Shown: positions 1 through 64,000 of the stretch, one piece after another
How positions within the stretch are numbered: the first letter of the stretch is position 1
Layout: each line of letters starts with the position of its first letter
Assembly: GCF_000484635.1 (NCBI RefSeq)
Contig: NZ_AXVM01000005.1
Location: 124,001 to 188,000, forward strand
Reading direction: 5' to 3'
Source of the DNA: Comamonas badia DSM 17552
GTDB lineage: Bacteria; Pseudomonadota; Gammaproteobacteria; Burkholderiales; Burkholderiaceae_C
Length of the DNA stretch: 64,000 bases
Position numbers and translations under genes: made by a program
Notes under the pieces: generated by a model
What the model was told of the DNA's origin: nothing
Databases searched by the model: none
The model's input: the letters and a program-made list of their open reading frames with translations, nothing else

Positions 1-289
1 CCGAGAGGTTGAGCAGCTCGATGATGACGTGCTCCAGCACATGGCCCATCCAGGTGCCCTCGCGCAGGCGCTCGATGAAGCCGCCGCGCTCGCCCACGCC
101 GCAGTGGTGCTCCACCAGATCCGGCAGCCAGGCGGTCAGCCTTTCGTTGAAGCCGGGAACCTTGTTGGATGGATGGTGCTCCAGCTCTCCGAGCGCCAGC
201 CAGACCTCGAGCGCCGGGCGGTAGGTCCAGATGCTGGGTCCGCGCAGGTAGGTGGCGCGAAGCAATCGGATATCTTCAAAGCGTGGCAT
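1..289 (-). CDS. cphA: Cyanophycin synthetase, N-terminal part (cut by window edge)
   Basis: Cyanophycin synthetase is a cytoplasmic ATP-dependent enzyme that builds the Asp/Arg storage polymer cyanophycin. Only the first 96 codons are inside the window; the gene runs off the left edge. The reading frame starts at ATG 289-287 with MPRFEDIRLLRATYLRGPSI. It continues with a GHVLEHVIIELLNL segment and a CGVGERGGF segment, both characteristic of the CphA N-terminal domain. The ATP-grasp and Mur-ligase-like domains that would confirm activity lie outside the window. The gene is divergent from an ABC transporter gene and a DUF1854 gene, a neighbourhood seen repeatedly around cphA in Burkholderiales. 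Family assignment is firm; whether it is cphA1-like or a paralogue cannot be told from this piece. Confidence 0.9.
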   Translation of the reverse strand, partial: MPRFEDIRLLRATYLRGPSIWTYRPALEVWLALGELEHHPSNKVPGFNERLTAWLPDLVEHHCGVGERGGFIERLREGTWMGHVLEHVIIELLNLS

Positions 290-459
290 GAGCGACAGGG
301 GTTGGAGGAGGAAACGGGCCGTTTTGCAGCCGCGGCAGGCAATGATGCACCAAGCGGCTGTCAGCCGCGAGAGGGGTGCGGGCGTTAGGGATAACCAGAA
401 GTCGCGCCTGCGGCCTGCCGCGTTCCCGCGGTGCAGGCAGCGCGTTCAATAGTCAAACA

Positions 460-2724
460 ATGCAACATCACCATGAATCGGGCGCCCCAGGCGCACTGAC
501 GGAACCCTTGGCGGGTGGTTGGCAAGACATCCTTGCACCCAGCGAAAACGTGCTGGCGGTGCTGGAGGTTGACCTCAGTAGCGAATTGCGCTTTGCCAGG
601 GGGAGCCTCGCGCTCACCTCGCAGCGTTTGCTGGCGCGCGATGGCCAGGGGAGGCTGCGGGAATGGGCGCTGGCGCAAGACCAGGCCCTGCAGGAGTTCG
701 ATGCCGGCGGCGTCGGCACGCTGGAGCTGCACGATGGCGATGGCCGGCGGGCGCTGTGGCGCTTCACGCTCTCGCGCCATCCGCAGGCGCTGGAGTTCCA
801 GCAGCACTTTGCCCGCTGCATCGCGCACCTGGGCCGTCCGCAGGCGCTGGCTGCGCTGCAGGCGCAGGCGCCGCGCTGCCCGCAATGCCATGCCGTCCTG
901 CCCGAAGGCAGCGAAGAATGCCCCGCCTGCGCGCCCACGGAAGAGGAGCCCGCCGCCTCCGGCTGGGTGCTGCTGCGCCTGTGGCGCTTCGCCAGGCCCT
1001 ACCAGGGCAAGCTGCTGCTGGGCTTTGTGCTCACGCTGCTCTCCACCGCGGCGACGCTGGTGCCGCCCTACCTCACCATCCCGCTGATGGACGATGTGCT
1101 GATTCCTTATCAGGACGGCAAAAGCATTCCGGTTTCCACCGTGGCGATGTACCTGAGCGGGCTGCTGGCGGCCTCGCTCTTCGCCTGGGCGCTGGGCTGG
1201 GCGCGCACCTATGTGCTGGCGCTGGTTTCGGAACGCATAGGCGCCGACCTGCGCACCGCCACCTACGAGCATCTGCTGCGCCTGTCGCTGGACTACTTCG
1301 GCAGCAAGCGCACCGGCGACCTGATGGCGCGCATCGGTTCGGAGACCGACCGCATCAACGTCTTCCTCTCGCTGCATGCGCTCGATTTCGCGACCGACGT
1401 GCTCATGATGGTCATGACGGCGGTGATTCTGGTCTCGATCAACCCCTGGCTGGCGCTGGTCACGCTGGTGCCGCTGCCCTTCATCGCCTGGATGATCCAC
1501 AGCGTGCGCGACCGTCTGCGCACCGGGTTCGAAAAGATGGACCGGCTGTGGAGCGAGGTCACCAACGTGCTGGCCGACACCATTCCCGGCATCCGCGTCG
1601 TCAAGGCCTTCGCGCAGGAAGCGCGCGAGGCCGAGCGCTTTCGCGTGGCCAATCAGCGCAACCTGGCGGCCAACGACCGCCTGAACAAGACCTGGAGCCT
1701 GTTCTCGCCCACGGTCACGCTGCTCACTGAAATCGGCCTGCTGGTGGTCTGGGCCTGCGGCATCTGGCTGGTGGCGCATGAGCAGATCACCGTCGGCGTG
1801 CTCACCGCCTTCCTCGCCTACATCGGGCGCTTCTACACCCGGCTCGATTCGATGAGCCGTATCGTCTCGGTCACGCAGAAGGCGGCGGCCGGCGCCAAGC
1901 GCATCTTCGACATCCTGGACCATGTGAGCAACGTGCCCGATCCGGCCAACCCGGTGCGCCTGCCGCGCATCCAGGGCGCCATCGACCTGGAAAACGTGGT
2001 CTTCCGCTACGGCAGCCGCACGGTGGTCAAGAATGTCTCGCTCTCGATCCGCCCCGGCGAGATGATCGGCCTGGTCGGCCACAGCGGCTCGGGCAAGAGC
2101 ACACTGGTCAACCTGATCAGCCGCTTTTCCGATGTGGCGGATGGTTCGATCAGCGTCGATGGCGTCGATATCCGCCGCATGGCGGTGGCCGATTGGCGCC
2201 GCCACATTGGCCTGGTGCTGCAGGAGCCGTTTCTGTTCTTTGGCACCATCGCCGAGAACGTCGCCTACGGCAAGCCCGAGGCGACGCGCGCCGAGATCAT
2301 CGCCGCCGCGCGTGCCGCGCATGCGCACGACTTCATCCTGCGTCTGCCGCTGGGCTATGACTCGCTGGTGGGCGAGCGCGGCCAGGGGCTTTCGGGCGGC
2401 GAGCGCCAGCGCATCAGCATCGCCCGTGCGCTGCTGATTGATCCGCGCGTGCTGATCCTGGACGAAGCGACTTCCGCCGTCGATACCGAGACCGAGAAGG
2501 AAATCCAGCGCGCACTGGATAACCTGGTGCAGGGCCGTACCACCATTGCCATCGCTCACCGCCTCTCCACGCTGCGCAAGGCGGACCGCCTGGTGGTGAT
2601 GGACCGCGGCGAGATCGTGGAGATCGGCCCGCACGATGAACTCATGGCGCGCGAAGGCGCCTATTGGCGGCTGTACCAGGCGCAGGCCCGGCGCGAAGCC
2701 GAGGAAGAAGGAGCAGCCGCATGA
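460..2724 (+). CDS. Cyanophycin-associated ABC transporter (fused permease and ATPase)
   Basis: A 754-residue half-transporter of the exporter type. Residues about 25-120 look like a bacterial PH-like domain (LALTSQRLLARDGQGRLREW). A small zinc-ribbon-like segment with two CxxC pairs follows (CPQCHAVLPEGSEECPAC, about 140-157). Next is a six-helix ABC membrane domain and a C-terminal ATPase with Walker A GHSGSGKS near 540, signature LSGGERQ near 644, Walker B LILDEA near 665 and switch histidine IAHRLST near 700. I chose ATG 460 (MQHHHESG) over upstream in-frame starts because the earlier residues look like translated intergenic sequence. The stop overlaps the DUF1854 start (ATGA), so the two are probably translationally coupled. 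The substrate is unknown; a link to cyanophycin or its dipeptide is inferred only from position. Confidence 0.85.
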   Translation: MQHHHESGAPGALTEPLAGGWQDILAPSENVLAVLEVDLSSELRFARGSLALTSQRLLARDGQGRLREWALAQDQALQEFDAGGVGTLELHDGDGRRALWRFTLSRHPQALEFQQHFARCIAHLGRPQALAALQAQAPRCPQCHAVLPEGSEECPACAPTEEEPAASGWVLLRLWRFARPYQGKLLLGFVLTLLSTAATLVPPYLTIPLMDDVLIPYQDGKSIPVSTVAMYLSGLLAASLFAWALGWARTYVLALVSERIGADLRTATYEHLLRLSLDYFGSKRTGDLMARIGSETDRINVFLSLHALDFATDVLMMVMTAVILVSINPWLALVTLVPLPFIAWMIHSVRDRLRTGFEKMDRLWSEVTNVLADTIPGIRVVKAFAQEAREAERFRVANQRNLAANDRLNKTWSLFSPTVTLLTEIGLLVVWACGIWLVAHEQITVGVLTAFLAYIGRFYTRLDSMSRIVSVTQKAAAGAKRIFDILDHVSNVPDPANPVRLPRIQGAIDLENVVFRYGSRTVVKNVSLSIRPGEMIGLVGHSGSGKSTLVNLISRFSDVADGSISVDGVDIRRMAVADWRRHIGLVLQEPFLFFGTIAENVAYGKPEATRAEIIAAARAAHAHDFILRLPLGYDSLVGERGQGLSGGERQRISIARALLIDPRVLILDEATSAVDTETEKEIQRALDNLVQGRTTIAIAHRLSTLRKADRLVVMDRGEIVEIGPHDELMAREGAYWRLYQAQARREAEEEGAAA

Positions 2725-3191
2725 GCCGTCTGTTTGAACTGGCGCGCAACGCCCACGGCCGCCTGGTGCTGCACATGGCCGATGGCAGCGAGCATGTGGG
2801 CGTGACCCCGGTGCGCGCGTTTCCGATCACCGCGTCCGAGGAGGGGCTTTCCCTCGTGGGCGCCGAAGGCAGTGAACTGCTCTGGATCGATCGGCTGGAC
2901 GCGTTGCCCGGCGAGGTCCGTGCGCTGATCGAGGAAGACCTCGTCGCGCGTGAATTCCTGCCGACGATAGAGCGGATCGTGTCGGTTTCCAGCTTTTCCA
3001 CGCCCAGCACCTGGCAGCTCGAAACCGACAAGGGCCCGGCCATGCTGGTGCTCAAGGGTGAGGAAGACATCCGGCGCCTGGCCAGGCGCACGCATCTGCG
3101 CATCAGCGCCAGTGACGGCGTGCAATTCCAGATCCTGGACGTGAACCAGCTGGACAAACCTTCGCGCAAATTGCTTGAGCGATTTTTATAG
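2721..3191 (+). CDS. DUF1854 family protein, cyanophycin-associated
   Basis: A 156-residue soluble protein that matches my memory of the DUF1854 family found beside cphA and this ABC transporter. The start is ATG 2721, overlapping the transporter stop by 4 bp and preceded by a GA-rich stretch (gaggaagaaggagcagcc), so it is coupled to the transporter. It shows no signal peptide or membrane segment. Conserved-looking stretches are ELLWIDRLDALP and IEEDLVAREFLPTIERI, plus a C-terminal LRISASDGVQFQILDVNQLD. Function is not known. Co-occurrence with the exporter-like gene suggests an accessory or regulatory subunit, but nothing in the sequence shows a catalytic site. Confidence 0.8.
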   Translation: MSRLFELARNAHGRLVLHMADGSEHVGVTPVRAFPITASEEGLSLVGAEGSELLWIDRLDALPGEVRALIEEDLVAREFLPTIERIVSVSSFSTPSTWQLETDKGPAMLVLKGEEDIRRLARRTHLRISASDGVQFQILDVNQLDKPSRKLLERFL

Positions 3192-3383
3192 CGCTTTGCG
3201 CATGTCAGGCAAGCGCAGGCAACGAATTTTCCTTGCGTTTTGGGATGGATTTACCCCTGCGGGTTTACCCTCGTATTTGTAACTAAAACTAAAAAACCCT
3301 TCATTTCCCCGTTTGTTTGCCGTACTGCAGGTACGACGTAGTGCTAGCCCTGTCTAGCGCCCTCGCATTGGAGGAGCACAGCC

Positions 3384-3839
3384 ATGCCACTATCACCTGT
3401 AGAAAGAACGCCCGCTCACTGGACGCAGCCGCCGCCGCAGAGCGACCTGTATTCCACCGGGGCATCCGGGGCCGTGCCGGTACGCCCGGTGAATTCCGTC
3501 AATGCGATGGCGTCCACGGATGAGCTCGGCGCAAGCGCCATCGTGCGCATTTCCGGCAAGACGGGGATTCCGGAAGCCATCCAGCACGACTGGACGCTGG
3601 CCCAGCCCGAGAAGGAACGACCCAAGGTGGAGGAGCCGCCGCCACGCGATCCGCCGCTGTACCAGCAGCTCATCGACATCGTGCAATCCATGTGGCGCGC
3701 CAGCGGCAACGCGGTCCAGATGGCCGAAGAGATGAACCAGACCACGCTCGCGGACCGGCTGAACCAGCAGGTGCCGCCGCCCAAGAGCGAGCCCGTCACC
3801 TACGCCGATCCATCGGTCAAGAAATCCGGGAGTCTGTGA
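3384..3839 (+). CDS. Conserved hypothetical protein, proline-rich
   Basis: A 151-residue protein I cannot assign to a family. A clear ribosome-binding site (ggagga) precedes ATG 3384 at good spacing. The N-terminal half is rich in Pro, Ala, Ser and Thr and looks disordered. A middle stretch (LYQQLIDIVQSMWRASGNAV) and MAEEMNQTTLADRLNQQ are predicted helical and amphipathic. The C-terminus is polar (SVKKSGSL). There is no signal peptide. It stands alone: about 190 bp separate it from the DUF1854 gene, and a strong hairpin terminator follows. A coding role is supported by the ribosome-binding site, the terminator and the uninterrupted frame. Function is unknown. Confidence 0.6.
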   Translation: MPLSPVERTPAHWTQPPPQSDLYSTGASGAVPVRPVNSVNAMASTDELGASAIVRISGKTGIPEAIQHDWTLAQPEKERPKVEEPPPRDPPLYQQLIDIVQSMWRASGNAVQMAEEMNQTTLADRLNQQVPPPKSEPVTYADPSVKKSGSL

Positions 3840-3895
3840 TCGGCAGGGTTTTTGGTGGGGGCAGCCCTTGCCGGCGTCAGGCCAGGGGGCTTTTG

Positions 3896-3920
3896 AAAAG
3901 CTAGCCAGGCGCTAGCTTTT
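3896..3920. terminator. Bidirectional intrinsic terminator
   Basis: A perfect 10-bp inverted repeat, aaaagctagc / gctagctttt, with a 5-nt loop and a run of T on the plus-strand 3' side and of A on the 5' side. It therefore works as an intrinsic terminator in both directions, between the convergent gene ending at 3839 and the nucleotidase gene ending at 3912. The last codons and TAG stop of the nucleotidase gene lie inside the stem. Confidence 0.85.
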
Positions 3921-4820
3921 TTTCTGGGCGCTGCCGCCGCTCACATGCCCCGCTGGCACATGCTGCGCGGCGCTCAGCACATGGCTGCGCTGGTCGTCAA
4001 AGAAAAAATCAGGTTCGAATTCGCGCAGGAACGGCCCCTTTTCCAACCCGCCGAGGAACATCGCTTCATCCACCGTGATGCCCCAGTCCAGCAGCGTGCG
4101 CACCGCGCGCTCGTGCGCCGGGGCGCTGCGGGCGGTGACCAGCGCGGTGCGGATGCGCATGGTCTGCGATGCCGCCGCCTGCTGCTGCAGGTGGTTGAGT
4201 GCGGCCAGCAGCGGTTTGAAAGGCCCACTGGGCAGCGGGGTTGTGGCCAGTTGCGTTTCGTGCTGCACGAACGCCGGCAGTCCACGTTCCTGAAACACCC
4301 GCTCGGCTTCGTCGGAGAACAGCACGGCGTCGCCATCGAAGGCGATGCGCACCTCCTGCGGGTAATGGTCGCCCGCAGGGCGCGATTCGGTCAGCACCCG
4401 CGCGGCCGGGAAACCCAGGCTCAGCGCCTGCTGCACGTCCTCGGCATTGGCCGAGAGAAACAGGTGAGCGCCCAGCGGCCGCAGGTAGGCAAACGGGTCG
4501 CGCCCACGCGTGAAGACCCCGCGCTCTATGCGCATGCCCGCTGCCTGGGCCGAGGCAAACACGCGCAGGCCGCTGGCCGGGTCGTTGCGTGAGAGCATGA
4601 CCACTTCCACGCGCTGCTCCTCTTCGGTATTGAAGGCCAGCAGCTTCTTGACGAGGGCCAGCGCCACGCCCGGGCCGGGCGGCTGCTGCACATGCGCGAG
4701 CTGGTAGTGCATGTAGCGTGCCTCGTCGCCGGTCTCGAACAGGTGGTTTTCCTCTTCGAAATCAAACAGCGCGCGCGAGGAAATCGCGACGACCAGCTTG
4801 CCGGTGAGTGTCTGGGGCAC
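3912..4820 (-). CDS. 5'-nucleotidase (cytosolic cN-I family)
   Basis: A 302-residue protein matching bacterial homologues of the cytosolic IMP/AMP 5'-nucleotidase family, which dephosphorylate nucleoside monophosphates. Visible family signatures are LVVAISSRALFDFEEENHLF near the start, VVMLSRNDPASGLRVF, a haloacid-dehalogenase-like RIAFDGDAVLFSDEAERVF, and a C-terminal LGGLEKGPFLREFEPDFFFD. The likely start is GTG 4820 (VPQTLTGKLVVAISS), lying 2 nt after the gspF stop, so it is probably cotranscribed with gspF. The open frame extends far upstream but there it overlaps gspF in another frame and is not coding. The link to type II secretion appears positional only. Confidence 0.8.
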   Translation of the reverse strand: MPQTLTGKLVVAISSRALFDFEEENHLFETGDEARYMHYQLAHVQQPPGPGVALALVKKLLAFNTEEEQRVEVVMLSRNDPASGLRVFASAQAAGMRIERGVFTRGRDPFAYLRPLGAHLFLSANAEDVQQALSLGFPAARVLTESRPAGDHYPQEVRIAFDGDAVLFSDEAERVFQERGLPAFVQHETQLATTPLPSGPFKPLLAALNHLQQQAAASQTMRIRTALVTARSAPAHERAVRTLLDWGITVDEAMFLGGLEKGPFLREFEPDFFFDDQRSHVLSAAQHVPAGHVSGGSAQKKS

Positions 4821-4822
4821 GG

Positions 4823-6046
4823 CTATTTCACGAACTGGTTGAGTTCGATGATGGGCTGCAGCACCGCCAGCACGATGAGCATCACGATGAGGCCCATGGA
4901 GACGATGAGCAGTGGCTCCAGAATGGTGGCCAGTTGCAGCGCGCGGCGCTGCACCTCGTTGCCCATCTGGCGGGCGGCGCGTTCCAGCATCGTCGGCAAC
5001 TGCCCGGTCTGCTCGCCCAGGCGTGCGAACATCGCCAGCAGCGAGGGAAAGCGCCGGGTGCGCGCCAGCGCCGAGGCCAGCGGCGCGCCTTCGCGCACCA
5101 GCGCGAGCGCGTTCAGCGCATCGGCGCGCAGGGCCTGGTTGGAGAGCGTCTCGGCCGCTGCCTGCAAGGCCTTCAGGATGGGCACACCGGCACTGGCGAG
5201 CATGCCCAGCGTGCCGGCAAAGCGCGCCGCGTTGTAGCCGCGCGCCAGGCGCCCGAGAATGGGCAGGCGCAGCCACCAGCCATCAAATTTCTCACGAAAT
5301 CGAGCATTTTCGAGCGCCAGACGTGCGCCAGCAGCTATCACTGCAATAGCGATGAGAACCACCCAGCCATAGTGCCGCACGAAATCGCTGATGCCCAGCA
5401 TCACCACCGTCAGCAGCGGCAGCGCCCGCTTGCTGCCGGCAAACACGCTCGCCACCTGAGGCACCACATAGCCGACGAGAAACAGCACGATGGCGATCGC
5501 CACTACGGTGACGATGGCCGGATAAAGCGCCGCGCCGACCAGTTTGGCGCGTAGCTGCTGGCGCTCTTCCAGGTCATCGGCCAGGCGCTCCAGCACCTGC
5601 GCCAGGCCCCCGCTGGCCTCGCCCGCGCCAATCACTGCGCAGTAAATCGGCGAGAACTCGCGCGGAAACTGCGCCAGCGCGCGGGCGAAGGGGCTGCCGG
5701 CGTTGACCTCGGCGCGCAGCGAGGCGAGCAGGTGGCGCTGGCGCTCGTCGTCGGCCTCGTCGGCCAGCGCGGTGAGCGCACGTTCCAGTTGCAGGCCCGA
5801 GCCCACCAGCCCGGCGAGCTGGCGCGTCCAGACCGCGAGCGTGGTGGCGTTGAAGACCGGGCGCGTGAAGAGCCGCTCGCCAAGCGACGTGCTGGCGCTG
5901 CTGCCAGTGGCCAGCGTTTCCACCTCCAGCGGCACGAGGGACTGCGCCCGCAGCAGGCTGCGCGCAGAGCGCGCGGTGTCCGCCTCCAGCGTGCCGCGAC
6001 GCACGCGGCCTTCGCTGTCCAGGGCTTCAAACGAGAACGCGGGCAT
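4823..6046 (-). CDS. gspF: Type II secretion system inner membrane protein F
   Basis: A 407-residue polytopic inner-membrane platform protein of the general secretion pathway. It starts MPAFSFEALDSEGRVRRGTL, the usual GspF opening, followed by two GspF repeats. Each has the motif of aromatic/Gly residues before a membrane segment (IYCAVIGAGEASGGL; then the C-terminal copy with LEPLLIVSMGLIVMLIVLAV). Membrane segments are visible near residues 170-190, 220-240 and 375-400. It is separated from gspE by a minus-strand LLM gene and a plus-strand PEBP gene, which is unusual because gspE and gspF are normally adjacent. Around 5295-5339 the code for the IAAGARLALENARF segment is built from a dispersed palindromic repeat. 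Confidence 0.95.
   Translation of the reverse strand: MPAFSFEALDSEGRVRRGTLEADTARSARSLLRAQSLVPLEVETLATGSSASTSLGERLFTRPVFNATTLAVWTRQLAGLVGSGLQLERALTALADEADDERQRHLLASLRAEVNAGSPFARALAQFPREFSPIYCAVIGAGEASGGLAQVLERLADDLEERQQLRAKLVGAALYPAIVTVVAIAIVLFLVGYVVPQVASVFAGSKRALPLLTVVMLGISDFVRHYGWVVLIAIAVIAAGARLALENARFREKFDGWWLRLPILGRLARGYNAARFAGTLGMLASAGVPILKALQAAAETLSNQALRADALNALALVREGAPLASALARTRRFPSLLAMFARLGEQTGQLPTMLERAARQMGNEVQRRALQLATILEPLLIVSMGLIVMLIVLAVLQPIIELNQFVK
5295..5339 (-). repeat. Dispersed palindromic repeat (copy F) inside gspF
   Basis: On the minus strand the DNA reads gatagctgctggcgca followed by tctggcgctcgaaa, matching the family pattern. It codes for part of a GspF linker (IAAGARLALENARF), so the repeat has been taken into coding sequence in frame. 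Confidence 0.45.
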
Positions 6047-6075
6047 GGTATGGCAATGGTAAGGCGCACTCCGCC

Positions 6076-7065
6076 CTATGTGTTGGCCTGTGCGGCGATT
6101 TCCAGCGAGCGCAGGCGCAGGTCGGCATTGAAGACATCGCTCACCAGCATGAACTCGTCGGCCTGTGTCGCCTCATGGATGGCGGCGAAGCCCTCACGCA
6201 CTCGTTCGGGGCTGCCGACGACTGCCAGCGCCAGAAAATCGGCAATCGCCATGCGTTCGGCCTCACCCAGTTGCGCCAGGAAATCCTGCACTGGCGGCGC
6301 CAGCAGCCCGCGCTGGCCAGTGACGATGCCCAGCACGCGCTGGTAGGTGCTGCTGGCGAGGAATTCTGCTTCCTCATCCGTGGGAGCGGCGATAACGGGC
6401 ACGCCGACCATGGTCAGCGGCCGGGACAGGGCCTTGGACGGGCGAAACCGGCTGCGGTAGAGCTCCAGCGCCGGCATCAGCAGGCGCGGCGCGAAGTGCG
6501 AGGCAAAGGCGTAGGGCAAGCCTCTTTCGGCCGCGAGCTGCGCGGAAAACAGGCTGGAGCCGAGCAGCCAGATCGGCACCTCGGTGCCCGCGCCCGGCAC
6601 GGCGGTGATCGCCTGCCCGGGCTCGGCGGGCGCCAGCAGGCGCTGCAGTTCGGCCACATCGCGCGGGAAGTCCGCCTCGCTCTCGACACGGTCGCGCCGC
6701 AGCGCGCGCATGGTGGCGCGGTCGGTGCCGGGCGCGCGCCCCAGGCCCAGGTCGATGCGCCCGGGGTAGATCGATGCCAGCGTGCCAAAGGCCTCGGCCA
6801 CGATCAGCGGCGCGTGGTTGGGCAGCATCACGCCGCCCGAGCCGACGCGGATGCGTGAGGTGGCGCCGGCGACATGGCCGACCAGCACCGCGGTGGCCGA
6901 GCTGGCGATGCCCGGCATGTTGTGGTGCTCGGCAAGCCAATAGCGCGAAAAGCCCAACTCCTCGGCTTTGCGTGCGGTGCGCACGGTGGTCGCGATCGCC
7001 TCGGCGGGCGTGCCGCCCGCGCGCACGGCAACGAGATCAAGCATGGAAAGTTGCGGTTTCTTCAT
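6076..7065 (-). CDS. LLM class flavin-dependent oxidoreductase
   Basis: A 329-residue luciferase-like monooxygenase of the short MsnO8-like type. Family marks are [20 protein letters not shown] near the N-terminus, the flavin-site segment [20 protein letters not shown], and [15 protein letters not shown]. The best start is ATG 7065 ([10 protein letters not shown]); an upstream in-frame TTG is less likely. It would use reduced flavin and oxygen, or F420, on an unknown substrate. It lies between gspE and gspF and is divergent from the PEBP gene. It shows no functional link to secretion and is probably a later insertion into the gsp locus. Confidence 0.85.
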
Positions 7066-7145
7066 GGCGATCAATTGTGCCGCCTGCAGTGCAGCTTTGG
7101 CTCATGTGTCCATAATGCCCGACGTAGCAACGACGGAGACCAACG

Positions 7146-7634
7146 ATGGCTTTGGTGTTGACGAGTACCGATGTGGCCGAGCAGCAGACGCTGGCCAGGA
7201 CCTTTGTGCACAGCGCGATGGGCGCAGGTGGCGAGAACCTCTCTCCCGGGTTGAGCTGGAGCGGCGCCCCGCAAGGCACCAAGAGCTTTGCGCTCACCCT
7301 GTACGACCCGGATGCGCCCACCGGCTCGGGCTGGTGGCATTGGGTGGTGTATGACATCCCGGCAAGCGCTACCGGCCTGCCGCGCGGCGCCGGCAGCGCG
7401 GGCGGGGCTTTGCCCGCCGGGGCCAGGCAGGGGCGCACCGACTTCGGCACTGCGGGCTATGGCGGCGCAGCACCGCCGCCGGGGCATGGACCGCACCGCT
7501 ACGTCTTCACGCTGCATGCACTGAATGTGGAAAAGCTGGATGTGCCCGCGGACGCTACCGCCGCCTATGTGGGTTTCATGATCCACTTCGCCAGGCTGGG
7601 CGAGGCGAAGCTCACCGCGAAGTACGAGCGCTAG
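7146..7634 (+). CDS. YbhB/YbcL family PEBP-like protein
   Basis: A 162-residue cytoplasmic protein of the phosphatidylethanolamine-binding / Raf-kinase-inhibitor-like family. Signatures: GENLSPGLSWSGAPQGTKSF near residue 30, the ligand-pocket DPDAPTGSGWWHWVVYDIPA, and the later GHGPHRYVFTLHAL. Length and start (ATG 7146, purine-rich gacggaga upstream) are normal. No enzyme activity is known for the bacterial family; ligand binding is presumed. It faces away from the LLM gene, and its stop lies 4 bp from the gspE stop, so the two are tail to tail with no visible terminator. Confidence 0.9.
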   Translation: MALVLTSTDVAEQQTLARTFVHSAMGAGGENLSPGLSWSGAPQGTKSFALTLYDPDAPTGSGWWHWVVYDIPASATGLPRGAGSAGGALPAGARQGRTDFGTAGYGGAAPPPGHGPHRYVFTLHALNVEKLDVPADATAAYVGFMIHFARLGEAKLTAKYER

Positions 7635-7638
7635 CCGC

Positions 7639-9027
7639 TCAATCGCGCGTGACGCGCAGCACTTCTTCGCGGCTGGTGATGCCGGCGGCGATCAGGCGCT
7701 CGGCGTCTTCGCGCATCAGTTGCATGCCGCCGGTCTGGGCCTGGGTGCGGACGGCGGCTTCGCTCGCCTGCTGGTGGATCAGGGTGCGTATCGGCTCATC
7801 CACCGTGAGCAGTTCGAACACGCCGGTGCGCCCCTGGTAGCCGGTCTGCCCGCAGGCGTCGCAGCCCTTGCCGTGGCAGGTGCTGCAGAGCTTGCGCACC
7901 AGGCGCTGTGCCAGCGCGCCCAGCAGCGACGATGACAGCAGAAACGGCTCCACCCCCATGTCGGTCAGGCGCGTGACGGCGCTGGCGGCGTCGTTGGTGT
8001 GCAGCGTCGCCAGCACCAGGTGGCCGGTGAGGCTGGCCTGAATGGCGATCTGTGCGGTCTCGAAGTCGCGGATCTCGCCGATCATGATCACGTCCGGGTC
8101 CTGGCGCAGGATGGCGCGCAGCGCCTTGGCGAAGGTCAACTCGATGCGCGCGTTGACCTGCGTCTGGCCGACGCCGGGCAGCTCGTATTCGATCGGATCT
8201 TCCACCGTCATGATGTTGCTGCGCGCGGCGTCCAGGCGCGTGAGCGCGGCGTAGAGCGTGGTGGTCTTGCCTGACCCGGTCGGGCCGGTGACGAGCAGGA
8301 TGCCGTGCGGCTGGGCGATCAGGTGCTCGAAGCGCGCCAGCACCTCGCCTTGCATGCCCACGGATTCCAGGCTGAGCTTGGTCCCGCTCTTGTCCAGCAG
8401 GCGCAGCACCGCGCGCTCGCCGTGCGCGTTGGGCAGGGTCGAGACGCGCACGTCGATGGCGCGCGTGCCCAGGCGCAGGCTGATGCGCCCGTCCTGCGGC
8501 AGGCGCTTTTCGGCGATATCGAGGTCTGCCATGATCTTCAGGCGGCTGATCAGTGCCGCGTGCAGTGCGCGGTTGGGCTGCACCACCTCGCGCAGTTGGC
8601 CATCGACGCGAAAGCGCACGCTCGAATGGCGCTCGTAGGGCTCGATGTGGATGTCGCTCGCGCCGTCGCGCGCCGCCTGCGTCAGCAGCGCGTTGAGCAT
8701 GCGGATGATGGGTGCGTCGCCAGCCGATTCAAGCAGGTCTTCGACCGCGGGCAGTTCCTGCATCATGCGCGAGAGGTCGGCTTCTTCCTCGACCTCGCTG
8801 ACCACGGTGGCGGCGCTCGATTCGCCCTGGGCGTAGGCGGTGCTGATGCGCTGCGCGAGCTCGGTCGCTGGCTCCTGCTGCAGCACCACCGACGGGTGCT
8901 TGCGCAGCACCTCGGAGAGCGGCCCGGGCTGTGGCGCCGGGCCATGCCAGAGCAGCAACTGCCCGCCGTCTTCCTCCAGCAGCAGCTGGCTGGCGCGGGC
9001 AAAGGCGTAGGGCAGGGGGTAGCGCAT
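7639..9027 (-). CDS. gspE: Type II secretion ATPase E
   Basis: A 462-residue cytoplasmic hexameric ATPase that powers pseudopilus assembly. Walker A GPTGSGKT lies at about 248-255, the Asp box around [16 protein letters not shown], Walker B IMIGEIRD at about 314-321 and the His box [10 protein letters not shown] at about 341-350. A tetracysteine zinc motif CxxCx4CxxC occupies residues 381-392 ([12 protein letters not shown]). The protein is somewhat shorter than typical GspE because the N-terminal domain is reduced. It follows gspD by 12 bp and is the last gene of the long gspG-to-gspE block. Confidence 0.96.
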
Positions 9028-9039
9028 CGCGACGATTGG

Positions 9040-11358
9040 CTATTGCAACGGCTGGGGCATGTTGCCCGACAGGGGTTGGTACGGTGGGTGACCGGGTGGG
9101 CGCGTCACGCTGGGTGGCAGCGGGGCGGGCACGTCGCCCTTCTTGACGGTGCCCGGCAGGGGTGGCAGCACGGGCGCATCGTTCACGCTGCGCAATACGG
9201 CGCGCGGCTCGGGCTGGCTGGTCTGCTGCAGCGCGCGGATGGCATCGTAGCGGTCCTGCACCAAGGTCTCGCTGGTGGCGTTGTCGCGGATCACCACAGG
9301 GCGCAGGAACACCATCAGGTTGGACTTCTGGCGCGTGCGCGATTCGCTGCGAAACAGGTTGCCGATCACCGGCACATCGCCCAGCAGCGGCACCTTGTCC
9401 TCGCCGCGCGAATAGCTGTCTTCCAGCAGGCCGCCGAGCACGATGATGCTGCCGTCGTCCACCAGCACGGTGGATTCGATCGCGCGCTTGTTGGTCGAGG
9501 GCCCGTAGGTGTTGGTCAAGGTCGATTTGTCGACGTTGGAAACTTCCTGGTAGAGCGTGAGCTTGACGGTGCCGTTCTCGTTGATCTGCGGGCGCACCCG
9601 CAGCATCAGGCCCACGTCCTTGCGGTCCACGGTCGTGAAGGGGTTGACCGAGCCGTTGGCGCCGCCCGTGTTGGTGAACTGCCCCGTGGGAAAGGGCACG
9701 TTCTCGCCGACGATGATTTGCGCCTCTTCGTTGTCCAGCGTCAGCAGATTGGGTGTGGAGAGCACGTTGGCGTCGCCGGTGTTCTCCAGGAAGTTGGCCA
9801 GTGCCCCGAGGTAGTAGCGACCGTTGATGCGCGGCGCGACGGCGGCGTTGAAGCCTGAGCCTGGCATGCTCTGGGCGATGGTCTTGGGGTCGCCGCTGGC
9901 CGCTGCCAGCGCCAGGCTCAGGATGTTGGGCCCGGCGACGCTTGAATTCGTGCCCAGCAGCCCCAGCGTGCCGCTGCGCCCCAGCACGCTCTGCCACTGG
10001 ATGCCGAATTCGGCCACCTTGTTGGCGCTCACTTCCACGATCAGGCTTTCGATCAGCACCTGCGCGCGCCGGCCGTCGAGTTTGTCGATCACCGCGCGGA
10101 TCTGGCGGTACAGCGGCTCGGGCGCGGTGATGATGAGCGAGTTGGTCGCCGGGTCGGCCTGGATGATGCCGCCGGTGGAGACAGACTCCTGCTGGCCGCC
10201 GGCGCTGGTGCCTGCCTGCGCCCCGCTGCCCAGCCCGCTGGACATGGATGTGGCACCTGCGCCCAGGCCGTTGGCGGCCCCGCCCGTGGCGCTCAGCCCG
10301 CCCAGGGCGCGGCTGCGCCCTGGGGCGGCCGTTGTGCCGCCCAGGCCGGCGGTTGCGGTGCTGCCTTGGGCCTGGCCCTGGGCATCGACGGCCAGCGCCG
10401 CGCGCAGCGTGGTGGCCAGGCGCACCGCATCGGCGTTCTTGAGGTAGACCACGTGGATGTTGCCGCTGGTGTTGCCGCCGGTGGTGGCGGCCGGCTGGTC
10501 CAGCTGTGCGACGAGCGCCCGCACCTGCGCCAGGCGCGCCGGATTGGCCGCGCGCACGATCAGCGCGTTGCTGCGCGACTCGGCCAGCAGCGTGGTCTTG
10601 TAGGAGGTATCGGTCTGTGCCTGCGCGTTCGCCGGTGCGCCAGCCGTGGGCGTTCCGCCTTCGATGAGGCGCGCCACGAGGGGCGCCAGCTCGCCGGCGA
10701 CGGCGTGGCGCAGCGGGATCACCTCGACATCGGTGGCATGCGCCACATCCATCGCCGCGATGATGCGGCCGATGCGCCGCAGGTTGTCGGCGTAGTCGGT
10801 GATCACCAGCGAGTTGTTGCCCGGGTTGGCGTTGATGGTGTTGTTGGGGCTGATGAGCGGCCGCAGCACCGGCACCAGGTTGTTGGCATTCTCGAAGTTG
10901 AGTTTGAAGATCTGCGTGGCGATCTGCCCGCCCGTGGCCACGCCCTGGCCGCCGCCGGCCGAGACGGCGACGGTGTCGGTCTGCAGCTTGGCATCGGCCT
11001 CGGGTACGACCTTGTACAGGCCGCTCGCCTCCACCACGGTAAAGCCTTGCAACCGCAGCGCGGCGAGGAATTGGTCGAACGCCACCTTGGGCGTGACCGG
11101 ATTCTCGGTCGAGAGCGTGAGCTGCCCCTTGACGCGCGGATCGACCACCACGTTGCGCCCGGTGATCGTGGCCATGGTGCGCGCCACCGCATCAATGTCG
11201 GCATTGACGAAGTTCAGCGTCACCGGCTCGCTCGCCTGAACGCTGGCTGCCACTCTCGCTGGTTTGGAGCGATTTTGGGCGTTTGCGCTTACTGCAATTG
11301 CGCAAGCAGCTATCAACAAGAGAGTATTTCTGAGCAATCCAGCGGGCCTGAAAAACAT
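9040..11358 (-). CDS. gspD: Type II secretion outer membrane secretin D
   Basis: A 772-residue secretin forming the outer-membrane channel. An N-terminal signal peptide (about 1-27, ending SANAQ) precedes N0-N3 domains: N0 begins VTLNFVNADIDAVARTMATI, and repeated N domains contain LVITDYADNLRRIGRII and ALIVRAANPARLAQVRALV. A Gly/Ala/Ser-rich low-complexity linker follows (about 345-395). The secretin core ends with VPFPTGQFTNTGG, IESTVLVDDGSIIVLGGLLE and VPLLGDVPVIGNLFRS. The signal-peptide code at 11269-11314 consists largely of a copy of the dispersed palindromic repeat. gspN lies 3 bp upstream and gspE 12 bp downstream, so it is operonic. Confidence 0.96.
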   Translation of the reverse strand: MFFRPAGLLRNTLLLIAACAIAVSANAQNRSKPARVAASVQASEPVTLNFVNADIDAVARTMATITGRNVVVDPRVKGQLTLSTENPVTPKVAFDQFLAALRLQGFTVVEASGLYKVVPEADAKLQTDTVAVSAGGGQGVATGGQIATQIFKLNFENANNLVPVLRPLISPNNTINANPGNNSLVITDYADNLRRIGRIIAAMDVAHATDVEVIPLRHAVAGELAPLVARLIEGGTPTAGAPANAQAQTDTSYKTTLLAESRSNALIVRAANPARLAQVRALVAQLDQPAATTGGNTSGNIHVVYLKNADAVRLATTLRAALAVDAQGQAQGSTATAGLGGTTAAPGRSRALGGLSATGGAANGLGAGATSMSSGLGSGAQAGTSAGGQQESVSTGGIIQADPATNSLIITAPEPLYRQIRAVIDKLDGRRAQVLIESLIVEVSANKVAEFGIQWQSVLGRSGTLGLLGTNSSVAGPNILSLALAAASGDPKTIAQSMPGSGFNAAVAPRINGRYYLGALANFLENTGDANVLSTPNLLTLDNEEAQIIVGENVPFPTGQFTNTGGANGSVNPFTTVDRKDVGLMLRVRPQINENGTVKLTLYQEVSNVDKSTLTNTYGPSTNKRAIESTVLVDDGSIIVLGGLLEDSYSRGEDKVPLLGDVPVIGNLFRSESRTRQKSNLMVFLRPVVIRDNATSETLVQDRYDAIRALQQTSQPEPRAVLRSVNDAPVLPPLPGTVKKGDVPAPLPPSVTRPPGHPPYQPLSGNMPQPLQ
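11269..11314 (-). repeat. Dispersed palindromic repeat (copy E) inside the gspD signal peptide
   Basis: On the minus strand: gatagctgcttgcgcaat, then gtaagcgcaaac and ccaaaatcg. This is the best-preserved in-gene copy and codes for IAACAIAVSANAQNRS, i.e. the core and cleavage region of the GspD signal peptide. Confidence 0.6.
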
Positions 11359-11361
11359 GGG

Positions 11362-12159
11362 TCAACCAATCGTGATAACGGAGCGCGCGCCGCTGCGCCG
11401 CCCGATGATATTGAGCAGGTTGGCCAGCACCGCCTCGCTGCCCGGTGCTGCCGTCGCTTCGCCGGTGAAGCGCAGGCGCTGACCCACCCATTGTCCGTCG
11501 CCTGAAAGCTGCAGTGCGCCTTCCAGCGTGGCCAGTGCCAGATGGGCTGCAGCGCCGCCGGACAGCGTGGCGCGATAGCTGCCTATCGGATGCAGGGTGG
11601 AGAGGCGCGAGGACATGTTCAGCAGATCCAGCTGCACCGTGCCCGCCAGTTCGATGCGGCCCTGCGCCCAGGAGAGCGCAAGCCCGGTGGTCGCCAGCGC
11701 CAATTGCCCCTGCAATTGCACGGTGTTCCATGGCGTGCCCAGCCCCGCGAGCAGCGCGGCGGGCCAGCGGCTCTGGCCATCGTGCACCTGCAGTTGCAGC
11801 GCGCCCAGGCCAAGGCGCGCATCGACGGCAATCGGCGTGCTGGTGCAGCAGTCGAATTGCAGCAGCGCATGGGCGCCGTCCGGTGCGGGCCGCAACTGCC
11901 AGTGCATGCGCCCGGGCAGCGCGAGGGCATCGCGGCTGCCGCTGCCGCCGGTCAATTGCAACTGTGCCGAGCCATTCCAGACCGTGCCCTGCGTGTCGGC
12001 CAGCCGCACCTGGCCTTGGCTGGCGCGTGCCAAGGCGGCCGCCAGCCAATGTGCCGGCGCCAGCAGTGCGAGCGCAGGCAGCAGCCCCAGCAGCAGGCCG
12101 ATCAGCGCCCAGCGCCAGAGGCTGCGCGCGGCGACGGCGGTGGCGGGGTTGCGCATCAT
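11362..12159 (-). CDS. gspN: Type II secretion system protein N
   Basis: A 265-residue bitopic inner-membrane protein of the GspN family. A single N-terminal membrane segment (LWRWALIGLLLGLLPALALL, about 14-33) is followed by a periplasmic domain with GTVWNGSAQLQL and a C-terminal VLANLLNIIGRRSGARSVIT motif typical of GspN. I start it at ATG 12159, which overlaps the gspM stop as ATGA; a second ATG follows immediately. The open frame continues much further upstream but there it overlaps gspM and gspL and is not used. Its role in type II secretion is accessory and it is absent from some systems. Confidence 0.88.
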   Translation of the reverse strand: MMRNPATAVAARSLWRWALIGLLLGLLPALALLAPAHWLAAALARASQGQVRLADTQGTVWNGSAQLQLTGGSGSRDALALPGRMHWQLRPAPDGAHALLQFDCCTSTPIAVDARLGLGALQLQVHDGQSRWPAALLAGLGTPWNTVQLQGQLALATTGLALSWAQGRIELAGTVQLDLLNMSSRLSTLHPIGSYRATLSGGAAAHLALATLEGALQLSGDGQWVGQRLRFTGEATAAPGSEAVLANLLNIIGRRSGARSVITIG

Positions 12160-12647
12160 GGTGTCGGCAGCGCCAGCACGATGCTGCCGCTCCAGCGCAC
12201 CGGCAAGGCGGTGCCGACGCGGCTCAACTGCGCCTGCACCGGCGCTGCCTGACTGCTGGCGCGCACCTGCGCCAGCCAGGCGGCGACGGCGCTGGCGGGG
12301 GCGTCCGTCAGCGTGACGGTGGCGCGAGCACCCGCGATGGTGGTTTTTGCGCTGGCGCCAAAGGCGGCCTCGACGCTGCTGCGCAGCAGCGCTGGCGCGT
12401 CCGCACCCGGGTGGCGCGGCGCACCCTGCAGTTGCTCGGCCTGCGCCTGCAATTGCTGCATCTGCTGCCATTGGGCATTGGTCTGCGCATGGCGTGCGGG
12501 CGAGGCGCGCAGCGCCTTCAAGGGCGGCGCCAGCAGCAGCCACCACAGCAGCGCCAGGGCAACGAGGACCGCTGCCGCGTGCACCAGCGTGCGTTCGCGC
12601 GGCGCCAACCGGGCCCAGCGCGCCGCCAGAGCTGCGGGGGTCTTCAT
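12156..12647 (-). CDS. gspM: Type II secretion system protein M
   Basis: A 163-residue inner-membrane component that pairs with GspL. The N-terminus has the usual WARLAPRERTLVHAAAVLVA followed by a membrane segment (to about residue 42), then a coiled-coil-prone stretch rich in Gln (QWQQMQQLQAQAEQLQ). A periplasmic ferredoxin-like domain follows, containing VTLTDAPASAVAAWLAQV. Stop and start overlap by 4 bp with both gspL upstream and gspN downstream, showing tight translational coupling. Sequence conservation in this family is low, so the call also rests on position and topology. Confidence 0.9.
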   Translation of the reverse strand: MKTPAALAARWARLAPRERTLVHAAAVLVALALLWWLLLAPPLKALRASPARHAQTNAQWQQMQQLQAQAEQLQGAPRHPGADAPALLRSSVEAAFGASAKTTIAGARATVTLTDAPASAVAAWLAQVRASSQAAPVQAQLSRVGTALPVRWSGSIVLALPTP

Positions 12648-13882
12648 GGCGTGGCTCCTGCCGGTTGCAGTACCAGGGCGCCATCCTGCTGGCTGGCGCG
12701 CAGGCCGCGGGCGGCCAGTGGTGGTGCCAGCGCCGTGCGCTGCGCCTCGGTCAGCGTAAGCCCGCTCAGGCGCAGCGCGCCTTCGGCGTAGTCGATGCGC
12801 GTGGGTATCTGGTCGGCCGGCAGCACGCTCGCGGCCGCGGCCAGCAGCGGCTCCAGGTCGCGCTCATCCAGGACGCCGGTCTGCTGGCGCAGCAGCGCCA
12901 CTTCCTTGCGCATCTGCACCGGTGCATCCACCACCAGCTTGACCTGCGGAAAAGCCTGCTGCAGCACGGCGCGCGCGGCCGCCTGCTGGCTCGCCAGGAC
13001 GCGCGCATCCTGCCAGGCCCAGAGGTTGAGTGCCGCCACCTGCAGCAGCGCCAGCAGGCCCAGCGCCCAGCGTGCAGCGCGCCATTGCGGCGCCCGCCAC
13101 AGCGCATTGATGCCCGTGCCTAGCCAGCGCAGCGCGCGCTGGCGGCCGTTGTTGACCAGATCGAACTGCGCCAGATCCCAGGGCCCGCTGGCAGCCGCGA
13201 GCAGCGCTTCATCCTGCGACAGCAGCGGCACGGCCTGGCCGAACAGGCGCTCGGCCAGCGCCGCCACGGCCGGCTCGGCGCGCACGCTGGCGCTGGGCGG
13301 CAGCAGCGCGGTCAGCCCGGGCGCGGGCAGCCCGGGCGCGGGCAGTGGCAGCAGGGTGACGGCCTGCTCGGGGCCCATGCCGGCCAGTACGGCGCTGGCC
13401 TCTTCCGGCGTGCCGATGACGGTGCATTCCGGCTGCCCGCTGGCCGTCGGACCGGGCGCATGGGCGGGCACGATGCGATCCACGCGGTGGCCTGCGGCTT
13501 CCAGTGCGTGCAACGCGCCTTGCAGCCAGGCGCGATCGCAGACCGCGACCCAGAGCGGGACCCCGGCCACGGCCTCGGGTGGCAGCGCAAAGTGCAGCTG
13601 GGCCGGATCGTCCAGCAATTGTTCTTCCAGCAGGCCTTCGAGCACGGCGCGCAGGCGCTGGCGTTGCGCCAGCGCGCCCTGCGGCAGGGTCACGCGTTGC
13701 CAGGAGAGCTGGCGTGGCGGCACCACCGCCACGGTCTCGCCGGTGCGCCCCGGCTGGGGCAGCAGTGGCGCGCTGCAGCGCCCGCTGCGCGTGACGTGCC
13801 TGCCGTCGCTCGAGAGCACGTAGTGCAGCTCGGTGGCAGCGGTCAGTGCCTGGGCCGGCAGGGAAAGGGCAAGCGTACTCAT
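12644..13882 (-). CDS. gspL: Type II secretion system protein L
   Basis: A 412-residue inner-membrane protein linking the GspE ATPase to the membrane platform. The N-terminal 250 residues form the actin-like cytoplasmic domain (GETVAVVPPRQLSWQRVTLP). A single membrane segment lies near residues 268-286 (ALGLLALLQVAALNLWAW), and a periplasmic domain ends at the C-terminus. Start ATG 13882 overlaps the gspK stop by 4 bp. The C-terminal periplasmic part carries the usual SGLTLTEAQRTALAPPLAAR-like ferredoxin fold region. Weak family conservation is offset by gene order gspK-L-M. Confidence 0.92.
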   Translation of the reverse strand: MSTLALSLPAQALTAATELHYVLSSDGRHVTRSGRCSAPLLPQPGRTGETVAVVPPRQLSWQRVTLPQGALAQRQRLRAVLEGLLEEQLLDDPAQLHFALPPEAVAGVPLWVAVCDRAWLQGALHALEAAGHRVDRIVPAHAPGPTASGQPECTVIGTPEEASAVLAGMGPEQAVTLLPLPAPGLPAPGLTALLPPSASVRAEPAVAALAERLFGQAVPLLSQDEALLAAASGPWDLAQFDLVNNGRQRALRWLGTGINALWRAPQWRAARWALGLLALLQVAALNLWAWQDARVLASQQAAARAVLQQAFPQVKLVVDAPVQMRKEVALLRQQTGVLDERDLEPLLAAAASVLPADQIPTRIDYAEGALRLSGLTLTEAQRTALAPPLAARGLRASQQDGALVLQPAGATP

Positions 13883-14889
13883 GGCGGGGATGCGCGAGGC
13901 ATTGTAGGTGGCGCATCGGCGTCGCCGGGTTGTTTTGTCGCGGCGGCAATCCAGCCGGCGCGATCGCGCCAGAGCGTGCGCGCGGCGCCGCGCTGCTTGA
14001 AGAGCAGCGAGCGCTCGCGCACCACGATGCTTCCCAGGCGCAGCTGGCCGCGCACCTCAAAGTAGCTTGAGCTCACATCGTGCAGGTCGGCGCGCAGTGC
14101 ATTCGGCTTGGAAAGCCGACTGCCGGCATCGCTGAGCTTGGCGAAATAGTGCGCATCGCGTGCCTGCGTGAGCTGCTGCGCCTCGGCCAGCGAGAGGCCG
14201 TCCGCGCTGGCCCACAGCGCCACGGCGGTGGCGGTGTTGATGTTGAGCTTGGTGCGCACCGGCAGCAGTGTGGCGTAGGGCGTCAGGCGGGTGATAACGG
14301 CGGGCGGCACCCCCCACCATGACAGCTCATCCATGTTGCGCGGCAGTAGCGGCGCGTCGGCATCGGCCGGCGTGTCGGTGCGCGTGGCCTGCACCATGGC
14401 GTCCGCCAGGTGGTCCAGCAACGCGGCATCCAGCCCCAGGTAGCCAAACAGCCGCACGAACTGGCGCATCGCCAGCGCATCGACGGCATTGCCCTGCGCC
14501 AGGTTGCGCAGGTTCAGCCGCCCCTGCTGGTCGGTGATGGTGCCGGAGAGGAAGGCGTCGCCGGTGTCGGTGCTGGCATCCGCTGCCACGCCGTGGTCGG
14601 CGGCGAGAAAGGTGGACAGGCGCGCTTCCTCCAGTGGCACGGCCCAGGGTTCGGTCAGGTTGTCGGTGCCGTCGCCGCGCGCCAGCGAATCCTCGCGCAG
14701 GATCAGCCGCGACCAGTCCAGCGCGCCGATCAGGATCCACGCCGATTGCACGCGCGCGCGCTCGGCGGTTTCCACCTCCACCGCGCGCCACTGCTGCCAC
14801 AGCGCCGAGGCAGCAAAACTCGCCACCAGCGTGACCACCAGCATGGCCGCCAGCAGCGCCGCACCGCGCTGGCGCAGGGGGTGCGTCAT
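13879..14889 (-). CDS. gspK: Type II secretion minor pseudopilin K
   Basis: A 336-residue minor pseudopilin, much larger than the others as expected for GspK. The prepilin-type N-terminus is MTHPLRQRGAALLAAMLVVT, with Gly-Ala at the cleavage point and no glutamate five residues in, which is normal for GspK. The globular domain contains TDQQGRLNLRNLAQG and LLPVRTKLNINTATAVALWA, hallmark GspK motifs. ATG 14889 overlaps the gspJ stop (ATGA). It caps the pseudopilus tip together with GspI and GspJ. Confidence 0.94.
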   Translation of the reverse strand: MTHPLRQRGAALLAAMLVVTLVASFAASALWQQWRAVEVETAERARVQSAWILIGALDWSRLILREDSLARGDGTDNLTEPWAVPLEEARLSTFLAADHGVAADASTDTGDAFLSGTITDQQGRLNLRNLAQGNAVDALAMRQFVRLFGYLGLDAALLDHLADAMVQATRTDTPADADAPLLPRNMDELSWWGVPPAVITRLTPYATLLPVRTKLNINTATAVALWASADGLSLAEAQQLTQARDAHYFAKLSDAGSRLSKPNALRADLHDVSSSYFEVRGQLRLGSIVVRERSLLFKQRGAARTLWRDRAGWIAAATKQPGDADAPPTMPRASPP

Positions 14890-15590
14890 GACTTGTTGCC
14901 CCCCACGGTGGGGTTGACCCAGTCGCGCGTGATCTGGCCCGAGAGCGCCCCGCCTGCGGGCAGGCTGAGTTGCAGGCGCAGGCCTTCGGGCAGCGCGGCT
15001 GTGGCGCTGGCGCCTGCTGCGGGGGTGGGCGCCAACACTCCGGGCACCGCGCTGGTGGTGCCGGTAGAGAGCGCATTCGCCCAGGCGCCATCGCGGTAGA
15101 AGAATAGCTGCCAGCCGGCCAGCGGCAGCAGCACGGTCTCGCTGCGGCGCGTGGCGGCATCCGGCGTGCGCGCCCAGCTGGCCGCCTGCTGCCAGGCGGC
15201 GTTCCACTGTTCGCGCGTGGCCACCGGCGCGGATTGCCAGCGCAGCCACTGGTCGGTGCCATCGGCATTGCGCAGCGCCCAGGCAACGACGATCACCCCG
15301 GCATCGCCCGCCCGGCTGCTGCGCCGCGTGAGAAGCAGGGCCTGCCCGTCCCAGGCGATAGCGCTGGTGTGCTCCAGGGTCTGGATCGCATCCAGGTCGG
15401 CGCCCCACTGGTCCAGCACCGTCTGCAGCGTGGCGACCGCGTCGGCGTGCTCGCGGGTCTGGTGCTGGGCGCGCACCATGGCGTCAAGCCCGCGCCAGCT
15501 CACGATCGCCAGCAGCGCCAGCACGGCGATGGCCACCAGCAGCTCCACCAGCGTGAAGCCGCGAGAGTGGTGCGGAACATGCTCCTGCAT
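14886..15590 (-). CDS. gspJ: Type II secretion minor pseudopilin J
   Basis: A 234-residue minor pseudopilin. A short leader ends at Gly11, followed by FTLVELLVAIAVLALLAIVS with the conserved Glu five residues after the cleavage site. The globular part contains WRGLDAMVRAQHQTREHADA and VLDQWGADLDAIQTL, both GspJ-like. Start ATG 15590 shares one base with the gspI stop (TGATG). It forms the pseudopilus tip with GspI and GspK. The longer upstream open frame is an artefact of overlap with gspI and gspH. Confidence 0.93.
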   Translation of the reverse strand: MQEHVPHHSRGFTLVELLVAIAVLALLAIVSWRGLDAMVRAQHQTREHADAVATLQTVLDQWGADLDAIQTLEHTSAIAWDGQALLLTRRSSRAGDAGVIVVAWALRNADGTDQWLRWQSAPVATREQWNAAWQQAASWARTPDAATRRSETVLLPLAGWQLFFYRDGAWANALSTGTTSAVPGVLAPTPAAGASATAALPEGLRLQLSLPAGGALSGQITRDWVNPTVGGNKS

Positions 15591-15952
15591 CAATAGCGGC
15601 CTACGATGGTGGACAGGCGCAAAACCGGAATTTGACCCGCGGTAACCCGCGCATCTACGCGGCGAAACTGCGGGTTCGGCGTCGGCGTCACCTGCAGTGT
15701 CACCTGGTACTCGCGTCCGGCCTGCACACAGGGCCCGCTGCTGTCGCCCAGCGAAGGCATCTGGTGCGACAGGCGCATCGCCACCAGCGCGTTTTCGGCG
15801 CAGATGTGGGCCAGCGTCACATCGGTCTGCCGTGCGCTGGCGCGCGTGAGAGCCGAGATCGCCTGTGAGCCCGCCAGCAGAGCGATGGCGACGATGCCCA
15901 GCGCCACCAGTACCTCCACCAGCGTGAAGCCGCGTGCGCCCGTCTGCGTCAT
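15590..15952 (-). CDS. gspI: Type II secretion minor pseudopilin I
   Basis: A 120-residue minor pseudopilin. The leader is very short (MTQTGARG), followed by FTLVEVLVALGIVAIALLAG with the conserved Glu. It then has the typical ENALVAMRLSHQMPSLGDSS, and RTR-like basic residues are lacking. Start ATG 15952 overlaps the gspH stop by 4 bp. Length is normal for GspI. It nucleates the pseudopilus tip complex with GspJ and GspK. Confidence 0.93.
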   Translation of the reverse strand: MTQTGARGFTLVEVLVALGIVAIALLAGSQAISALTRASARQTDVTLAHICAENALVAMRLSHQMPSLGDSSGPCVQAGREYQVTLQVTPTPNPQFRRVDARVTAGQIPVLRLSTIVGRY

Positions 15953-16404
15953 TGCAGCGCCTGCGCCGTGAAGGGGCGCAGCCCGTCGGTCGCCACGCGC
16001 ACCGCCTGACCCGGCAGATCGGCATTGATGATCACCACCTGCTGTGCGCCGATGAGCGGCTCGGGGCCCAGCCAGAGCACCGCAGCGCCGCGCACACCGG
16101 TCTGCGGCAGCAGCCAGTGCGTCGGCAGGCTAGTGCCCGGGAGACCGTCAAAGCGGAACCCTGTGGCATCCGCCTGCCAGCGCACCATGGCGCCCGAGGC
16201 GCGTGACTGCGCCCGTGCCGATTCGAGCAGTGCCGCCAGGCGCTCGCCTTCGCGCTGCAAGCGATCGCGTCCGCTGTCCTGCAGCGCAAAGCCCACGCCC
16301 GCCGTGGCCAGCGCCATGATAGCCACCACCACCAGCAGCTCCAGCAGCGTGAAGCCGCTAGAGCGGTGGCTGTGGGCGCTACTGCCAGCTGCCGATGTCC
16401 GCAT
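15949..16404 (-). CDS. gspH: Type II secretion minor pseudopilin H
   Basis: A 151-residue minor pseudopilin with a 17-residue leader ending in Gly, then FTLLELLVVVAIMALATAGV with the conserved Glu. The globular segment contains REGERLAALLESARAQSRAS and VRWQADATGFRFDG, typical of GspH. The ATG at 16404 lies 26 bp inside the end of gspG. No better in-frame start was seen before the conserved N-terminus, so the overlap appears real. GspH connects the major pseudopilin to the tip. Confidence 0.9.
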   Translation of the reverse strand: MRTSAAGSSAHSHRSSGFTLLELLVVVAIMALATAGVGFALQDSGRDRLQREGERLAALLESARAQSRASGAMVRWQADATGFRFDGLPGTSLPTHWLLPQTGVRGAAVLWLGPEPLIGAQQVVIINADLPGQAVRVATDGLRPFTAQALQ

Positions 16405-16819
16405 CCTTGCCTTCGCCGCCGGGCTGGCCGTCCGCGCCCAGCGACATCACGTCCACTTCGCCCTTGATGCCCGGGTTCAGGTACTGGTAGGCGTGACCCC
16501 AGGGGTCCGTCGGCAGCTTTTCCACATAGGGGCGCCAGTTGGGTGGGATCGGCGGAGTCGTCGGTTTGCTGACCAGCGCCTGCAAGCCCTGCTCCGCCGT
16601 TGGGTAGCGCAGGTTGTCCAGTTTGTAGAGCTTGAGCGCCTGCATCAGGTTGGTCACGTCGGTGCGCGCGGCGGTGGAGCGGGCATCATCCGCGCGGTCG
16701 AGCACATTGGGCACGATGAGCGCTGCGAGCACGCCGATGATGACCAGCACCACCATCAGCTCGATCAGGGTGAAGCCGGCGGCGCGGCGCAGGCGGGCAA
16801 GGGCGGACGGCAGGGGCAC
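16379..16819 (-). CDS. gspG: Type II secretion major pseudopilin G
   Basis: A 146-residue major pseudopilin and first gene of the minus-strand gsp block. The start codon is GTG 16819; the leader is 15 residues ending AAG, then FTLIELMVVLVIIGVLAALI with Glu at position 5 of the mature protein. The C-terminal half has the calcium-binding-type GspG signature: LDNLRYPTAEQGLQALVSKP, DPWGHAYQYLNPG and SLGADGQPGGEGKDADIGSW. The prepilin peptidase that would process it is not encoded in the window. Confidence 0.97.
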   Translation of the reverse strand: MPLPSALARLRRAAGFTLIELMVVLVIIGVLAALIVPNVLDRADDARSTAARTDVTNLMQALKLYKLDNLRYPTAEQGLQALVSKPTTPPIPPNWRPYVEKLPTDPWGHAYQYLNPGIKGEVDVMSLGADGQPGGEGKDADIGSWQ

Positions 16820-16870
16820 GGGGCGGCTTTCGATGGCTACAGGGGCAAGCCGCTCAATGATAATGGCGCC

Positions 16871-17311
16871 ATGCCCGCTGTTGCACGTCCCCGCTGGACC
16901 TTGCGCCTTGCGACCCTGTTGTTCTGGGCGTTGCTGGGCGTGAGCCTGGCCTGGTGGGGGCTGAAGCTATCGCGCCCTGCCGGTGCGCCCCCGGTGCCGC
17001 TGGCCGCCCCTGCGCCGCTGGCGGTGGATGCACAGGCGCTGGCACGGGCGCTGGGCGCGCAGGCCGCGGCAAGCACAGCTGCCGCACCGGCGCCTGCGCG
17101 CTTTGTGTTGCAAGGCGTGTTGGCTGGCACCCAAAGCGGCGACGGTGCAGCGCTGATTGCGGTGGACGGCAAGCCCGCCAAGCCCTACCGCGTCGGTGCC
17201 GAGCTACAGCCCGGGCTGGTTGTGCAATCCCTGGGCCGACGCGAGGTGCACCTGGGCGCGGCTGCCGAGGGCGATACGGCGATGACGCTGGAGTTGCCGC
17301 GCAAGCCGTAG
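16871..17311 (+). CDS. gspC: Type II secretion protein GspC-like
   Basis: A 146-residue bitopic protein divergent from gspG, separated by about 50 bp that must hold both promoters. An N-terminal membrane segment (LRLATLLFWALLGVSLAWWG) is followed by a Pro/Ala-rich linker and a homology-region domain: FVLQGVLAGTQSGDGAALIA, then AKPYRVGAELQPGLVVQSLG and a C-terminal LELPRKP. This is the GspC HR domain without a C-terminal PDZ domain, so the protein is short relative to the enterobacterial type. It would connect the secretin to the inner-membrane platform. The start ATG 16871 was chosen because the membrane helix follows directly. Confidence 0.85.
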   Translation: MPAVARPRWTLRLATLLFWALLGVSLAWWGLKLSRPAGAPPVPLAAPAPLAVDAQALARALGAQAAASTAAAPAPARFVLQGVLAGTQSGDGAALIAVDGKPAKPYRVGAELQPGLVVQSLGRREVHLGAAAEGDTAMTLELPRKP

Positions 17312-17341
17312 CTGGCGCCTGCGTGTTCAGTGCCCGTTGGC

Positions 17342-18892
17342 CTACAGAAACAGGCGGTAGGCCGGGTTGTTCGTCTCTTCGATGTACGGATAGTCCAGCG
17401 CCCGCAAAAAGGCATCAAACGCCTGACCATCCTGCGGCGGCACCTGCAAACCGACGAGGATGCGGCCATAGTCCGCGCCCTGATTGCGGTAATGGAACAG
17501 CGAAATATTCCATGATGGCGCCATCAGGCTCAGGAATTTGAACAGTGCACCGGGCCGCTCGGGAAAGGTGAAGCGCATCAGCCGCTCATCGCGCGCCAGG
17601 TCGGAATGCCCGCCGACCAGGTGGCGCAGGTGCTCCTTGGCCATCTCGTCGTGCGTCAGATCGAGCGCGGCAAAGCCATTCTTCTCGAAAGTCCTGGTGA
17701 TTTTTTCCGATTCGCCCCGGCTGTGCGTTGAAAGCCCGACGAACACATGGGCACGTTTGGCGTCGCTGATGCGGTAGTTGAATTCGGTCACGCTGCGTGG
17801 CCCGCCCGGCAGCGCGCCCACAATCTCGCAAAAACGCCGAAAGCTCCCGCGCTCCTCCGGAATCGTCACGGCAAACAGCGCCTCGCGCTCCTCGCCCACC
17901 TCGGCGCGCTCGGCGACGAAGCGCAGCCGCCCGAAATTCATATTGGCGCCCGAGAGGATGGCGGCGTAGGTTTCGCCCTTGGTTTTGTGCGTGGCCACGT
18001 ACTGCTTGATCGCCGCCACGCCCATCGCCCCGGCCGGCTCGACGATGCTGCGCGTGTCGATGAAGATGTCCTTGATCGCGGCGCAGACCGCATCGGTATC
18101 CACGCGCACATAGTCATCCACCAGTGCCGAGGCGACGCGAAACGTCTCCTCGCCCACGATCTTCACCGCCGTACCGTCGGAAAACAGCCCCACGTCATCC
18201 AGGTGCACGCGCTGGCGTGCCTGCGCCGATTGCGCCATTGCGTCCGAGTCCAGCATCTGCACGCCAATGATCTTCACCTCGGGCCGTACCGCCTTGATGT
18301 AATTGGCCACGCCGGCAATCAGCCCGCCGCCGCCGATCGGCACGAAGACCGCATCCAGCCGGTTGCCACCGATCTGCTGCACCTGCTGCAGGATCTCCAT
18401 CGCCACCGTGCCTTGCCCAGCGATCACCTCGGGGTCGTCAAACGGGTGGATGAAGGTCAGCCCCTGCTCGCGCTGCAGCCGCACCGCATCGTCGTACGCG
18501 TCGGAATAGCTTTCCCCGGTCAGCACCACTTCGCCGCCCAGGTTCTTCACCGCGTCCACCTTCACCTGCGGCGTGGTGGTTGGCATCACGATCACCGCGC
18601 GGGTGTTCAGGCGCGCCGCGCTCAGCGCCACGCCCTGCGCATGGTTGCCGGCCGAGGCGCAGATCACGCCCTTGGCAATCTGCTCCGGGGTCAGCCCCGC
18701 CATCTTGTTGTAGGCGCCGCGCAGCTTGAAGCTGAACACCGCCTGCTGGTCCTCGCGCTTGAGCAGCACCTTGTTGTGCAGCCGTCGTGACAGCGCCTTG
18801 GCCGGCTGCAGCGCGGATTCGATCGCCACGTCGTACACCCGCGCCGTCAGGATCTTCTTGAGGTAGTCAGAGGGTGAAAGCGGCGCGGCCAT
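17342..18892 (-). CDS. ilvA: Threonine ammonia-lyase, biosynthetic
   Basis: A 516-residue PLP enzyme that deaminates threonine to 2-oxobutanoate, the first step of isoleucine synthesis. The PLP lysine is in SFKLRGAYNK (Lys56), and the phosphate-binding glycine loop is in VFVPIGGGGLIAGVANYIKA. Two C-terminal ACT-like regulatory domains (from about residue 335) fit the allosterically regulated long form. Start ATG 18892 (MAAPLSPSDYLKKILTARVY) agrees with the family. It converges on gspC and diverges from the OsmC gene. There is no visible leader peptide or attenuator. Confidence 0.96.
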   Translation of the reverse strand: MAAPLSPSDYLKKILTARVYDVAIESALQPAKALSRRLHNKVLLKREDQQAVFSFKLRGAYNKMAGLTPEQIAKGVICASAGNHAQGVALSAARLNTRAVIVMPTTTPQVKVDAVKNLGGEVVLTGESYSDAYDDAVRLQREQGLTFIHPFDDPEVIAGQGTVAMEILQQVQQIGGNRLDAVFVPIGGGGLIAGVANYIKAVRPEVKIIGVQMLDSDAMAQSAQARQRVHLDDVGLFSDGTAVKIVGEETFRVASALVDDYVRVDTDAVCAAIKDIFIDTRSIVEPAGAMGVAAIKQYVATHKTKGETYAAILSGANMNFGRLRFVAERAEVGEEREALFAVTIPEERGSFRRFCEIVGALPGGPRSVTEFNYRISDAKRAHVFVGLSTHSRGESEKITRTFEKNGFAALDLTHDEMAKEHLRHLVGGHSDLARDERLMRFTFPERPGALFKFLSLMAPSWNISLFHYRNQGADYGRILVGLQVPPQDGQAFDAFLRALDYPYIEETNNPAYRLFL

Positions 18893-18997
18893 GGGGGATG
18901 TTGCAGTGCAAAATACGGGGCCGCCATCATAGACCGCGCCGCGGATTCGCATCGTGTGCGAGACAATCGACCGATGGATTCACGAAAGGCACCCACC

Positions 18998-19447
18998 ATG
19001 GAATGCACCGTCAGCTGGACCGGCGCCGCAGGCACGCGCTCGGGCATGGGTTTTGTTGCGGAGACCGGCAGCGGTCACGTCATCGCCATGGATGGCGCGC
19101 CCGACGACGCCCGGCCGGAGAACGGCGGGCGCAACCTCGCCCCGCGCCCGATGGAAACCGTGCTCGCGGGGGCCGGCGGCTGCACCGCCTACGACGTGGT
19201 GTTGATCCTCAAGCGCGGCCGCCACGACGTGCGCGGCTGCAGCGTGCACCTGTCGGCCGAGCGGGCGACCACCGACCCCAAGGTCTTCACCAGCATCCAC
19301 ATGCAGTTCAGCGTCACCGGCCGGGCACTGGCGCGCGACGCCGTCGAGCGTGCGATCACGCTCAGCCACGAAAAGTACTGCTCGGCCATCGCCATGCTCT
19401 CGGCCACGGCGCGCGTGACCACCGGGTTCGACCTGATCGAGGCATGA
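18998..19447 (+). CDS. OsmC family protein
   Basis: A 149-residue OsmC/Ohr-type protein. The two redox-active cysteines of the family are visible in GGCTAYDVVLIL (after PMETVLAGA) and in SHEKYCSAIAML. ATG 18998 is preceded by aaagg at proper spacing, whereas earlier in-frame ATGs have none. This subgroup resembles YhfA-like OsmC proteins more than Ohr, so peroxide reduction is plausible but the substrate is unknown. It is divergent from ilvA and precedes the porin gene by about 210 bp with no clear shared promoter. Confidence 0.9.
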   Translation: MECTVSWTGAAGTRSGMGFVAETGSGHVIAMDGAPDDARPENGGRNLAPRPMETVLAGAGGCTAYDVVLILKRGRHDVRGCSVHLSAERATTDPKVFTSIHMQFSVTGRALARDAVERAITLSHEKYCSAIAMLSATARVTTGFDLIEA

Positions 19448-19661
19448 CGGTCCATAGCCGCAGCCGATCGTCGGCCTGTTGCCCAAGAACAACAAAAGAC
19501 CGGTCTTCGCGGCGTTTGTCGGTGAATTGCTTTGCGTATCCGCCCGGTCTCTGTTGCAATACGTAGAACTTCCCCACCAGGAGGTTGGCCCGGCGAGGCA
19601 GCGCTCGCATGGACAAAGTCTTTCAGGCCGGAGCCTTCTATTTAACCTTGGAGTATTGGTA

Positions 19662-20627
19662 ATGAAAAAATCTCTGATTGCCTTGGCAGTCTTGGGCGCC
19701 TCGGGTTTTGCGATGGCGCAATCGTCGGTGACTCTGTACGGTGTGGCAGATGGCGGTATCGGCAAGGCCCCCGGTGGAAAGACCGGTTTCGTCAGCTCCA
19801 ACAGCTACACCAACAACGGCGCTTCGCGCGTTGGCCTGAAGGGTGTTGAGGACCTGGGTGGCGGCCTGAAGGCTGGTTTCAACTTTGAAACCGGCTTGTG
19901 GATGGGCACTGGCAATGCCTACGGTGTGCGCACTGGTAAGGATCTCACCGGTAATGACAAGCTCGTCAATCAGTTCTGGAACCGTAATGCAATGGTGTTC
20001 CTCGGCGGCAGCTGGGGTCAGTTCACGATGGGGCGTTATTACACCCCGTCTTTCTCCGCGCAAACGGGTTTCTGGGAGCTGACAGGCGCGGCCAACTACT
20101 CGGTCGTGCTCAACACCTATCTTATTGGTGGTGATAGCGTGTGGCAAGACAACCAATTCCGTTATGACGCCCCCAACTTCGGTGGTCTGTCCGGAAGCAT
20201 TGCCTACACCACGAAGAATGACAACGCTGACTTGGCCACGGGCGTGACTCCCGGCTCCAAGTGGGCAGGTGCTGTGACCTATGCGAACGGTCCCCTGTCT
20301 GGCGCCCTGACCGTCAACAAGGTGCAAGGCCTGAAGACCGGCTGGAACTTGGGTGGCCGCTACAACATGGGTAACTTCATTGTTGCCGCGTCCTACAACG
20401 ATGCCCGCAGCGTTCGCCGCGGTATTTCTATCGGCGGCACGGCGATCTTCGGCGCTGCTTCGGCCACTCTGGATATCACCCGTGATACCAAGAATGCAGC
20501 TGGCAAGCGCACCAACTTCGTGTTGGAAGGCAAGTACAGCCTGTCCAAGCGTACCTTTGCGTACGCTGACTACCTGCGTGTCGACCGCCGGAACAGCTAC
20601 ACCATCGGCCTTCGCCACAACTTCTGA
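19662..20627 (+). CDS. General porin (betaproteobacterial trimeric type)
   Basis: A 321-residue outer-membrane porin. The signal peptide is MKKSLIALAVLGASGFAMA, followed by the diagnostic QSSVTLYGVADGGIG start of mature Gram-negative porins. It continues with SRVGLKGVEDLGGGLKAGFN, a PEFF-like loop region, and ends in an aromatic residue (YTIGLRHNF) as needed for BAM recognition. The ribosome-binding site ttggag lies upstream of ATG 19662. Base composition is visibly less GC-rich than neighbouring genes, as usual for highly expressed porins. The gene is monocistronic with its own terminator. Confidence 0.95.
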   Translation: MKKSLIALAVLGASGFAMAQSSVTLYGVADGGIGKAPGGKTGFVSSNSYTNNGASRVGLKGVEDLGGGLKAGFNFETGLWMGTGNAYGVRTGKDLTGNDKLVNQFWNRNAMVFLGGSWGQFTMGRYYTPSFSAQTGFWELTGAANYSVVLNTYLIGGDSVWQDNQFRYDAPNFGGLSGSIAYTTKNDNADLATGVTPGSKWAGAVTYANGPLSGALTVNKVQGLKTGWNLGGRYNMGNFIVAASYNDARSVRRGISIGGTAIFGAASATLDITRDTKNAAGKRTNFVLEGKYSLSKRTFAYADYLRVDRRNSYTIGLRHNF

Positions 20628-20665
20628 TGAAGCCGCTACCCTGTGGGTAGTGCCTGATTCAGCGA

Positions 20666-20689
20666 AAGCCGCCTTCGGGCGGCTTTTTT
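20666..20689 (+). terminator. Intrinsic terminator of the porin gene
   Basis: An aagccgcc / ggcggctt stem with a 4-nt loop (ttcg) followed by a run of six T. It is a classic rho-independent terminator about 40 bp after the porin stop and upstream of tal. Confidence 0.93.
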
Positions 20690-20739
20690 CATGAAGCAGC
20701 CCATGAAGCGGCTAGGCTATTGTGCAAGCGAGGTGAAAT

Positions 20740-21684
20740 GTGAACCAATTGCAGGCGCTCAAAAGCATGACCACCGTGGTGGCGGATACGGGCGATTTCC
20801 ATGAGCTTGCGCGCTTTGCGCCGCAGGATGCGACGACCAATCCCTCGCTGATCCTCAAGGCGGTGCAAAAAAGCGACTATGCGCCTTTGCTGCAGGCCAA
20901 CAAGGCGCGCTGGCATGAGCGCTCGCTGGATGAGCAGATGGACCGGCTGATCGTGCGCTTTGGCTGCGAGATCCTCTCCGTCATTCCGGGCCGCGTGTCC
21001 ACCGAGGTCGACGCGCGCCTGTCGTTCGATACCGAGGCCATGGTCACGCGCGCGCAGCAACTCATCGAGCTTTACGAAGCCGAAGGCATCCCTATCGACC
21101 GCGTGCTGATCAAGCTTGCCAGCACCTGGGAGGGCATTGAAGCCGCGCGGCGGCTGGAGGCGCGTGGCATCCATACCAACATGACGCTGCTGTTCTCCTT
21201 TACCCAGGCCGTCGCCTGCGCACAGGCCAAGGTACAGCTGATCTCGCCGTTTGTCGGCCGCATCTACGACTGGTTCAAGAAGGCAGCGGGCAGCAGCTGG
21301 GATGAAGCGGCGATGGCGGGGGCGAATGACCCGGGCGTGCAATCGGTCAAACGCATCTTTGACTATTACACGCATTTCAACATTGCCACCGAAATCATGG
21401 GTGCGAGTTTTCGCAATACGGGGCAGATTCGGGCGCTTGCAGGCTGCGATCTGCTGACGATTGCACCGGCATTGATGCAGGAACTGGGGGATAGCCAGGA
21501 ACCTTTGGCGCGTGCGCTGGGCGCGCAAGCCGCGCAGGCGGCGCGCGTGGATTTCGTGCAATTGGATGAAGCCAGCTTTCGCTTTGCGTTCAATGAAGAC
21601 GCAATGGCGACGGAAAAGCTCGCCGAAGGTATCCGCAGCTTCGCGGTGGATGCGCGCAAGCTGGAAGCGCTGATGCAAGCCTGA
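20740..21684 (+). CDS. tal: Transaldolase
   Basis: A 314-residue pentose phosphate enzyme that transfers a dihydroxyacetone unit between sugar phosphates. Signatures: [20 protein letters not shown] with the family DATTNPSL motif, and the Schiff-base lysine in [13 protein letters not shown], followed by [20 protein letters not shown]. The start is GTG 20740 (NQLQALKSM follows), preceded by a gaggtgaa ribosome-binding site. This is preferred over the later ATG because family members begin with this stretch. The stop TGA shares one base with the pgi ATG (TGATG), so the two are coupled. Confidence 0.96.
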
Positions 21685-23282
21685 TGACCGTCTGTGACCA
21701 AACCCCGGCCTGGGCCGCGCTGGAGCAGCATTGGGCGGCTGACATCCAGTCGCTGGATCTGAGCGCGGCATTCGCCCAGGATGGCGACCGGCTGGCGGCG
21801 CTGTCACAGCAGGCGCCGCTGGTGTTTGCCGATCTCTCCAAAAACCTGATTCGTCCCGCCACTGAATCATTGCTGCGGCAATTGGCCGGGGAGTGCGGCG
21901 TACAGGCGTGGCGCGATGCGACGTTTGCCGGTGAGACCGTCAACACGACCGAAGACCGCGCGGCGATGCATTGGCTGCTGCGCACGCCTGCGGATGGCGG
22001 GCTGCTGGCGGCATCGCCCATAGCGCAGCACTGGAGCGCGACCGTGCGTGAGGCGCTGGCCGAGGTGCATGCCACGCTGGACACCATGCTGGCGCTGGCC
22101 GAACAGGTACGGCGGGATACCGCGATTACCGACGTGGTGCACATCGGCATTGGCGGCTCGCACCTCGGGCCTGAGGTGGTGGTGCAGGCGCTGGAAGACT
22201 GGCATGACGCCGGCAAGTGCCTGCATTTCGTCTCCAACGTCGATGGCCATGAGCTCGGCCATGTGCTGCGCCGTGTGCGCGCCGAGAGCACGCTGTTCAT
22301 CGTTGCCTCCAAGTCCTTCGGCACGGCGGAGACCATGCTCAACGCGCATTCGGCGCGTGCATGGTTTCTGGCGCAGGGCGGCAGCACGGATGCGGCGCGG
22401 CCGCTGTCGATCGCGCGCCACTTCGTGGCGCTGACCACGCAGGTGGAAGCCGCCGCGCGCTTCGGCATCACGCGCACGCTGGGTTTCTGGGACTGGGTGG
22501 GTGGACGCTATTCGCTCTGGTCGGCCATCGGGCTGCCGGTTGCGGTCGCCATCGGTGCAGAACGTTTTCGGGCGCTGCTGCAGGGTGCGCATGCGATGGA
22601 TGCTCATTTTTTATTGGCGCCTGACGCCGCCAATCTGCCGCTGCGGCTGGGCTTGCTGGATGTCTGGTACCGCAATTTTGCGGGAGCGCCGAGCCGTTGC
22701 ATCGCGCCCTACAGCCATGGCCTGCGGCGTTTGACGGCCTATCTGCAGCAACTGGAGATGGAGAGCAACGGCAAGCAGGTGACGCGCGCGGGCGAAGCGC
22801 TGGCGGTGCCGACGGCGCCCATCGTCTGGGGCGAGCCGGGCACGAACGGGCAGCATGCGTTCTTCCAGATGCTGCACCAGGGGCAGGACCTGATTCCCGT
22901 GGAATTCATCGCGCTGCGCCATGGCGGCAAATACCTGGGCGAGCACCACGAGAGCCTGGTCGTCAATGCGATTGCCCAGGCGCAGGCGTTGATGCTGGGG
23001 CGTGGCGGCGCCGCGCCCGAGCGCCGTTGCCCCGGCAACCGCCCCAGCACCTTTCTGCTGCTGGAGCAGCTCGATCCCGCCTCATTGGGCGCGCTGATTG
23101 CGCTCTACGAGCACCGGGTGTTCGTCTCGGGCGCGGTCTGGGGCATCAACAGTTTCGACCAGTGGGGCGTGGAACTGGGCAAGCAGCTCGCGGGCGATCT
23201 GCAGTCGCGCCAGGAGAGCGGCCAGTGGTGGGGCGTGGATGCCTCGACGCGCGGCCTGATGCAGCGCTTGCTTGGCGAATAA
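21684..23282 (+). CDS. pgi: Glucose-6-phosphate isomerase
   Basis: A 532-residue enzyme interconverting glucose 6-phosphate and fructose 6-phosphate. Family blocks include VVHIGIGGSHLGPEVVVQAL, SKSFGTAETMLNA, WDWVGGRYSLWSAIGLPVAV, and the C-terminal GINSFDQWGVELGKQLA. The catalytic glutamate region (GKQVTRAGEALAVPT) and the GTNGQHAFFQMLHQG loop are intact. It is coupled to tal by a 1-bp overlap, giving a small carbohydrate-interconversion operon. A terminator hairpin follows directly. Confidence 0.97.
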   Translation: MTVCDQTPAWAALEQHWAADIQSLDLSAAFAQDGDRLAALSQQAPLVFADLSKNLIRPATESLLRQLAGECGVQAWRDATFAGETVNTTEDRAAMHWLLRTPADGGLLAASPIAQHWSATVREALAEVHATLDTMLALAEQVRRDTAITDVVHIGIGGSHLGPEVVVQALEDWHDAGKCLHFVSNVDGHELGHVLRRVRAESTLFIVASKSFGTAETMLNAHSARAWFLAQGGSTDAARPLSIARHFVALTTQVEAAARFGITRTLGFWDWVGGRYSLWSAIGLPVAVAIGAERFRALLQGAHAMDAHFLLAPDAANLPLRLGLLDVWYRNFAGAPSRCIAPYSHGLRRLTAYLQQLEMESNGKQVTRAGEALAVPTAPIVWGEPGTNGQHAFFQMLHQGQDLIPVEFIALRHGGKYLGEHHESLVVNAIAQAQALMLGRGGAAPERRCPGNRPSTFLLLEQLDPASLGALIALYEHRVFVSGAVWGINSFDQWGVELGKQLAGDLQSRQESGQWWGVDASTRGLMQRLLGE

Positions 23283-23286
23283 AAAA

Positions 23287-23310
23287 ACCGCCGGCTTGGA
23301 CGCCGGCGGT
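23287..23310. terminator. Terminator between pgi and the PQQ dehydrogenase gene
   Basis: A 9-bp stem accgccggc / gccggcggt with a 6-nt loop. A run of seven A precedes it on the plus strand (T run for minus-strand transcripts) and tgcatttt follows. It sits between convergent genes and probably works in both directions, best for the minus-strand gene. Confidence 0.85.
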
Positions 23311-23334
23311 TGCATTTTCAGATAGGCGTTTCAG

Positions 23335-25425
23335 TTACTTGGGCCGTACCGCATCCGCCGTGCCCTGGATGAAGGCCTTGATGGCCTGCACATCGTCGTT
23401 GGAGAGCTTGCCGGTGAAGTCCGGCATGCCGCGCTCGAACGCCGGGCCCTTGAAGACGAACTTGTCCAGGTTGCTGATGATGCTGGCGTCGCGGTAGCCC
23501 AGGTTGGGGATGTTGCCGCCGCGGTCCACGCCCGGCACGCCGTGACAGAACAGGCAGTTGCCCACATACAGCGCCGCGCCGGCGTCGACCTTCTTGGGGT
23601 CGTACTCGACGCCCTGCACCAGTTTGCCCTGCTGGTAGGCGACGAAGTCCGGCATCTTGGCGTTGCCGCCGACGGCGAAGGTGAAGACCGTGCCCGGCCC
23701 CTGGTGCTCGGTGGCGCGGTTCATCAGGCCGTACACACCGCCCCAGCCGACGGCGACGGAGACGTACTGCTTGCCGTCCAGCAGATAGGTCATGGGCGCG
23801 GCCACCACGCCGGTGCCCACCGGGGTTTCCCAGAGCTTGCTGCCGTCCTTGGCGTTGTAGGCCGCCATGCGGCCGTCGGCCGTGCCCTGGAACACCAGGT
23901 TGCCTGCGGTGGTCAGCGTGCCGCCGTTCCAGGGCGAGACCTGCTCCACGCGCCAGGCTTCCTTCTGCTTGACCGGGTCCCAGGCGATCAGGCGGCCAAA
24001 GGGCTTGCTCTCGGGCGCAACGGCCGGCAGGAGCTTGGCCAGGTTCCAGCCCGTGCCCGACATGGGGAAGCCAGGCTCGGCCTTGTTGAACTTCCAGTCC
24101 TTGTTGTCCTGCATCACCAGCGGAATGTGCTGGGCCGGGAAATAGGCCAGCCCGGTCTGCGGGTTGTAGGACATCGGCATCCAGTTCTTGGCGCCGAACG
24201 GGCCGGGAATGGCGTCATAAGGCTTGTCGCCCTCGCGCGCGGCGGCGATCTCGATCGGGCGGCCGTTCTTGTCATAGCCGGTGGCCCAGTTCACCGGCAC
24301 GAAGTTCTTGGCCGAAATGAACTTGCCGTTGGTGCGGTCGATGACGAAGAAGAAGCCGTTCTTGGGTGCGTGCAGGATGACCTTGCGCTTCTTGCCCTCG
24401 ATGGTCACATCCGCCAGGATCATCGGCTGGGTGGAGGTGTAGTCCCAGTTGTCGCTGGGCGTTTCCTGGTAGTGCCACTTGTACTCGCCCGTGTCCGGGT
24501 TGATGGCGACGATGGAGGCGATGTAGAGGTTGTCGCCGCCGGCCGGGCTGCGCTCCTTGGAGGACCAGGGCGAGGCATTGCCGGTGCCGATGTACATGGT
24601 GTTCAGCTCGGGGTCGAAGGCCATGGTGTCCCAGACCGTGGCGCCGCCGCCATGCTCCCAGTACTTGCCGGCCGGATCCCAGGTCTTGGCGGCGTCCGCC
24701 ATGGCCTTGCTCTCGTAGGGCTTGGAGGGGTCGCCCGGCACGGTGTAGAAGCGCCATTTCTGCTCGCCGGTCTCGGCGTCGTAGGCGGTGATGTAGCCGC
24801 GCACGCCGTATTCGGCGCCGCCGTTGCCGATGATGACCTTGCCCTTGTAGACGCGCGGCGCGCCGGTGATGGTGTAGGAGCCCTTCTGGCCTTCGAAGGT
24901 GTTCTTCGACCAGACTTCCTTGCCGGTGGCGGCATCCAGCGCGATCAGCCGGCCGTCGTAGGCGCCGACGAAGACCTTGCCCTTCCACAGCGCCACGCCG
25001 CGGTTGACCACGTCGCAGCAGCCCTTGAAGCCCTCGGCTCCCTTGTTGACCTTGGGGTCGTAGGTCCACAGGCGCTCGCCGGTCTTGGCGTTGACGGCAT
25101 GCACCACGCTCCAGGCGGCGGAGACGTACATCACGCCACCGACGACCAGCGGCGTGGCCTCGATGCCGCGCGTGCTTTCCAGGTCGTAGGACCAGACCAG
25201 ACCGAGATCCTTGGCGTTCTTGGTGTCGATCTGCTTGAGCTTGCTGAAGCGGGTTTCGGCGTAATCGAGGCCGACGGAGGGCCATTGCTCGGTCTTGGCG
25301 GTGTTGGCCTGGATGGACGCGCCGTCAACGCCCTTGGCGGCCCAGCTGCTGCCCGCGGCCAGTGCGAACACTGCGGCCAGTGCGAACACTGCGGCCAGTG
25401 CCAGCGCGGAGGTGCGGATTCTCAT
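23335..25425 (-). CDS. PQQ-dependent alcohol dehydrogenase with cytochrome c domain
   Basis: A 696-residue periplasmic type II quinohaemoprotein alcohol dehydrogenase. It has a signal peptide (about 1-30, ending SSWAA) and an eight-bladed propeller with repeated tryptophan-dock motifs. The vicinal disulphide Cys136-Cys137 (GFKGCCDVVNRG) is present, as are the catalytic aspartate in PSDNWDYTSTQPM and the later PWNGGTLTTAGNLVFQGTAD. A C-terminal haem c motif CLFCH lies at residues 624-628. It oxidises alcohols and passes electrons to haem. ATG 25425 has a strong gaggag ribosome-binding site. The signal-peptide core carries an 18-bp tandem duplication. A regulator gene is divergent, 142 bp away. 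Confidence 0.94.
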   Translation of the reverse strand: MRIRTSALALAAVFALAAVFALAAGSSWAAKGVDGASIQANTAKTEQWPSVGLDYAETRFSKLKQIDTKNAKDLGLVWSYDLESTRGIEATPLVVGGVMYVSAAWSVVHAVNAKTGERLWTYDPKVNKGAEGFKGCCDVVNRGVALWKGKVFVGAYDGRLIALDAATGKEVWSKNTFEGQKGSYTITGAPRVYKGKVIIGNGGAEYGVRGYITAYDAETGEQKWRFYTVPGDPSKPYESKAMADAAKTWDPAGKYWEHGGGATVWDTMAFDPELNTMYIGTGNASPWSSKERSPAGGDNLYIASIVAINPDTGEYKWHYQETPSDNWDYTSTQPMILADVTIEGKKRKVILHAPKNGFFFVIDRTNGKFISAKNFVPVNWATGYDKNGRPIEIAAAREGDKPYDAIPGPFGAKNWMPMSYNPQTGLAYFPAQHIPLVMQDNKDWKFNKAEPGFPMSGTGWNLAKLLPAVAPESKPFGRLIAWDPVKQKEAWRVEQVSPWNGGTLTTAGNLVFQGTADGRMAAYNAKDGSKLWETPVGTGVVAAPMTYLLDGKQYVSVAVGWGGVYGLMNRATEHQGPGTVFTFAVGGNAKMPDFVAYQQGKLVQGVEYDPKKVDAGAALYVGNCLFCHGVPGVDRGGNIPNLGYRDASIISNLDKFVFKGPAFERGMPDFTGKLSNDDVQAIKAFIQGTADAVRPK
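25355..25401. repeat. 18-bp tandem repeat in the PQQ dehydrogenase signal peptide
   Basis: The unit gcggccagtgcgaacact occurs twice in a row (25355-25372, 25373-25390) with a partial third copy. On the coding strand it gives AVFALAAVFALAA, enlarging the hydrophobic core of the signal peptide. Confidence 0.9.
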
Positions 25426-25521
25426 GGGTGTGTCTCCTCGGAATGGTTGAAAATGAAGCCGCGCATAGCATCCGTGAGAATGCCGGATCCGCCATCTAAG
25501 GACTAACCCTGATGTCACTTC

Positions 25522-25538
25522 TGTCCAAAACTGGAACA
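25522..25538. promoter_or_regulatory. Possible operator, imperfect inverted repeat
   Basis: In the 142-bp divergent region between the dehydrogenase and the regulator gene lies TGT-N11-ACA, read as tgtccaaaactggaaca. It is an imperfect palindrome resembling the TGT/ACA-bounded sites used by AcoR/NtrC-type regulators. It is placed close upstream of the regulator start, where autoregulation could occur. The assignment is tentative. Confidence 0.3.
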
Positions 25539-25567
25539 CTGGCCCCGTCAGGAGGGCAGTAAGGCAT

Positions 25568-26788
25568 ATGTCTGTGAACTCTTTGGGCGCCACGGCCCAT
25601 GCACCCCATCAGCTTTTCGCGCCGACGCATGCCGAGCGGGTGCAGCGGGCGCGCATCGATTTCTTCGAACAAGGCCTGCGGCCTTCAGGCCTGGTCAGCG
25701 AGGCGGTGATCCAGTCGTGGATGCGCTGCCTGCGGGTGTCTTCCAACCAGCGGCAAAAGGTGGCTTTCGAGCCCGTGTCGGCCAGCCGCCAACATGCGGC
25801 GCGCGAGCGCAGCCGCGGGCTGCTGGAACTGGCGCAGCCGCCGCTGCAGACCCTGGAACAGGCTTTGAGCGGCACCGGCGCCCATGTGCTGCTGACCAAC
25901 GGCGACGGCGTGATGCTTTATGCCACGCCCGCGCCGCAGGGCCGCAGGATGCTGATGCATGGCGTGGCGCGCACCGGGGTGTGCGTGGCGGAAGCGCAGG
26001 TGGGCACCAACGCGCCGGGCGTGGTGGTGGCGACGGGAAAGGCCTGCACGGTGACGGCCTCGGAGCATTACTTCGAAGGGCTGCATGGGCTGCGCTGCGC
26101 CGCCGCGCCGATCCGCAATACGCAGGGGGCGCTGGTGGGCGTGCTGGATGTATCGGTGGAGAACCAGACCTTCGGCTTTGACCCGGCGGCCATGGTCGGG
26201 CTGTATGCCACGACGATTGAAAATGCCCTGCTGCGGGCGCAGGCGCGCGACCAGCTGGTGCTGCGCTTTCAGACGCATCCGTCGCTGCTGGACTCTCCGC
26301 TGGAAGGGCTGGCAGGCGTCGCGGCCGATGGAACCCTGGCCTGGACCAATGAAGCGGGCGCGCGCCTGCTGGGCTGCGCGGCGCCCGGGCCGCAGCAGAT
26401 GTCGGCCCTGGAGCTGCTGGCGACCGATATGCGCGGCCTGCTGGGCCTGGCGCATGCCGATGCGGCCCGGCCGCTGCGCCTGGCCAGCGGCCTGGGCCTG
26501 TGGGTGCAGGTGCGGCTGCGCGAGGGCGTGCCCCAGCTGCAGGCCTGGGAGCTGCCCGCGGCGCAGCCGCCGGCCGCCGCCGTTCAGCCCGTGGCGCGGG
26601 AACAGGAGCAGGAGCCCCAGCCTGCGGCGACGCTGCGCGCGCACAGCCGGCAGTTGATACAGCAGACCCTGGCGGAGCAGGGCGGCAATGTGCAGCGCAC
26701 GGCGCGCCTGCTGGGCATATCGCGCGGCACGCTGTACCGGCGCCTGCGCGAGCCGCAGTCTCCTGCGGATTCGTCTTCAGCCGTATGA
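25568..26788 (+). CDS. GAF-domain, Fis-type HTH transcriptional regulator lacking the AAA+ domain
   Basis: A 406-residue regulator of AcoR-like architecture. The N-terminal part has RARIDFFEQGLRPSGLVSEA and IQSWMRCLR, typical of this family. A GAF domain follows (about 75-215, HYFEGLHGLRCAAAPIRNTQ, VLDVSVE), then a PAS-like stretch, and a C-terminal Fis-type helix-turn-helix (QRTARLLGISRGTLYRRL, about 375-392). No GAFTGA loop or Walker motifs are present, so it cannot open sigma-54 promoters as AcoR does. It sits divergent from the PQQ dehydrogenase and probably controls it. The AGGAGG ribosome-binding site upstream of ATG 25568 is rather far (12 nt). Confidence 0.85.
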   Translation: MSVNSLGATAHAPHQLFAPTHAERVQRARIDFFEQGLRPSGLVSEAVIQSWMRCLRVSSNQRQKVAFEPVSASRQHAARERSRGLLELAQPPLQTLEQALSGTGAHVLLTNGDGVMLYATPAPQGRRMLMHGVARTGVCVAEAQVGTNAPGVVVATGKACTVTASEHYFEGLHGLRCAAAPIRNTQGALVGVLDVSVENQTFGFDPAAMVGLYATTIENALLRAQARDQLVLRFQTHPSLLDSPLEGLAGVAADGTLAWTNEAGARLLGCAAPGPQQMSALELLATDMRGLLGLAHADAARPLRLASGLGLWVQVRLREGVPQLQAWELPAAQPPAAAVQPVAREQEQEPQPAATLRAHSRQLIQQTLAEQGGNVQRTARLLGISRGTLYRRLREPQSPADSSSAV

Positions 26789-26866
26789 CTTCGTTGGTTC
26801 GCCTTGCCGTGCGTCAGCACTGCCTTCGGCGTCCCGCCTTGTCATCCGGCCGGATGCGGACCCGTA

Positions 26867-27727
26867 TCAGGCCGGCGTGTAGGCCAGGCGCAGGTAGATC
26901 GGGGCGAAGGCCTCGGCCTGGGTGACTTCCACCAGCGCCTCCTTGGCCAGCTCCAGCAGCGCGACAAAGGTCACGACCAGCAGCGGCACGCCTTTTTCAG
27001 GCGTGAAGAGTTCATCGAAGGTGGTGAAGCGCCGGCCCTGGAGGCGCTTGAGCACGTGGCTCATGACCTCGCGCACCGAGAGCTCCTCGCGCGTGATCTG
27101 GTGGCGCTGCACCAGTTTGGCGCGGCGCAGGATGTCGGCCCAGGCCTCCTGCAGTTCGGCAATCGACACATCGGGAAAGCGCGGCTGCAGGCTTTGTTCG
27201 ATGACCACCTGCGCCTTCAGGAAATCGCGCCCGGCCTGCGGCCATTCGCCGATCTGCTGCGCGGCCAGCTTGATCTTTTCGTATTCGAGCAGGCGGCGCA
27301 CGAGTTCGGCGCGCGGGTCCTCGGGCTCCTGCCCGGGCTCGGGTGCCCGGGTGGGCAGCAGCATGCGCGACTTGATTTCGATCAGCATCGCCGCCATCAG
27401 CAGATATTCGGCGGCCAGCTCCAGGTTGCGACTGCGGATTTCGTCCACGTAGGCCAGGTACTGGCGCGTGACGCCGACCATGGGGATGTCCAGGATGTTG
27501 AAGTTCTGCTTGCGGATGAGGTAGAGCAGCAGATCCAGCGGCCCCTCGAAGGCTTCGAGGAAGACCTCCAGCGCGTCGGGCGGGATGTAGAGGTCCTGCG
27601 GCAGCTTGAAGAGCGGCTCGCCGTAGAGCCTGGCCAGTGCCACCTGGTCCACCACGGCGGGCAGGGCGGTGGGCTCGGGGTGCAGGGTCTTGCTATTCAA
27701 GGAGGAGCTGCTAGCGCTTGCTGCCAT
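26867..27727 (-). CDS. scpA: Segregation and condensation protein A
   Basis: A 286-residue kleisin that joins SMC and ScpB in chromosome condensation. Signatures: EVFLEAFEGPLDLLLYLIRK and FNILDIPMVGVTRQYLAYVD, then ELAAEYLLMAAMLIEIKSRM, and a C-terminal winged-helix part with FVALLELAKEALVEVTQAEA. The N-terminal tail (MAASASSSSLNSKTLH) is not part of the conserved domain and is encoded by a copy of the dispersed palindromic repeat (27703-27747). scpB is not in the window. The gene lies 18 bp after DUF3460, in the same direction. Confidence 0.94.
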   Translation of the reverse strand: MAASASSSSLNSKTLHPEPTALPAVVDQVALARLYGEPLFKLPQDLYIPPDALEVFLEAFEGPLDLLLYLIRKQNFNILDIPMVGVTRQYLAYVDEIRSRNLELAAEYLLMAAMLIEIKSRMLLPTRAPEPGQEPEDPRAELVRRLLEYEKIKLAAQQIGEWPQAGRDFLKAQVVIEQSLQPRFPDVSIAELQEAWADILRRAKLVQRHQITREELSVREVMSHVLKRLQGRRFTTFDELFTPEKGVPLLVVTFVALLELAKEALVEVTQAEAFAPIYLRLAYTPA

Positions 27728-27747
27728 TGCGCTGGAGCCCTTTTTTC
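27703..27747 (+). repeat. Dispersed palindromic repeat (copy D) at the scpA start
   Basis: Reads gagctgctagcgcttgctgc then attgcgctggagccctttt. It spans the scpA start codon and the end of DUF3460, and its reverse strand encodes the non-conserved N-terminal tail of ScpA. Confidence 0.55.
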
Positions 27748-27976
27748 ATGTGGGAATGGAGTCGCTGCCGTTCTGGTCGAACGAATAGTAGACATAGGCC
27801 TTCTGGTGCACGCGGCTGGCGCGCAGGTCCTGCCAGAGCGTGCGATCCACCTTCTTGTCCCAGAGCAACTCGCGGCCGTCGAACTGGCGCTTTTCCAGGC
27901 CGGGCTTTTGCTCGCGCAACTGCTGGATGAACTGGGTGGTGTCGGACTGGTAGTCGGGGCGGCGAATAAGATACAT
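27746..27976 (-). CDS. DUF3460 family protein
   Basis: A 76-residue protein matching the small DUF3460 family of Burkholderiales: MYLIRRPDYQSDTTQFIQQL near the start, then LLWDKKVDRTLWQDLRASRV and KAYVYYSF. The ATG at 27976 was chosen because the conserved sequence begins there. It is cotranscribed with scpA and divergent from the BamE-like gene with a very short (40 bp) spacer. Function is unknown; it is probably a soluble cytoplasmic protein. Confidence 0.85.
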   Translation of the reverse strand: MYLIRRPDYQSDTTQFIQQLREQKPGLEKRQFDGRELLWDKKVDRTLWQDLRASRVHQKAYVYYSFDQNGSDSIPT

Positions 27977-28016
27977 GGGGCAACCTTTATCAGCCACGGA
28001 TTTTACCGGTACCACC

Positions 28017-28514
28017 ATGCGTCCTCTGCTTCGCAAGGCTTCTGCCATCGCCACCTGCCTGCTGGGCTTCGCCCTGGCGGGGTGTGACATGAAAAACATC
28101 AGCGAGCTGCAACCCGGCACCTCGACCGAGGCCGACGTGCGCGCACGCTTCGGCGAGCCGGCGCGCATCTGGCCCGAGGCGGGCGGCGCCAGCACGTTTG
28201 AATACAACCGCCAGCCCGAAGGCCATGTGAACTACATGATCACCATCGCCGCGGACGGCACCATGACCGCGCTCACGCAGGTGCTCACGCCCGAACATTT
28301 CGCCCGCGTGCAGCCAGGCATGGACCAGCAGGCGGTGCGCCGCATGCTGGGCCAGCCGGCGCGCCAGGTGACCTATGACCAGAGCCGCGAGACCGACTGG
28401 GACTGGAAATGGCTGGACGGACCCACGCGCGCGATGTTTTTCACGGTCACCTTCGGCCCCGATGGCAAGGTGCGGCGCGCCGGCAGCCGCGAGGATGTGC
28501 CGCAGGGCGGGTGA
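28017..28514 (+). CDS. BamE-like (SmpA/OmlA) lipoprotein
   Basis: A 165-residue lipoprotein. The signal peptide ends in lipobox LAGC with the lipidated Cys23. The mature part holds two BamE-type alpha-beta motifs: ELQPGTSTEADVRARFGEPA and RVQPGMDQQAVRRMLGQPAR, each with the PGM/PGT turn and the R-x-x-x-G pattern. It is not the canonical small BamE; the tandem arrangement and length suggest an outer-membrane-associated paralogue. ATG 28017 fits the signal peptide. No other BAM component is nearby. Confidence 0.82.
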   Translation: MRPLLRKASAIATCLLGFALAGCDMKNISELQPGTSTEADVRARFGEPARIWPEAGGASTFEYNRQPEGHVNYMITIAADGTMTALTQVLTPEHFARVQPGMDQQAVRRMLGQPARQVTYDQSRETDWDWKWLDGPTRAMFFTVTFGPDGKVRRAGSREDVPQGG

Positions 28515-28529
28515 AGCCTAGGGGCATCC

Positions 28530-30188
28530 CTAGGGCGCGATCTTGCGCTTGATCGCCTGCGCCACCGCAGGCGGCAGGCTGGGCAGGGCGCGCAGCATCC
28601 AGGGCAGCACGCGGCGCTTGGCGCCGGCGAGCGATTCGGGCACCAGCGCCTCGATCAGGTGTGGCCCCGGCTGCGCCTGGGCGTATTCAAACGCCTGACA
28701 GAAGTCCTCCGCCGTGCCGGCACGCACCGCATGCACGCCCATGCCCTGGGCGAGCTGGGCGAAGTTGAGCTGCGGGCCGTGCAGATCGAGCTGCGCGCGC
28801 GCCTTGGGCCCGCCACCGCGGCCGGCGCCCACGCGGTCGAGCTCGACGTTGAGCACCGAATAGCTGGCGTTGTTGAAGATGATGGCCGTCACGTTCAGGT
28901 TTTCCCGCGCCATGCTCCACAGCGCCTGGAGGGTGTACATGGCGGTGCCGTCGCCGATGAGCGCCACCACCGGGCGATCGGGGCAGGCCACGGCCGCGCC
29001 CACGGCGTTGGGCAGGCCCTGGCCGATGGCGCCGCCGGTCAGCGTGATGAGGTCGTGGCGCGGGCAGCCGGCCGTCATCACGCCCAGCATCAGGCCGGAG
29101 GTGATGGCCTCGTCGATCAGGATGGCGTTCTCGGGCAGCAGATGCGCCACCGCCTTGCAGACCTTGGGCGCGGTCAGCTTGCCCGTGGGGCGCACCGGGC
29201 GCAGGGCGGGCTGCAGCAGGGGCGCGGCACTGGCGGTGCCCAGCAGCTGCATCAGCTTGTGCAGGCTGGCCGCCGCATCCTGCGCGGGGCTGGCCAGCGT
29301 GTGCACCTGGCAGCCTTCGGGCACGAGGTCGCTCTTCCTGCCCGGGTAGGCGAAGAAGGAGACGGGTGATTTGGCATCGACCAGCACCAGGTGTTTGTAG
29401 GCCGCGAGCTGCACGCCGGCCAGTTCCGCCAGGTAGGCGATGCGCTCCACGTTCGGCAGCCCTGCGCCGCGCTCCATGCGCGTGGGAAAGCATTCGGCGA
29501 TCAGTGCCGCGCCGGTCTGCGAGGCAATGCGGGCGGCCGGCAACAGCGCGTTTTCGCGCAGGGCGTGGCCACCCAGCAGCAGTGCGACTTTCTCGCCCGA
29601 ACGCAGGAGCTCGGCGATGCGCGCCACGGTGGCGTCATCGGCGGCGGACGCTGTCGTGGGCGGCGCGGCGGCACACGGCACGCCGCCTTCGCCCCAGGAG
29701 ACATCGGCGGGCAGGATCAGCGTGGCCACCTGCCCCGGCAGGCCGCGCGCGGCGGCGAGCGCCGCCAGCGCGTCCCGGGACAAATCCGCCGTGGATTGCG
29801 AGGTGCGCACAAAGCCGGGCGAGACATTGCGCGCCACGGTCTCGATGTCGGACTGCAGCTGCGCGTCGTACTTCACGTGGCTGGTGGCGTGGTCGCCCAC
29901 GATGTTGAGCACCGGCACCTTGCCCTTGCGCGCGTTGTGCAGGTTGGCCAGGCCATTGCCCAGCCCGCAGCCCAGGTGCAGCAGCGTGGCGGCGGGCTTG
30001 CCCGCCATGCGCGCGTAGCCGTCGGCCGCGCCGGTGGCCACGCCCTCGAACAGCGCCAGCACGGCGCGCATGCGCGGCTCGCTGTCCAGCGCGGCGACGA
30101 AGTGCATCTCGCTGGTGCCGGGGTTGGTGAAGCAGACGTCAACGCCGGCATCGGCGAGGGTCTTGAGCAGGGCTTGGGCGCCGTTCAT
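28530..30188 (-). CDS. Thiamine diphosphate-dependent enzyme (acetolactate synthase large-subunit-like)
   Basis: A 552-residue ThDP enzyme. The activating glutamate is Glu48 (LALFEGVATGAADGYARM), and the cofactor GDG-N motif appears as LIGDGTAMYTLQAL and IIFNNASYSVLN. His71 in LLHLGCGLGNG aligns by eye with the catalytic His70 of benzoylformate decarboxylase, and FTNPGTSEMHF matches its NPGSNE region with Thr for Ser. It is therefore a 2-oxoacid-processing enzyme of the acetolactate synthase / benzoylformate decarboxylase group with unknown substrate. The adjacent FMN hydroxyacid oxidase is compatible with a mandelate-like two-step route, which is an inference only. Confidence 0.82.
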   Translation of the reverse strand: MNGAQALLKTLADAGVDVCFTNPGTSEMHFVAALDSEPRMRAVLALFEGVATGAADGYARMAGKPAATLLHLGCGLGNGLANLHNARKGKVPVLNIVGDHATSHVKYDAQLQSDIETVARNVSPGFVRTSQSTADLSRDALAALAAARGLPGQVATLILPADVSWGEGGVPCAAAPPTTASAADDATVARIAELLRSGEKVALLLGGHALRENALLPAARIASQTGAALIAECFPTRMERGAGLPNVERIAYLAELAGVQLAAYKHLVLVDAKSPVSFFAYPGRKSDLVPEGCQVHTLASPAQDAAASLHKLMQLLGTASAAPLLQPALRPVRPTGKLTAPKVCKAVAHLLPENAILIDEAITSGLMLGVMTAGCPRHDLITLTGGAIGQGLPNAVGAAVACPDRPVVALIGDGTAMYTLQALWSMARENLNVTAIIFNNASYSVLNVELDRVGAGRGGGPKARAQLDLHGPQLNFAQLAQGMGVHAVRAGTAEDFCQAFEYAQAQPGPHLIEALVPESLAGAKRRVLPWMLRALPSLPPAVAQAIKRKIAP

Positions 30189-30230
30189 CGCAGTGTCTCC
30201 GGTTCGTCAAAGGGCATGAACTATGTTGTT

Positions 30231-30275
30231 GATAGCTGACGGCGCTTTCCAGCCAAGCGTTAGCACTTGTTTTGG
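30231..30275 (+). repeat. Dispersed palindromic repeat (copy C)
   Basis: Reads gatagctgacggcgctttcc then agccaagcgttagcac. It lies in the 71-bp gap between the FMN oxidase and ThDP enzyme genes and touches the end of the oxidase gene. Confidence 0.55.
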
Positions 30276-31432
30276 TTCCATGAATTGCGTTCAAGATGCG
30301 CCGCGTGGATGTCCTGCACCCGCGTCACGCCCGTGAGCATCATGGTCACCTTGAGCTCCTGCTGCCAGTGCGCCAGCAGCCGGCGCACGCCGGCCTCGCC
30401 CTCGGCCGCCAGTGCCCAGACCCAGGGCCGGCCTATGAGCACGCCGCGCGCGCCCAGCGCCAGCGCCTTGAACACGTCCACGCCGCTGCGCACGCCGCCA
30501 TCGACCAGCACCTCGGTCTTTTCGCCGACTGCCTGCGCAATCGCGGGCAGCGCGCTGGCCGTCGCCGGAGCAGAGTCGAGCTGGCGCCCGCCGTGGTTGG
30601 AGACGACGATGCCGTCCGCGCCCGCATCGACGGCGGCCTGCGCGTCCTCGGTGCAGAGGATGCCTTTGATCAGCAGCCGCCCCTTCCACTGCCCGCGCAG
30701 CCAGGCGATGTCCTGCCAGGTCACGCTGGGGTCGAACTGCGCATCCACCCAGGCGCGGAAGGCGCTCAGATCGCGCGCGCCGGGCACCTGCGAGGCCAGG
30801 TTGCCGAAGGTCAGCGGCTTGCCCGCAAGCGCCACGCGCCGCACCCAGCCGGGGCGCGCCAGCACCTGAAGCAGCCGGATCAGCCCCGGGCGCGTGCCGG
30901 TGGCCGTCACGCCGTGGCGCACGTCGCGCCAGCGCGGGCCAGTCACGGCCAGGTCCACGGTGAACACCAGCGTGCGGCAGCCGCTCTGCCAGGCGTCCTG
31001 CAGCAGCGCCTGCACCGCGCCGCGATCGCGCAGCATGTAGAGCTGAAACCAGAACGGCGACTGCGTGGCCGCCGCCACTTCCGCAAGCGGGCAGACGCCC
31101 ACGGTGGAGAGCGTGAACGGCACGCCAAAGGCCTTGGCGGCGCGCGCCGCCTGCACCTCGCCGCGCGCGGCGGCCAGCCCCGCCAGCCCCACGGGCGCCA
31201 GCGCCAGCGGCAGCGCGCAGCTTTCCCCGGCGATGTGGGCCTGCGTGTTCGCGCCTTCGACGTTCACCATCACGCGCTGGCGCAGCCGCAGATCGGCAAA
31301 GGCCTGCGCGTTGGCGGCCAGCGTGCGCTCCTCGCCCGCGCCGCCGGCTATGTAGTCAAAGTAGAAATGCGGCAGGCGCTTGCGCGCGGCCTGCCGCCAG
31401 TCGGCGGCGGTGGCGGAATAGGCAAGACCCAT
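30260..31432 (-). CDS. FMN-dependent alpha-hydroxyacid oxidase/dehydrogenase
   Basis: A 390-residue enzyme of the lactate/glycolate/mandelate oxidase family. It has the N-terminal LPHFYFDYIAGGAGEERTLA, the FMN-site PLALAPVGLAGLAAARGEVQ, the QLYMLRDR segment, the active-site VVSNHGGRQLDSAPAT with the catalytic His, and the phosphate-binding VLVDGGVRSGVDVFKALALG. It oxidises a 2-hydroxyacid to a 2-oxoacid. The position between a ThDP 2-oxoacid enzyme and an FAD dehydrogenase suggests one pathway. No long membrane-binding loop like that of L-lactate dehydrogenase is evident. A dispersed repeat copy lies just upstream of the neighbouring ThDP gene. Confidence 0.88.
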   Translation of the reverse strand: MGLAYSATAADWRQAARKRLPHFYFDYIAGGAGEERTLAANAQAFADLRLRQRVMVNVEGANTQAHIAGESCALPLALAPVGLAGLAAARGEVQAARAAKAFGVPFTLSTVGVCPLAEVAAATQSPFWFQLYMLRDRGAVQALLQDAWQSGCRTLVFTVDLAVTGPRWRDVRHGVTATGTRPGLIRLLQVLARPGWVRRVALAGKPLTFGNLASQVPGARDLSAFRAWVDAQFDPSVTWQDIAWLRGQWKGRLLIKGILCTEDAQAAVDAGADGIVVSNHGGRQLDSAPATASALPAIAQAVGEKTEVLVDGGVRSGVDVFKALALGARGVLIGRPWVWALAAEGEAGVRRLLAHWQQELKVTMMLTGVTRVQDIHAAHLERNSWNQNKC

Positions 31433-31434
31433 GT

Positions 31435-33039
31435 CTAGGCTCCTTGGATGATGGAACGCGCCGCGGCCTGCGCGGTGAGGATGCAGCCGGGCAGAAACGT
31501 GCCTTCAAGGGATCGCTTGCCGCTGGCGCCCCCGCCGCCAAAACCTGCCGCCTCGCCCACGCAGTACAGGCCGGCGATGGGCGCGCCCCGCGCATCGAGC
31601 GCGCGGCTGTGCAGGTCGGTCTGCAGCCCGCCCAGGCTTTTGCGCGTGATGAGCTGGGTGTGGAGGGCGATGAAGGGGCCGCTGCCGGGCTTTTGCAGCG
31701 GCGCGGGCCGGCTGGTGCGCAGCTTGTCCGGGCCCCAGGCGCGCGCCTGCAGGATGCGGCGCACCTGTTCATCATCCTCGGGCCTGCCGTGGCTGAAATG
31801 GGCGTCAAAGCGGTCTGCCGTGGCCTGCAGCACGGCCGGGTCGATATCCAGCGAGGCGGTCAGCTGGTTCATCCGGTTCGCCAGCTCGCGCAGGGTATCG
31901 GCGACGAGAAAATGCGGGCTTTGGCGCTGCATCTGGCGCAGCAGCCGGTGGTTGCCCAGCAGGGTTTCCTTGAGAAACCACGGAAACTGCCGATCGCGGA
32001 TGCGCTGGTTGTGCTCCGCGCCCGAGATCGCGAATTCCTTGGCCGCGATGCGCCAGTTCATCAGCTGCCAGGTCCAGGGCTTGGGCTGCGCGGCCACCTG
32101 CTGGCACAGCCAGTGGGTGTCAAAGCCGGTCACCAGCGGCTCGGGGCCGATGCGCCGGCCCGAGTGGTCCAGCCAGAGCGCGGACTTGGCCGGGATCAAG
32201 GACAGGCCGTGGCCCGGAAAATGCGGAAACGGGTGTGGAATGCCCGCGGCGTAGTTCCACATTTCGCCCGCATGCGTGATCCGCGCGCCCACGTGCCTGG
32301 CCGCCCAGTGGTGCATGCGCCCGTCGGCAAACGGGTGCGCGCCGTTGAGCATGGCGGCGGGCAGCGGGCGGTCCTTGGGCCAGTTGCGGCGCGCTTCCTC
32401 ATGGCTGCCGTTGATGCCGCCCATGGCCAGCACCACGGCATCGGCCTGCAGGGGTACTTCAGCGCCGGTGTCTTCGTTGACCGCGATGGCGCCGGTGATG
32501 CGCCCGTTCTGCGTATCGAGCGCCGTCACGCGGTGGCGGTGCAGCCGCGCGAGCCGCCCCTGGTCGGCCGCCAGCAGCGCGGCGATGAGCGTGCGCGTCA
32601 GGTGGCGCGAAGTGCCCCAGACAATGTGGTAGCGCGGCACGCTGTTGCCATCGCCGTGGCGCCCGCGCTCCACCAGTTGCACCGCGGGCATGAACGTCAG
32701 GCCATGGGCCAGCAGCCAATCGTGCACCTGCGCGCGGCTGTGCTCCACGTAGTATTTGGCCCATTGCAGCGGCCAGTGCTCGTCGGGCGCCAGCTCGCCA
32801 AAGCGCAGCCAGTCGGCCAGCGCGATTTCCGGGCTGTCCTTGATTTTGGCGCGCGCCTGCAAGGGCGTTCCCACCAGCGCCATGCCGCCAAAGGCCCAGA
32901 GCGCGAGGCCGCCAAAGCGTTCGGGCGTGTCGCGGTCGATCAAGGTGACGCGCTTGCCCGCGCGCAGCAACTCCAGCGCGCTGACGATGCCCGCCAGGCC
33001 GCCGCCAATGACCAAAACCTCAGCCTGTGTTGCTGTCAC
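31435..33039 (-). CDS. FAD-dependent dehydrogenase (KsdD/fumarate reductase-like)
   Basis: A 534-residue flavoprotein. The dinucleotide motif VLVIGGGLAGIVSALELLRA is followed by VTLIDRDTPERFGG, and a second flavin segment ends GLYCVGEAAGFGGGGASGKR. It resembles the putative FAD-binding dehydrogenases related to 3-ketosteroid dehydrogenase. I start it at GTG 33039 (VTATQAEVLV) because a good aaggga ribosome-binding site precedes it; the longer frame begins at a TTG with no signal. It ends 2 bp before the FMN oxidase start, so the two form an operon. Its substrate is unknown. Confidence 0.82.
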   Translation of the reverse strand: MTATQAEVLVIGGGLAGIVSALELLRAGKRVTLIDRDTPERFGGLALWAFGGMALVGTPLQARAKIKDSPEIALADWLRFGELAPDEHWPLQWAKYYVEHSRAQVHDWLLAHGLTFMPAVQLVERGRHGDGNSVPRYHIVWGTSRHLTRTLIAALLAADQGRLARLHRHRVTALDTQNGRITGAIAVNEDTGAEVPLQADAVVLAMGGINGSHEEARRNWPKDRPLPAAMLNGAHPFADGRMHHWAARHVGARITHAGEMWNYAAGIPHPFPHFPGHGLSLIPAKSALWLDHSGRRIGPEPLVTGFDTHWLCQQVAAQPKPWTWQLMNWRIAAKEFAISGAEHNQRIRDRQFPWFLKETLLGNHRLLRQMQRQSPHFLVADTLRELANRMNQLTASLDIDPAVLQATADRFDAHFSHGRPEDDEQVRRILQARAWGPDKLRTSRPAPLQKPGSGPFIALHTQLITRKSLGGLQTDLHSRALDARGAPIAGLYCVGEAAGFGGGGASGKRSLEGTFLPGCILTAQAAARSIIQGA

Positions 33040-33213
33040 GCTGCCGTCCCTTGAATGTATGGATGGGTCCTGTGAAGTTTGTACTGATTGTGGGAGCGGC
33101 TCCCGCAACTTGAGATTTCACCAGACCGCTTCCAGGTTGGAGCTTGTGGCGGCAAGCATGCCAGAAGCCGCCAAAAAACACAGGTCTGGCCTTGTCACCG
33201 GCGGGACGCGCCA

Positions 33214-34002
33214 TCAGGCGGGTTGTTCGCTCTGAGCCGGCTCGCTGGTGCGGTCCCACACCAGATGGCGGAAATCAAAGCCGGTGGCGATTTTCGGTTT
33301 GATGATCTCGAAGTAGGGCGACACATCGAAGTCGCGCGGAGTGAACAGCGAATGGTCGCGGATGTGCAGCACCTCGGCGGTACAGGCCGGACAGACGGCG
33401 GTGGGCTCGGGCCGGTGTTCGATGATGGGCAGTATGGGGTAGTCGATGGCCTGGAAGGCCTCGGCGATCAGCGTGGAGCAGATGGCGCGCGTCGGCGCGC
33501 CGCTGCCCAGCGCGATCATGCGGCGGCGAAAGCGCACCGGTATGGGCGGCGTGGGCAGCAGGTAGCGCGCCAGGTCGATCACGTTGCGCAGGTCGTAGGC
33601 CTCGCCGATGCGGGCGATGGCAAACGCCACCAGCGCCTGGCGCTCGGCCTCGCTCAGGCCAACGGCGCGGCAGATGCGCGTGGGCACCTGGGTGTATTCG
33701 TCAATCGCCAGGCTGCGCACGCCTGCGTTCAGATCGGCCTCGACCAGGCAATGGCCGGCGTGGTCGGTGCCGGCAAACGGCGCGCCGCCCACGTACAGCG
33801 CGGCGTGCGACCAGGTGGATTGCGTCAGGTATTTGATGGCGGTGCTGATGCGCGTGTCGCCATCGACCAGCAGCACGTCGCCGGGCTGCAGCAGCGCCCT
33901 GAGCTGCGCGCCCGAGGTGGTGGAGAGCGCGTCATGGCGCGGGCTGCGCCGGGCCAGGTAATGCGCCAGCCAGCGTCCCAGATGCCCGAGCACGCTGTTC
34001 AT
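33214..34002 (-). CDS. YiiX/YebB-like NlpC/P60-type cysteine hydrolase
   Basis: A 262-residue permuted NlpC/P60 (YiiX/YebB-like) protein. The catalytic His66 is in STWSHAALYVGG and the catalytic Cys175 in GAPTRAICSTLIAEAFQ, in the permuted order typical of this group. LRALLQPGDVLLVDGDTRIS forms the conserved strand before the His. The family has been linked to amide or lipid-ester hydrolysis. There is no signal peptide. The N-terminus (GRWLAHYLARRS) is amphipathic. It precedes the sigma factor gene's 3' end in tandem with a 34-bp gap. Confidence 0.85.
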   Translation of the reverse strand: MNSVLGHLGRWLAHYLARRSPRHDALSTTSGAQLRALLQPGDVLLVDGDTRISTAIKYLTQSTWSHAALYVGGAPFAGTDHAGHCLVEADLNAGVRSLAIDEYTQVPTRICRAVGLSEAERQALVAFAIARIGEAYDLRNVIDLARYLLPTPPIPVRFRRRMIALGSGAPTRAICSTLIAEAFQAIDYPILPIIEHRPEPTAVCPACTAEVLHIRDHSLFTPRDFDVSPYFEIIKPKIATGFDFRHLVWDRTSEPAQSEQPA

Positions 34003-34036
34003 GGCGCCACCTCATGCTCCGCGGGCCCGGCTGTTC

Positions 34037-34747
34037 TCAGGCCGCCCGGAAGAAACCTTCGGCCAGCGTGCGCTCCAGCGTGCGCTCGACGATGCGGTCG
34101 CAGCGTTCGCCGTCAAACGAGAACGCATCGCCCAGGGTCACGTCGATCTCGCTCGCCAGGCCCTCGCGCAGCAGCCCGCGCGCGCGAAAGAACCGCGTGC
34201 GCACCGTCGCTTCGGGGATCTGCAGCGCGTGGGCGACTTCCTCCACGCTCATTTCCTGCACGGCGCGCAGCATGAACACGGTGCGGTAGGCATCGGGCAG
34301 GCGGTCGATGCGGTTTTCCAGCAGCTTGCGGATTTCTTCGCGCATGGCGGCTCCTTCGGGTTGCTCATTGGCGTCGGCAATGAAATGGGACTGTACGTCG
34401 GCGTCGGGGATCAGCATCGCGGCGTCCAGCGGAATGACCTCGCCATGTCTGCGGCGCAGGCGCCCCAGCGCCTCGTTGGCGACGACGCGCACCAGCCAGG
34501 TGGAGAGCCTGGCGTCGGCGCGGAAGGTGGCCAGCGCTTTCCAGGCGCGCAGGTAACCGTCCTGCAGCGCCTCTTCGGCCTCGGCGTCGTTCTTCAGGAT
34601 GCTGCGCGCGGTGCGGAACAGCAGCTGGTTGTAGCGCCGCATGATGGAGATGAAGGCCTGCTTCTCGCCGGCCAGCGCCATTTTCACGAGCTGCACATCG
34701 CCGATGGGACCCAGCGTGTCCTTGAGTTGCATTGCCGCGAATGCCAT
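34037..34747 (-). CDS. RNA polymerase sigma factor, ECF family
   Basis: A 236-residue sigma-70 family factor with region 2 (FISIMRRYNQLLFRTARSIL, EEALQDGYLRAWKALATFRA) and region 4 (EMSVEEVAHALQIPEATVRT). An aaggag ribosome-binding site ends 5 nt before ATG 34747, which decides the start; an upstream in-frame TTG overlapping the reductase stop is unlikely. No anti-sigma factor gene is adjacent in the window. A C-terminal extension of about 35 residues (FDGERCDRIVERTLERTLAE) follows region 4 and might be a regulatory tail. It is cotranscribed with the ferredoxin reductase gene. Confidence 0.9.
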   Translation of the reverse strand: MAFAAMQLKDTLGPIGDVQLVKMALAGEKQAFISIMRRYNQLLFRTARSILKNDAEAEEALQDGYLRAWKALATFRADARLSTWLVRVVANEALGRLRRRHGEVIPLDAAMLIPDADVQSHFIADANEQPEGAAMREEIRKLLENRIDRLPDAYRTVFMLRAVQEMSVEEVAHALQIPEATVRTRFFRARGLLREGLASEIDVTLGDAFSFDGERCDRIVERTLERTLAEGFFRAA

Positions 34748-34758
34748 TTCCCGCTCCT

Positions 34759-35484
34759 TCAATAACCGTAGAACTCTTCGCTGCGCACGTCGTCTTCGTC
34801 GTAGCCGGCCTCGGCCAGCATGTTGCGCATGGCCTCCACCATGCCGGGCGGGCCGCAGAGGTAGAAGATGGGCGCTGGCAGATGGGCCGTGGCGCGCTTG
34901 ACGTAGTCGGCATCGATGACGCCGGTTTCACCATTCCAGCTCTGGCTGGACTTGGCCATGTCGGTCATCGTCGCCACCAGCTTGAAATGCGGGTTGGTTT
35001 TTTCCATCTGCTGCAACTCGGCGAGAAAGGCGGTGTCCTCCGGACGGCGGTTGGAATACAGCAGCGCCAGCGGCTGCGGCGATTGGCGGTGCGCGGCATC
35101 GCGCAGCATGCTCATGAACGGCGTGATGCCGATTCCGCCGGCGATCAGCACGCCCGCGCGCTCCACCTTCTTGTGCAGCGTGAGCGAGCCGAACGGCCCG
35201 TCGATCTCCAGCACGCCGCCGATCGGGATGCTGCCCAGCGCCTTCTTGAACTTGCTGTCGCGCATGCGCGTGGTCACCACCAGTTCGTCCTCGTGCGGCG
35301 CGCTGACGATGGAAAACGCATGGCGCCCATCGCCGGTGTTGCGCGCCTCGCCCGCGTCGGCCAGGATCACGTCAATGGCCTGGCCGGGCCGAAATTCAAA
35401 CCCCTGGGGTTTTTCCAGATGAAAGGCGATCGTGCCGTTGGCGGCTTCGGTCTTGGCCTTGAGGTGGACGGTTTGTGTTGTCAT
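34759..35484 (-). CDS. Ferredoxin reductase-type FAD/NAD(P) oxidoreductase
   Basis: A 241-residue flavoprotein of the ferredoxin-NADP reductase superfamily. FAD contact motif RHAFSIVSAP, the pyrophosphate-binding GVLIAGGIGITPFMSMLRDA, the NAD(P) segment IFYLCGPPGMVEAMRNML and an aromatic C-terminus (EEFYGY) are all present. No iron-sulphur domain is fused, so it needs a separate electron acceptor. It ends 11 bp upstream of the sigma factor ATG, and the pair is likely an operon. Its redox partner is not evident in the window. Confidence 0.88.
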   Translation of the reverse strand: MTTQTVHLKAKTEAANGTIAFHLEKPQGFEFRPGQAIDVILADAGEARNTGDGRHAFSIVSAPHEDELVVTTRMRDSKFKKALGSIPIGGVLEIDGPFGSLTLHKKVERAGVLIAGGIGITPFMSMLRDAAHRQSPQPLALLYSNRRPEDTAFLAELQQMEKTNPHFKLVATMTDMAKSSQSWNGETGVIDADYVKRATAHLPAPIFYLCGPPGMVEAMRNMLAEAGYDEDDVRSEEFYGY

Positions 35485-35589
35485 GGCGTGTCTTTTTGGA
35501 ATGGTTCTGCCGGTTTAGATGCATCTTGAGCGCCGGATATTCCCGCCGCCGCAATGCTCCAAGGGGAGGTTCGCACTTTAGAGACAATC

Positions 35590-38148
35590 ATGGCATCCAT
35601 GCAAGCCCCTGCTCCCGCCCCCACCATTCGTCCACCTTCGCCCCTGCGGCTGGGCTGGCGTGCGCTCTGGCGCGATCTGCGCGCGGGCGAATTGCGCCTG
35701 CTGATGCTGGCGGTGCTGCTGGCGGTGGCGGCGCTCAGCGCGGTGGGCTTTCTGGCCGACCGGCTGCAGGGCGGCCTGCAGCGCGACGCGGTGCAGCTGC
35801 TGGGGGGTGATGTGGTGATCGCCAGCGACCAGGCCACGCCCGAAGCCTTTGTGGATCAAGCCCGCGCTCTCGGCCTCGCGGGCGTGGGCACGCTGTCCTT
35901 CCCCACCATGGCGCGCGCGGACGATGCGCGGGGCGGCGCCAGCCGCCTGGTGGCGCTCAAGGGCGTGGCGCCTGGCTACCCCCTGCGCGGGCAGGTGCAA
36001 ACGGCGGCAGCGCCCGATCAGCCCGGTGCGGCGACGCAGGGCATCCCCGCGCCGGGCCAGGTCTGGGTGGATGCGCCACTGCTGGGGGCGCTGGGCTTGA
36101 AGGTGGGCGATGCCCTCTGGCTGGGCGATGCCGAACTGGCCATCGCCCGCGTCATCACGCTGGAGCCCGACCGCGGCAGCGGCTTCATGGGCTTTGCGCC
36201 GCGCGTGCTGATGAATGTGGCCGATCTGCCCGCCACGGCGCTGGTGCAGCCCGCCAGCCGCATCACCTGGCGCTTCGCGGTGGCGGGCCAGGGCGACGCC
36301 GTGGCGCGCTACACCGCCTGGGCGCAGCAGCAGGCCCAGGCGCCGGGCGTGCGCGGCGTGCGGGTGGAATCGCTGGAAAGCGGCCGGCCCGAAATGCGCC
36401 AGACGCTGGACCGCGCCCAGCAGTTTCTGAACCTCGTCGCCCTGCTGGCGGCGCTGCTGGCCGCCGTGGCGGTGGCGCTGGTGGCGCGCGCGTTTGCCGC
36501 GCGGCATCTGGATGGCGCGGCGCTGTTGCGCGTGCTGGGCCAGGCGCAGCGCGGCATTGCCGCGGCCTACCTGGTGGAATTCGCGCTGGTGGGCCTGTTC
36601 GCCAGTCTGCTGGGCGTGCTGCTGGGCTGGGTCGTGCACTGGGTCTTCGTCTGGCTGCTGGCGGGGCTGGTGCCCGCGGGCCTGCCTGCCGCCAGCGCCT
36701 GGCCCGCGCTGCTGGGGCTGGGCGTGGGCCTTACCCTGCTGGCGGCGTTTGGCCTGCCGCCGGTGCTGCAGCTGGCGCGCGTGCCGCCGCTGCGCGTCAT
36801 CCGGCGCGATCTGGGCGGCATCAAGCCCGCGTCCGCGGCGGTGCTGTTGCTGGGCATGGCGGGCTTTGCCGCGCTGCTGCTCATCGTCAGCCGTGATTGG
36901 CGCCTGGGCCTGATCGCCGTCGGCGGCTTTGCCGTGGCGGTGCTGCTGTTTGCGCTGCTGGCATGGCTGGCGGTGTGGGTATTGCGCAAAAGCGTGCGGG
37001 AATCGCGCGCCCCGGGCTGGCTGGTGCTGGCCACGCGCCAGATCGCCGCGCGCCCGGCCTACGCGGTGGTGCAGGTCAGCAGCCTGGCGGTGGGTCTGCT
37101 GGCGCTGGTGCTGCTGGTGCTGCTGCGCACCGATCTGATCGCCAGCTGGCGCCAGGCCACGCCCGCCAATGCGCCCGACCGCTTCGTCATCAACATCCAG
37201 CCGGACCAGGCCGAGGACTTTCGCGCGCTGCTGGCCAGCGTGGGCGTAGAGCACTACGACTGGTACCCGATGTTCCGCGGCCGGCTGGTGGCGGTGAACG
37301 GCAAGCCGGTGAGCGCCGCCGATTACCCGGATGACCGCGCGCAGGGTCTGGTGGAGCGCGAATTCAACCTCTCGCACAGCCTGGATGCGCCCGCGCACAA
37401 CAGCATCACCGCCGGGCGCTGGACACCGGGCGAGGCGGATGCGGTGAGCGTGGAAGAAGGTCTGGCCAAGACCCTGGGCCTGAAGATGGGTGACACACTC
37501 ACCTTCGACATCGCCGGCATGCAGAGCCAGGCGCGCATCACCAGCCTGCGCAAGGTGGACTGGAGCTCGATGCGCGCCAACTTCTTCGTGCTCTACCCGC
37601 TGGCCGAGATGCCCGAGGTGCCCATCACCTACCTGGCCGCCTACCGCGCGCCGGACCAGCCGGGTTTTGACAACGCACTGGTGCGGCAATTTCCCAACGT
37701 CACCAATGTGGACTTGAGCGCCACGCTGGCGCAGGTGCAGGGCGTGCTGGCGCAGGTGATAGGCGCGGTGCAGTTCCTCTTTGCCTTCACGCTGGCGGCG
37801 GGCCTGATCGTGCTGTTTGCGGCGGTGACGGCCACGCGCGAGGAGCGCGCGCGCGAATTCGCCGTGATGCGCGCGCTGGGCGCCTCGGGGCGGCTGCTGC
37901 GCCAGGTGCAGCGGGCCGAGCTGGCGGGCGTGGGCCTGCTGGCGGGCCTGCTCGCCAGCAGCGTGGCGCTGGTGGTGGGCGCGCTGCTGGCGCTCTACGT
38001 GTTTGATTTCACCTGGACGGCCCCCCTGTGGATCCCGCTGGCGGGCAGCATCGCCGGTGCGCTGCTGGCGCTGGCGGCCGGCTGGTGGGGCCTGCGCGAG
38101 GTGCTGCGCCGCCCGGTGGTGCAGACCCTGCGGGAGGCGGCGCAGTGA
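35590..38148 (+). CDS. ABC transporter permease, FtsX/YbbP type
   Basis: An 852-residue inner-membrane permease of the YbbP/FtsX superfamily. An N-terminal helix (ELRLLMLAVLLAVAALSAVG) leads into a periplasmic MacB-like domain. A block of four to six helices follows in the middle (ALLAAVAVALVARAFAARHL onward), then a second periplasmic domain, then a C-terminal FtsX block ending LAAGWWGLREVLRRPVVQTL. The start is uncertain: ATG 35590 and 35599 are both reasonable, and ATG 35554 has no clear ribosome-binding site. The partner ATPase is not adjacent. Related systems export lipoproteins or lipids; the substrate here is unknown. Confidence 0.85.
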   Translation: MASMQAPAPAPTIRPPSPLRLGWRALWRDLRAGELRLLMLAVLLAVAALSAVGFLADRLQGGLQRDAVQLLGGDVVIASDQATPEAFVDQARALGLAGVGTLSFPTMARADDARGGASRLVALKGVAPGYPLRGQVQTAAAPDQPGAATQGIPAPGQVWVDAPLLGALGLKVGDALWLGDAELAIARVITLEPDRGSGFMGFAPRVLMNVADLPATALVQPASRITWRFAVAGQGDAVARYTAWAQQQAQAPGVRGVRVESLESGRPEMRQTLDRAQQFLNLVALLAALLAAVAVALVARAFAARHLDGAALLRVLGQAQRGIAAAYLVEFALVGLFASLLGVLLGWVVHWVFVWLLAGLVPAGLPAASAWPALLGLGVGLTLLAAFGLPPVLQLARVPPLRVIRRDLGGIKPASAAVLLLGMAGFAALLLIVSRDWRLGLIAVGGFAVAVLLFALLAWLAVWVLRKSVRESRAPGWLVLATRQIAARPAYAVVQVSSLAVGLLALVLLVLLRTDLIASWRQATPANAPDRFVINIQPDQAEDFRALLASVGVEHYDWYPMFRGRLVAVNGKPVSAADYPDDRAQGLVEREFNLSHSLDAPAHNSITAGRWTPGEADAVSVEEGLAKTLGLKMGDTLTFDIAGMQSQARITSLRKVDWSSMRANFFVLYPLAEMPEVPITYLAAYRAPDQPGFDNALVRQFPNVTNVDLSATLAQVQGVLAQVIGAVQFLFAFTLAAGLIVLFAAVTATREERAREFAVMRALGASGRLLRQVQRAELAGVGLLAGLLASSVALVVGALLALYVFDFTWTAPLWIPLAGSIAGALLALAAGWWGLREVLRRPVVQTLREAAQ

Positions 38149-38175
38149 GATTTTTGGAATATTTGCTATCTACAA

Positions 38176-38220
38176 GAGAGCTGGTGGCGCTTGATGGGTA
38201 AGCGTTAGAGCCATTTTTCG
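38176..38220 (+). repeat. Dispersed palindromic repeat (copy A), best intergenic example
   Basis: Reads agctggtggcgcttgatggg then taagcgttagagccattttt. The ggcgctt and aagcgtt segments pair as a small stem. Seven copies in the window share the layout gatagctg-NNN-gcgctt-N6-aagcg-cta-NNN-ca-ttttt in either orientation. Copy A follows the FtsX-type permease gene and could act as a weak terminator, but copies inside genes show it can also be tolerated in coding DNA. Confidence 0.6.
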
Positions 38221-38274
38221 ATGACAAAATGATCGTCTGGCTGGCACCAGATAGGACGCAATGACGGGGGTTGT

Positions 38275-38502
38275 ATGAACGAGAGCGGCAGTGCGCCCGA
38301 CTGGGCCGATGCCCCCGCAGGCTGGAACTGGCTTGCGCAGGATGCCGATGGGCGCTGGTTCTGGTACCGCACCGAGCCGCAGCTGAACTGGTCGGGCGGC
38401 GTGTGGCGGTCGAACTCGCGCAACCAGCAACCGGCGGGCGAGGGCGTGGCCAATCCGGATTGGGACACCACCATGCAGCGCCGCCCAGGTACGGAGGAGT
38501 GA
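38275..38502 (+). CDS. Small tryptophan-rich protein
   Basis: A 75-residue acidic protein with eight tryptophans (PDWADAPAGWNWLAQDADGR, then WFWYRTEPQLNWSGGVWRSN). The pattern WNWxAxDxDGxWFWY with a following Pro and aromatic residues suggests a compact beta-sheet fold. A ggggg stretch precedes ATG 38275. It ends 4 bp before the EamA gene, so the two are likely cotranscribed. I do not recognise a named family with confidence, and function is unknown. Confidence 0.65.
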   Translation: MNESGSAPDWADAPAGWNWLAQDADGRWFWYRTEPQLNWSGGVWRSNSRNQQPAGEGVANPDWDTTMQRRPGTEE

Positions 38503-38506
38503 AACC

Positions 38507-38941
38507 ATGGCGCAGACGCAATCCTGGTTTTTCTGGGCGCTGCTGTCGGCGGGCTTTGCGGCGCTGACGGCGATCTTCGCCAAGGTGGGGGTGACGGGCA
38601 TCAACTCGGATCTGGCCACCTGGGTGCGCACCGTGGTGGTGCTGGTGGTGCTCACCGGCTTCGTGCTGGCGACGGGGCAGTGGAGCAACCCGCTGGCCTT
38701 GCCGGGCAGGAGCATGGTGTTCCTGGTGCTTTCGGCACTGGCCACGGGGGCCTCGTGGGTCTGCTACTTCCGTGCGCTGCAGATCGGCGACGCCTCGCAG
38801 GTGGCGCCGGTGGACAAGTTCAGCGTGGTGCTGGTGACGCTGTTTGCCGTGGCCTTCCTGGGCGAGCGCCCCGGCCTGCGCGATTGGCTGGGGATTGGGC
38901 TGGTGGCGGGCGGCGTACTGGTGTTGTCGCTGAAAAGATAG
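38507..38941 (+). CDS. EamA-type small membrane transporter
   Basis: A 144-residue protein with one EamA/DMT domain of about five membrane helices (WFFWALLSAGFAALTAIFAK, VVVLVVLTGFVLATG, SMVFLVLSALATGASWVCYF, VVLVTLFAVAFLGERPGLRD, IGLVAGGVLVLSL). The GERPGLRDWLGIGLVAGGV end is the classic EamA signature. Single-domain forms act as dimers. The start has aggag upstream of ATG 38507. The stop lies inside a dispersed palindromic repeat copy (38937-38981). Substrate unknown. Confidence 0.9.
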   Translation: MAQTQSWFFWALLSAGFAALTAIFAKVGVTGINSDLATWVRTVVVLVVLTGFVLATGQWSNPLALPGRSMVFLVLSALATGASWVCYFRALQIGDASQVAPVDKFSVVLVTLFAVAFLGERPGLRDWLGIGLVAGGVLVLSLKR

Positions 38942-38981
38942 CTTCCAGCGCAGGGTGGGTGCGTGTTGTAGCCACTTTTCA
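38937..38981 (+). repeat. Dispersed palindromic repeat (copy H)
   Basis: Reads gatagcttccagcgcagggt then gggtgcgtgttgtagccact and a T run. It overlaps the last codon and stop of the EamA gene. Confidence 0.5.
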
Positions 38982-39089
38982 TTCAAAGTTACTTTTGAAC
39001 GGCACGATGCCCCCGGCATGTCGTAGCATGGCTCTGCCCGCCGCCTTGCGGCCTGGGGCACTTCAACCACCCTTCAAAGGAGACACACC

Positions 39090-39401
39090 ATGGCCAAACT
39101 CGTGGTTCTGTATGGCAAGCCCAAGGACCCGGCAGCGTTCCGGGACTACTACATGCACAAGCACGTCCCCATCGTCAAGCAGATTGCGGGCATTCAGGCG
39201 TTCACCATCAGCGAGGGGCCGGTCAACACGCCCCAGGGGCCGGCGAGCTACCACATGGTGGCGACGCTCACCGCCGAATCGCTGCCGGCGCTGATGCAGG
39301 GCCTGGGCTCGCCCGAAGGCCAGCGCGCCGCGCAGGACGTGCCCAACTTCGCCGATGGCGGGGCCGAGCTGCTCATTTTTGACGAGCAGCGCATTATTTG
39401 A
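39090..39401 (+). CDS. EthD family protein
   Basis: A 103-residue dimeric alpha-beta barrel protein of the EthD family: LVVLYGKPKDPAAFRDYYMH, then KHVPIVKQIAGIQAFTISEG and a C-terminal GGAELLIFDE. An aaaggag ribosome-binding site precedes ATG 39090. Relatives take part in degradation of small ethers or in dehydratase reactions, but most have no known role. Its 3' end abuts the remnant of a rutE-like gene on the other strand. Confidence 0.88.
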   Translation: MAKLVVLYGKPKDPAAFRDYYMHKHVPIVKQIAGIQAFTISEGPVNTPQGPASYHMVATLTAESLPALMQGLGSPEGQRAAQDVPNFADGGAELLIFDEQRII

Positions 39402-39573
39402 ATCACCGCGCAGGCGTCTTCAAGCGCCAGGCGCTGCGGCGTCTTGCCGTGATCGGCGCAGCCCAGGTTGCATACGAAGTTGGTCTTCACCTGCGTGCCG
39501 GTCCGGGACGCCGCGTCGATTTTCCCTTGACCAGGCCGCCCATCGGACCGCAGTCAAGGCCCAGCGCACGCGC
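39402..39573 (-). pseudogene. 3' remnant of a RutE-like malonic semialdehyde reductase gene
   Basis: On the minus strand, ARALGLDCGPMGG followed after a one-base frameshift by VKTNFVCNLGCADHGKTPQR and LALEDACAVI matches the C-terminal part of RutE-type nitroreductases (ALGLDTGPMSG; LKSNLLINIGYGD; RLSFEEACGLL in E. coli RutE, from memory). The first part runs into the end of the flavin reductase gene (stop at 39554-39556), and the last part runs into the EthD gene without its own stop. The 5' two-thirds of the gene are missing, presumably through a deletion that fused the end of rutF to the tail of rutE. This is a remnant, not a working gene. Confidence 0.7.
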
Positions 39574-40114
39574 CGCCGTCCCGCAGTTCCCGGTAGGCAC
39601 CGTGCCAGTACAGCAGCGGCGCCCGCTGGCCGGGGCTGGGCGCGATCGCGCATACGCGCGCCAGCACCAGTACCTGACCATGGCGCGGGATCATTTCCTC
39701 GACTGCGCAGCCCAGGCCGACCACTGCGCTGGCCAGTACCTGCGCGCCGGGATCCAGCTCCAGCCAGTCGGAACCCGCAAAACGCGCTGACCCCGCCACA
39801 CCGGTGAAGCCGGAAAAGCGCTGGGCCACGGCTTCGTCCTCCGGTGCCAGCAGGCTGATGCCCAGCGGGCTGCCCACGCGCAGCGCCTGCGCGGTGGAAC
39901 TCTGCTGCGCCAGGCTCAACGCGAGCACCGGCGGCGCGGCGCTGAAGGAGCTGACCGAGCTGGCGACGCAGCCCGTGGGGCCTTTTTCGCCATCGGCGGT
40001 GAGCACGCAGACCGAACCGGCGAAGTGGCGCATCGCGAGGCGAAAGCCTGCGGCATCGGCCAGCATGGGCAGGCCCAGCGCGGCCAGGGTGTCCGGGGAG
40101 ACGCGTTGCAACAT
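39554..40114 (-). CDS. Flavin reductase family protein (RutF-like)
   Basis: A 186-residue FMN-binding split-barrel reductase: FRLAMRHFAGSVCVLTADGE, GPTGCVASSVSSFSAAPPVL, and the GVAGSARFAGSDWLELDPG region all fit this family, which supplies reduced flavin to two-component monooxygenases. The C-terminal PLLYWHGAYREL is where a RutF-like protein would normally end. The last residues (RDGGACAGP) come from a junction with a rutE remnant, so the C-terminus may be altered. It follows an LLM monooxygenase gene that has an internal stop, its likely partner. Start ATG 40114. Confidence 0.85.
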   Translation of the reverse strand: MLQRVSPDTLAALGLPMLADAAGFRLAMRHFAGSVCVLTADGEKGPTGCVASSVSSFSAAPPVLALSLAQQSSTAQALRVGSPLGISLLAPEDEAVAQRFSGFTGVAGSARFAGSDWLELDPGAQVLASAVVGLGCAVEEMIPRHGQVLVLARVCAIAPSPGQRAPLLYWHGAYRELRDGGACAGP

Positions 40115-40123
40115 GGCGCCCTC

Positions 40124-41221
40124 TCAGCGGATACCGCGCGCCGACAGAATGGGCAGCACGGTGTCGCGGAAGTACGGGAATTCCTTGACGTAATCCAGGA
40201 ACGAGAGCGTGGTGCCGCGAAAGCCCACGTGGTGCAGCTGGGTGATGCCGTCGGCCACCTGTTCGGGCGTGCCCACCAGCGGAAAGCCGCCGTGGCCCGT
40301 GGCCATGCGCTCGCGGATCAGCGCCAGCAGATCGTGCGGGAAGCTCTGCGCATGGGCGAACTGCAGCTTCACCAGGTTGTCCACCGCGCCCCAGTCGGCG
40401 TTGTCCAGCTGGCGCTGGAGCTCGGCCTTGGCCTCGGCCTCGGTCGGGCGGCAGACGACATGCGAGAAGGTCAGCACACCGACCTTGCGCCCCTTCGAGG
40501 CGGCCTGCTCCTTGAGCTACGCAATTTCGTCCCTGGAGCGCGCCAGGTCGATCGCCGGCGTGAACAGGAAATCGACATTGCTGGTGGCGAAGTCGCGCCC
40601 CTGGCCCGAGCCCGCCGCGTTGACGATGGGCGGCGCGCTCACTGGGTGCGGCCAGCCGTAGCTGCGCGTGGTGTTCCAGTACTTTCCCTTCCAGTCAAAG
40701 GGCTGCTCGGACGTCCAGAGCTTGCGCACGAAGTCGAACCACTCCTGCGCGTAGCCGTAGCGGGTTTCGTGGTCGTCGGGCAGGGTCAGGCCCAGCGCGT
40801 CGTATTCCGGCTTGTTCCAGCCGGCGACGATGTTCAGGCCGATGCGCCCGCCGCTCGCCTCGGAGAGCGTGGCGATCTGCTTGGCCAGCACCACCGGGTG
40901 GTTGGCCACGGTGTGCATGGTGGCAAAGGCGGTGATGCGCCTGGTGTGCGCGAGGATGGTGGCGGCCCAGGTCATGGTCTCCAGCACCGTGCCGTGAAAG
41001 TCCGTCTCGCCGCCGTAGCCGATCCAGCGCGCGATCGGCAGCATGAAGTCGATGCCGGCGTCGTCCAGCAATTTCGCCAGTTGGATGTTGTTCTCCATCG
41101 TCGCCTGCCAGCGATCGGGCAGCCTGGAGACCGTCATGCCGCCGGAGCAGTTGGACGAGAAGGTGGCCAGCAGGAATTTGTCGTGCTGGAAGAAGGGGTG
41201 CTGCTGTACAGGCTGCGACAT
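40124..41221 (-). pseudogene. LLM flavin-dependent monooxygenase interrupted by an in-frame amber codon
   Basis: A RutA-like luciferase-family monooxygenase gene of 366 codons, reading MSQPVQQHPFFQ from ATG 41221 (aggag upstream). Codon 235 (40519-40517) is TAG, after FTPAIDLARSRDEIA. The frame is otherwise open, and beyond the stop it continues in the same frame with LKEQAASKGRKVGVLTFSHV to ILSARGIR at 40124. Family blocks flank the stop (GLNIVAGWNKPEYDALGL before; GHGGFPLVGTPEQVADGI after). Ancestral CAG or GAG is likely. Either a pseudogene, a readthrough event or a sequencing error; the surrounding decayed rutE supports a pseudogene. Confidence 0.8.
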
Positions 41222-41328
41222 ACGCGGGCTCCTGGGGTCATTGCGGGTTGCCACCCGCGGGTTGGGGGAATCTGTTGCTATGCTTTGCGCGAGGGGCTGG
41301 CCGTGCAGCCCGATGCAGGGGATAGACC

Positions 41329-41913
41329 ATGACCACAGCGCAAACCGATGCCAGCGACCGCGGCGATGACCATTTCTGGCATCTGGCGCGCGGCGGCACC
41401 GGGGTGGCGGTGACGGATGTGGAATTTGCGCTGATGCGCACGGCCGAATCGTTTGCCCGCTGGCAGAGCGAATGCCTGGCGGCGGTCACCGGCGCGCAGC
41501 TGTCGGGCAGCGAGAACACCTTGCTGCACGTGATCTGCATGCATGAGCAGCCCAAGACGGTGCGCGAGCTGATGCAGATGACCAACCGCGGCGATCTGCC
41601 CAACATCCAGTACGCATTGCGCAAGCTGATGCAGCTGGGCTTCGTCACCAAGAGCGGCAGCGCGCGCAAAGGGGTGTTCTACGCCGGTACGGCCGAGGGC
41701 ATGCGGGTCTGCGACGATTACGCCCGGCTGCGCGAAAAGCTGCTGCTCAAGGGGACGGAAGGCGTGCCTGGCTTTCTGGCCGGGGCCGGCGGATTGCGTG
41801 ACCAGCTGGAAGCATTGGAACGCGTCTACGAATCCATCACGCGGGAGGTGACGACCTTCCACCGCCGGTCTCTGGGGGCGTCCGCGAAGGGCGGTGCAGG
41901 CGAACATGATTGA
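41329..41913 (+). CDS. Winged-helix (MarR-like) DNA-binding regulator
   Basis: A 194-residue protein with a MarR/winged-helix fold: LSGSENTLLHVICMHEQPKT, then VRELMQMTNRGDLPNIQYAL with the recognition helix and RKLMQLGFVTKSGSARKGVF for the wing. It diverges from the interrupted LLM monooxygenase gene (about 110 bp to its chosen start), and its likely role is control of that flavin cluster. Start ATG 41329. The C-terminal region is helical (LRDQLEALERVYESITREVT), fit for dimerisation. A perfect AT-rich inverted repeat overlaps its stop. Confidence 0.85.
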   Translation: MTTAQTDASDRGDDHFWHLARGGTGVAVTDVEFALMRTAESFARWQSECLAAVTGAQLSGSENTLLHVICMHEQPKTVRELMQMTNRGDLPNIQYALRKLMQLGFVTKSGSARKGVFYAGTAEGMRVCDDYARLREKLLLKGTEGVPGFLAGAGGLRDQLEALERVYESITREVTTFHRRSLGASAKGGAGEHD

Positions 41914-41945
41914 ATTTCAAATAAAAAATCAATTTGAAATTCAAT
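41909..41945. terminator. AT-rich perfect inverted repeat, probable bidirectional terminator
   Basis: A perfect 14-bp palindrome, attgaatttcaaat and atttgaaattcaat, separated by 9 nt. It begins within the last codon and stop of the winged-helix gene and lies between convergent genes. A second small stem (atcagg/cctgat) follows at about 41972-41989. The whole 100-bp stretch is much more AT-rich than the surroundings. A terminator is the simplest role, though the arms lack the GC-rich stem usually expected. Confidence 0.5.
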
Positions 41946-42018
41946 TGTTATTTCGATAAAAAAATTCCGCCATCAGGATAAACCCTGATAGGCCTCAATA
42001 ATTGAACCTTGAAGTTGT

Positions 42019-42417
42019 TCAGCGGGCCAGCCAGCGCCACAGTGCGACGCCCGCTATCAACGCCGCCAGCGCCCACAGCAGCACGATGAACGCCGCGGCC
42101 ATCAGGCTGCGCGGCTTGCGCCACAGCGCCTCGGCCTTGCGGCGCGAGGCCTGCAGCACCTCGGGCGGCAGCCAGCGCATGATCAGCCAGAGGCCCAGCG
42201 GGACCAGGATCAGGTCGTCGAGCCAGCCCAGGACGGGGATGAAGTCCGGAATCAGATCGATCGGGCTGAGCGCATAGGCCGCGACCAGCAGCGCCAGCCA
42301 GCGCAGGGCGCGCGGCGTGCGCGGGTCGCGCGCGGCGAAGTAGACGGCCACCACTTCAAGCCGCAGACGCCGCGCCCACAGCTTGAGTGCCGCCAGACGG
42401 CCGAGCCAGCCCATCAC
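42019..42417 (-). CDS. YkvA family (DUF1232) membrane protein
   Basis: A 132-residue membrane protein with the DUF1232 hallmark: a helix entering with [20 protein letters not shown], then [20 protein letters not shown], followed by a C-terminal membrane helix ([20 protein letters not shown]). The SPIDLIPD and LDD aspartates are the conserved family residues. Stop/start overlap of 4 bp with the Smr gene upstream suggests one transcript. Function of the family is unknown. Confidence 0.88.
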
Positions 42418-43064
42418 CGCCCGCCCGGCTGCAGCAGCACCACCAATGCGCCGGCGCCGCCTTCGGCTGCGCGCGCCTGCACGAAGGCCAGCACCTCGCG
42501 TTTCTGCACCAGCCAGGCCTGCACCCGCCCCTTGAGCACCGGTGTTTTGCCGGGCGAGCCCAGACCCTTGCCATGGATGACGCGAACGCAGCGCAGCCCG
42601 GTGCGGTGCGCCAGGCGGATGAACTGCGCCAGCGCCTCGCGCGCCTCGTCGCGGCGCAGGCCGTGCAGGTCGAGCTGGCGCTGGATGCTCCAGTGGCCCG
42701 CGCGCAGCCTGCGCGTCACGTCCAGGCCGATGCCGGGGCGGCGAAAGCTCAGCTGGTCATCCACATCCAGCAGCGTGCTCACGTCGAATTCGTCGCTGAG
42801 CGACTCGGCCAGCACCTGCCGCTCGTCGCGCAGGCGCTGCACCGGGTGGGGCGCGGGCTGCGGCGGCGCGCTCCAGTGGCGCTCCACCTGCCTGAGCGGC
42901 AGCACGGCCCCTACGGTGCTCTCGAACAGATGCTGCTCGGCCCAGGCCCGCTCGCGCGCCTCGCGCTCGGCCGTGAGGCGCGCCAGCTCCTGCTCGTGCA
43001 GGGCGCGCAAGCGGCGGCGCAGCAGCGCCAGTTCGGCGAATGACCGTGCGGCCGGTTCCCTCAT
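42414..43064 (-). CDS. Smr domain protein (MutS2-type Smr endonuclease domain)
   Basis: A 216-residue protein with an N-terminal helical region rich in Arg, Glu and Leu and a C-terminal Smr domain. The domain has the [20 protein letters not shown] strand-helix with the family DLHG motif, the [20 protein letters not shown] loop with the HGKG motif, and the ending [17 protein letters not shown]. It belongs to the stand-alone DUF (Smr) nuclease group seen in proteobacteria. ATG 43064 overlaps the stop of the esterase-like lipoprotein gene. Nicking activity is likely but unproven here. Confidence 0.88.
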
Positions 43065-44215
43065 GGCGCGCTCGCGGGGCAGCGGCCCGCGCCTCCGGGG
43101 GGCTCCAGATAGCGTGCGGCGATGAACTGCGTGGCTTCGGCCGGGTTGAAGTTGTTGTCGGCCACGAACAGCAGCACGCAGCCGCCATCGGGCAGGCGCG
43201 GGCCCCAGGTCATGCCTTCGATGTTGTCGAGGGGAATGCCGAGCGCCGCCAGGTCGCCGATCAACTGCTTGGACGCGGTCCGGTGGTTGGCGGGTGTCAA
43301 GGCATCCAGCGTCTGCGTGTCGCTGCCCGCGCGCGTATCGATGCGGTACAGCCGTGCGCCAAAACCCCGACCTGCGCTGTAGGAGCGCTCCAGCACCAGC
43401 AGATGGTGCGCGTCCTCCATCAGGATTTCGCTCACGCCGTTGATCTGCGGGCCGGGCAGCATGCGGCGGTAAGGCACCGGTTCCGGCTGGTAGGCGATCT
43501 GGCGCAGCACCGTGCCGCTCGCGAGATCGATGTGCGTGATGCGTACCGGCGCGCCGCCGTCGTCGGGCGTGGCCTGTTCGCCGTCCTGCTTGAGCGGCAG
43601 CTCCATCGAAAGCCATGCGCTGTCCCCGTCCGGCGCCAGTGCAAGGCCTTCCAGCGTGCCGTTGCCGCGCGGCCCGCGATCGCCTTTTCGCGGTTCCATG
43701 CTGGACGGCAGCGCAATGCTGCGAATGAAGGCGCCCTCCAGCGCGTTCTCGCGCAGCTGCGGGCCAAAGCCGCGCGCGAAATCGCCTTCGCTGGTCCACA
43801 GGAATTGCGTGCCGCCGGGCAGCCAGCGCACGGCCTCGGCGTCTGGGCGGTCCATGCCGGCGCCAGGGCGCCACCAGGGCGCGAAGGGTTTCCCGCTGGC
43901 GTGGCGTGGGTGGTGGACGCCGGTGAATTGCGGTGCCTGCAGGTGGCTTGCGTCGTAGCGGATGCGCGCGGTGTAGACCCGCGCCGGGCCGTCGTTGCCG
44001 CGGTCGTCGCTGATCAAGAGGTATTCATCGCGCTCGGCGCTGTAGGCTATGCCGGAGAGGCCGCCGACGGTGGTGCCGCCGAATTCGGTGGCGGTGGGCA
44101 AATCCACGCTGCCTATCAGGCGCAGCCACGGCGCCTGCGCAGGTTGCGGCGCGGGCGGCGTGAGCGGCAGCGTGCAGCCGCTCAGCAGCAGGATCAGGGC
44201 GGCCCAGGCGCGCAT
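43061..44215 (-). CDS. Esterase-like phytase-domain lipoprotein
   Basis: A 384-residue exported lipoprotein: signal peptide with lipobox LLSGC (Cys14), then a beta-propeller-like esterase/phytase domain. Recognisable parts are EFGGTTVGGLSGIAYSAERD, the aspartate-rich EYLLISDDRGNDGPARVYTA, GMDRPDAEAVRWLPGGTQFL, NGTLEGLALAPDGDSAWLSM and the ending DNIEGMTWGPRLPDGGCVLL. These repeated GIA/EG and DGD motifs are typical of the esterase-like activity of phytase family. It probably sits in the outer membrane or periplasm. The substrate is unknown. It is cotranscribed with the Smr and YkvA genes. Confidence 0.85.
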   Translation of the reverse strand: MRAWAALILLLSGCTLPLTPPAPQPAQAPWLRLIGSVDLPTATEFGGTTVGGLSGIAYSAERDEYLLISDDRGNDGPARVYTARIRYDASHLQAPQFTGVHHPRHASGKPFAPWWRPGAGMDRPDAEAVRWLPGGTQFLWTSEGDFARGFGPQLRENALEGAFIRSIALPSSMEPRKGDRGPRGNGTLEGLALAPDGDSAWLSMELPLKQDGEQATPDDGGAPVRITHIDLASGTVLRQIAYQPEPVPYRRMLPGPQINGVSEILMEDAHHLLVLERSYSAGRGFGARLYRIDTRAGSDTQTLDALTPANHRTASKQLIGDLAALGIPLDNIEGMTWGPRLPDGGCVLLFVADNNFNPAEATQFIAARYLEPPGGAGRCPASAP

Positions 44216-44218
44216 GGG

Positions 44219-44929
44219 TCAAATCAGTCCGCGCTCGGCCATCGAGAGCGATGCGCCCGGCGCCACGATGATGTGGTCCAGCACGCGCACGTCGATCAGC
44301 GCCAGCGCGCTTTTGAGCGTCTGCGTCAGCATCTCGTCGGCGCGGCTGGGCTCCACGCTGCCGCTGGGGTGGTTGTGCGCCAGCACCACCGCCACCGCCT
44401 GGTGGTGCAGCGCGCGCAGCACCACTTCGCGCGGGTAGACGGCGGTCTGCGTGAGCGTGCCCCTGAAGAGTTCTTCCAGCGCGATCAGGCGGTGCTGGCT
44501 GTCGAGCAGCAGCAGCGCGAAGACCTCGTGCGGCTGCGCGCCCAGGTGCAGTTGCAGGTACTCGCGCAGCGCCTGCGGCGTGTCGAAGACGGCGCGCTGG
44601 CGCAGTTGCTGCGCCAGCGCCCGGCGCGCGAGTTCGAGCACCGCCAGCAGTTCGGCGCGCTTGGCCGGGCCCAGGCCCTTGATGCGCTTCAAGTCGTCGC
44701 GTTGGGCGTTCAGCAGCCCGGCGATGCCGCCAAAGCCGCCTGTGGGTGCGCCCTTGTCGTCCCGCACGGGGGCGGCCAGCAGCTCGTGCGCCAGTTGCAG
44801 CACGCCCTTGCCCTGGATGCCGGTGCGCAGCAGCAGCGCCAGCAGCTCGGCGTCCGAGAGCGCGGCGGGGCCGCGCGCCAGCAGCTTTTCGCGCGGCTGG
44901 CTCTCGGGCGGCAGGTCTTTGAGCGGCAT
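44219..44929 (-). CDS. radC: RadC family DNA repair protein
   Basis: A 236-residue JAB1/MPN-domain protein. The N-terminal helix-hairpin-helix ([20 protein letters not shown]) and the C-terminal metallohydrolase site [20 protein letters not shown] (HxHPSG...D) are complete. ATG 44929 ([20 protein letters not shown]) is the family start; the longer frame upstream overlaps the slpA promoter region. It is divergent from slpA by about 58 bp. The exact role of RadC is still unsettled; some homologues limit conjugation or repair. Confidence 0.93.
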
Positions 44930-44987
44930 GTCGGTAGGGGTTTGCCCCAGCTTTCTAGAATAGGGCAGTTTATCCAGAGCGCCTTCC

Positions 44988-45458
44988 ATGACCGAACCCG
45001 CCGCCACCGCCGCCACCGCCCAGGTGGCGCAGGGCTCTTTTCTGACCCTGCACTACCGCCTGGCGGGCCCGGCAGGGGATGTGATCAACACCTTCGAGAG
45101 CAAGCCGGCTACCCTCTCGGTGGGCTCCGGGCAGCTTTCGCCCGCGCTGGAGGCGCGCCTGATCGGCTTGCCCGAGGGCGCGCGCAGCACCTTTGAGCTG
45201 CCCGCGGGCGAGGCCTTTGGCGAGCGCAATCCGCAGATGCAGCAATGGGTGGCGAAAAAGCTCCTCGATCAGATGGGCGATCCGCAGGATGAATACCACG
45301 TCGGCGAGGTGGTGGAATTCGCCACGCCCGACGGCCTGGGCACCTACGCCGGCGCCGTCATGCAGGTGCGGGGCGATGGCGCGCTGTGCATGGATTTCAA
45401 CCACCCGCTTGCGGGCCAACCCGTCACCTTCGAGGTGCAGATCATCGGGGTGCTATGA
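44988..45458 (+). CDS. fkpB: FKBP-type peptidyl-prolyl isomerase (SlpA)
   Basis: A 156-residue SlpA-type isomerase: [40 protein letters not shown], and a C-terminal chaperone insert (IF domain) with [20 protein letters not shown] and [16 protein letters not shown]. The NHPLAG motif is diagnostic of SlpA/SlyD. The stop overlaps the ispH ATG (ATGA), so translation is coupled, an arrangement conserved in many proteobacteria. It lacks the His-rich tail of SlyD. Confidence 0.95.
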
Positions 45459-46459
45459 CAGTGAATTTACCCAAGGAAGTCGTCCTGGCGCAGCCGCGCG
45501 GGTTCTGCGCGGGCGTGGACCGGGCGATAGAGATCGTCGAGCGCGCGCTGGTCAAGTTCGGCGCGCCGATCTACGTGCGCCACGAGATCGTGCACAACAC
45601 CTATGTGGTGAACGACCTGAAGGCCAAGGGTGCGATCTTCGTCGAAGAGTTGGAAGGCATTCCCAAGGGCTCGGTGGTGATCTTCTCGGCCCATGGCGTA
45701 AGCCGTGCGCTGCAGCAAGAGGCCGTCGCGCGGGGCCTCAGGGTGTACGACGCCACCTGCCCGCTGGTCACCAAGGTGCATGTGGAGGTGGCCAAGCTGG
45801 CCCGGGAAGGCTACGAATTCATCATGATCGGCCACGCCGGCCATCCCGAGGTGGAAGGCACGATGGGGCAGCTGCATGACGGCATCTATCTGGTGCAGGA
45901 GCTGGCCGACGTGGACAAGATCACGCCGCGCCAGACCGAGAAGCTGGCGCTGGTGACGCAGACCACGCTCTCCGTCGATGATGCGCGCGAGATCACCACC
46001 GCCATCCGCGCGCGCTTTCCGGCGGTGCGCGAGCCCAAGCAGCAGGATATCTGCTATGCCACGCAGAACCGCCAGGATGCGGTGAAGATGCTCACGCGGC
46101 GGGTAGAGATGGTTATCGTCGTCGGCAGCCAGACCAGTTCCAACAGCAACCGCCTGCTGGAGCTGGCCCAGCGCATGGGCACGCCCGCGCACATGGTGGA
46201 TGGCGCGCACGAGCTGCAGCCCCAATGGTTTGAAGGCGTGAACACCGTGGGCCTGACGGCGGGCGCGTCCGCGCCGGAAGTGCTGGTGCAGGAGGTGATC
46301 GCGCGCATCCACGAGATCAGCGGCGTGGCCGTGCGCACCATGGACGGCGTGACGGAGGACATGCGCTTTCCGCTGCCCAAGGGACTCAAGCTGGACGGCG
46401 ACGAGCCGCCCGAGCGCTCGGCCCTGCACGTGCGCGGGCAGGCGAGCACTACTCTATAA
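45455..46459 (+). CDS. ispH: 4-hydroxy-3-methylbut-2-enyl diphosphate reductase
   Basis: A 334-residue iron-sulphur enzyme for the last step of the MEP isoprenoid route, making IPP and DMAPP. The three cluster cysteines are Cys18 (PRGFCAGVDRAIEIVE), Cys102 (YDATCPLVTKVH) and Cys200 (QDICYATQNRQ). Further family motifs are IGHAGHPEVEGTMGQ and VVGSQTSSNSNRLLEL. ATG 45455 overlaps the slpA stop and gives the family N-terminus; the longer frame upstream lies inside slpA in another reading frame. Confidence 0.97.
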   Translation: MTVNLPKEVVLAQPRGFCAGVDRAIEIVERALVKFGAPIYVRHEIVHNTYVVNDLKAKGAIFVEELEGIPKGSVVIFSAHGVSRALQQEAVARGLRVYDATCPLVTKVHVEVAKLAREGYEFIMIGHAGHPEVEGTMGQLHDGIYLVQELADVDKITPRQTEKLALVTQTTLSVDDAREITTAIRARFPAVREPKQQDICYATQNRQDAVKMLTRRVEMVIVVGSQTSSNSNRLLELAQRMGTPAHMVDGAHELQPQWFEGVNTVGLTAGASAPEVLVQEVIARIHEISGVAVRTMDGVTEDMRFPLPKGLKLDGDEPPERSALHVRGQASTTL

Positions 46460-46462
46460 AAA

Positions 46463-46509
46463 GATAGCTGCAGACGCTTGTGTATAGTGCGCAAACGACA
46501 CTTTTTTGA
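46463..46509 (+). repeat. Dispersed palindromic repeat (copy B) after ispH
   Basis: One copy of a family with the pattern gatagctg-N-cgctt ... gcgc ... acttttt. It lies just past the ispH stop, and the end forms a small stem (cgacac / gtgtcg). It may serve as an ispH terminator. See the entry at 38176 for the family. Confidence 0.6.
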
Positions 46510-46571
46510 TGGAAAAATGGTGTCGCTCCAACTGAAAGCACAATCAGGGCTGTCCTTCGCGCCCTGGTCCC

Positions 46572-47882
46572 ATGGTTGAAATTGCGATTCTTTTTGCACT
46601 GATCCTGCTCAACGGGGTCTTCGCCATGTCCGAGCTGGCGCTGGTTTCCGCGCGCAAGGCGCGGTTGCAGAAGCTGATCGATGAAGGCGACGCCGGCGCG
46701 ATGGCGGCCGCCAAGCTGGGCGAAAACCCCACGCGCTTTCTCTCCACCATCCAGATCGGCATCACCTCGATTGGCGTGCTCAACGGCATCGTCGGCGAGA
46801 CGGCGCTGGCGCAGCCGCTGTCGGCGCTGCTGGTGGAAGCCGGCATGCAGACCAAGACGGCCGACTATGTGGCGCTGGGTGTGGCGGTGGTGGTCATCAC
46901 CTACTTTTCCATCGTCATCGGCGAGCTGGTGCCCAAGCGCCTGGGCCAGAGCTTCCCCGAGACGATCGCGCGCGCCGTTGCCCGCCCCATCAACGGCTTG
47001 GCGCGTGCGACGCGGCCCTTCGTGCGGCTGCTCACGGTGTCCACCGAAGCGCTGCTGCGCCTGCTGGGCGTGCACGCCAAGCGCGAGGTGGTGACCGAGG
47101 ACGAGATCCACGCGATGCTGGCCGAGGGCACCAGCGCCGGCGTGATCGAGCGCCATGAGCACCAGATGGTGCGCAACGTCTTTCGGCTCGATGAGCGCCA
47201 GATCGGCTCGCTGATGGTGCCACGTTCGGATGTGGTGTTTCTGGACGTGCAGGCGCCGTTCGAGCACAACCTGGCGTGCATAGAGCGATCCAGCCACGCG
47301 CATTTCCCGGTGGTGCGCGGCGGCATGGAAAACATCCTGGGCGTGGTGCGGGCGCGCCAATGGCTTGCGCGCGTGCTGCGTGACGCGGATGCCAAGGCGC
47401 TCGACGGCGATCTGCTGCAGCCGCCGCTGTACGTGCCGGAAACCATCAACGGCATGGAGCTGCTGCACGACTTTCGCCGTTCGGATATCCACATGGCCTT
47501 CGTGGTGGATGAATACGGCGAGGTGCAGGGCATCGTCACGCTGCAGGACCTGATCGAGGCGATTACCGGAGAGTTCCAGACCGCGGATGTGGAGGATGCC
47601 TGGGCCGTGCAGCGGGACGATGGCTCGTGGCTGCTCGATGGGCACATCCCCGTGCCCGAGCTCAAGGACTGCCTGGGCCTGGCCAGCGTGCCCGAGGAAG
47701 ACAAGGGCCGCTACCAGACGCTCAGCGGCATGCTGATGCTGCTGACCGGCAAACTGCCGAGCGAGACCGACGTGGTGCAGTGGGAAGGCTGGCGCCTGGA
47801 GATCGTCGATATGGACGGCAAGACGATAGACAAGGTACTGGCCACGCGGATGGAGCCTGAAGGCGTGAGGCGTGAGGCGTGA
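46572..47882 (+). CDS. CNNM/CorC (hemolysin family) membrane protein
   Basis: A 436-residue magnesium/cobalt-efflux-type protein. The N-terminal DUF21/CNNM membrane domain (MVEIAILFALILLNGVFAMS; SIVIGELVPKRLGQSFPETI) is followed by a CBS pair (VMVPRSDVVFLD-like: GSLMVPRSDVVFLDVQAPF; DEYGEVQGIVTLQDLIEAI) and a C-terminal transporter-associated CorC_HlyC domain (DDGSWLLDGHIPVPELKDCL). The DUF21 helices are about residues 1-190. The 3' end is unusual: codons for the final GVRREA and the TGA stop lie in a 7-bp tandem repeat. Confidence 0.92.
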   Translation: MVEIAILFALILLNGVFAMSELALVSARKARLQKLIDEGDAGAMAAAKLGENPTRFLSTIQIGITSIGVLNGIVGETALAQPLSALLVEAGMQTKTADYVALGVAVVVITYFSIVIGELVPKRLGQSFPETIARAVARPINGLARATRPFVRLLTVSTEALLRLLGVHAKREVVTEDEIHAMLAEGTSAGVIERHEHQMVRNVFRLDERQIGSLMVPRSDVVFLDVQAPFEHNLACIERSSHAHFPVVRGGMENILGVVRARQWLARVLRDADAKALDGDLLQPPLYVPETINGMELLHDFRRSDIHMAFVVDEYGEVQGIVTLQDLIEAITGEFQTADVEDAWAVQRDDGSWLLDGHIPVPELKDCLGLASVPEEDKGRYQTLSGMLMLLTGKLPSETDVVQWEGWRLEIVDMDGKTIDKVLATRMEPEGVRREA

Positions 47883-47890
47883 GGTGTGAG
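47863..47890 (+). repeat. Heptanucleotide repeat array covering the stop of the CNNM/CorC gene
   Basis: Four consecutive units of gcgtgag (the last gtgtgag) span 47863-47890. The TGA stop of the upstream gene (47880-47882) is formed inside the array, so a gain or loss of a unit would shift the frame and change the C-terminus. Such short arrays can mutate by replication slippage. Confidence 0.85.
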
Positions 47891-47927
47891 GCTGCTGGCC
47901 GCTCGCAAAACGCTCAACGCCCAACTT

Positions 47928-48788
47928 CTACCGGTAGCGCTGCTCCAGCGTATCCCACGCGGGCTTGCCCACCAGCCGCTGGCGCTCGGCGAACGGCGTG
48001 ACCAGGCCGCCCGATTCCCGCACTTCCCGCTCGTCGCGCAGCACCGTCAGCGCCTTCTGCATGCCCATCACCGCGCCTTGTAGCGCGGCGTTGGCGTACA
48101 GCACCAGGCCGAAGCCCAGCCCCGCCAGTTGGTCGGCGTTGAAGATCGGCGTTTTGCCGCCGATCACCATGTTCATGAGCTGGGGCTTTTGCAGCCGCTG
48201 CGGCAGCGCGCGCACTTCCTCGGCCTTGGTTACGGCTTCGACGAACAGGATGTCCGCGCCCGCCTCGGCAAACTTCTGTGCGCGCTCCACCGCCGCCTCG
48301 AAGCCGTGCGTGGCGGCGGCGTCGGTGCGCGCCATGATGAGGAAATCGGGGTCGCGCCGCGCATCGACGGCGGCCTTGATCTTGCTCACGGCCTCTTCGG
48401 TGCTGATGACTTCCTTGCCGCTGAAGTGCCCGCAGCGCTTGGGCGCCACCTGGTCTTCGAGCTGGATGCAGTCGGCGCCTGCGCGCTCCAGTGTGCGCAC
48501 GGTGTGATAAACGTTGAGCGCGTTGCCGAAGCCCGTGTCGGCATCGACCAGCAGCGGCAGGCTCACCGCGTCGCGGATGCGCGCCGCGTGGTCGGCGATC
48601 TCGGCCAGGCCCATGAAGCCCTGGTCGGGCATGCCGAACCACATGTTGGTCACGCCCGCGCCGGTGACGTAGATGGCCTCGAAGCCCAGGTCTTCGATGA
48701 CCTTGGCCGAGAGCGCGTTGAACGCGCCGGGCACGATGGCGCCGCGCCGGGCCTCGACCAGAGCCTTGAGTTGCTGTTTGGTGTTCAT
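47928..48788 (-). CDS. Isocitrate lyase/PEP mutase superfamily lyase, candidate 2-methylisocitrate lyase
   Basis: A 286-residue TIM-barrel lyase. The metal-binding VDADTGFGN and the catalytic loop KRCGH (Cys119) are intact, with LIMARTDA downstream. Placement behind prpC and prpD suggests it cleaves 2-methylisocitrate to pyruvate and succinate. The sequence, however, looks closer to oxaloacetate decarboxylase / 2,3-dimethylmalate lyase-type members than to enterobacterial PrpB: AIYVTGAGVTNMWFGMPDQG stands where PrpB has YLSGGGVAAGSLGLPD. Both activities depend on the same motif. It begins 4 bp after prpD, so it is part of the same operon. Confidence 0.82.
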   Translation of the reverse strand: MNTKQQLKALVEARRGAIVPGAFNALSAKVIEDLGFEAIYVTGAGVTNMWFGMPDQGFMGLAEIADHAARIRDAVSLPLLVDADTGFGNALNVYHTVRTLERAGADCIQLEDQVAPKRCGHFSGKEVISTEEAVSKIKAAVDARRDPDFLIMARTDAAATHGFEAAVERAQKFAEAGADILFVEAVTKAEEVRALPQRLQKPQLMNMVIGGKTPIFNADQLAGLGFGLVLYANAALQGAVMGMQKALTVLRDEREVRESGGLVTPFAERQRLVGKPAWDTLEQRYR

Positions 48789-48792
48789 GGTG

Positions 48793-50244
48793 TCAGATGA
48801 CGTACAGATCGACGTACTCGTGCACCGGCATTGCTGCCAGGGTCTTGGTGTCGAGCGAGACGGCGAGGATCGCGTCCTGCTGCTTCTTCGGGAAGCGCCG
48901 CGCCAGGTTGGTGCGGAACTTGGCCTCCAGCAGCGGGATGCCCTCGGCGCGGCGGCGCTTGTGGCCGATGGGGTATTCCACCGCCACCTCGGGGAGCGTG
49001 CTGCCGTCCTTGAACGTCACGGTCAGCGCGTTGGCGATGCTGCGCTTGTCGGGGTCGTGGTAGTCGCGGGTGTACCGCGGGTCTTCCACGCAGGTGATGC
49101 GCGCGCGCAAGGCGTCGATGCGCGGGTCCGCCGCCACGCTGTCTTCGTAGTCGGCGGCCGTCAGGTTGCCCTTGATCAGCGGCACGGCCACCATGTACTG
49201 GATGCAGTGGTCGCGGTCGGCCGGGTTGTTGAGCGGCCCCTGCTTGTCGATGATGCGGATGCAGGCTTCGTGCGTGCGGATGGTGATTTTTTCGATGTCC
49301 TCCACGCTCTTGCCTGCGTCCTTCAGTTGCTTGTGCAGCGTGACGGCGGCCTCGACGGCGGTCTGGCTGTGGAATTCGGCCGGGAAGCTGATCTTGAACA
49401 GCACGTTCTCGCTCACGTAGCTGCCATAGGTGCGCTGAAACTTGAACGGCTGGCCCTTGAACAGCACGTCGTAAAAGCCCCAGGTCTTGGCGGTGAGCGC
49501 GCTCGGGTAGCCCATCTCGCCGGTCTGCGCGATCAGCGCCAGGCGCACGGCGCGGCTGGTGGCGTCGCCCGCCGCCCAGCTCTTGCGGCTGCCGGCGTTG
49601 GGCGCGTGGCGGTAGGTGCGCAGGCTCTGGCCGTCCACCCAGGCCAGCGACACGGCGGCCAGCGTTTCGTCGCGCGTGAGGCCCAGCATCTGGCTGACCA
49701 CGGCGGTGGACGCCACCTTGACCAGCAGCACGTGGTCCAGCCCCACCTTGTTGAAGGAATTTTCCAGCGCGATCACGCCCTGGATCTCGTGCGCCTTCAC
49801 GATGCCGCGCAGCACTTCGATCATGGTCAGCGGCTTCTTGCCCGCGGCCACGGCGGTGCGGCTCAGCCAGTCGGCCACGGCCAGGATGCCGCCCAGGTTG
49901 TCGCTGGGGTGGCCCCACTCGGCGGCCAGCCAGGTGTCGTTGAAGTCCAGCCAGCGGATGAGCGCGCCGATGTTGAACGCCGCCTGCACCGGGTCGAGCT
50001 GGAACTGCGTGCCCGGCACCTTGGCGCCGTGCGGCACCACCGTGCCCTTGACCACCGGGCCGAGCAGCTTGCAGGCGGCCGGGTATTCCAGCGCCTCCAG
50101 CCCGCAGCCGAGCGTATCGATGAGGATGTTGCGCGCGGTCTCGATGGCGAGCTCGGATTTGATTTCGTAGTTCAGCGCGTAGTCGGCGATGTCCTGGATG
50201 ACGGGGTCGTAGTCGGGGCGGACGTTGGAGATGGGTGAAGACAT
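48793..50244 (-). CDS. prpD: 2-methylcitrate dehydratase
   Basis: A 483-residue enzyme of the methylcitrate cycle, dehydrating 2-methylcitrate. Its length and whole sequence agree closely with the PrpD family as I remember it: ILIDTLGCGLEALEYPAACK, IRWLDFNDTWLAAEWGHPSD, AHEIQGVIALENSFNKVGLD, GYPSALTAKTWGFYDVLFKG, DRDHCIQYMVAVPLIKGNLT and the end MPVHEYVDLYVI. ATG 50244 gives the right start; the longer upstream frame is not conserved. No acnD or prpF gene is adjacent, as fits a PrpD-type dehydratase. It follows prpC after 149 bp that holds a palindromic repeat pair. Confidence 0.96.
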   Translation of the reverse strand: MSSPISNVRPDYDPVIQDIADYALNYEIKSELAIETARNILIDTLGCGLEALEYPAACKLLGPVVKGTVVPHGAKVPGTQFQLDPVQAAFNIGALIRWLDFNDTWLAAEWGHPSDNLGGILAVADWLSRTAVAAGKKPLTMIEVLRGIVKAHEIQGVIALENSFNKVGLDHVLLVKVASTAVVSQMLGLTRDETLAAVSLAWVDGQSLRTYRHAPNAGSRKSWAAGDATSRAVRLALIAQTGEMGYPSALTAKTWGFYDVLFKGQPFKFQRTYGSYVSENVLFKISFPAEFHSQTAVEAAVTLHKQLKDAGKSVEDIEKITIRTHEACIRIIDKQGPLNNPADRDHCIQYMVAVPLIKGNLTAADYEDSVAADPRIDALRARITCVEDPRYTRDYHDPDKRSIANALTVTFKDGSTLPEVAVEYPIGHKRRRAEGIPLLEAKFRTNLARRFPKKQQDAILAVSLDTKTLAAMPVHEYVDLYVI

Positions 50245-50284
50245 GGAAATGCTCTGGTTGAAATGAAAAATTCGGCGGTTTTTA

Positions 50285-50389
50285 CTCCCTCCCCCTCTGG
50301 GGGAGGGCAGGGGTGGGGGCCTGCGGCGCAAGTGGGGTAGCGAGCGCTGCAAGCCCCCATCCCAGCCTTCCCCCAAAGGGGGAAGGAGC
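50285..50389. repeat. Facing pair of palindromic repeats in the prpC-prpD gap
   Basis: The 149-bp gap holds two near-identical units in inverted orientation, 50285-50320 and 50353-50389. Each is a ccccctctgggggag-type hairpin followed by a ggggtgggggc tail. The same unit recurs at 62615-62806, so this is a dispersed repeat family. The pair could form a large stem in the transcript, with possible effects on prpD expression or mRNA stability. Confidence 0.75.
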
Positions 50390-50393
50390 AGCT

Positions 50394-51548
50394 TCAGGCG
50401 CGCTGGTCGATGGGTACGAAGCGTTGATCCTCCGGCCCGGTGTAGTGTGCGCTGGGGCGGATGATCTTGTTGTCGATGCGCTGCTCGATCACGTGCGCAG
50501 CCCAGCCGCTGGTGCGCGCGATCACGAATAGCGGCGTGAACATGGCCGTGGGCACGCCCATCATGTGGTAGCTGACGGCGCTGAACCAGTCGAGGTTGGG
50601 GAACATCTTCTTGACTTCCCACATCACGGATTCGAGCCGCTCGGCGATGTCGAACATCTTGGTCGATCCGGCCTCTTCGGAAAGCTGTTTCGCCACGCCC
50701 TTGATGATGACGTTGCGCGGGTCGCTCACGGTGTAGACCGGGTGGCCGAAGCCGATCACCACTTGCCTGGCTTCCACGCGGCGGCGGATGTCGGCCTCGG
50801 CCTCGTCGGGCGAGTCGTAGCGCTTCTGGATCTCGAACGCCGCCTCGTTCGCCCCGCCGTGCTTGGGCCCGCGCAGCGCGCCGATGGCGCCAGCGATGCT
50901 CGAATACATGTCGCTGCCCGTACCGGCGATCACGCGCGCGGTGAAGGTGCTGGCATTGAATTCGTGCTCGGCGTACAGGTTGAGCGAGGTGTGCATGGCG
51001 CGCACCCAGGCGTCGCTGGGCTTGACGCCGTGCAGCAGGTGCAGGAAGTGGCCGCCGATGGAGTCGTCATCCGTCTCCACCTCCACGCGGCGGCCCGAGT
51101 TGCTGAAGTGGTACCAGTACAGCAGCATGCTACCCAGGCTGGCCATCAGCCGGTCCGCGATATCGCGCGCGCCGGGCAGGTTGTGGTCGTCCTTCTCGGG
51201 CAGCGCGCAGCCCAGGGCCGAGACACCGGTGCGCATCACGTCCATCGGGTGGCTGGCGGCGGGCAGCTGCTCCAGCGCCGCCTTCACGCTGCCGGGCAGG
51301 CCGCGCAGGGCCTTGAGCTTGGCCTTGTAGGCCTTCAGCTCGGCGCGCGTGGGCAGCTTGCCGTGCACCAGCAGGTGGGCGATCTCCTCGAACTCGCAGA
51401 CTTCGGCGATGTCCAGGATGTCGTAGCCGCGGTAGTGCAGGTCGTTGCCGGTGCGGCCCACGGTGCATAGGGCGGTGTTGCCGGCGGTGATGCCGGAGAG
51501 GGCGACGGATTTCTTCGCCTTGGGAGGGGTTGCGGTAGCAGTGGTCAT
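50394..51548 (-). CDS. prpC: 2-methylcitrate synthase
   Basis: A 384-residue enzyme condensing propionyl-CoA with oxaloacetate. Citrate-synthase-fold residues are visible: the active-site His in [15 protein letters not shown] and [13 protein letters not shown], and the catalytic Asp region near the C-terminus. PrpC-type features include [20 protein letters not shown] and [20 protein letters not shown]. Length is normal for PrpC and shorter than housekeeping citrate synthase. ATG 51548 is separated from the MITE's edge by 37 bp. It is the first enzyme of the methylcitrate route here, followed by prpD and the lyase. Confidence 0.95.
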
Positions 51549-51585
51549 GCGGCTTCCTGGTTCAGGTACGAACGGTCGATGGCGT

Positions 51586-51854
51586 TAGCCCAGCGAAACG
51601 GTGAAATCGGCTGTGCGCTGGGACTGCAACGGGTGCAGGGCAAGGCGCGCACCGCAGCCAAGGCTGGCTGCCTTAGCAAGGTGGGCAACGCTGTCATGCG
51701 CCCGTTGCAGCCCCAGCCCTTCGGGTGAACGCCTGGCAAGGCCACACTCGTCGTTGCCGTGCTCGCCGGGTGTCCAACCCGACTGCGCACGTCGCCTCGA
51801 TTGGGGCCTTGCCAGACGTTCACGCACAGCCGATTTCACCGTTTCGCTGGGCTA
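51586..51854. mobile_element. MITE-like element, 269 bp, with 32-bp terminal inverted repeats
   Basis: The ends are perfect 32-bp inverted repeats (51586-51617 and 51823-51854, each with agcccagcgaaacggtgaaa inside) and begin with TA on both sides, as for a TA target duplication. Inside are two more inverted pairs: 51617-51633 with 51701-51717 (16/17 matching) and 51725-51743 with 51805-51823 (18/19 matching). The whole element can fold as a three-way junction. No transposase gene is present; short open frames on either strand are mirror artefacts of the repeats. It fits a non-autonomous IS630/Tc1-mariner-type MITE. It lies between the thioesterase and prpC. Confidence 0.8.
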
Positions 51855-52207
51855 GGTCGGCCCTTGCCGTCCACCGCCACCATTTCAAAAACACCCTTGA
51901 GCACTTCCTCGGGTGGCGTGCCGGGCGATTCGGACAGGCCCGTCACGCACACCGTCATCGAGCTGCGCCCGACGCGGCTGACCCAGGCGCGCAGCAGCAA
52001 CTGCTGCCCCAGCGCCACGGGCGAGAGGAATTGCACGCCGGTCACGGCGGCCATCACCGCTTCGCGCTGCGCCAGGCCGCGTGCCGCGAGAAACGCGGCC
52101 TTGGCCATCAGCCGCAGGCCTTCGCCAGCGAACAGCGTGCCACGGTGGTTGGCGTGCGCGGGCAGCACCAGCTCGTGCAGTTCCAGGGTTCCCGAAGGGC
52201 TTGTCAT
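51836..52207 (-). CDS. Acyl-CoA thioesterase (hotdog fold)
   Basis: A 123-residue hotdog thioesterase: LELHELVLPAHANHRGTLFA, then GEGLRLMAKAAFLAARGLAQ, VTGVQFLSPVALGQQLLLRA, and RVGRSSMTVCVTGLSESPG. It would hydrolyse acyl-CoA thioesters, perhaps propionyl-CoA overflow given its neighbours. The start is ATG 52207. The natural C-terminal part (VAVDGKGRP) is followed by SPAKR and TGA, all encoded by the terminal inverted repeat of the MITE, so its original C-terminus has been replaced. It is the first gene after the promoter region shared with the ScfR regulator. Confidence 0.82.
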   Translation of the reverse strand: MTSPSGTLELHELVLPAHANHRGTLFAGEGLRLMAKAAFLAARGLAQREAVMAAVTGVQFLSPVALGQQLLLRAWVSRVGRSSMTVCVTGLSESPGTPPEEVLKGVFEMVAVDGKGRPSPAKR

Positions 52208-52209
52208 GC

Positions 52210-52300
52210 TTCGCAATTTACGCAAAATAGCGGCTTCTGCCCAGCACTGAAAAGGCGAAATCTTGCGAACTAAAATCCTTGAATTTGCAAATTTTGCGAA
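52210..52300. promoter_or_regulatory. Candidate operator cluster for the ScfR regulator
   Basis: The 117-bp region between the thioesterase and the regulator genes has three copies of TTGCGAA (52210-52216 inverted, 52263-52269, 52294-52300) and a palindromic TTTGCAAA at 52284-52291. RamB/PrpR-type regulators are known to bind sites related to TTTGCAAA, so these are likely recognition sites controlling both directions. The sequence is much more AT-rich than nearby DNA, as expected of a promoter region. No exact -35/-10 pair was settled. Confidence 0.55.
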
Positions 52301-52324
52301 TTTTCCGCTTGCCACGAGGCCGCG

Positions 52325-53755
52325 ATGAAGAAGACCTTCATGGGCGTGCGTCTGCGCCGCCTGCGCGCTGAGCGCGGCCTGTCGCAGGTCGCCATGGCGC
52401 AGGCGCTGGGCCTCTCGCCCAGCTACCTGAACCAGCTCGAACAGAACCAGCGCCCGCTCACCGTGGCGGTGCTGCTGAAGATCCACCGCGCGCTGGGCGT
52501 GGATGTGCAGCAGTTCTCCGAGGACGAGGAAGAGCGCCTGGCCGCCGCGATGCGCGAGGCGCTGGCGGACGCGCCCGCGCAAATCTCGCTGCCCGAGCTG
52601 CGCGAAGTGGCCTCGCAGATGCCCGAGCTGGGCCGCGCGCTGGTGGGCCTGCACCGGCGCACGCTGGAGGTGCAGGCGCAGCTCGAAGCGATGGCGCTGC
52701 GCCTGGGCGACGACCGCGGCGGCCCGCCGCCGGCGCGCGCCATGCCGTTCGAGATGGTGCGCGACTTCTTCTTCGCGCACCAGAATTATTTCGACGAGGT
52801 GGACCGGCGCGCCGAGGCGCTGGCCGGCGAGGCCGGCGTGGGCGTTGCTCTGCTGCCCGACTGGCTCGCGCGGCGCCTGACCGAGCGCCACGGTGTGCGC
52901 GTCGAGCAGGCGCCACAGGGCGACGGCGGCAAGCGCAACTACGACCCCGCGCGGCGCGTGCTGCGGCTGGCACCCGCGCTGGCCCCGGCGCAGCAGGTGT
53001 TCCAGCTCGCCACGCAGCTCGCGCTGGTCGAGCATTCGCCGCTGCTCGATGCGCTCACGGGCGAAGCGCCGCTGCGCGGCGACGACGCCTCGCGGCACCT
53101 GGCGCGCATCGGGCTGGCCAACTATTTCGCGGGCGCGCTGCTGCTGCCCTACGCGCCCTTCCTCGCGGCGGCCGAGCGCCTGCGCTACGACATCGACCTG
53201 CTGGGCCAGCGGTTCGGTGTCGGCTTCGAGACCGTGTGCCACCGCCTCTCCACGCTGCAGCGCCCGGGCGCGCCGGGCGTGCCCTTCTTCTTCGTGCGCG
53301 TGGACCGGGCGGGCAACATCAGCAAGCGTCAGAGCGCCACGCACTTTCACTTCAGCCGCACCGGCGGCACCTGCCCGCTGTGGAACGTGTACGAAGCCTT
53401 CGCGCAGCCCGGCCGCATCCTGACGCAACTGGCGCGCATGCCCGATGACCGCGCCTACCTGTGGATCGCGCGCACCGTCGCCAGCCACCGCGGCGGCTGG
53501 GGCACGCCGCCGCGCATCTTCTCCATCGGCCTGGGCTGCGACGTGCGGCATGCGCCGCGCCTGGTGTATTCGCAGGGGCTCAATCTGCGCGACCCCGACG
53601 CGGCCACGCCCATAGGCATGGGCTGCAAGGTGTGCGAGCGCGCCAACTGCCCGCAGCGCGCCTTTCCCTTCATTGGCCGCCCGCTCGCGGTGGACGAGAA
53701 CCAGAGCCGCTTCGTGCCCTACGGCAGCGCGGTGCTTGCGGATGGCTCCCTGTAG
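52325..53755 (+). CDS. Short-chain fatty acyl-CoA regulator, ScfR/RamB/PrpR-like
   Basis: A 476-residue regulator. The N-terminal helix-turn-helix of XRE type (VRLRRLRAERGLSQVAMAQA, LSPSYLNQLEQNQRPLTVAV) is followed by a linker and an ImmA/IrrE-like DUF955 domain without the HExxH metal site. A C-terminal ScfRs domain has a cysteine cluster Cys434-x2-Cys437-x4-Cys442 (GMGCKVCERANCPQRAF). Mycobacterial PrpR holds a 4Fe-4S cluster through similar cysteines. It diverges from the thioesterase-prpC-prpD-lyase genes and probably activates them in response to propionyl- or related short-chain acyl-CoA. Start ATG 52325. Confidence 0.9.
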   Translation: MKKTFMGVRLRRLRAERGLSQVAMAQALGLSPSYLNQLEQNQRPLTVAVLLKIHRALGVDVQQFSEDEEERLAAAMREALADAPAQISLPELREVASQMPELGRALVGLHRRTLEVQAQLEAMALRLGDDRGGPPPARAMPFEMVRDFFFAHQNYFDEVDRRAEALAGEAGVGVALLPDWLARRLTERHGVRVEQAPQGDGGKRNYDPARRVLRLAPALAPAQQVFQLATQLALVEHSPLLDALTGEAPLRGDDASRHLARIGLANYFAGALLLPYAPFLAAAERLRYDIDLLGQRFGVGFETVCHRLSTLQRPGAPGVPFFFVRVDRAGNISKRQSATHFHFSRTGGTCPLWNVYEAFAQPGRILTQLARMPDDRAYLWIARTVASHRGGWGTPPRIFSIGLGCDVRHAPRLVYSQGLNLRDPDAATPIGMGCKVCERANCPQRAFPFIGRPLAVDENQSRFVPYGSAVLADGSL

Positions 53756-53834
53756 GAGCTTCAGCCCCGAATGCCCGTTCCCCGAATGCCCGTTGATTGC
53801 ATGCGCCCATCGTTCGCGGCTGAAGCCGCTCCCA
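53755..53834. repeat. Convergent-gene hairpin with a 15-bp direct duplication
   Basis: Between the convergent ScfR and CBS genes, ggagcttcagcc (53755-53766) pairs with ggctgaagccgctcc (53818-53832), leaving a one-to-three-base bulge. The loop has two exact copies of ccccgaatgcccgtt (53765-53779, 53780-53794). The agccgctccca part recurs near 33090-33106 as gtgggagcggctcccgc. Possibly a terminator and a dispersed repeat. Confidence 0.45.
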
Positions 53835-53840
53835 CGGAAA

Positions 53841-55882
<2,042 letters not shown>

Positions 55883-55891
55883 GAGCGAAGC

Positions 55892-56722
55892 TCAGGAATG
55901 GGTCTGGCGGCGGCGCAGTGCGGCCACGGTCAGGGCGATGCCCAGCGCCAGCCCCAACAGCGACGGCCACGCCAGGCCGGGCACGGGTTGCGCTGTGGCA
56001 GGCGCAGCCGCTGTGACGCGAAAGATGGACAGTTCATCAAAGCTGCCCCCGCGCATGTACAAAGACACTTGGTCGATGGCCGGGGCCAGGTTGGCCTGCG
56101 CATCCGGTGCCAGAGGGTTCAGGTAGTCGAAGCTGGACAGAACCGGATTGATCCACATTTTGGTGATGGACGAGGTGTAATCGATCTGCACCAATACGAG
56201 GGACATGGCCGCGAGCGACTTGCCGGTGCATCCGACCGGGGACAAGGCAGGGGCGTTCAGAATCGAGTAATAGATGCCCGGGCAGCCGCTGTTCCCGCCG
56301 ATCGCGCCTGTCTCGATGCCGCCGGAGAGAAAGCGCAGGTTGGGTGTGCCGCCGCCACTTTGCGCGCTGAACTGCGCCAGGAAACGTACAAAGACAACGC
56401 CGGAATTGACCGCTGGCAGCGTGCGTGTGGCGTCGCTGATCTGAAAAGGGCCACCACCCCAATTGATCTGCCCTCCCATTGGCGTGACTCCGGGGTAGGT
56501 CAGGACGCCAGGCGTGGTGACCTGCATGGAGTTGTGCCCGTTGTTCTGCCATGCCGACGTCCATCCCGTGCCGCCTGCATTCGGGGCCAATGGCCCTGCG
56601 GGGTAGTTGAAACTGTCGGAAACGATGTTGGTGATCGTCACCGGCGTGGCGGCCACGACCATCTGGGTGGTCCCGCCGTACAACAGCGCCAGAACCACCA
56701 TCTTCAAGATAAGGAATTTCAT
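55892..56722 (-). CDS. Secreted protein with a C-terminal sorting-signal-like end
   Basis: A 276-residue exported protein. An N-terminal signal peptide (ILKMVVLALLYGGTTQMVVA) leads to a mature domain with a jelly-roll look (DSFNYPAGPLAPNAGGTGWT; FVRFLAQFSAQ). The C-terminus is a Pro-containing short motif, a hydrophobic helix and basic residues (VPGLAWPSLLGLALGIALTV, then AALRRRQTHS), the layout of PEP-CTERM/IPTL-CTERM sorting signals recognised by exosortase-type systems. The motif is not the canonical PEP or IPTL, so this is tentative. No exosortase is in the window. It is convergent with serS. Confidence 0.6.
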   Translation of the reverse strand: MKFLILKMVVLALLYGGTTQMVVAATPVTITNIVSDSFNYPAGPLAPNAGGTGWTSAWQNNGHNSMQVTTPGVLTYPGVTPMGGQINWGGGPFQISDATRTLPAVNSGVVFVRFLAQFSAQSGGGTPNLRFLSGGIETGAIGGNSGCPGIYYSILNAPALSPVGCTGKSLAAMSLVLVQIDYTSSITKMWINPVLSSFDYLNPLAPDAQANLAPAIDQVSLYMRGGSFDELSIFRVTAAAPATAQPVPGLAWPSLLGLALGIALTVAALRRRQTHS

Positions 56723-56790
56723 GCAACTTGGCTAAAGCGAGCAGCCTTCGTTGCCCGGGGCCGCCGAGTGTATTCTTCTGTTCGGAAACG

Positions 56791-56915
56791 TGCAGGTTGC
56801 AGGTTGCAGGTTGCAGGTTGCAGGTTGCAGGTTGCAGGTTGCAGGTTGCAGGTTGCAGGTTGCAGGTTGCCGGTTGCCGGTTGCCGGTTGCCGGTTGCCG
56901 GTTGCCGGTTGCCGG
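56791..56915 (+). repeat. Heptanucleotide tandem array upstream of tRNA-Ser
   Basis: Eleven units of gcaggtt (from 56792) are followed by six of gccggtt and a partial unit, with the period of 7 bp unbroken. The two halves differ by one base (a to c), so the array has two homogeneous blocks. It is bounded on the right by aaatcgccgctacaat, which contains the tRNA -10 box. Confidence 0.95.
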
Positions 56916-56931
56916 AAATCGCCGCTACAAT
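56902..56931 (+). promoter_or_regulatory. Probable promoter of tRNA-Ser
   Basis: TTGCCG (56902-56907) and TACAAT (56926-56931) are spaced by 18 bp, a fair sigma-70 promoter. The -35 box comes from one of the last units of the heptamer array; earlier units repeat the same hexamer every 7 bp. The tRNA begins 16 bp after the -10. Confidence 0.55.
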
Positions 56932-56947
56932 CGCCGGTTCGAGTCGC

Positions 56948-57038
<91 letters not shown>

Positions 57039-57093
57039 CCATACAGCCCGGGGTGATGATGCATTACCCCGGGCTTTTTTGCGGGTAGCGCAG

Positions 57094-58106
57094 TCAGGCG
57101 CCTGAGTTCTCGGGCGTGAGTACCTGGCGGCCGATGGCCTTGCCTTGTTCCAGGGCGAGCAGGGCGGTAAAGGCCTTGCTGAAATGCATGCAGGTGGTCG
57201 GCACGGCGGGTAGCTGCTTGTCCTTGACGAGGGCGACCAACTCCTGGAGTTCGCGCAGATTGCCGACATAGGTGCCCTGGTAGGTCATGGCCTTGAGGAC
57301 CATGAAGGGCGTCGAAATGTCGATGTGGCCGCCGAACAGACCGATCTGGACGAGTTGCCCCCCCTTGACCAGCAGATCCATGCCCATCTGTATCGTCTGG
57401 TTGGTTCCGACGCAATCCAGAATGGCCCAGACGCTGCCTCCGGCCGCTTTTTTGATCTCATCGGCGACACCGGGGGTTCGAGGGTTGAAAACCGCATCCG
57501 CGCCGACCTTCAGAACCGCTGCGTGCTTGGATTCATCGGACTCGACCACGAGCACGCCGGCGCCGCCCAGTGCCTTGATCAAGGTAATGGCCATGAAGCC
57601 TAGCCCGCCGGCGCCAAACAGCACGACTTTTTCGTCCTTGAGCACCTGGTCCTTGATCTTGCGGATGGCGCTGTAGGTCGTGAGGCCGGAGCAGGCATAG
57701 GGAGCCGCCTGCACGGGCGACATGTCGCCGATATCCACCAGATAGCGCGCATCGGCAACCAGCACGTAGTCCGCATAGCCGCCGGGCTGGAAAAGCCCCA
57801 GGGATCTCCCATTGGTGCACAGGTTTTCATCGCCCCTGCGGCAGACCTTGCAGGTGCCGCAGCCATGCCAGGGGTAGACGACGTAGTTCTTGCCCACCTG
57901 CACATTCGTGACCTGATCGCCAATGGCCATCACCTCTCCGGCGATTCATTTCCCAGGTCGTAGGTGCCTTGCCAGATATGCAGGTCCGAATGGCATACGC
58001 CGGCTGCCAGCACGCGCATCAGAACCTGATGGCCTTTGGGTTCAGGGGTAGGGTGTTCGGTGCGGACCAGAGGCTGGTTCAGTGCCACGATGTCAAAACT
58101 AATCAT
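57094..58106 (-). pseudogene. Zinc alcohol dehydrogenase broken by an internal deletion and frameshift
   Basis: The N-terminal piece begins at ATG 58106 after an aggaga ribosome-binding site and reads MISFDIVALNQPLVRTEH to GVCHSDLHIWQGTYDLGNE, then hits TGA at 57932-57930. The remainder reads on in another frame (IAGEVMAIGDQV, the structural zinc loop YPWHGCGTCKVCRRGDENLC, NAD motif GAGGLGFMA) to 57094. About 25-30 residues normally between these parts, including the GHE zinc-ligand motif, are missing. So the catalytic zinc site is incomplete and the frame is broken. Probably non-functional. It lies downstream of an intact aldehyde dehydrogenase gene. Confidence 0.85.
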
Positions 58107-58182
58107 TGGTTTCTCCTGTTTCTGCCCATTGAATCAGTGGTCGGGCCACGGCGGTTGGTCGGGTCCGACAGCGTTGCGCGAT

Positions 58183-59619
58183 TTACGTTCCGTGGTATTG
58201 GACGACGGTCTTGACGATGCAGAATTCTTCCAGTGCAAGAAAGCCTTTCTCGCGCCCATGTCCGCTTTTCTTGTAGCCGCCGAAAGGCAATTCCACTCCA
58301 CCGCCGGCGCCGTAGCAGTTGAGGTACACCTGACCGCACTGCATCTTCTTGGCCATGCGTGTCTGGCGCCCGCCGTCGCGTGTCCAGATGCCGGCGAGCA
58401 ACCCGAACTCGGTGGCGTTTGCCAGGCGTACCGCGTCCTCTTCGTCAGTGAACGTCATCGCCGAAAGCACGGGGCCGAAAACCTCGCTGCAGGCAAGCGG
58501 GTGGTCGCGCGGCACCGCGCCAAACAGGGTCGGTGCGACGTAGTACCCGCCCTGGGGCACGCCGTCGGCTATCTTCCCTTCCGCCAGCACACGGATGCCG
58601 GTTTCCCTGGCGCGCTGGATGAAACCTTCAACGCGTTCCTTCTGCGCGCGGTTGATGAGCGGCCCGCATTCCCTGTCCATGGCCGGTGTGCCGGCGGCCG
58701 TTTGCGCAAAGCGCTCAACCACCATGGCGATGAAGCGGTCGTAGATGCTTTGCTGTACCAGCAGCCGGCTGCCGGCCGAGCAGGTCTGGCCACCGTTCTG
58801 GGTGATGGCGCGGACGACGAACTGCACGGCGCGGTCGAGGTCCGCATCCTCGAACACGATCTGCGGTGATTTGCCGCCCAGTTCAAGCACGCACTTGATC
58901 AGGCTGTCGGCGGCGGCCTTCTGGATGAGGGTGCCGACTTCGGGCGAGCCGGTGAAGGTGATCAGGTTGATGTCCGGGTGCGTGCTCAGCGCCGCGCCGG
59001 CCTCTTCGCCCAGGCCGGTCACGATGTTGAGCGCGCCATCGGGCAAGCCCGCCTCCTTGGCGATGGCGGCGAACGCCAGCGGCGAGAGGCAGGCATCCTC
59101 CGAGGGCTTGAGCACGGCGGCGTTGCCCATGGCCAGCGCCGGCACCACCGAGCGGCCGAACATCTGCGCCGGGTAGTTCCAGGGCAGGATGTGGGCGGTG
59201 ACGCCGTAGGGCTCGCGCAGCACGACGACGTGGAAGTCGTTCATGTAGGGGATCTGCTGGCCATGGACCTTGTCGGCGGCACCACCATAGAACTCGCAGT
59301 AGCGCGCGGCGACCTGGATGTCGTTGCGCGCCTGCGAGATCGGCTTGCCGGTGTCGCGCGCCTCCAACTGCGCCAGTTCCTCGCTGCGCGCGAGGATCAG
59401 CTCGGACATGCGGACGAGAATGCGCCCGCGTTCGGTCGCCGTCATTGCACCCCAGGCGCCGCCGAGCGCGGCGCGCGCTGCCGCGACGGCGTGGTTGACA
59501 TCCTCTGCGGTGCTGCGCGCCAGGTGATCAAACACTTCCCCTGTGCTCGGATCGTGGACGGGCAGCGTCTTGCCGGAGGTTGCGGGGACCCATTGGCCGT
59601 TGATGAAATTTTTCTGCAT
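58183..59619 (-). CDS. Aldehyde dehydrogenase
   Basis: A 478-residue NAD(P)-dependent ALDH. The oxyanion Asn is in ILPWNYPAQMFGRSVVPALA, the cofactor loop FTGSPEVGTLIQKAAADSL, the catalytic Glu in LELGGKSPQIVFEDADLDRA, and the nucleophile Cys in NGGQTCSAGSRLLVQQ. It is intact, unlike the neighbours on both sides in the same orientation (alcohol dehydrogenase pseudogene after it, ABC ATPase remnant before it), so it may be a survivor of an alcohol/aldehyde oxidation operon. Its substrate is not evident. Start ATG 59619. Confidence 0.9.
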   Translation of the reverse strand: MQKNFINGQWVPATSGKTLPVHDPSTGEVFDHLARSTAEDVNHAVAAARAALGGAWGAMTATERGRILVRMSELILARSEELAQLEARDTGKPISQARNDIQVAARYCEFYGGAADKVHGQQIPYMNDFHVVVLREPYGVTAHILPWNYPAQMFGRSVVPALAMGNAAVLKPSEDACLSPLAFAAIAKEAGLPDGALNIVTGLGEEAGAALSTHPDINLITFTGSPEVGTLIQKAAADSLIKCVLELGGKSPQIVFEDADLDRAVQFVVRAITQNGGQTCSAGSRLLVQQSIYDRFIAMVVERFAQTAAGTPAMDRECGPLINRAQKERVEGFIQRARETGIRVLAEGKIADGVPQGGYYVAPTLFGAVPRDHPLACSEVFGPVLSAMTFTDEEDAVRLANATEFGLLAGIWTRDGGRQTRMAKKMQCGQVYLNCYGAGGGVELPFGGYKKSGHGREKGFLALEEFCIVKTVVQYHGT

Positions 59620-59667
59620 GCTTTCTGTTCCTTGAGGCAGTAGGTTGGAGGTTTGCTGTCGTGCAGG

Positions 59668-59820
59668 TCAATGGATGGAGGCGTACATGATTTTTTCCTC
59701 CGTCGCTTCGAGGCTGTTGAATTCCTCGACGATGCGCCCCTGGCGCGACACCAGGAGGCGGTCGGACAGCAGCATGACTTCAGGCAGGTAAGAGGAGATC
59801 GCGATCACGGCGGGCGCCCT
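59668..59820 (-). pseudogene. C-terminal remnant of a sugar ABC transporter ATPase
   Basis: Minus-strand VIAISSYLPEVMLLSDRLLV, SRQGRIVEEFNSLEATEEKI and MYASIH then stop match the last 50 residues of RbsA/MglA-type double ATPases (typically ISSELPEVLGMSDRILVMRE and ATEEAIM, from memory). The upstream bulk of the gene is missing; sequence before this has no recognisable ABC motif. It lies 48 bp before the aldehyde dehydrogenase start, consistent with an operon that was cut by a deletion. Confidence 0.72.
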
Positions 59821-59981
59821 TCCAGTGCGTGTGAAATGAAGATGATCGAGACGCCGTATAAATAACGTAAAAAAAGCACTGAAAAGAATTTCCGTTGCCA
59901 TCTCAAGGCGGCTTGGTGCTCCGGACATGGGTGCATGTTCGCTCGAATGACGTCCGCTGCATCCTGATAAACGCGCCGCCA

Positions 59982-61352
59982 TCAATTCGCTGGCAACAGC
60001 CGTTGCGTGCACGGCCACAGCGCGACCTGCCATAGCCGTTCAATGGCCGTCTGCGTTTGTTCGGCCGGCACCGCGCCGCCATAGGCCGCCAGGCGCAGCG
60101 CCTTGTCCGTGATTTCCTGGCGCGAGAGCGTGTTGCCGGGGTCGCCCTTGGGCTCATCGACACGGCCATGCAGGGTGTGGCCGTCGGTGGTTTGGACGGT
60201 GACCTTGCCGATCCAGCGCTGCGGGTAGGCGGCGTCGACTTCCGGGTCCAGCACCATGCTGACTTTCTCGCGCAGGGCCACAGTGTCCGGCGCCAGGAAC
60301 TCGGCGTCGAACTCGGTCAAACCCGCATGGCCGAAGCGCGCGGCCAGGGCCAGCACCGTGCCCATCGAGAACTTGCTCTGGTGCACCGTGCTGGGCGAGA
60401 CCACCGGGCCCAGCACGTCGATGGCGCCCTGGTGCACATGACAGGTCACCTGGGCGATGTCGGCGGGCGCCAGGCCATGCTCGCGCATCACCTGCTGCAG
60501 CGCGTCGGCCGCGGGGTGGGTGTGGCGGCAGGAGGCGTGCCACTTGAACGAGGTCTCGGCCGTGGCCCAGCGTGTGCCCAGGCCATCGGTCAGCCTGGCC
60601 GGATTGGCGTCGGTGGACATGCCGGCGGCCAGGCCCTGCGGGCCGGTGAAGATGTCCTGCGCGCCGGTGAATCCGTCCTGCGCCAGGAAGGCCGCCATCA
60701 GGCCGGCCGCGGCGGCGTGCGCCGTGTGCAGCTGCTTGCTGTCGGCAGCGGTGCGCAAAAATTCCCACAGGCCGGCCGATTGCGTGCCGGCCGAGCCGAA
60801 GGCGTGCTGCATCTGTGCGGGTGTGAGCTTGAGCAGGCGCCCCACGGCGGCGGCCGCGGCCAGCGTGCCGGCGGTGGCCGTGGTGTGGAAGATCTTGTAA
60901 TGGCTGCGGCCCAGGAACTCGCCCACGCGGATGCCGACCTCGTAGCCGGCCACGCAGGCGGCCATGAGCTCGGCGCCGCTGGCGCCGATCTGCTGCGCCA
61001 CGGCGAGGGCCGGCGGGAAGACCACGGCGGCAGGGTGGAACACCGAGCCGTTGTGCACGTCGTCCTGCTCGGCCACATGGCTGGCGGCGGCATTGGCCAG
61101 CGCCGCCATCATGGGCGAGCTGCTGGCGCCATGGCCGATCACCTCGGCCGGGCCTTGCGCCGGGCCCTGCGACAGTGCAAAGCGCGTGATGCTGGCCACG
61201 GGCCGGGCCTGGCAGCCGGCGAGCACCGAGCCGAACCAGTCCACCCACAAGTCCACGGTGCGATCCTGCACGGCGGGGGGGACATCGCTCCACTGGAGCT
61301 GGGCGGCAAACTGGGCCAGGGGGTGGATGGTGGCTTGGGGTTCTTGTTTCAT
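59982..61352 (-). CDS. MmgE/PrpD family protein
   Basis: A 456-residue MmgE/PrpD-fold protein distinct from the prpD in this window: VASITRFALSQGPAQGPAEV, then ASHVAEQDDVHNGSVFHPAA with family His/Asp residues, GYEVGIRVGEFLGRSHYKIF, TATAGTLAAAAAVGRLLKLT, and FKWHASCRHTHPAADALQQV. The start is ATG 61352; an earlier TTG in frame is unlikely. The family dehydrates or isomerises hydroxy-tricarboxylates or related acids. Here it sits with CoA-transferase and acyl-CoA dehydrogenase genes, so a role in degradation of an organic acid is likely. Confidence 0.85.
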   Translation of the reverse strand: MKQEPQATIHPLAQFAAQLQWSDVPPAVQDRTVDLWVDWFGSVLAGCQARPVASITRFALSQGPAQGPAEVIGHGASSSPMMAALANAAASHVAEQDDVHNGSVFHPAAVVFPPALAVAQQIGASGAELMAACVAGYEVGIRVGEFLGRSHYKIFHTTATAGTLAAAAAVGRLLKLTPAQMQHAFGSAGTQSAGLWEFLRTAADSKQLHTAHAAAAGLMAAFLAQDGFTGAQDIFTGPQGLAAGMSTDANPARLTDGLGTRWATAETSFKWHASCRHTHPAADALQQVMREHGLAPADIAQVTCHVHQGAIDVLGPVVSPSTVHQSKFSMGTVLALAARFGHAGLTEFDAEFLAPDTVALREKVSMVLDPEVDAAYPQRWIGKVTVQTTDGHTLHGRVDEPKGDPGNTLSRQEITDKALRLAAYGGAVPAEQTQTAIERLWQVALWPCTQRLLPAN

Positions 61353-61396
61353 ATAAGGTTCCAACGCAGGCGTGACAAGCGCCTGCAGCTATTGTT

Positions 61397-62578
61397 TTAG
61401 ATGGCCTGGGGTGCCTGCAGAGCGTCGATCTGCTGGGCGCTCCAGCCCAGCTCGGCCAGGATGGCGCTGTTGTGCTGGCCCACGGCGGGCACGGCATCCA
61501 TACGGTAATCAAAGGCGCTGCTCACGCCGGGCGGCAGCAAGGCCGGCACCTCACCCGCAGGTGTGCCCACGCTGCGCCAGCGCTGGCGCGCCTGCAGCTG
61601 CGGGTGCGCCCACAGGTCGGCCATGTCGTTGACGCGCGCGTTGGCGATGCCCGCTGCCTCCAGGCGCTCCACCACCTGCGCGACGCTGAGGCTGGCAAAG
61701 GTCTGCAGGATCAGCGCCTGCAACTCTGCGCGATGCTGGTTGCGCTCGGCGTTGGAACAGAAACGCGGATCGACAGCCACCTCGGGCTGTTGCAGCACGC
61801 CGTCGCAAAACGCCTTCCACTCGCGCTCGTTCTGCAGGCCCAGCATCACCGTGCCGTCGTCGCCCGCGGCAAACGGCCCGTAGGGGTAGATGCTGGCGTG
61901 CGAGGCGCCGGTGCGCGGCGGCGGCGGCGCGCCGTCGAAGGCGTAATAGAGCGGGTAGCCCATCCACTCGCCCATGGCTTCCAGCATGGACACGTCGATG
62001 TGGCTGCCCTCGCCGGTCTTGCCGCGCAAGAGCAGGGCCGAGAGGATGTTGGTGTAGGCATACATGCCGGCGGCAATGTCGGCCACCGAGATGCCGGACT
62101 TGCTCGGCGTCTCGGGCGTGCCGGTGACGGACAGAAAACCGGCCTCGCTCTGGATCAAGAGGTCGTAGGCCTTCTTGTCGCGGTACGGGCCGTCGGCGCC
62201 GTAACCGCTGATGTCGCAGACGATGAGCTTGGGGTTGTGCGCCTTCAAGGCCTCATAGGACAGCCCCATGCGCGCCGCCGCACCGGGCGCCAGGTTCTGC
62301 ACCAGCACGTCGGCGGTCTGCAAGAGCTGCAGCAAGGCCGCCTTGGCCGCCGGCTGCTTCACGTCCAGCGCCAGGCTTTCCTTGCTGCGGTTGATCCAGG
62401 TGAAGTGCGACGACTGGCCGCGCACGCGCTGGTCGTAGCCGCGCGCAAAGTCGCCGCTGCCGGGGCGCTCCACCTTGATCACGCGCGCGCCCAGGTCGGC
62501 CAGCTGGCGCGTGGCAAAGGGCGCGGCGACCGCGTGTTCCAGCGAGATGACGGTGATGCCGTCGAGGGGGCGGGTCAT
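61397..62578 (-). CDS. CaiB/BaiF (family III) CoA-transferase
   Basis: A 393-residue transferase that moves CoA between carboxylic acids. Landmarks: GITVISLEHAVAAPFATRQL, DLGARVIKVERPGSGDFARG, then LIVCDISGYGADGPYRDKKA and a probable catalytic Asp in SKSGISVADIAAGMYAYTNI, and GEGSHIDVSMLEAM. ATG 62578. It lies 44 bp upstream of the MmgE/PrpD gene and downstream of the acyl-CoA dehydrogenase gene across a repeat-filled gap, so probably one transcription unit handles activation and oxidation of an organic acid. Confidence 0.9.
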   Translation of the reverse strand: MTRPLDGITVISLEHAVAAPFATRQLADLGARVIKVERPGSGDFARGYDQRVRGQSSHFTWINRSKESLALDVKQPAAKAALLQLLQTADVLVQNLAPGAAARMGLSYEALKAHNPKLIVCDISGYGADGPYRDKKAYDLLIQSEAGFLSVTGTPETPSKSGISVADIAAGMYAYTNILSALLLRGKTGEGSHIDVSMLEAMGEWMGYPLYYAFDGAPPPPRTGASHASIYPYGPFAAGDDGTVMLGLQNEREWKAFCDGVLQQPEVAVDPRFCSNAERNQHRAELQALILQTFASLSVAQVVERLEAAGIANARVNDMADLWAHPQLQARQRWRSVGTPAGEVPALLPPGVSSAFDYRMDAVPAVGQHNSAILAELGWSAQQIDALQAPQAI

Positions 62579-62614
62579 GGAAACTCCGTTGTGTGTTGTG
62601 CGCGGGGTTCTCTT

Positions 62615-62806
62615 ACCCCCTCCCCCTCTGGGGGAGGGCGGGGGTGGGGGCCAGCGGCGCTTATGCCTTGATGCCGGCAAGATGCCGGCGCTCCGGCCCC
62701 CATCCCTGCCTCGGTGCTGGCGGCGAGACGCCGCCGCTCTTCAGGCAGTCCAGTTCCGCACTGGCGGAACTGGAGCCGCAGCCTTCAGCCCCAGAGGGGG
62801 AAGGAG
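62615..62806. repeat. Second copy of the facing palindromic repeat, with an inserted hairpin
   Basis: The 237-bp gap before the CoA-transferase gene contains the ccccctctgggggag unit (62615-62651) and its inverted mate split into 62695-62711 and 62785-62806. About 75 bp separate the two halves of the mate and contain an 11-bp perfect hairpin (tccagttccgc / gcggaactgga, loop actg, 62749-62774). The overall pattern matches the copy at 50285-50389 but with extra DNA inside. Confidence 0.65.
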
Positions 62807-62815
62807 TTGCAGTCA

Positions 62816-63976
62816 TCAAAACGAACGCGGCAGCTTCAGGATGTGCTCGGCCACGTAGCTGTAGATCATGTTGGTCGAGATCGGCGCCACCTGGTACAGG
62901 CGGGTTTCGCGGAATTTGCGCTCGATGTCGTATTCGCAGGCGAAGCCGAAGCCGCCATGGGTCTGCAGGCAGACGTTGGCCGCCTCCCAGCTGGCCTTGG
63001 CCGCCAGGTGCTTGGCCATATTGGCCTCGGCGCCGGCGTTCTGGTGCGCGTCGATCTTTTCGCAGGCCTTCCAGCGCATCAGGTTGGCGGCTTCCAGTTC
63101 GATGAAGGCATCGGCAATCGGGAACTGCACGCCCTGGTTCTGGCCGATGGGGCGGTTGAACACCACGCGCTCGTTCGCGTACTTGGTGGCGCGGTCGATG
63201 AACCAGTAGCCGTCGCCGATGCACTCGGCGGCGATCAGCGTGCGCTCGGCGTTCAGGCCGTCCAGCAGGGTCTTGAAGCCCTTGCCCTCTTCGCCCAGCA
63301 GCGCGTCCTCGGGGATTTCGAGGTTGTCGAAGAACAGCTCGTTGGTCTCGTGGTTGACCATGTTCAGGATGGGGCGCACGGTGAGGCCGTTGCCAATCGC
63401 CTGGTGCAGGTCGATCAGGAAGCAAGACAGGCCATCGGAGCGCTTCTTCACCTGATCGGCGGGTGTGGTGCGGGCCAGCAGAATCATCAAATCGCTGTGC
63501 TGGATGCGCGAGATCCAGACCTTCTGGCCATTGATCACCCAGCGGCCATCCTTCCTGACGGCGCTGGTCTTGAGCTTGGTGGTGTCGCTGCCGGTGGTGG
63601 GCTCGGTCACGCCCATGGACTGGATGCGCAGCTCGCCGGCGGCAATCTTGGGCAGGTACGTTTCCTTTTGCGCCTGAGAGCCGCTGCGCACGATGGCGTT
63701 CATCACGTACATCTGGCCATGGCAGGCGCCGGAGTTGCCGCCGCTGCGGTTGATCTCTTCCATGATCACCGAGGCCTCGGCCATGGTCAGGCCCGAGCCG
63801 CCGTACTCGTGCGGGATCAGCGCGGCCATCCAGCCGGCCTTGGTCAGGGCATCGACGAACTCCTCGGGGTAGGCGCGCGCCTCGTCCACCTTGCGGAAGT
63901 ATTCGTCGGGGAACTGGGCACAGAGGGCGCGCACGGCGTCGCGGATTTCCTGGTATTGGTCGGGCTGGTGAATCAT
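62816..63976 (-). CDS. Acyl-CoA dehydrogenase family protein with replaced catalytic-glutamate motif
   Basis: A 386-residue FAD enzyme of the acyl-CoA dehydrogenase fold: SMGVTEPTTGSDTTKLKTSA (flavin site), VWISRIQHSDLMILLARTT, GLNAERTLIAAECIGDGYWF and the Q-T-H-G-G-F-G-F motif. Where most members have YEGTxEIQ with the catalytic Glu, this one reads RETRLYQVAPISTNMIYSYV (Gln362). Position 254-type Glu used by isovaleryl-CoA dehydrogenases is also not evident. The subgroup may use another base or a different reaction. Start ATG 63976 is 24 bp from the window edge; the upstream region is cut. Confidence 0.85.
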   Translation of the reverse strand: MIHQPDQYQEIRDAVRALCAQFPDEYFRKVDEARAYPEEFVDALTKAGWMAALIPHEYGGSGLTMAEASVIMEEINRSGGNSGACHGQMYVMNAIVRSGSQAQKETYLPKIAAGELRIQSMGVTEPTTGSDTTKLKTSAVRKDGRWVINGQKVWISRIQHSDLMILLARTTPADQVKKRSDGLSCFLIDLHQAIGNGLTVRPILNMVNHETNELFFDNLEIPEDALLGEEGKGFKTLLDGLNAERTLIAAECIGDGYWFIDRATKYANERVVFNRPIGQNQGVQFPIADAFIELEAANLMRWKACEKIDAHQNAGAEANMAKHLAAKASWEAANVCLQTHGGFGFACEYDIERKFRETRLYQVAPISTNMIYSYVAEHILKLPRSF

Positions 63977-64000
63977 GGTGGTTCTTTCAAGTGTTTTTGG

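Follow-up and report, generated by a model that had tools for sequence, protein, structure and literature searches.

A probable non-autonomous transposable element with IS630-type ends and a conserved two-hairpin core in Comamonas badia DSM 17552

The element and its locus

A 269-bp element (51586-51854) sits between two minus-strand genes in the window, by which we mean the whole 64,000-nucleotide stretch of Comamonas badia DSM 17552 that was analysed, and its features are listed in Table 1. The flanking genes are ones that we take to be thioesterase-like and citrate synthase / 2-methylcitrate synthase-like. As the first-pass annotation had described, the element is bounded by terminal inverted arms of 32 nt (51586-51617 and 51823-51854) that are 100% complementary and both begin with TA, and the internal pairs of 17 bp and 19 bp (one mismatch each) given there proved to be portions of 26-nt inner arms, 85% complementary in one case (51617-51642 with 51692-51717) and 88% in the other (51725-51750 with 51798-51823). 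The predicted folds of the element as RNA (-191.1 kcal/mol, z -13.6) and as DNA (-115.4 kcal/mol, z -14.5), each with 0 of 200 shuffles as good, both take the form of the three-way junction that had been proposed, plus a tiny linker hairpin. The same annotation found no transposase, which agrees with the small size of the element and with its three frames of 84, 84 and 92 codons, lying inside or almost inside it, none of which has a Pfam match at E <= 1; longer frames overlap the element partially. Two Rfam matches to the element at E <= 1 were far under their cut-offs (30.6/90 and 12.6/100 bits).

Table 1. Features of the element and its neighbours, in window coordinates. R1 is a covariance model of the hairpin unit, and the window's alpha and beta are both among the 54 units used to build it.
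Feature	Position	Strand	Basis
Downstream neighbour gene, presumably citrate synthase / 2-methylcitrate synthase-like	50394-51548	-	ORF list
Left TA target duplication copy	51586-51587		Gap-free junction against element-free orthologue with one TA kept
Left terminal inverted repeat, IS630-type	51588-51617	+	32-bp perfect repeat including TA; likeness to Variovorax IS630
Hairpin unit alpha, forward, 101 nt	51617-51717	+	Arms, folds; top own-genome R1 match, 86.5 bits
Alpha internal-loop motif AGGCGC, 5' side	51643-51648	+	A28, G29, C31 and G32 invariant in 54/54 units
Alpha internal-loop motif GCAACG, 3' side	51685-51690	+	GCAAC invariant in 54/54 units
Linker CCTTCGG, itself a tiny hairpin	51718-51724		7 nt in 92/99 two-hairpin elements
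Hairpin unit beta, inverted, homologue of alpha, 99 nt	51725-51823	-	R1 minus-strand match, 83.9 bits
Right terminal inverted repeat	51823-51852	-	Complementary arm pair
Gene presumed thioesterase-like, 3' end altered by insertion	51836-52207	-	TGA at 51836-51838 in right terminal repeat
Right TA target duplication copy	51853-51854		Junction alignment with element-free orthologue

A protein search with the thioesterase over nine genus genomes returned, beyond its own gene, a single clear orthologue (G001, 75%), with matches of 30-35% only in the remaining seven. The G001 locus lacks the element, in agreement with the empty site that the first-pass annotation expected among relatives, and its thioesterase frame extends to about the start of the citrate-synthase gene. 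Joined to one another, the window flanks give an alignment with G001 that is short by two bases and that becomes gap-free when one TA is retained; G001, a single diverged relative, has CG where the window junction would have TA. Insertion of the element at a TA, with duplication of that TA, is thus strongly supported. The insertion altered the end of the thioesterase frame, so that the terminal repeat now provides the TGA stop.

Related copies

DNA comparison found one full copy of the element in its own genome and, over the nine genus genomes, none outside that genome; over 399 family genomes it gave end-to-end copies of 74-88% identity in four other genera (L007, L008, L009 and L010), as well as a second end-to-end copy in one of these genomes, G301. 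One of the four, L008 (G324:C721:1825-2057), has a window-type terminal repeat intact at both ends and an alpha hairpin of 65 nt against 101, shortened at the apex. An end-pattern search of 28 genomes raised the G301 count to five intact copies at five loci on four contigs. Two of these, L058 and L060, agree at every one of 272 bases and stand in opposite orientation at different loci on different contigs; the other pairs within four of the five differ by 2-5 bases, and the fifth copy (L010/L064) differs from those four by 1-6 bases and one gap. Closely similar copies at different places in other genomes strongly support a mobile family. Such a family had been claimed at first reading, and the copies in four other genera, the five near-identical ones in G301 and the element-free orthologue bear it out; the part of the expectation that concerned further full copies in the genome itself did not hold at DNA level.

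The window's end pattern occurs in seven stretches of the genome collection, which comprise six element copies or relics and one unrelated single match; no insertion sequence with the window's exact ends was found among the seven. L038, on a Gemmatimonadota contig, has no second end at <=2 mismatches and no recognised transposase-like frame adjoining it and was put down to chance, as was L069 on a viral contig, where the pattern gave one end alone. Contig 76 of G759 was considered as an autonomous 5.3-kb form with a terminal repeat and a hairpin unit at each end, and was rejected as an assembly artefact made of an inverted duplicate, its frames mirroring each other (L129; G759:C76, 7226 bases).

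The structure model R1 found 17 matches in the window's own genome at E <= 0.01. Relics among the own-genome loci include L140 and L151, in which one hairpin is mostly lost, and the halves L141-L143. The same genome holds a second two-hairpin element, L144 (G000:C1:191342-191546), of 286 bp including its arms and with the unrelated ends CTAGTGTAGGGTCGCACTC, and three single-hairpin elements (L146, L147 and L152, on contigs C5, C7 and C4) with a further end type like GGCRACGCTGAAYAA. Hairpin units lie at both termini of one of its contigs (G000:C4:2-98 and C4:411067-411156), as is expected if repeats break assemblies. Hairpins made of terminal repeats only were seen as L066 in G301 (58 bp) and, in similar form, as L042 in bin10. 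Elsewhere, a single-hairpin form of 163 bp (L117 1470-1632, G767:C86) has 49 perfectly inverted end bases and CTAG on both sides, and units lie between the ends TTAACCCGGCAA in L112, L115 and L130-L133 of other Gammaproteobacteria (G759, G822 and G813), which by kinship share the class of the window's genome; in G813 (L130), a palindrome of those ends occurs alone at one place.

The hairpin core

The core of the element consists of two inverted, homologous hairpins of ~100 bp and a 7-base linker, and alpha and beta in forward reading both run CNAGGCGC, CGCAG or similar, apex and GCAACG. In an alignment of 54 units out of 27 elements (A1), 94.2% of the paired cells hold standard pairs, against 61.8% with the 3' letters shuffled and 37-42% with the partners slid, a control biased in favour of the structure since the structure was taken from the same alignment. 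Double-sided changes affect 565 cells, and the strong covariation of the hairpin stems supports the conserved structural family that had been suggested for the element. The internal loops are conserved in letter as well: the outer hairpin-stem columns average 58% majority identity and the 12 internal-loop motif columns 97%, nine of these 12 (AGGCGC / GCAACG) being invariant in 54/54 units, and the loop mismatches combine C-A with G-A in 52 of the 54 units and with A-A in the remaining two.

R1 matched 264 of 399 genomes of the family at E <= 1e-3, and at E <= 1e-6 it matched 100 of 300 genomes of the order, 35 of 185 of the class and 25 of 200 of the phylum, 13 of these 25 belonging to another class; the four samples all include the window's own genome and overlap partly, scoring was confined to the 10-21 best candidates of each genome, which makes copy numbers lower bounds, and weak matches close to the limit may be due to chance. 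In the units examined from other orders and classes, AGGC and AAC keep their positions, and units paired across a short gap recur there. The geometry of the pair was taken from 113 loci searched with R1, of which the 97 with neighbouring match pairs were kept (99 elements) and the 16 with a single match or none were dropped, which selects the sample for pairs. In this sample 92/99 elements have a linker of 7 nt, and 194/198 units measure 97-103 nt; in the 90 elements with classified ends, 29-30 nt separate the unit from the terminal-repeat body on either side, as measured by a finder that picks the match nearest 29.

Terminal repeats

The ends of 90 of the 99 two-hairpin elements could be classified, and nine fit no type. 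The window's own type, TA followed by GTCCARYGAAAC (IS630-type), accounts for 12 of the 90, TA followed by GGGCCTGTT and similar for 44, and TNA followed by GAGCCTG and similar for 32, with two mixed. With mixed rows assigned by their left end, TA stands on both sides of 9/12 copies of the first type and 20/45 of the second, and an identical 3-base TNA on both sides of 11/33 of the third.

The window repeat agrees with the two ends of an IS630-family element of a Variovorax plasmid, whose transposase carries the Pfam domain DDE_3, at 23 and 20 of 32 bases, and the G301 copies agree with them at 25 and 23; the G301 copies and the Variovorax element have in common TAGTCCA, an inner GAAATCGGATGTG and TA at both ends. 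Such an end, at <=11/32 mismatches, was present in seven of 13 related IS630 loci (L209-L221), against a null of 0.02 per strand per locus from single-base shuffles of five loci, and was absent at this limit from the other six and from two more distant loci (L223 and L226). The assignment of the window element's ends to the IS630 type is strongly supported by these likenesses, and the Variovorax element itself is an imperfect relative. The first-pass annotation had attributed mobilisation to an IS630/Tc1-mariner enzyme elsewhere in the genome and had advised looking for an IS630-like transposase whose ends match the 32-bp repeats; the type of the ends fits, and an imperfect relative exists, but the Variovorax transposase has no match in the genome at E <= 1e-40 and the exact cognate was not found. 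G301 carries five IS630 copies with ~40% identity to the Variovorax transposase, and the window's type of end pattern, at one mismatch, was not found on the ends of those five.

IS5-like ends belong to 78 of the 90 classified elements, and the window copy, of the TA-GTCC type, is not among them. End sequences of the second and third types recur around ~815-bp elements of three Burkholderiaceae plasmids, one of which is annotated as IS5 and two of which have no annotation there and frames that look alike; they also recur around 845-862-bp elements of Aromatoleum, Xanthomonas and B. glumae plasmids that carry an IS5 annotation. The 14-bp ends of these ~815-862-bp elements show 0-1 mismatch between sides (4/6 annotated IS5), and the B. 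glumae IS5 protein has the Pfam domains DDE_Tnp_1 and DUF4096. IS5 partners were found for three end sequences, the other ends being called IS5-like by similarity. IS630 as the typical mobiliser of the structure, as first proposed, does not stand against 12/90 IS630-type and 78/90 IS5-like ends. Because the same core lies between IS5-like ends in relatives, it is more than the residue of a single insertion sequence, and these sequence comparisons show it to be a fixed family of its own.

A quick maximum-likelihood tree was built from 96 cores without their outer arms (208 columns, midpoint root; L008, L112 and L115 left out), in which the stems evolve jointly and 35/92 inner branches have support below 80. 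End types cluster on this tree, the minimum number of changes for five labels being 13 against 42 in shuffles, and its well-supported branches force at least three changes for GGGCC, at least four for GAGCC and at least one for the IS630 type. Ten of 11 IS630-type rows form one clade (SH-aLRT 97) amid IS5-like rows, with L036 elsewhere; on this evidence it looks as if the core has exchanged its ends, and as if at least one exchange led from one transposase family to an unrelated one.

The elements also show where they land. A coding-like open frame enters the element on 95 of 180 sides, and on 45 of these the stop codon falls exactly at the target site, either as TAG (33; the duplicated target and the first base) or as TNA (12; the three bases before the repeat), where the frame alone would give about one third (p 0.003, from a null that is crude, above all for TNA ends, and with near-copies that are not independent). 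When the coding score was tightened to 0.33, a threshold set post hoc, a count by hand gave 32/44 sides (p 1e-7). The first base past the duplicated TA restores a TAG stop, so an element can settle on a stop codon and leave the gene unharmed; the window copy is a non-case, since the thioesterase frame stops 14 bases into the repeat body.

Interpretation

The element is probably a non-autonomous transposable element with TA insertion, IS630-type ends and a conserved two-hairpin core, presumably moved in trans. An IS630-family transposase, not found in the genome, would have excised it and pasted it in at TA. For the core a wider reading is plausible, at somewhat less than even odds: the non-coding hairpin pair with its invariant loop motif may be a selfish unit found across Pseudomonadota, which rides on IS5-type or IS630-type ends, often onto stop codons, has swapped those ends several times and is recognised by a protein as a folded single strand. 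That the pair recurs in many related bacteria, flanked by the ends of two unrelated transposon kinds, suggests that the hairpins themselves matter for the spread of the element.

The alternative that keeps most weight, unlikely though we consider it, is an ordinary MITE with passive hairpins, that is, foldback DNA kept paired through replication slippage around a core without function. Some near-copies point to a copying process. L058 and L067 differ by four bases, which are one compensatory pair and two unpaired bases, and L169 and L171 differ by 18, with five compensatory pairs and one single stem change; L189 and L191, on the other hand, show seven single wobble changes, one single A-C and zero compensatory changes, and in other near-copy pairs single changes are most frequent, outnumbering compensatory ones in some. 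Arm copying therefore likely occurs, but not as the sole process. Arms can change together even in a pair with four differences, which is what replication through the fold would give by copying one arm from the other. The shortened copies without a hairpin or without the whole interior (L066, L042 and L140) also suit passive hairpins. Pure copying, however, would erase the loop mismatches, and the mismatched internal loops stay constant, with 9/12 motif columns invariant against 58% identity in the stems; AGGC and AAC moreover persist in the examined units of other orders and classes. The likeliest reason for this constancy would be a protein that reads this motif from the hairpin in its folded form and that might help transposition, replication or protection against nucleases.

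Improbable in our judgement is a structured RNA, for instance a stabiliser of 3' ends, a terminator or a small RNA, that is only incidentally mobile and whose stems are kept paired by RNA selection. The strong predicted RNA fold and the strong stem covariation would suit it, as would the frequent position of elements exactly at stop codons, which would place them in message 3' ends. An RNA made from one strand needs G-U to exceed A-C in all stems, though, and the two hairpins lean in opposite directions: on the alpha-first strand, alpha has 80 G-T and 32 A-C, beta has 26 G-T and 60 A-C, and the outer stem has 54 and 47. Each hairpin thus prefers wobble on its own forward strand, and those strands are opposite, so that no single transcript fits. 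Pooled regardless of strand, there is little preference for G-T over A-C (56 and 48; 97 and 114). In unit-forward reading, removing the single most skewed position from each hairpin leaves 56 against 30 and 37 against 23; the p-values of 0.007 and 0.09 are rough because the rows are related, and the per-position wobble table excludes units with >7 mismatches or unusual length. No T-run follows the element in the window on either side. Folded single-stranded DNA of both strands could explain the wobble leanings, and we infer that the loops are read as folded DNA, the hairpins acting as folded single DNA strands rather than as one RNA.

Two inverted hairpins that each lean to wobble on their own forward strand might also bring to mind a single-strand (HUH/REP-type) transposase that spreads the hairpin element as it does REPINs, the terminal repeats being secondary; this is very improbable, as the ends match DDE transposons, TA or TNA duplications are present and the junction fits a TA duplication. 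Equally remote is a stem-loop replacing transposition in which the element swaps with short hairpins of its own ends, as proposed for IS1272 (PMC5678879), which reportedly leaves no duplication of its target: end-only hairpins exist (L066, L042) and so does the other-end palindrome in G813, but simple deletion accounts for short hairpins, and TA or TNA duplications, unlike in IS1272, are present.

The shape of the interior is more conserved than the ends, and the ends come from two unrelated transposase families. The lasting unit is accordingly the core, and what reads its hairpin loops becomes a question that can be put to the test. Searches for RNA genes should also be wary of long covarying hairpins whose wobble leans to opposite strands.

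Comparison with known elements

REPINs and BIMEs consist of two palindromic units in inverted orientation. They share with the present element the inverted pair of units, which here are ~100 bp long and are enclosed by terminal repeats of DDE type. The Correia elements (NEMIS) of Neisseria are small and non-coding, have terminal repeats and a TA target, and fold; they resemble the element in these respects, differ from it in their ends and are not known to have a large internal hairpin pair.

The BRE repeats of Bordetella and several Comamonadaceae are ~90 bp long, GC-rich and mostly intergenic, occur as single or tandem repeats, and have been given a possible mobility and no known function (Hot et al., 2011; PMC3110155). 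Neither a paired hairpin nor terminal repeats nor a transposase come up in the section of that paper on BRE, and by its description, the basis of this comparison, BRE may be one hairpin unit. No description of the two-hairpin element was found among the titles and abstract openings listed in a literature search that lay mostly outside subscription journals; the related literature includes a review of MITEs in prokaryotes (PMC10969869) and a survey of stem-loops (PMC2267715).

The element shares with the IS630 / Tc1-mariner MITEs its lack of coding content, a TA target with duplication and IS630-like terminal repeats, and it is present as one full copy in its own genome and five copies in G301; it differs from them in its interior, a conserved hairpin pair that occurs with IS5-like ends as well. 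MITEs are usually regarded as deletion leftovers of one insertion sequence. With the IS5-family MITEs, the IS5-like ends are shared by 78/90 elements that have this core, but not by the window copy. The element is ordinary in its landing and unusual in its cargo.
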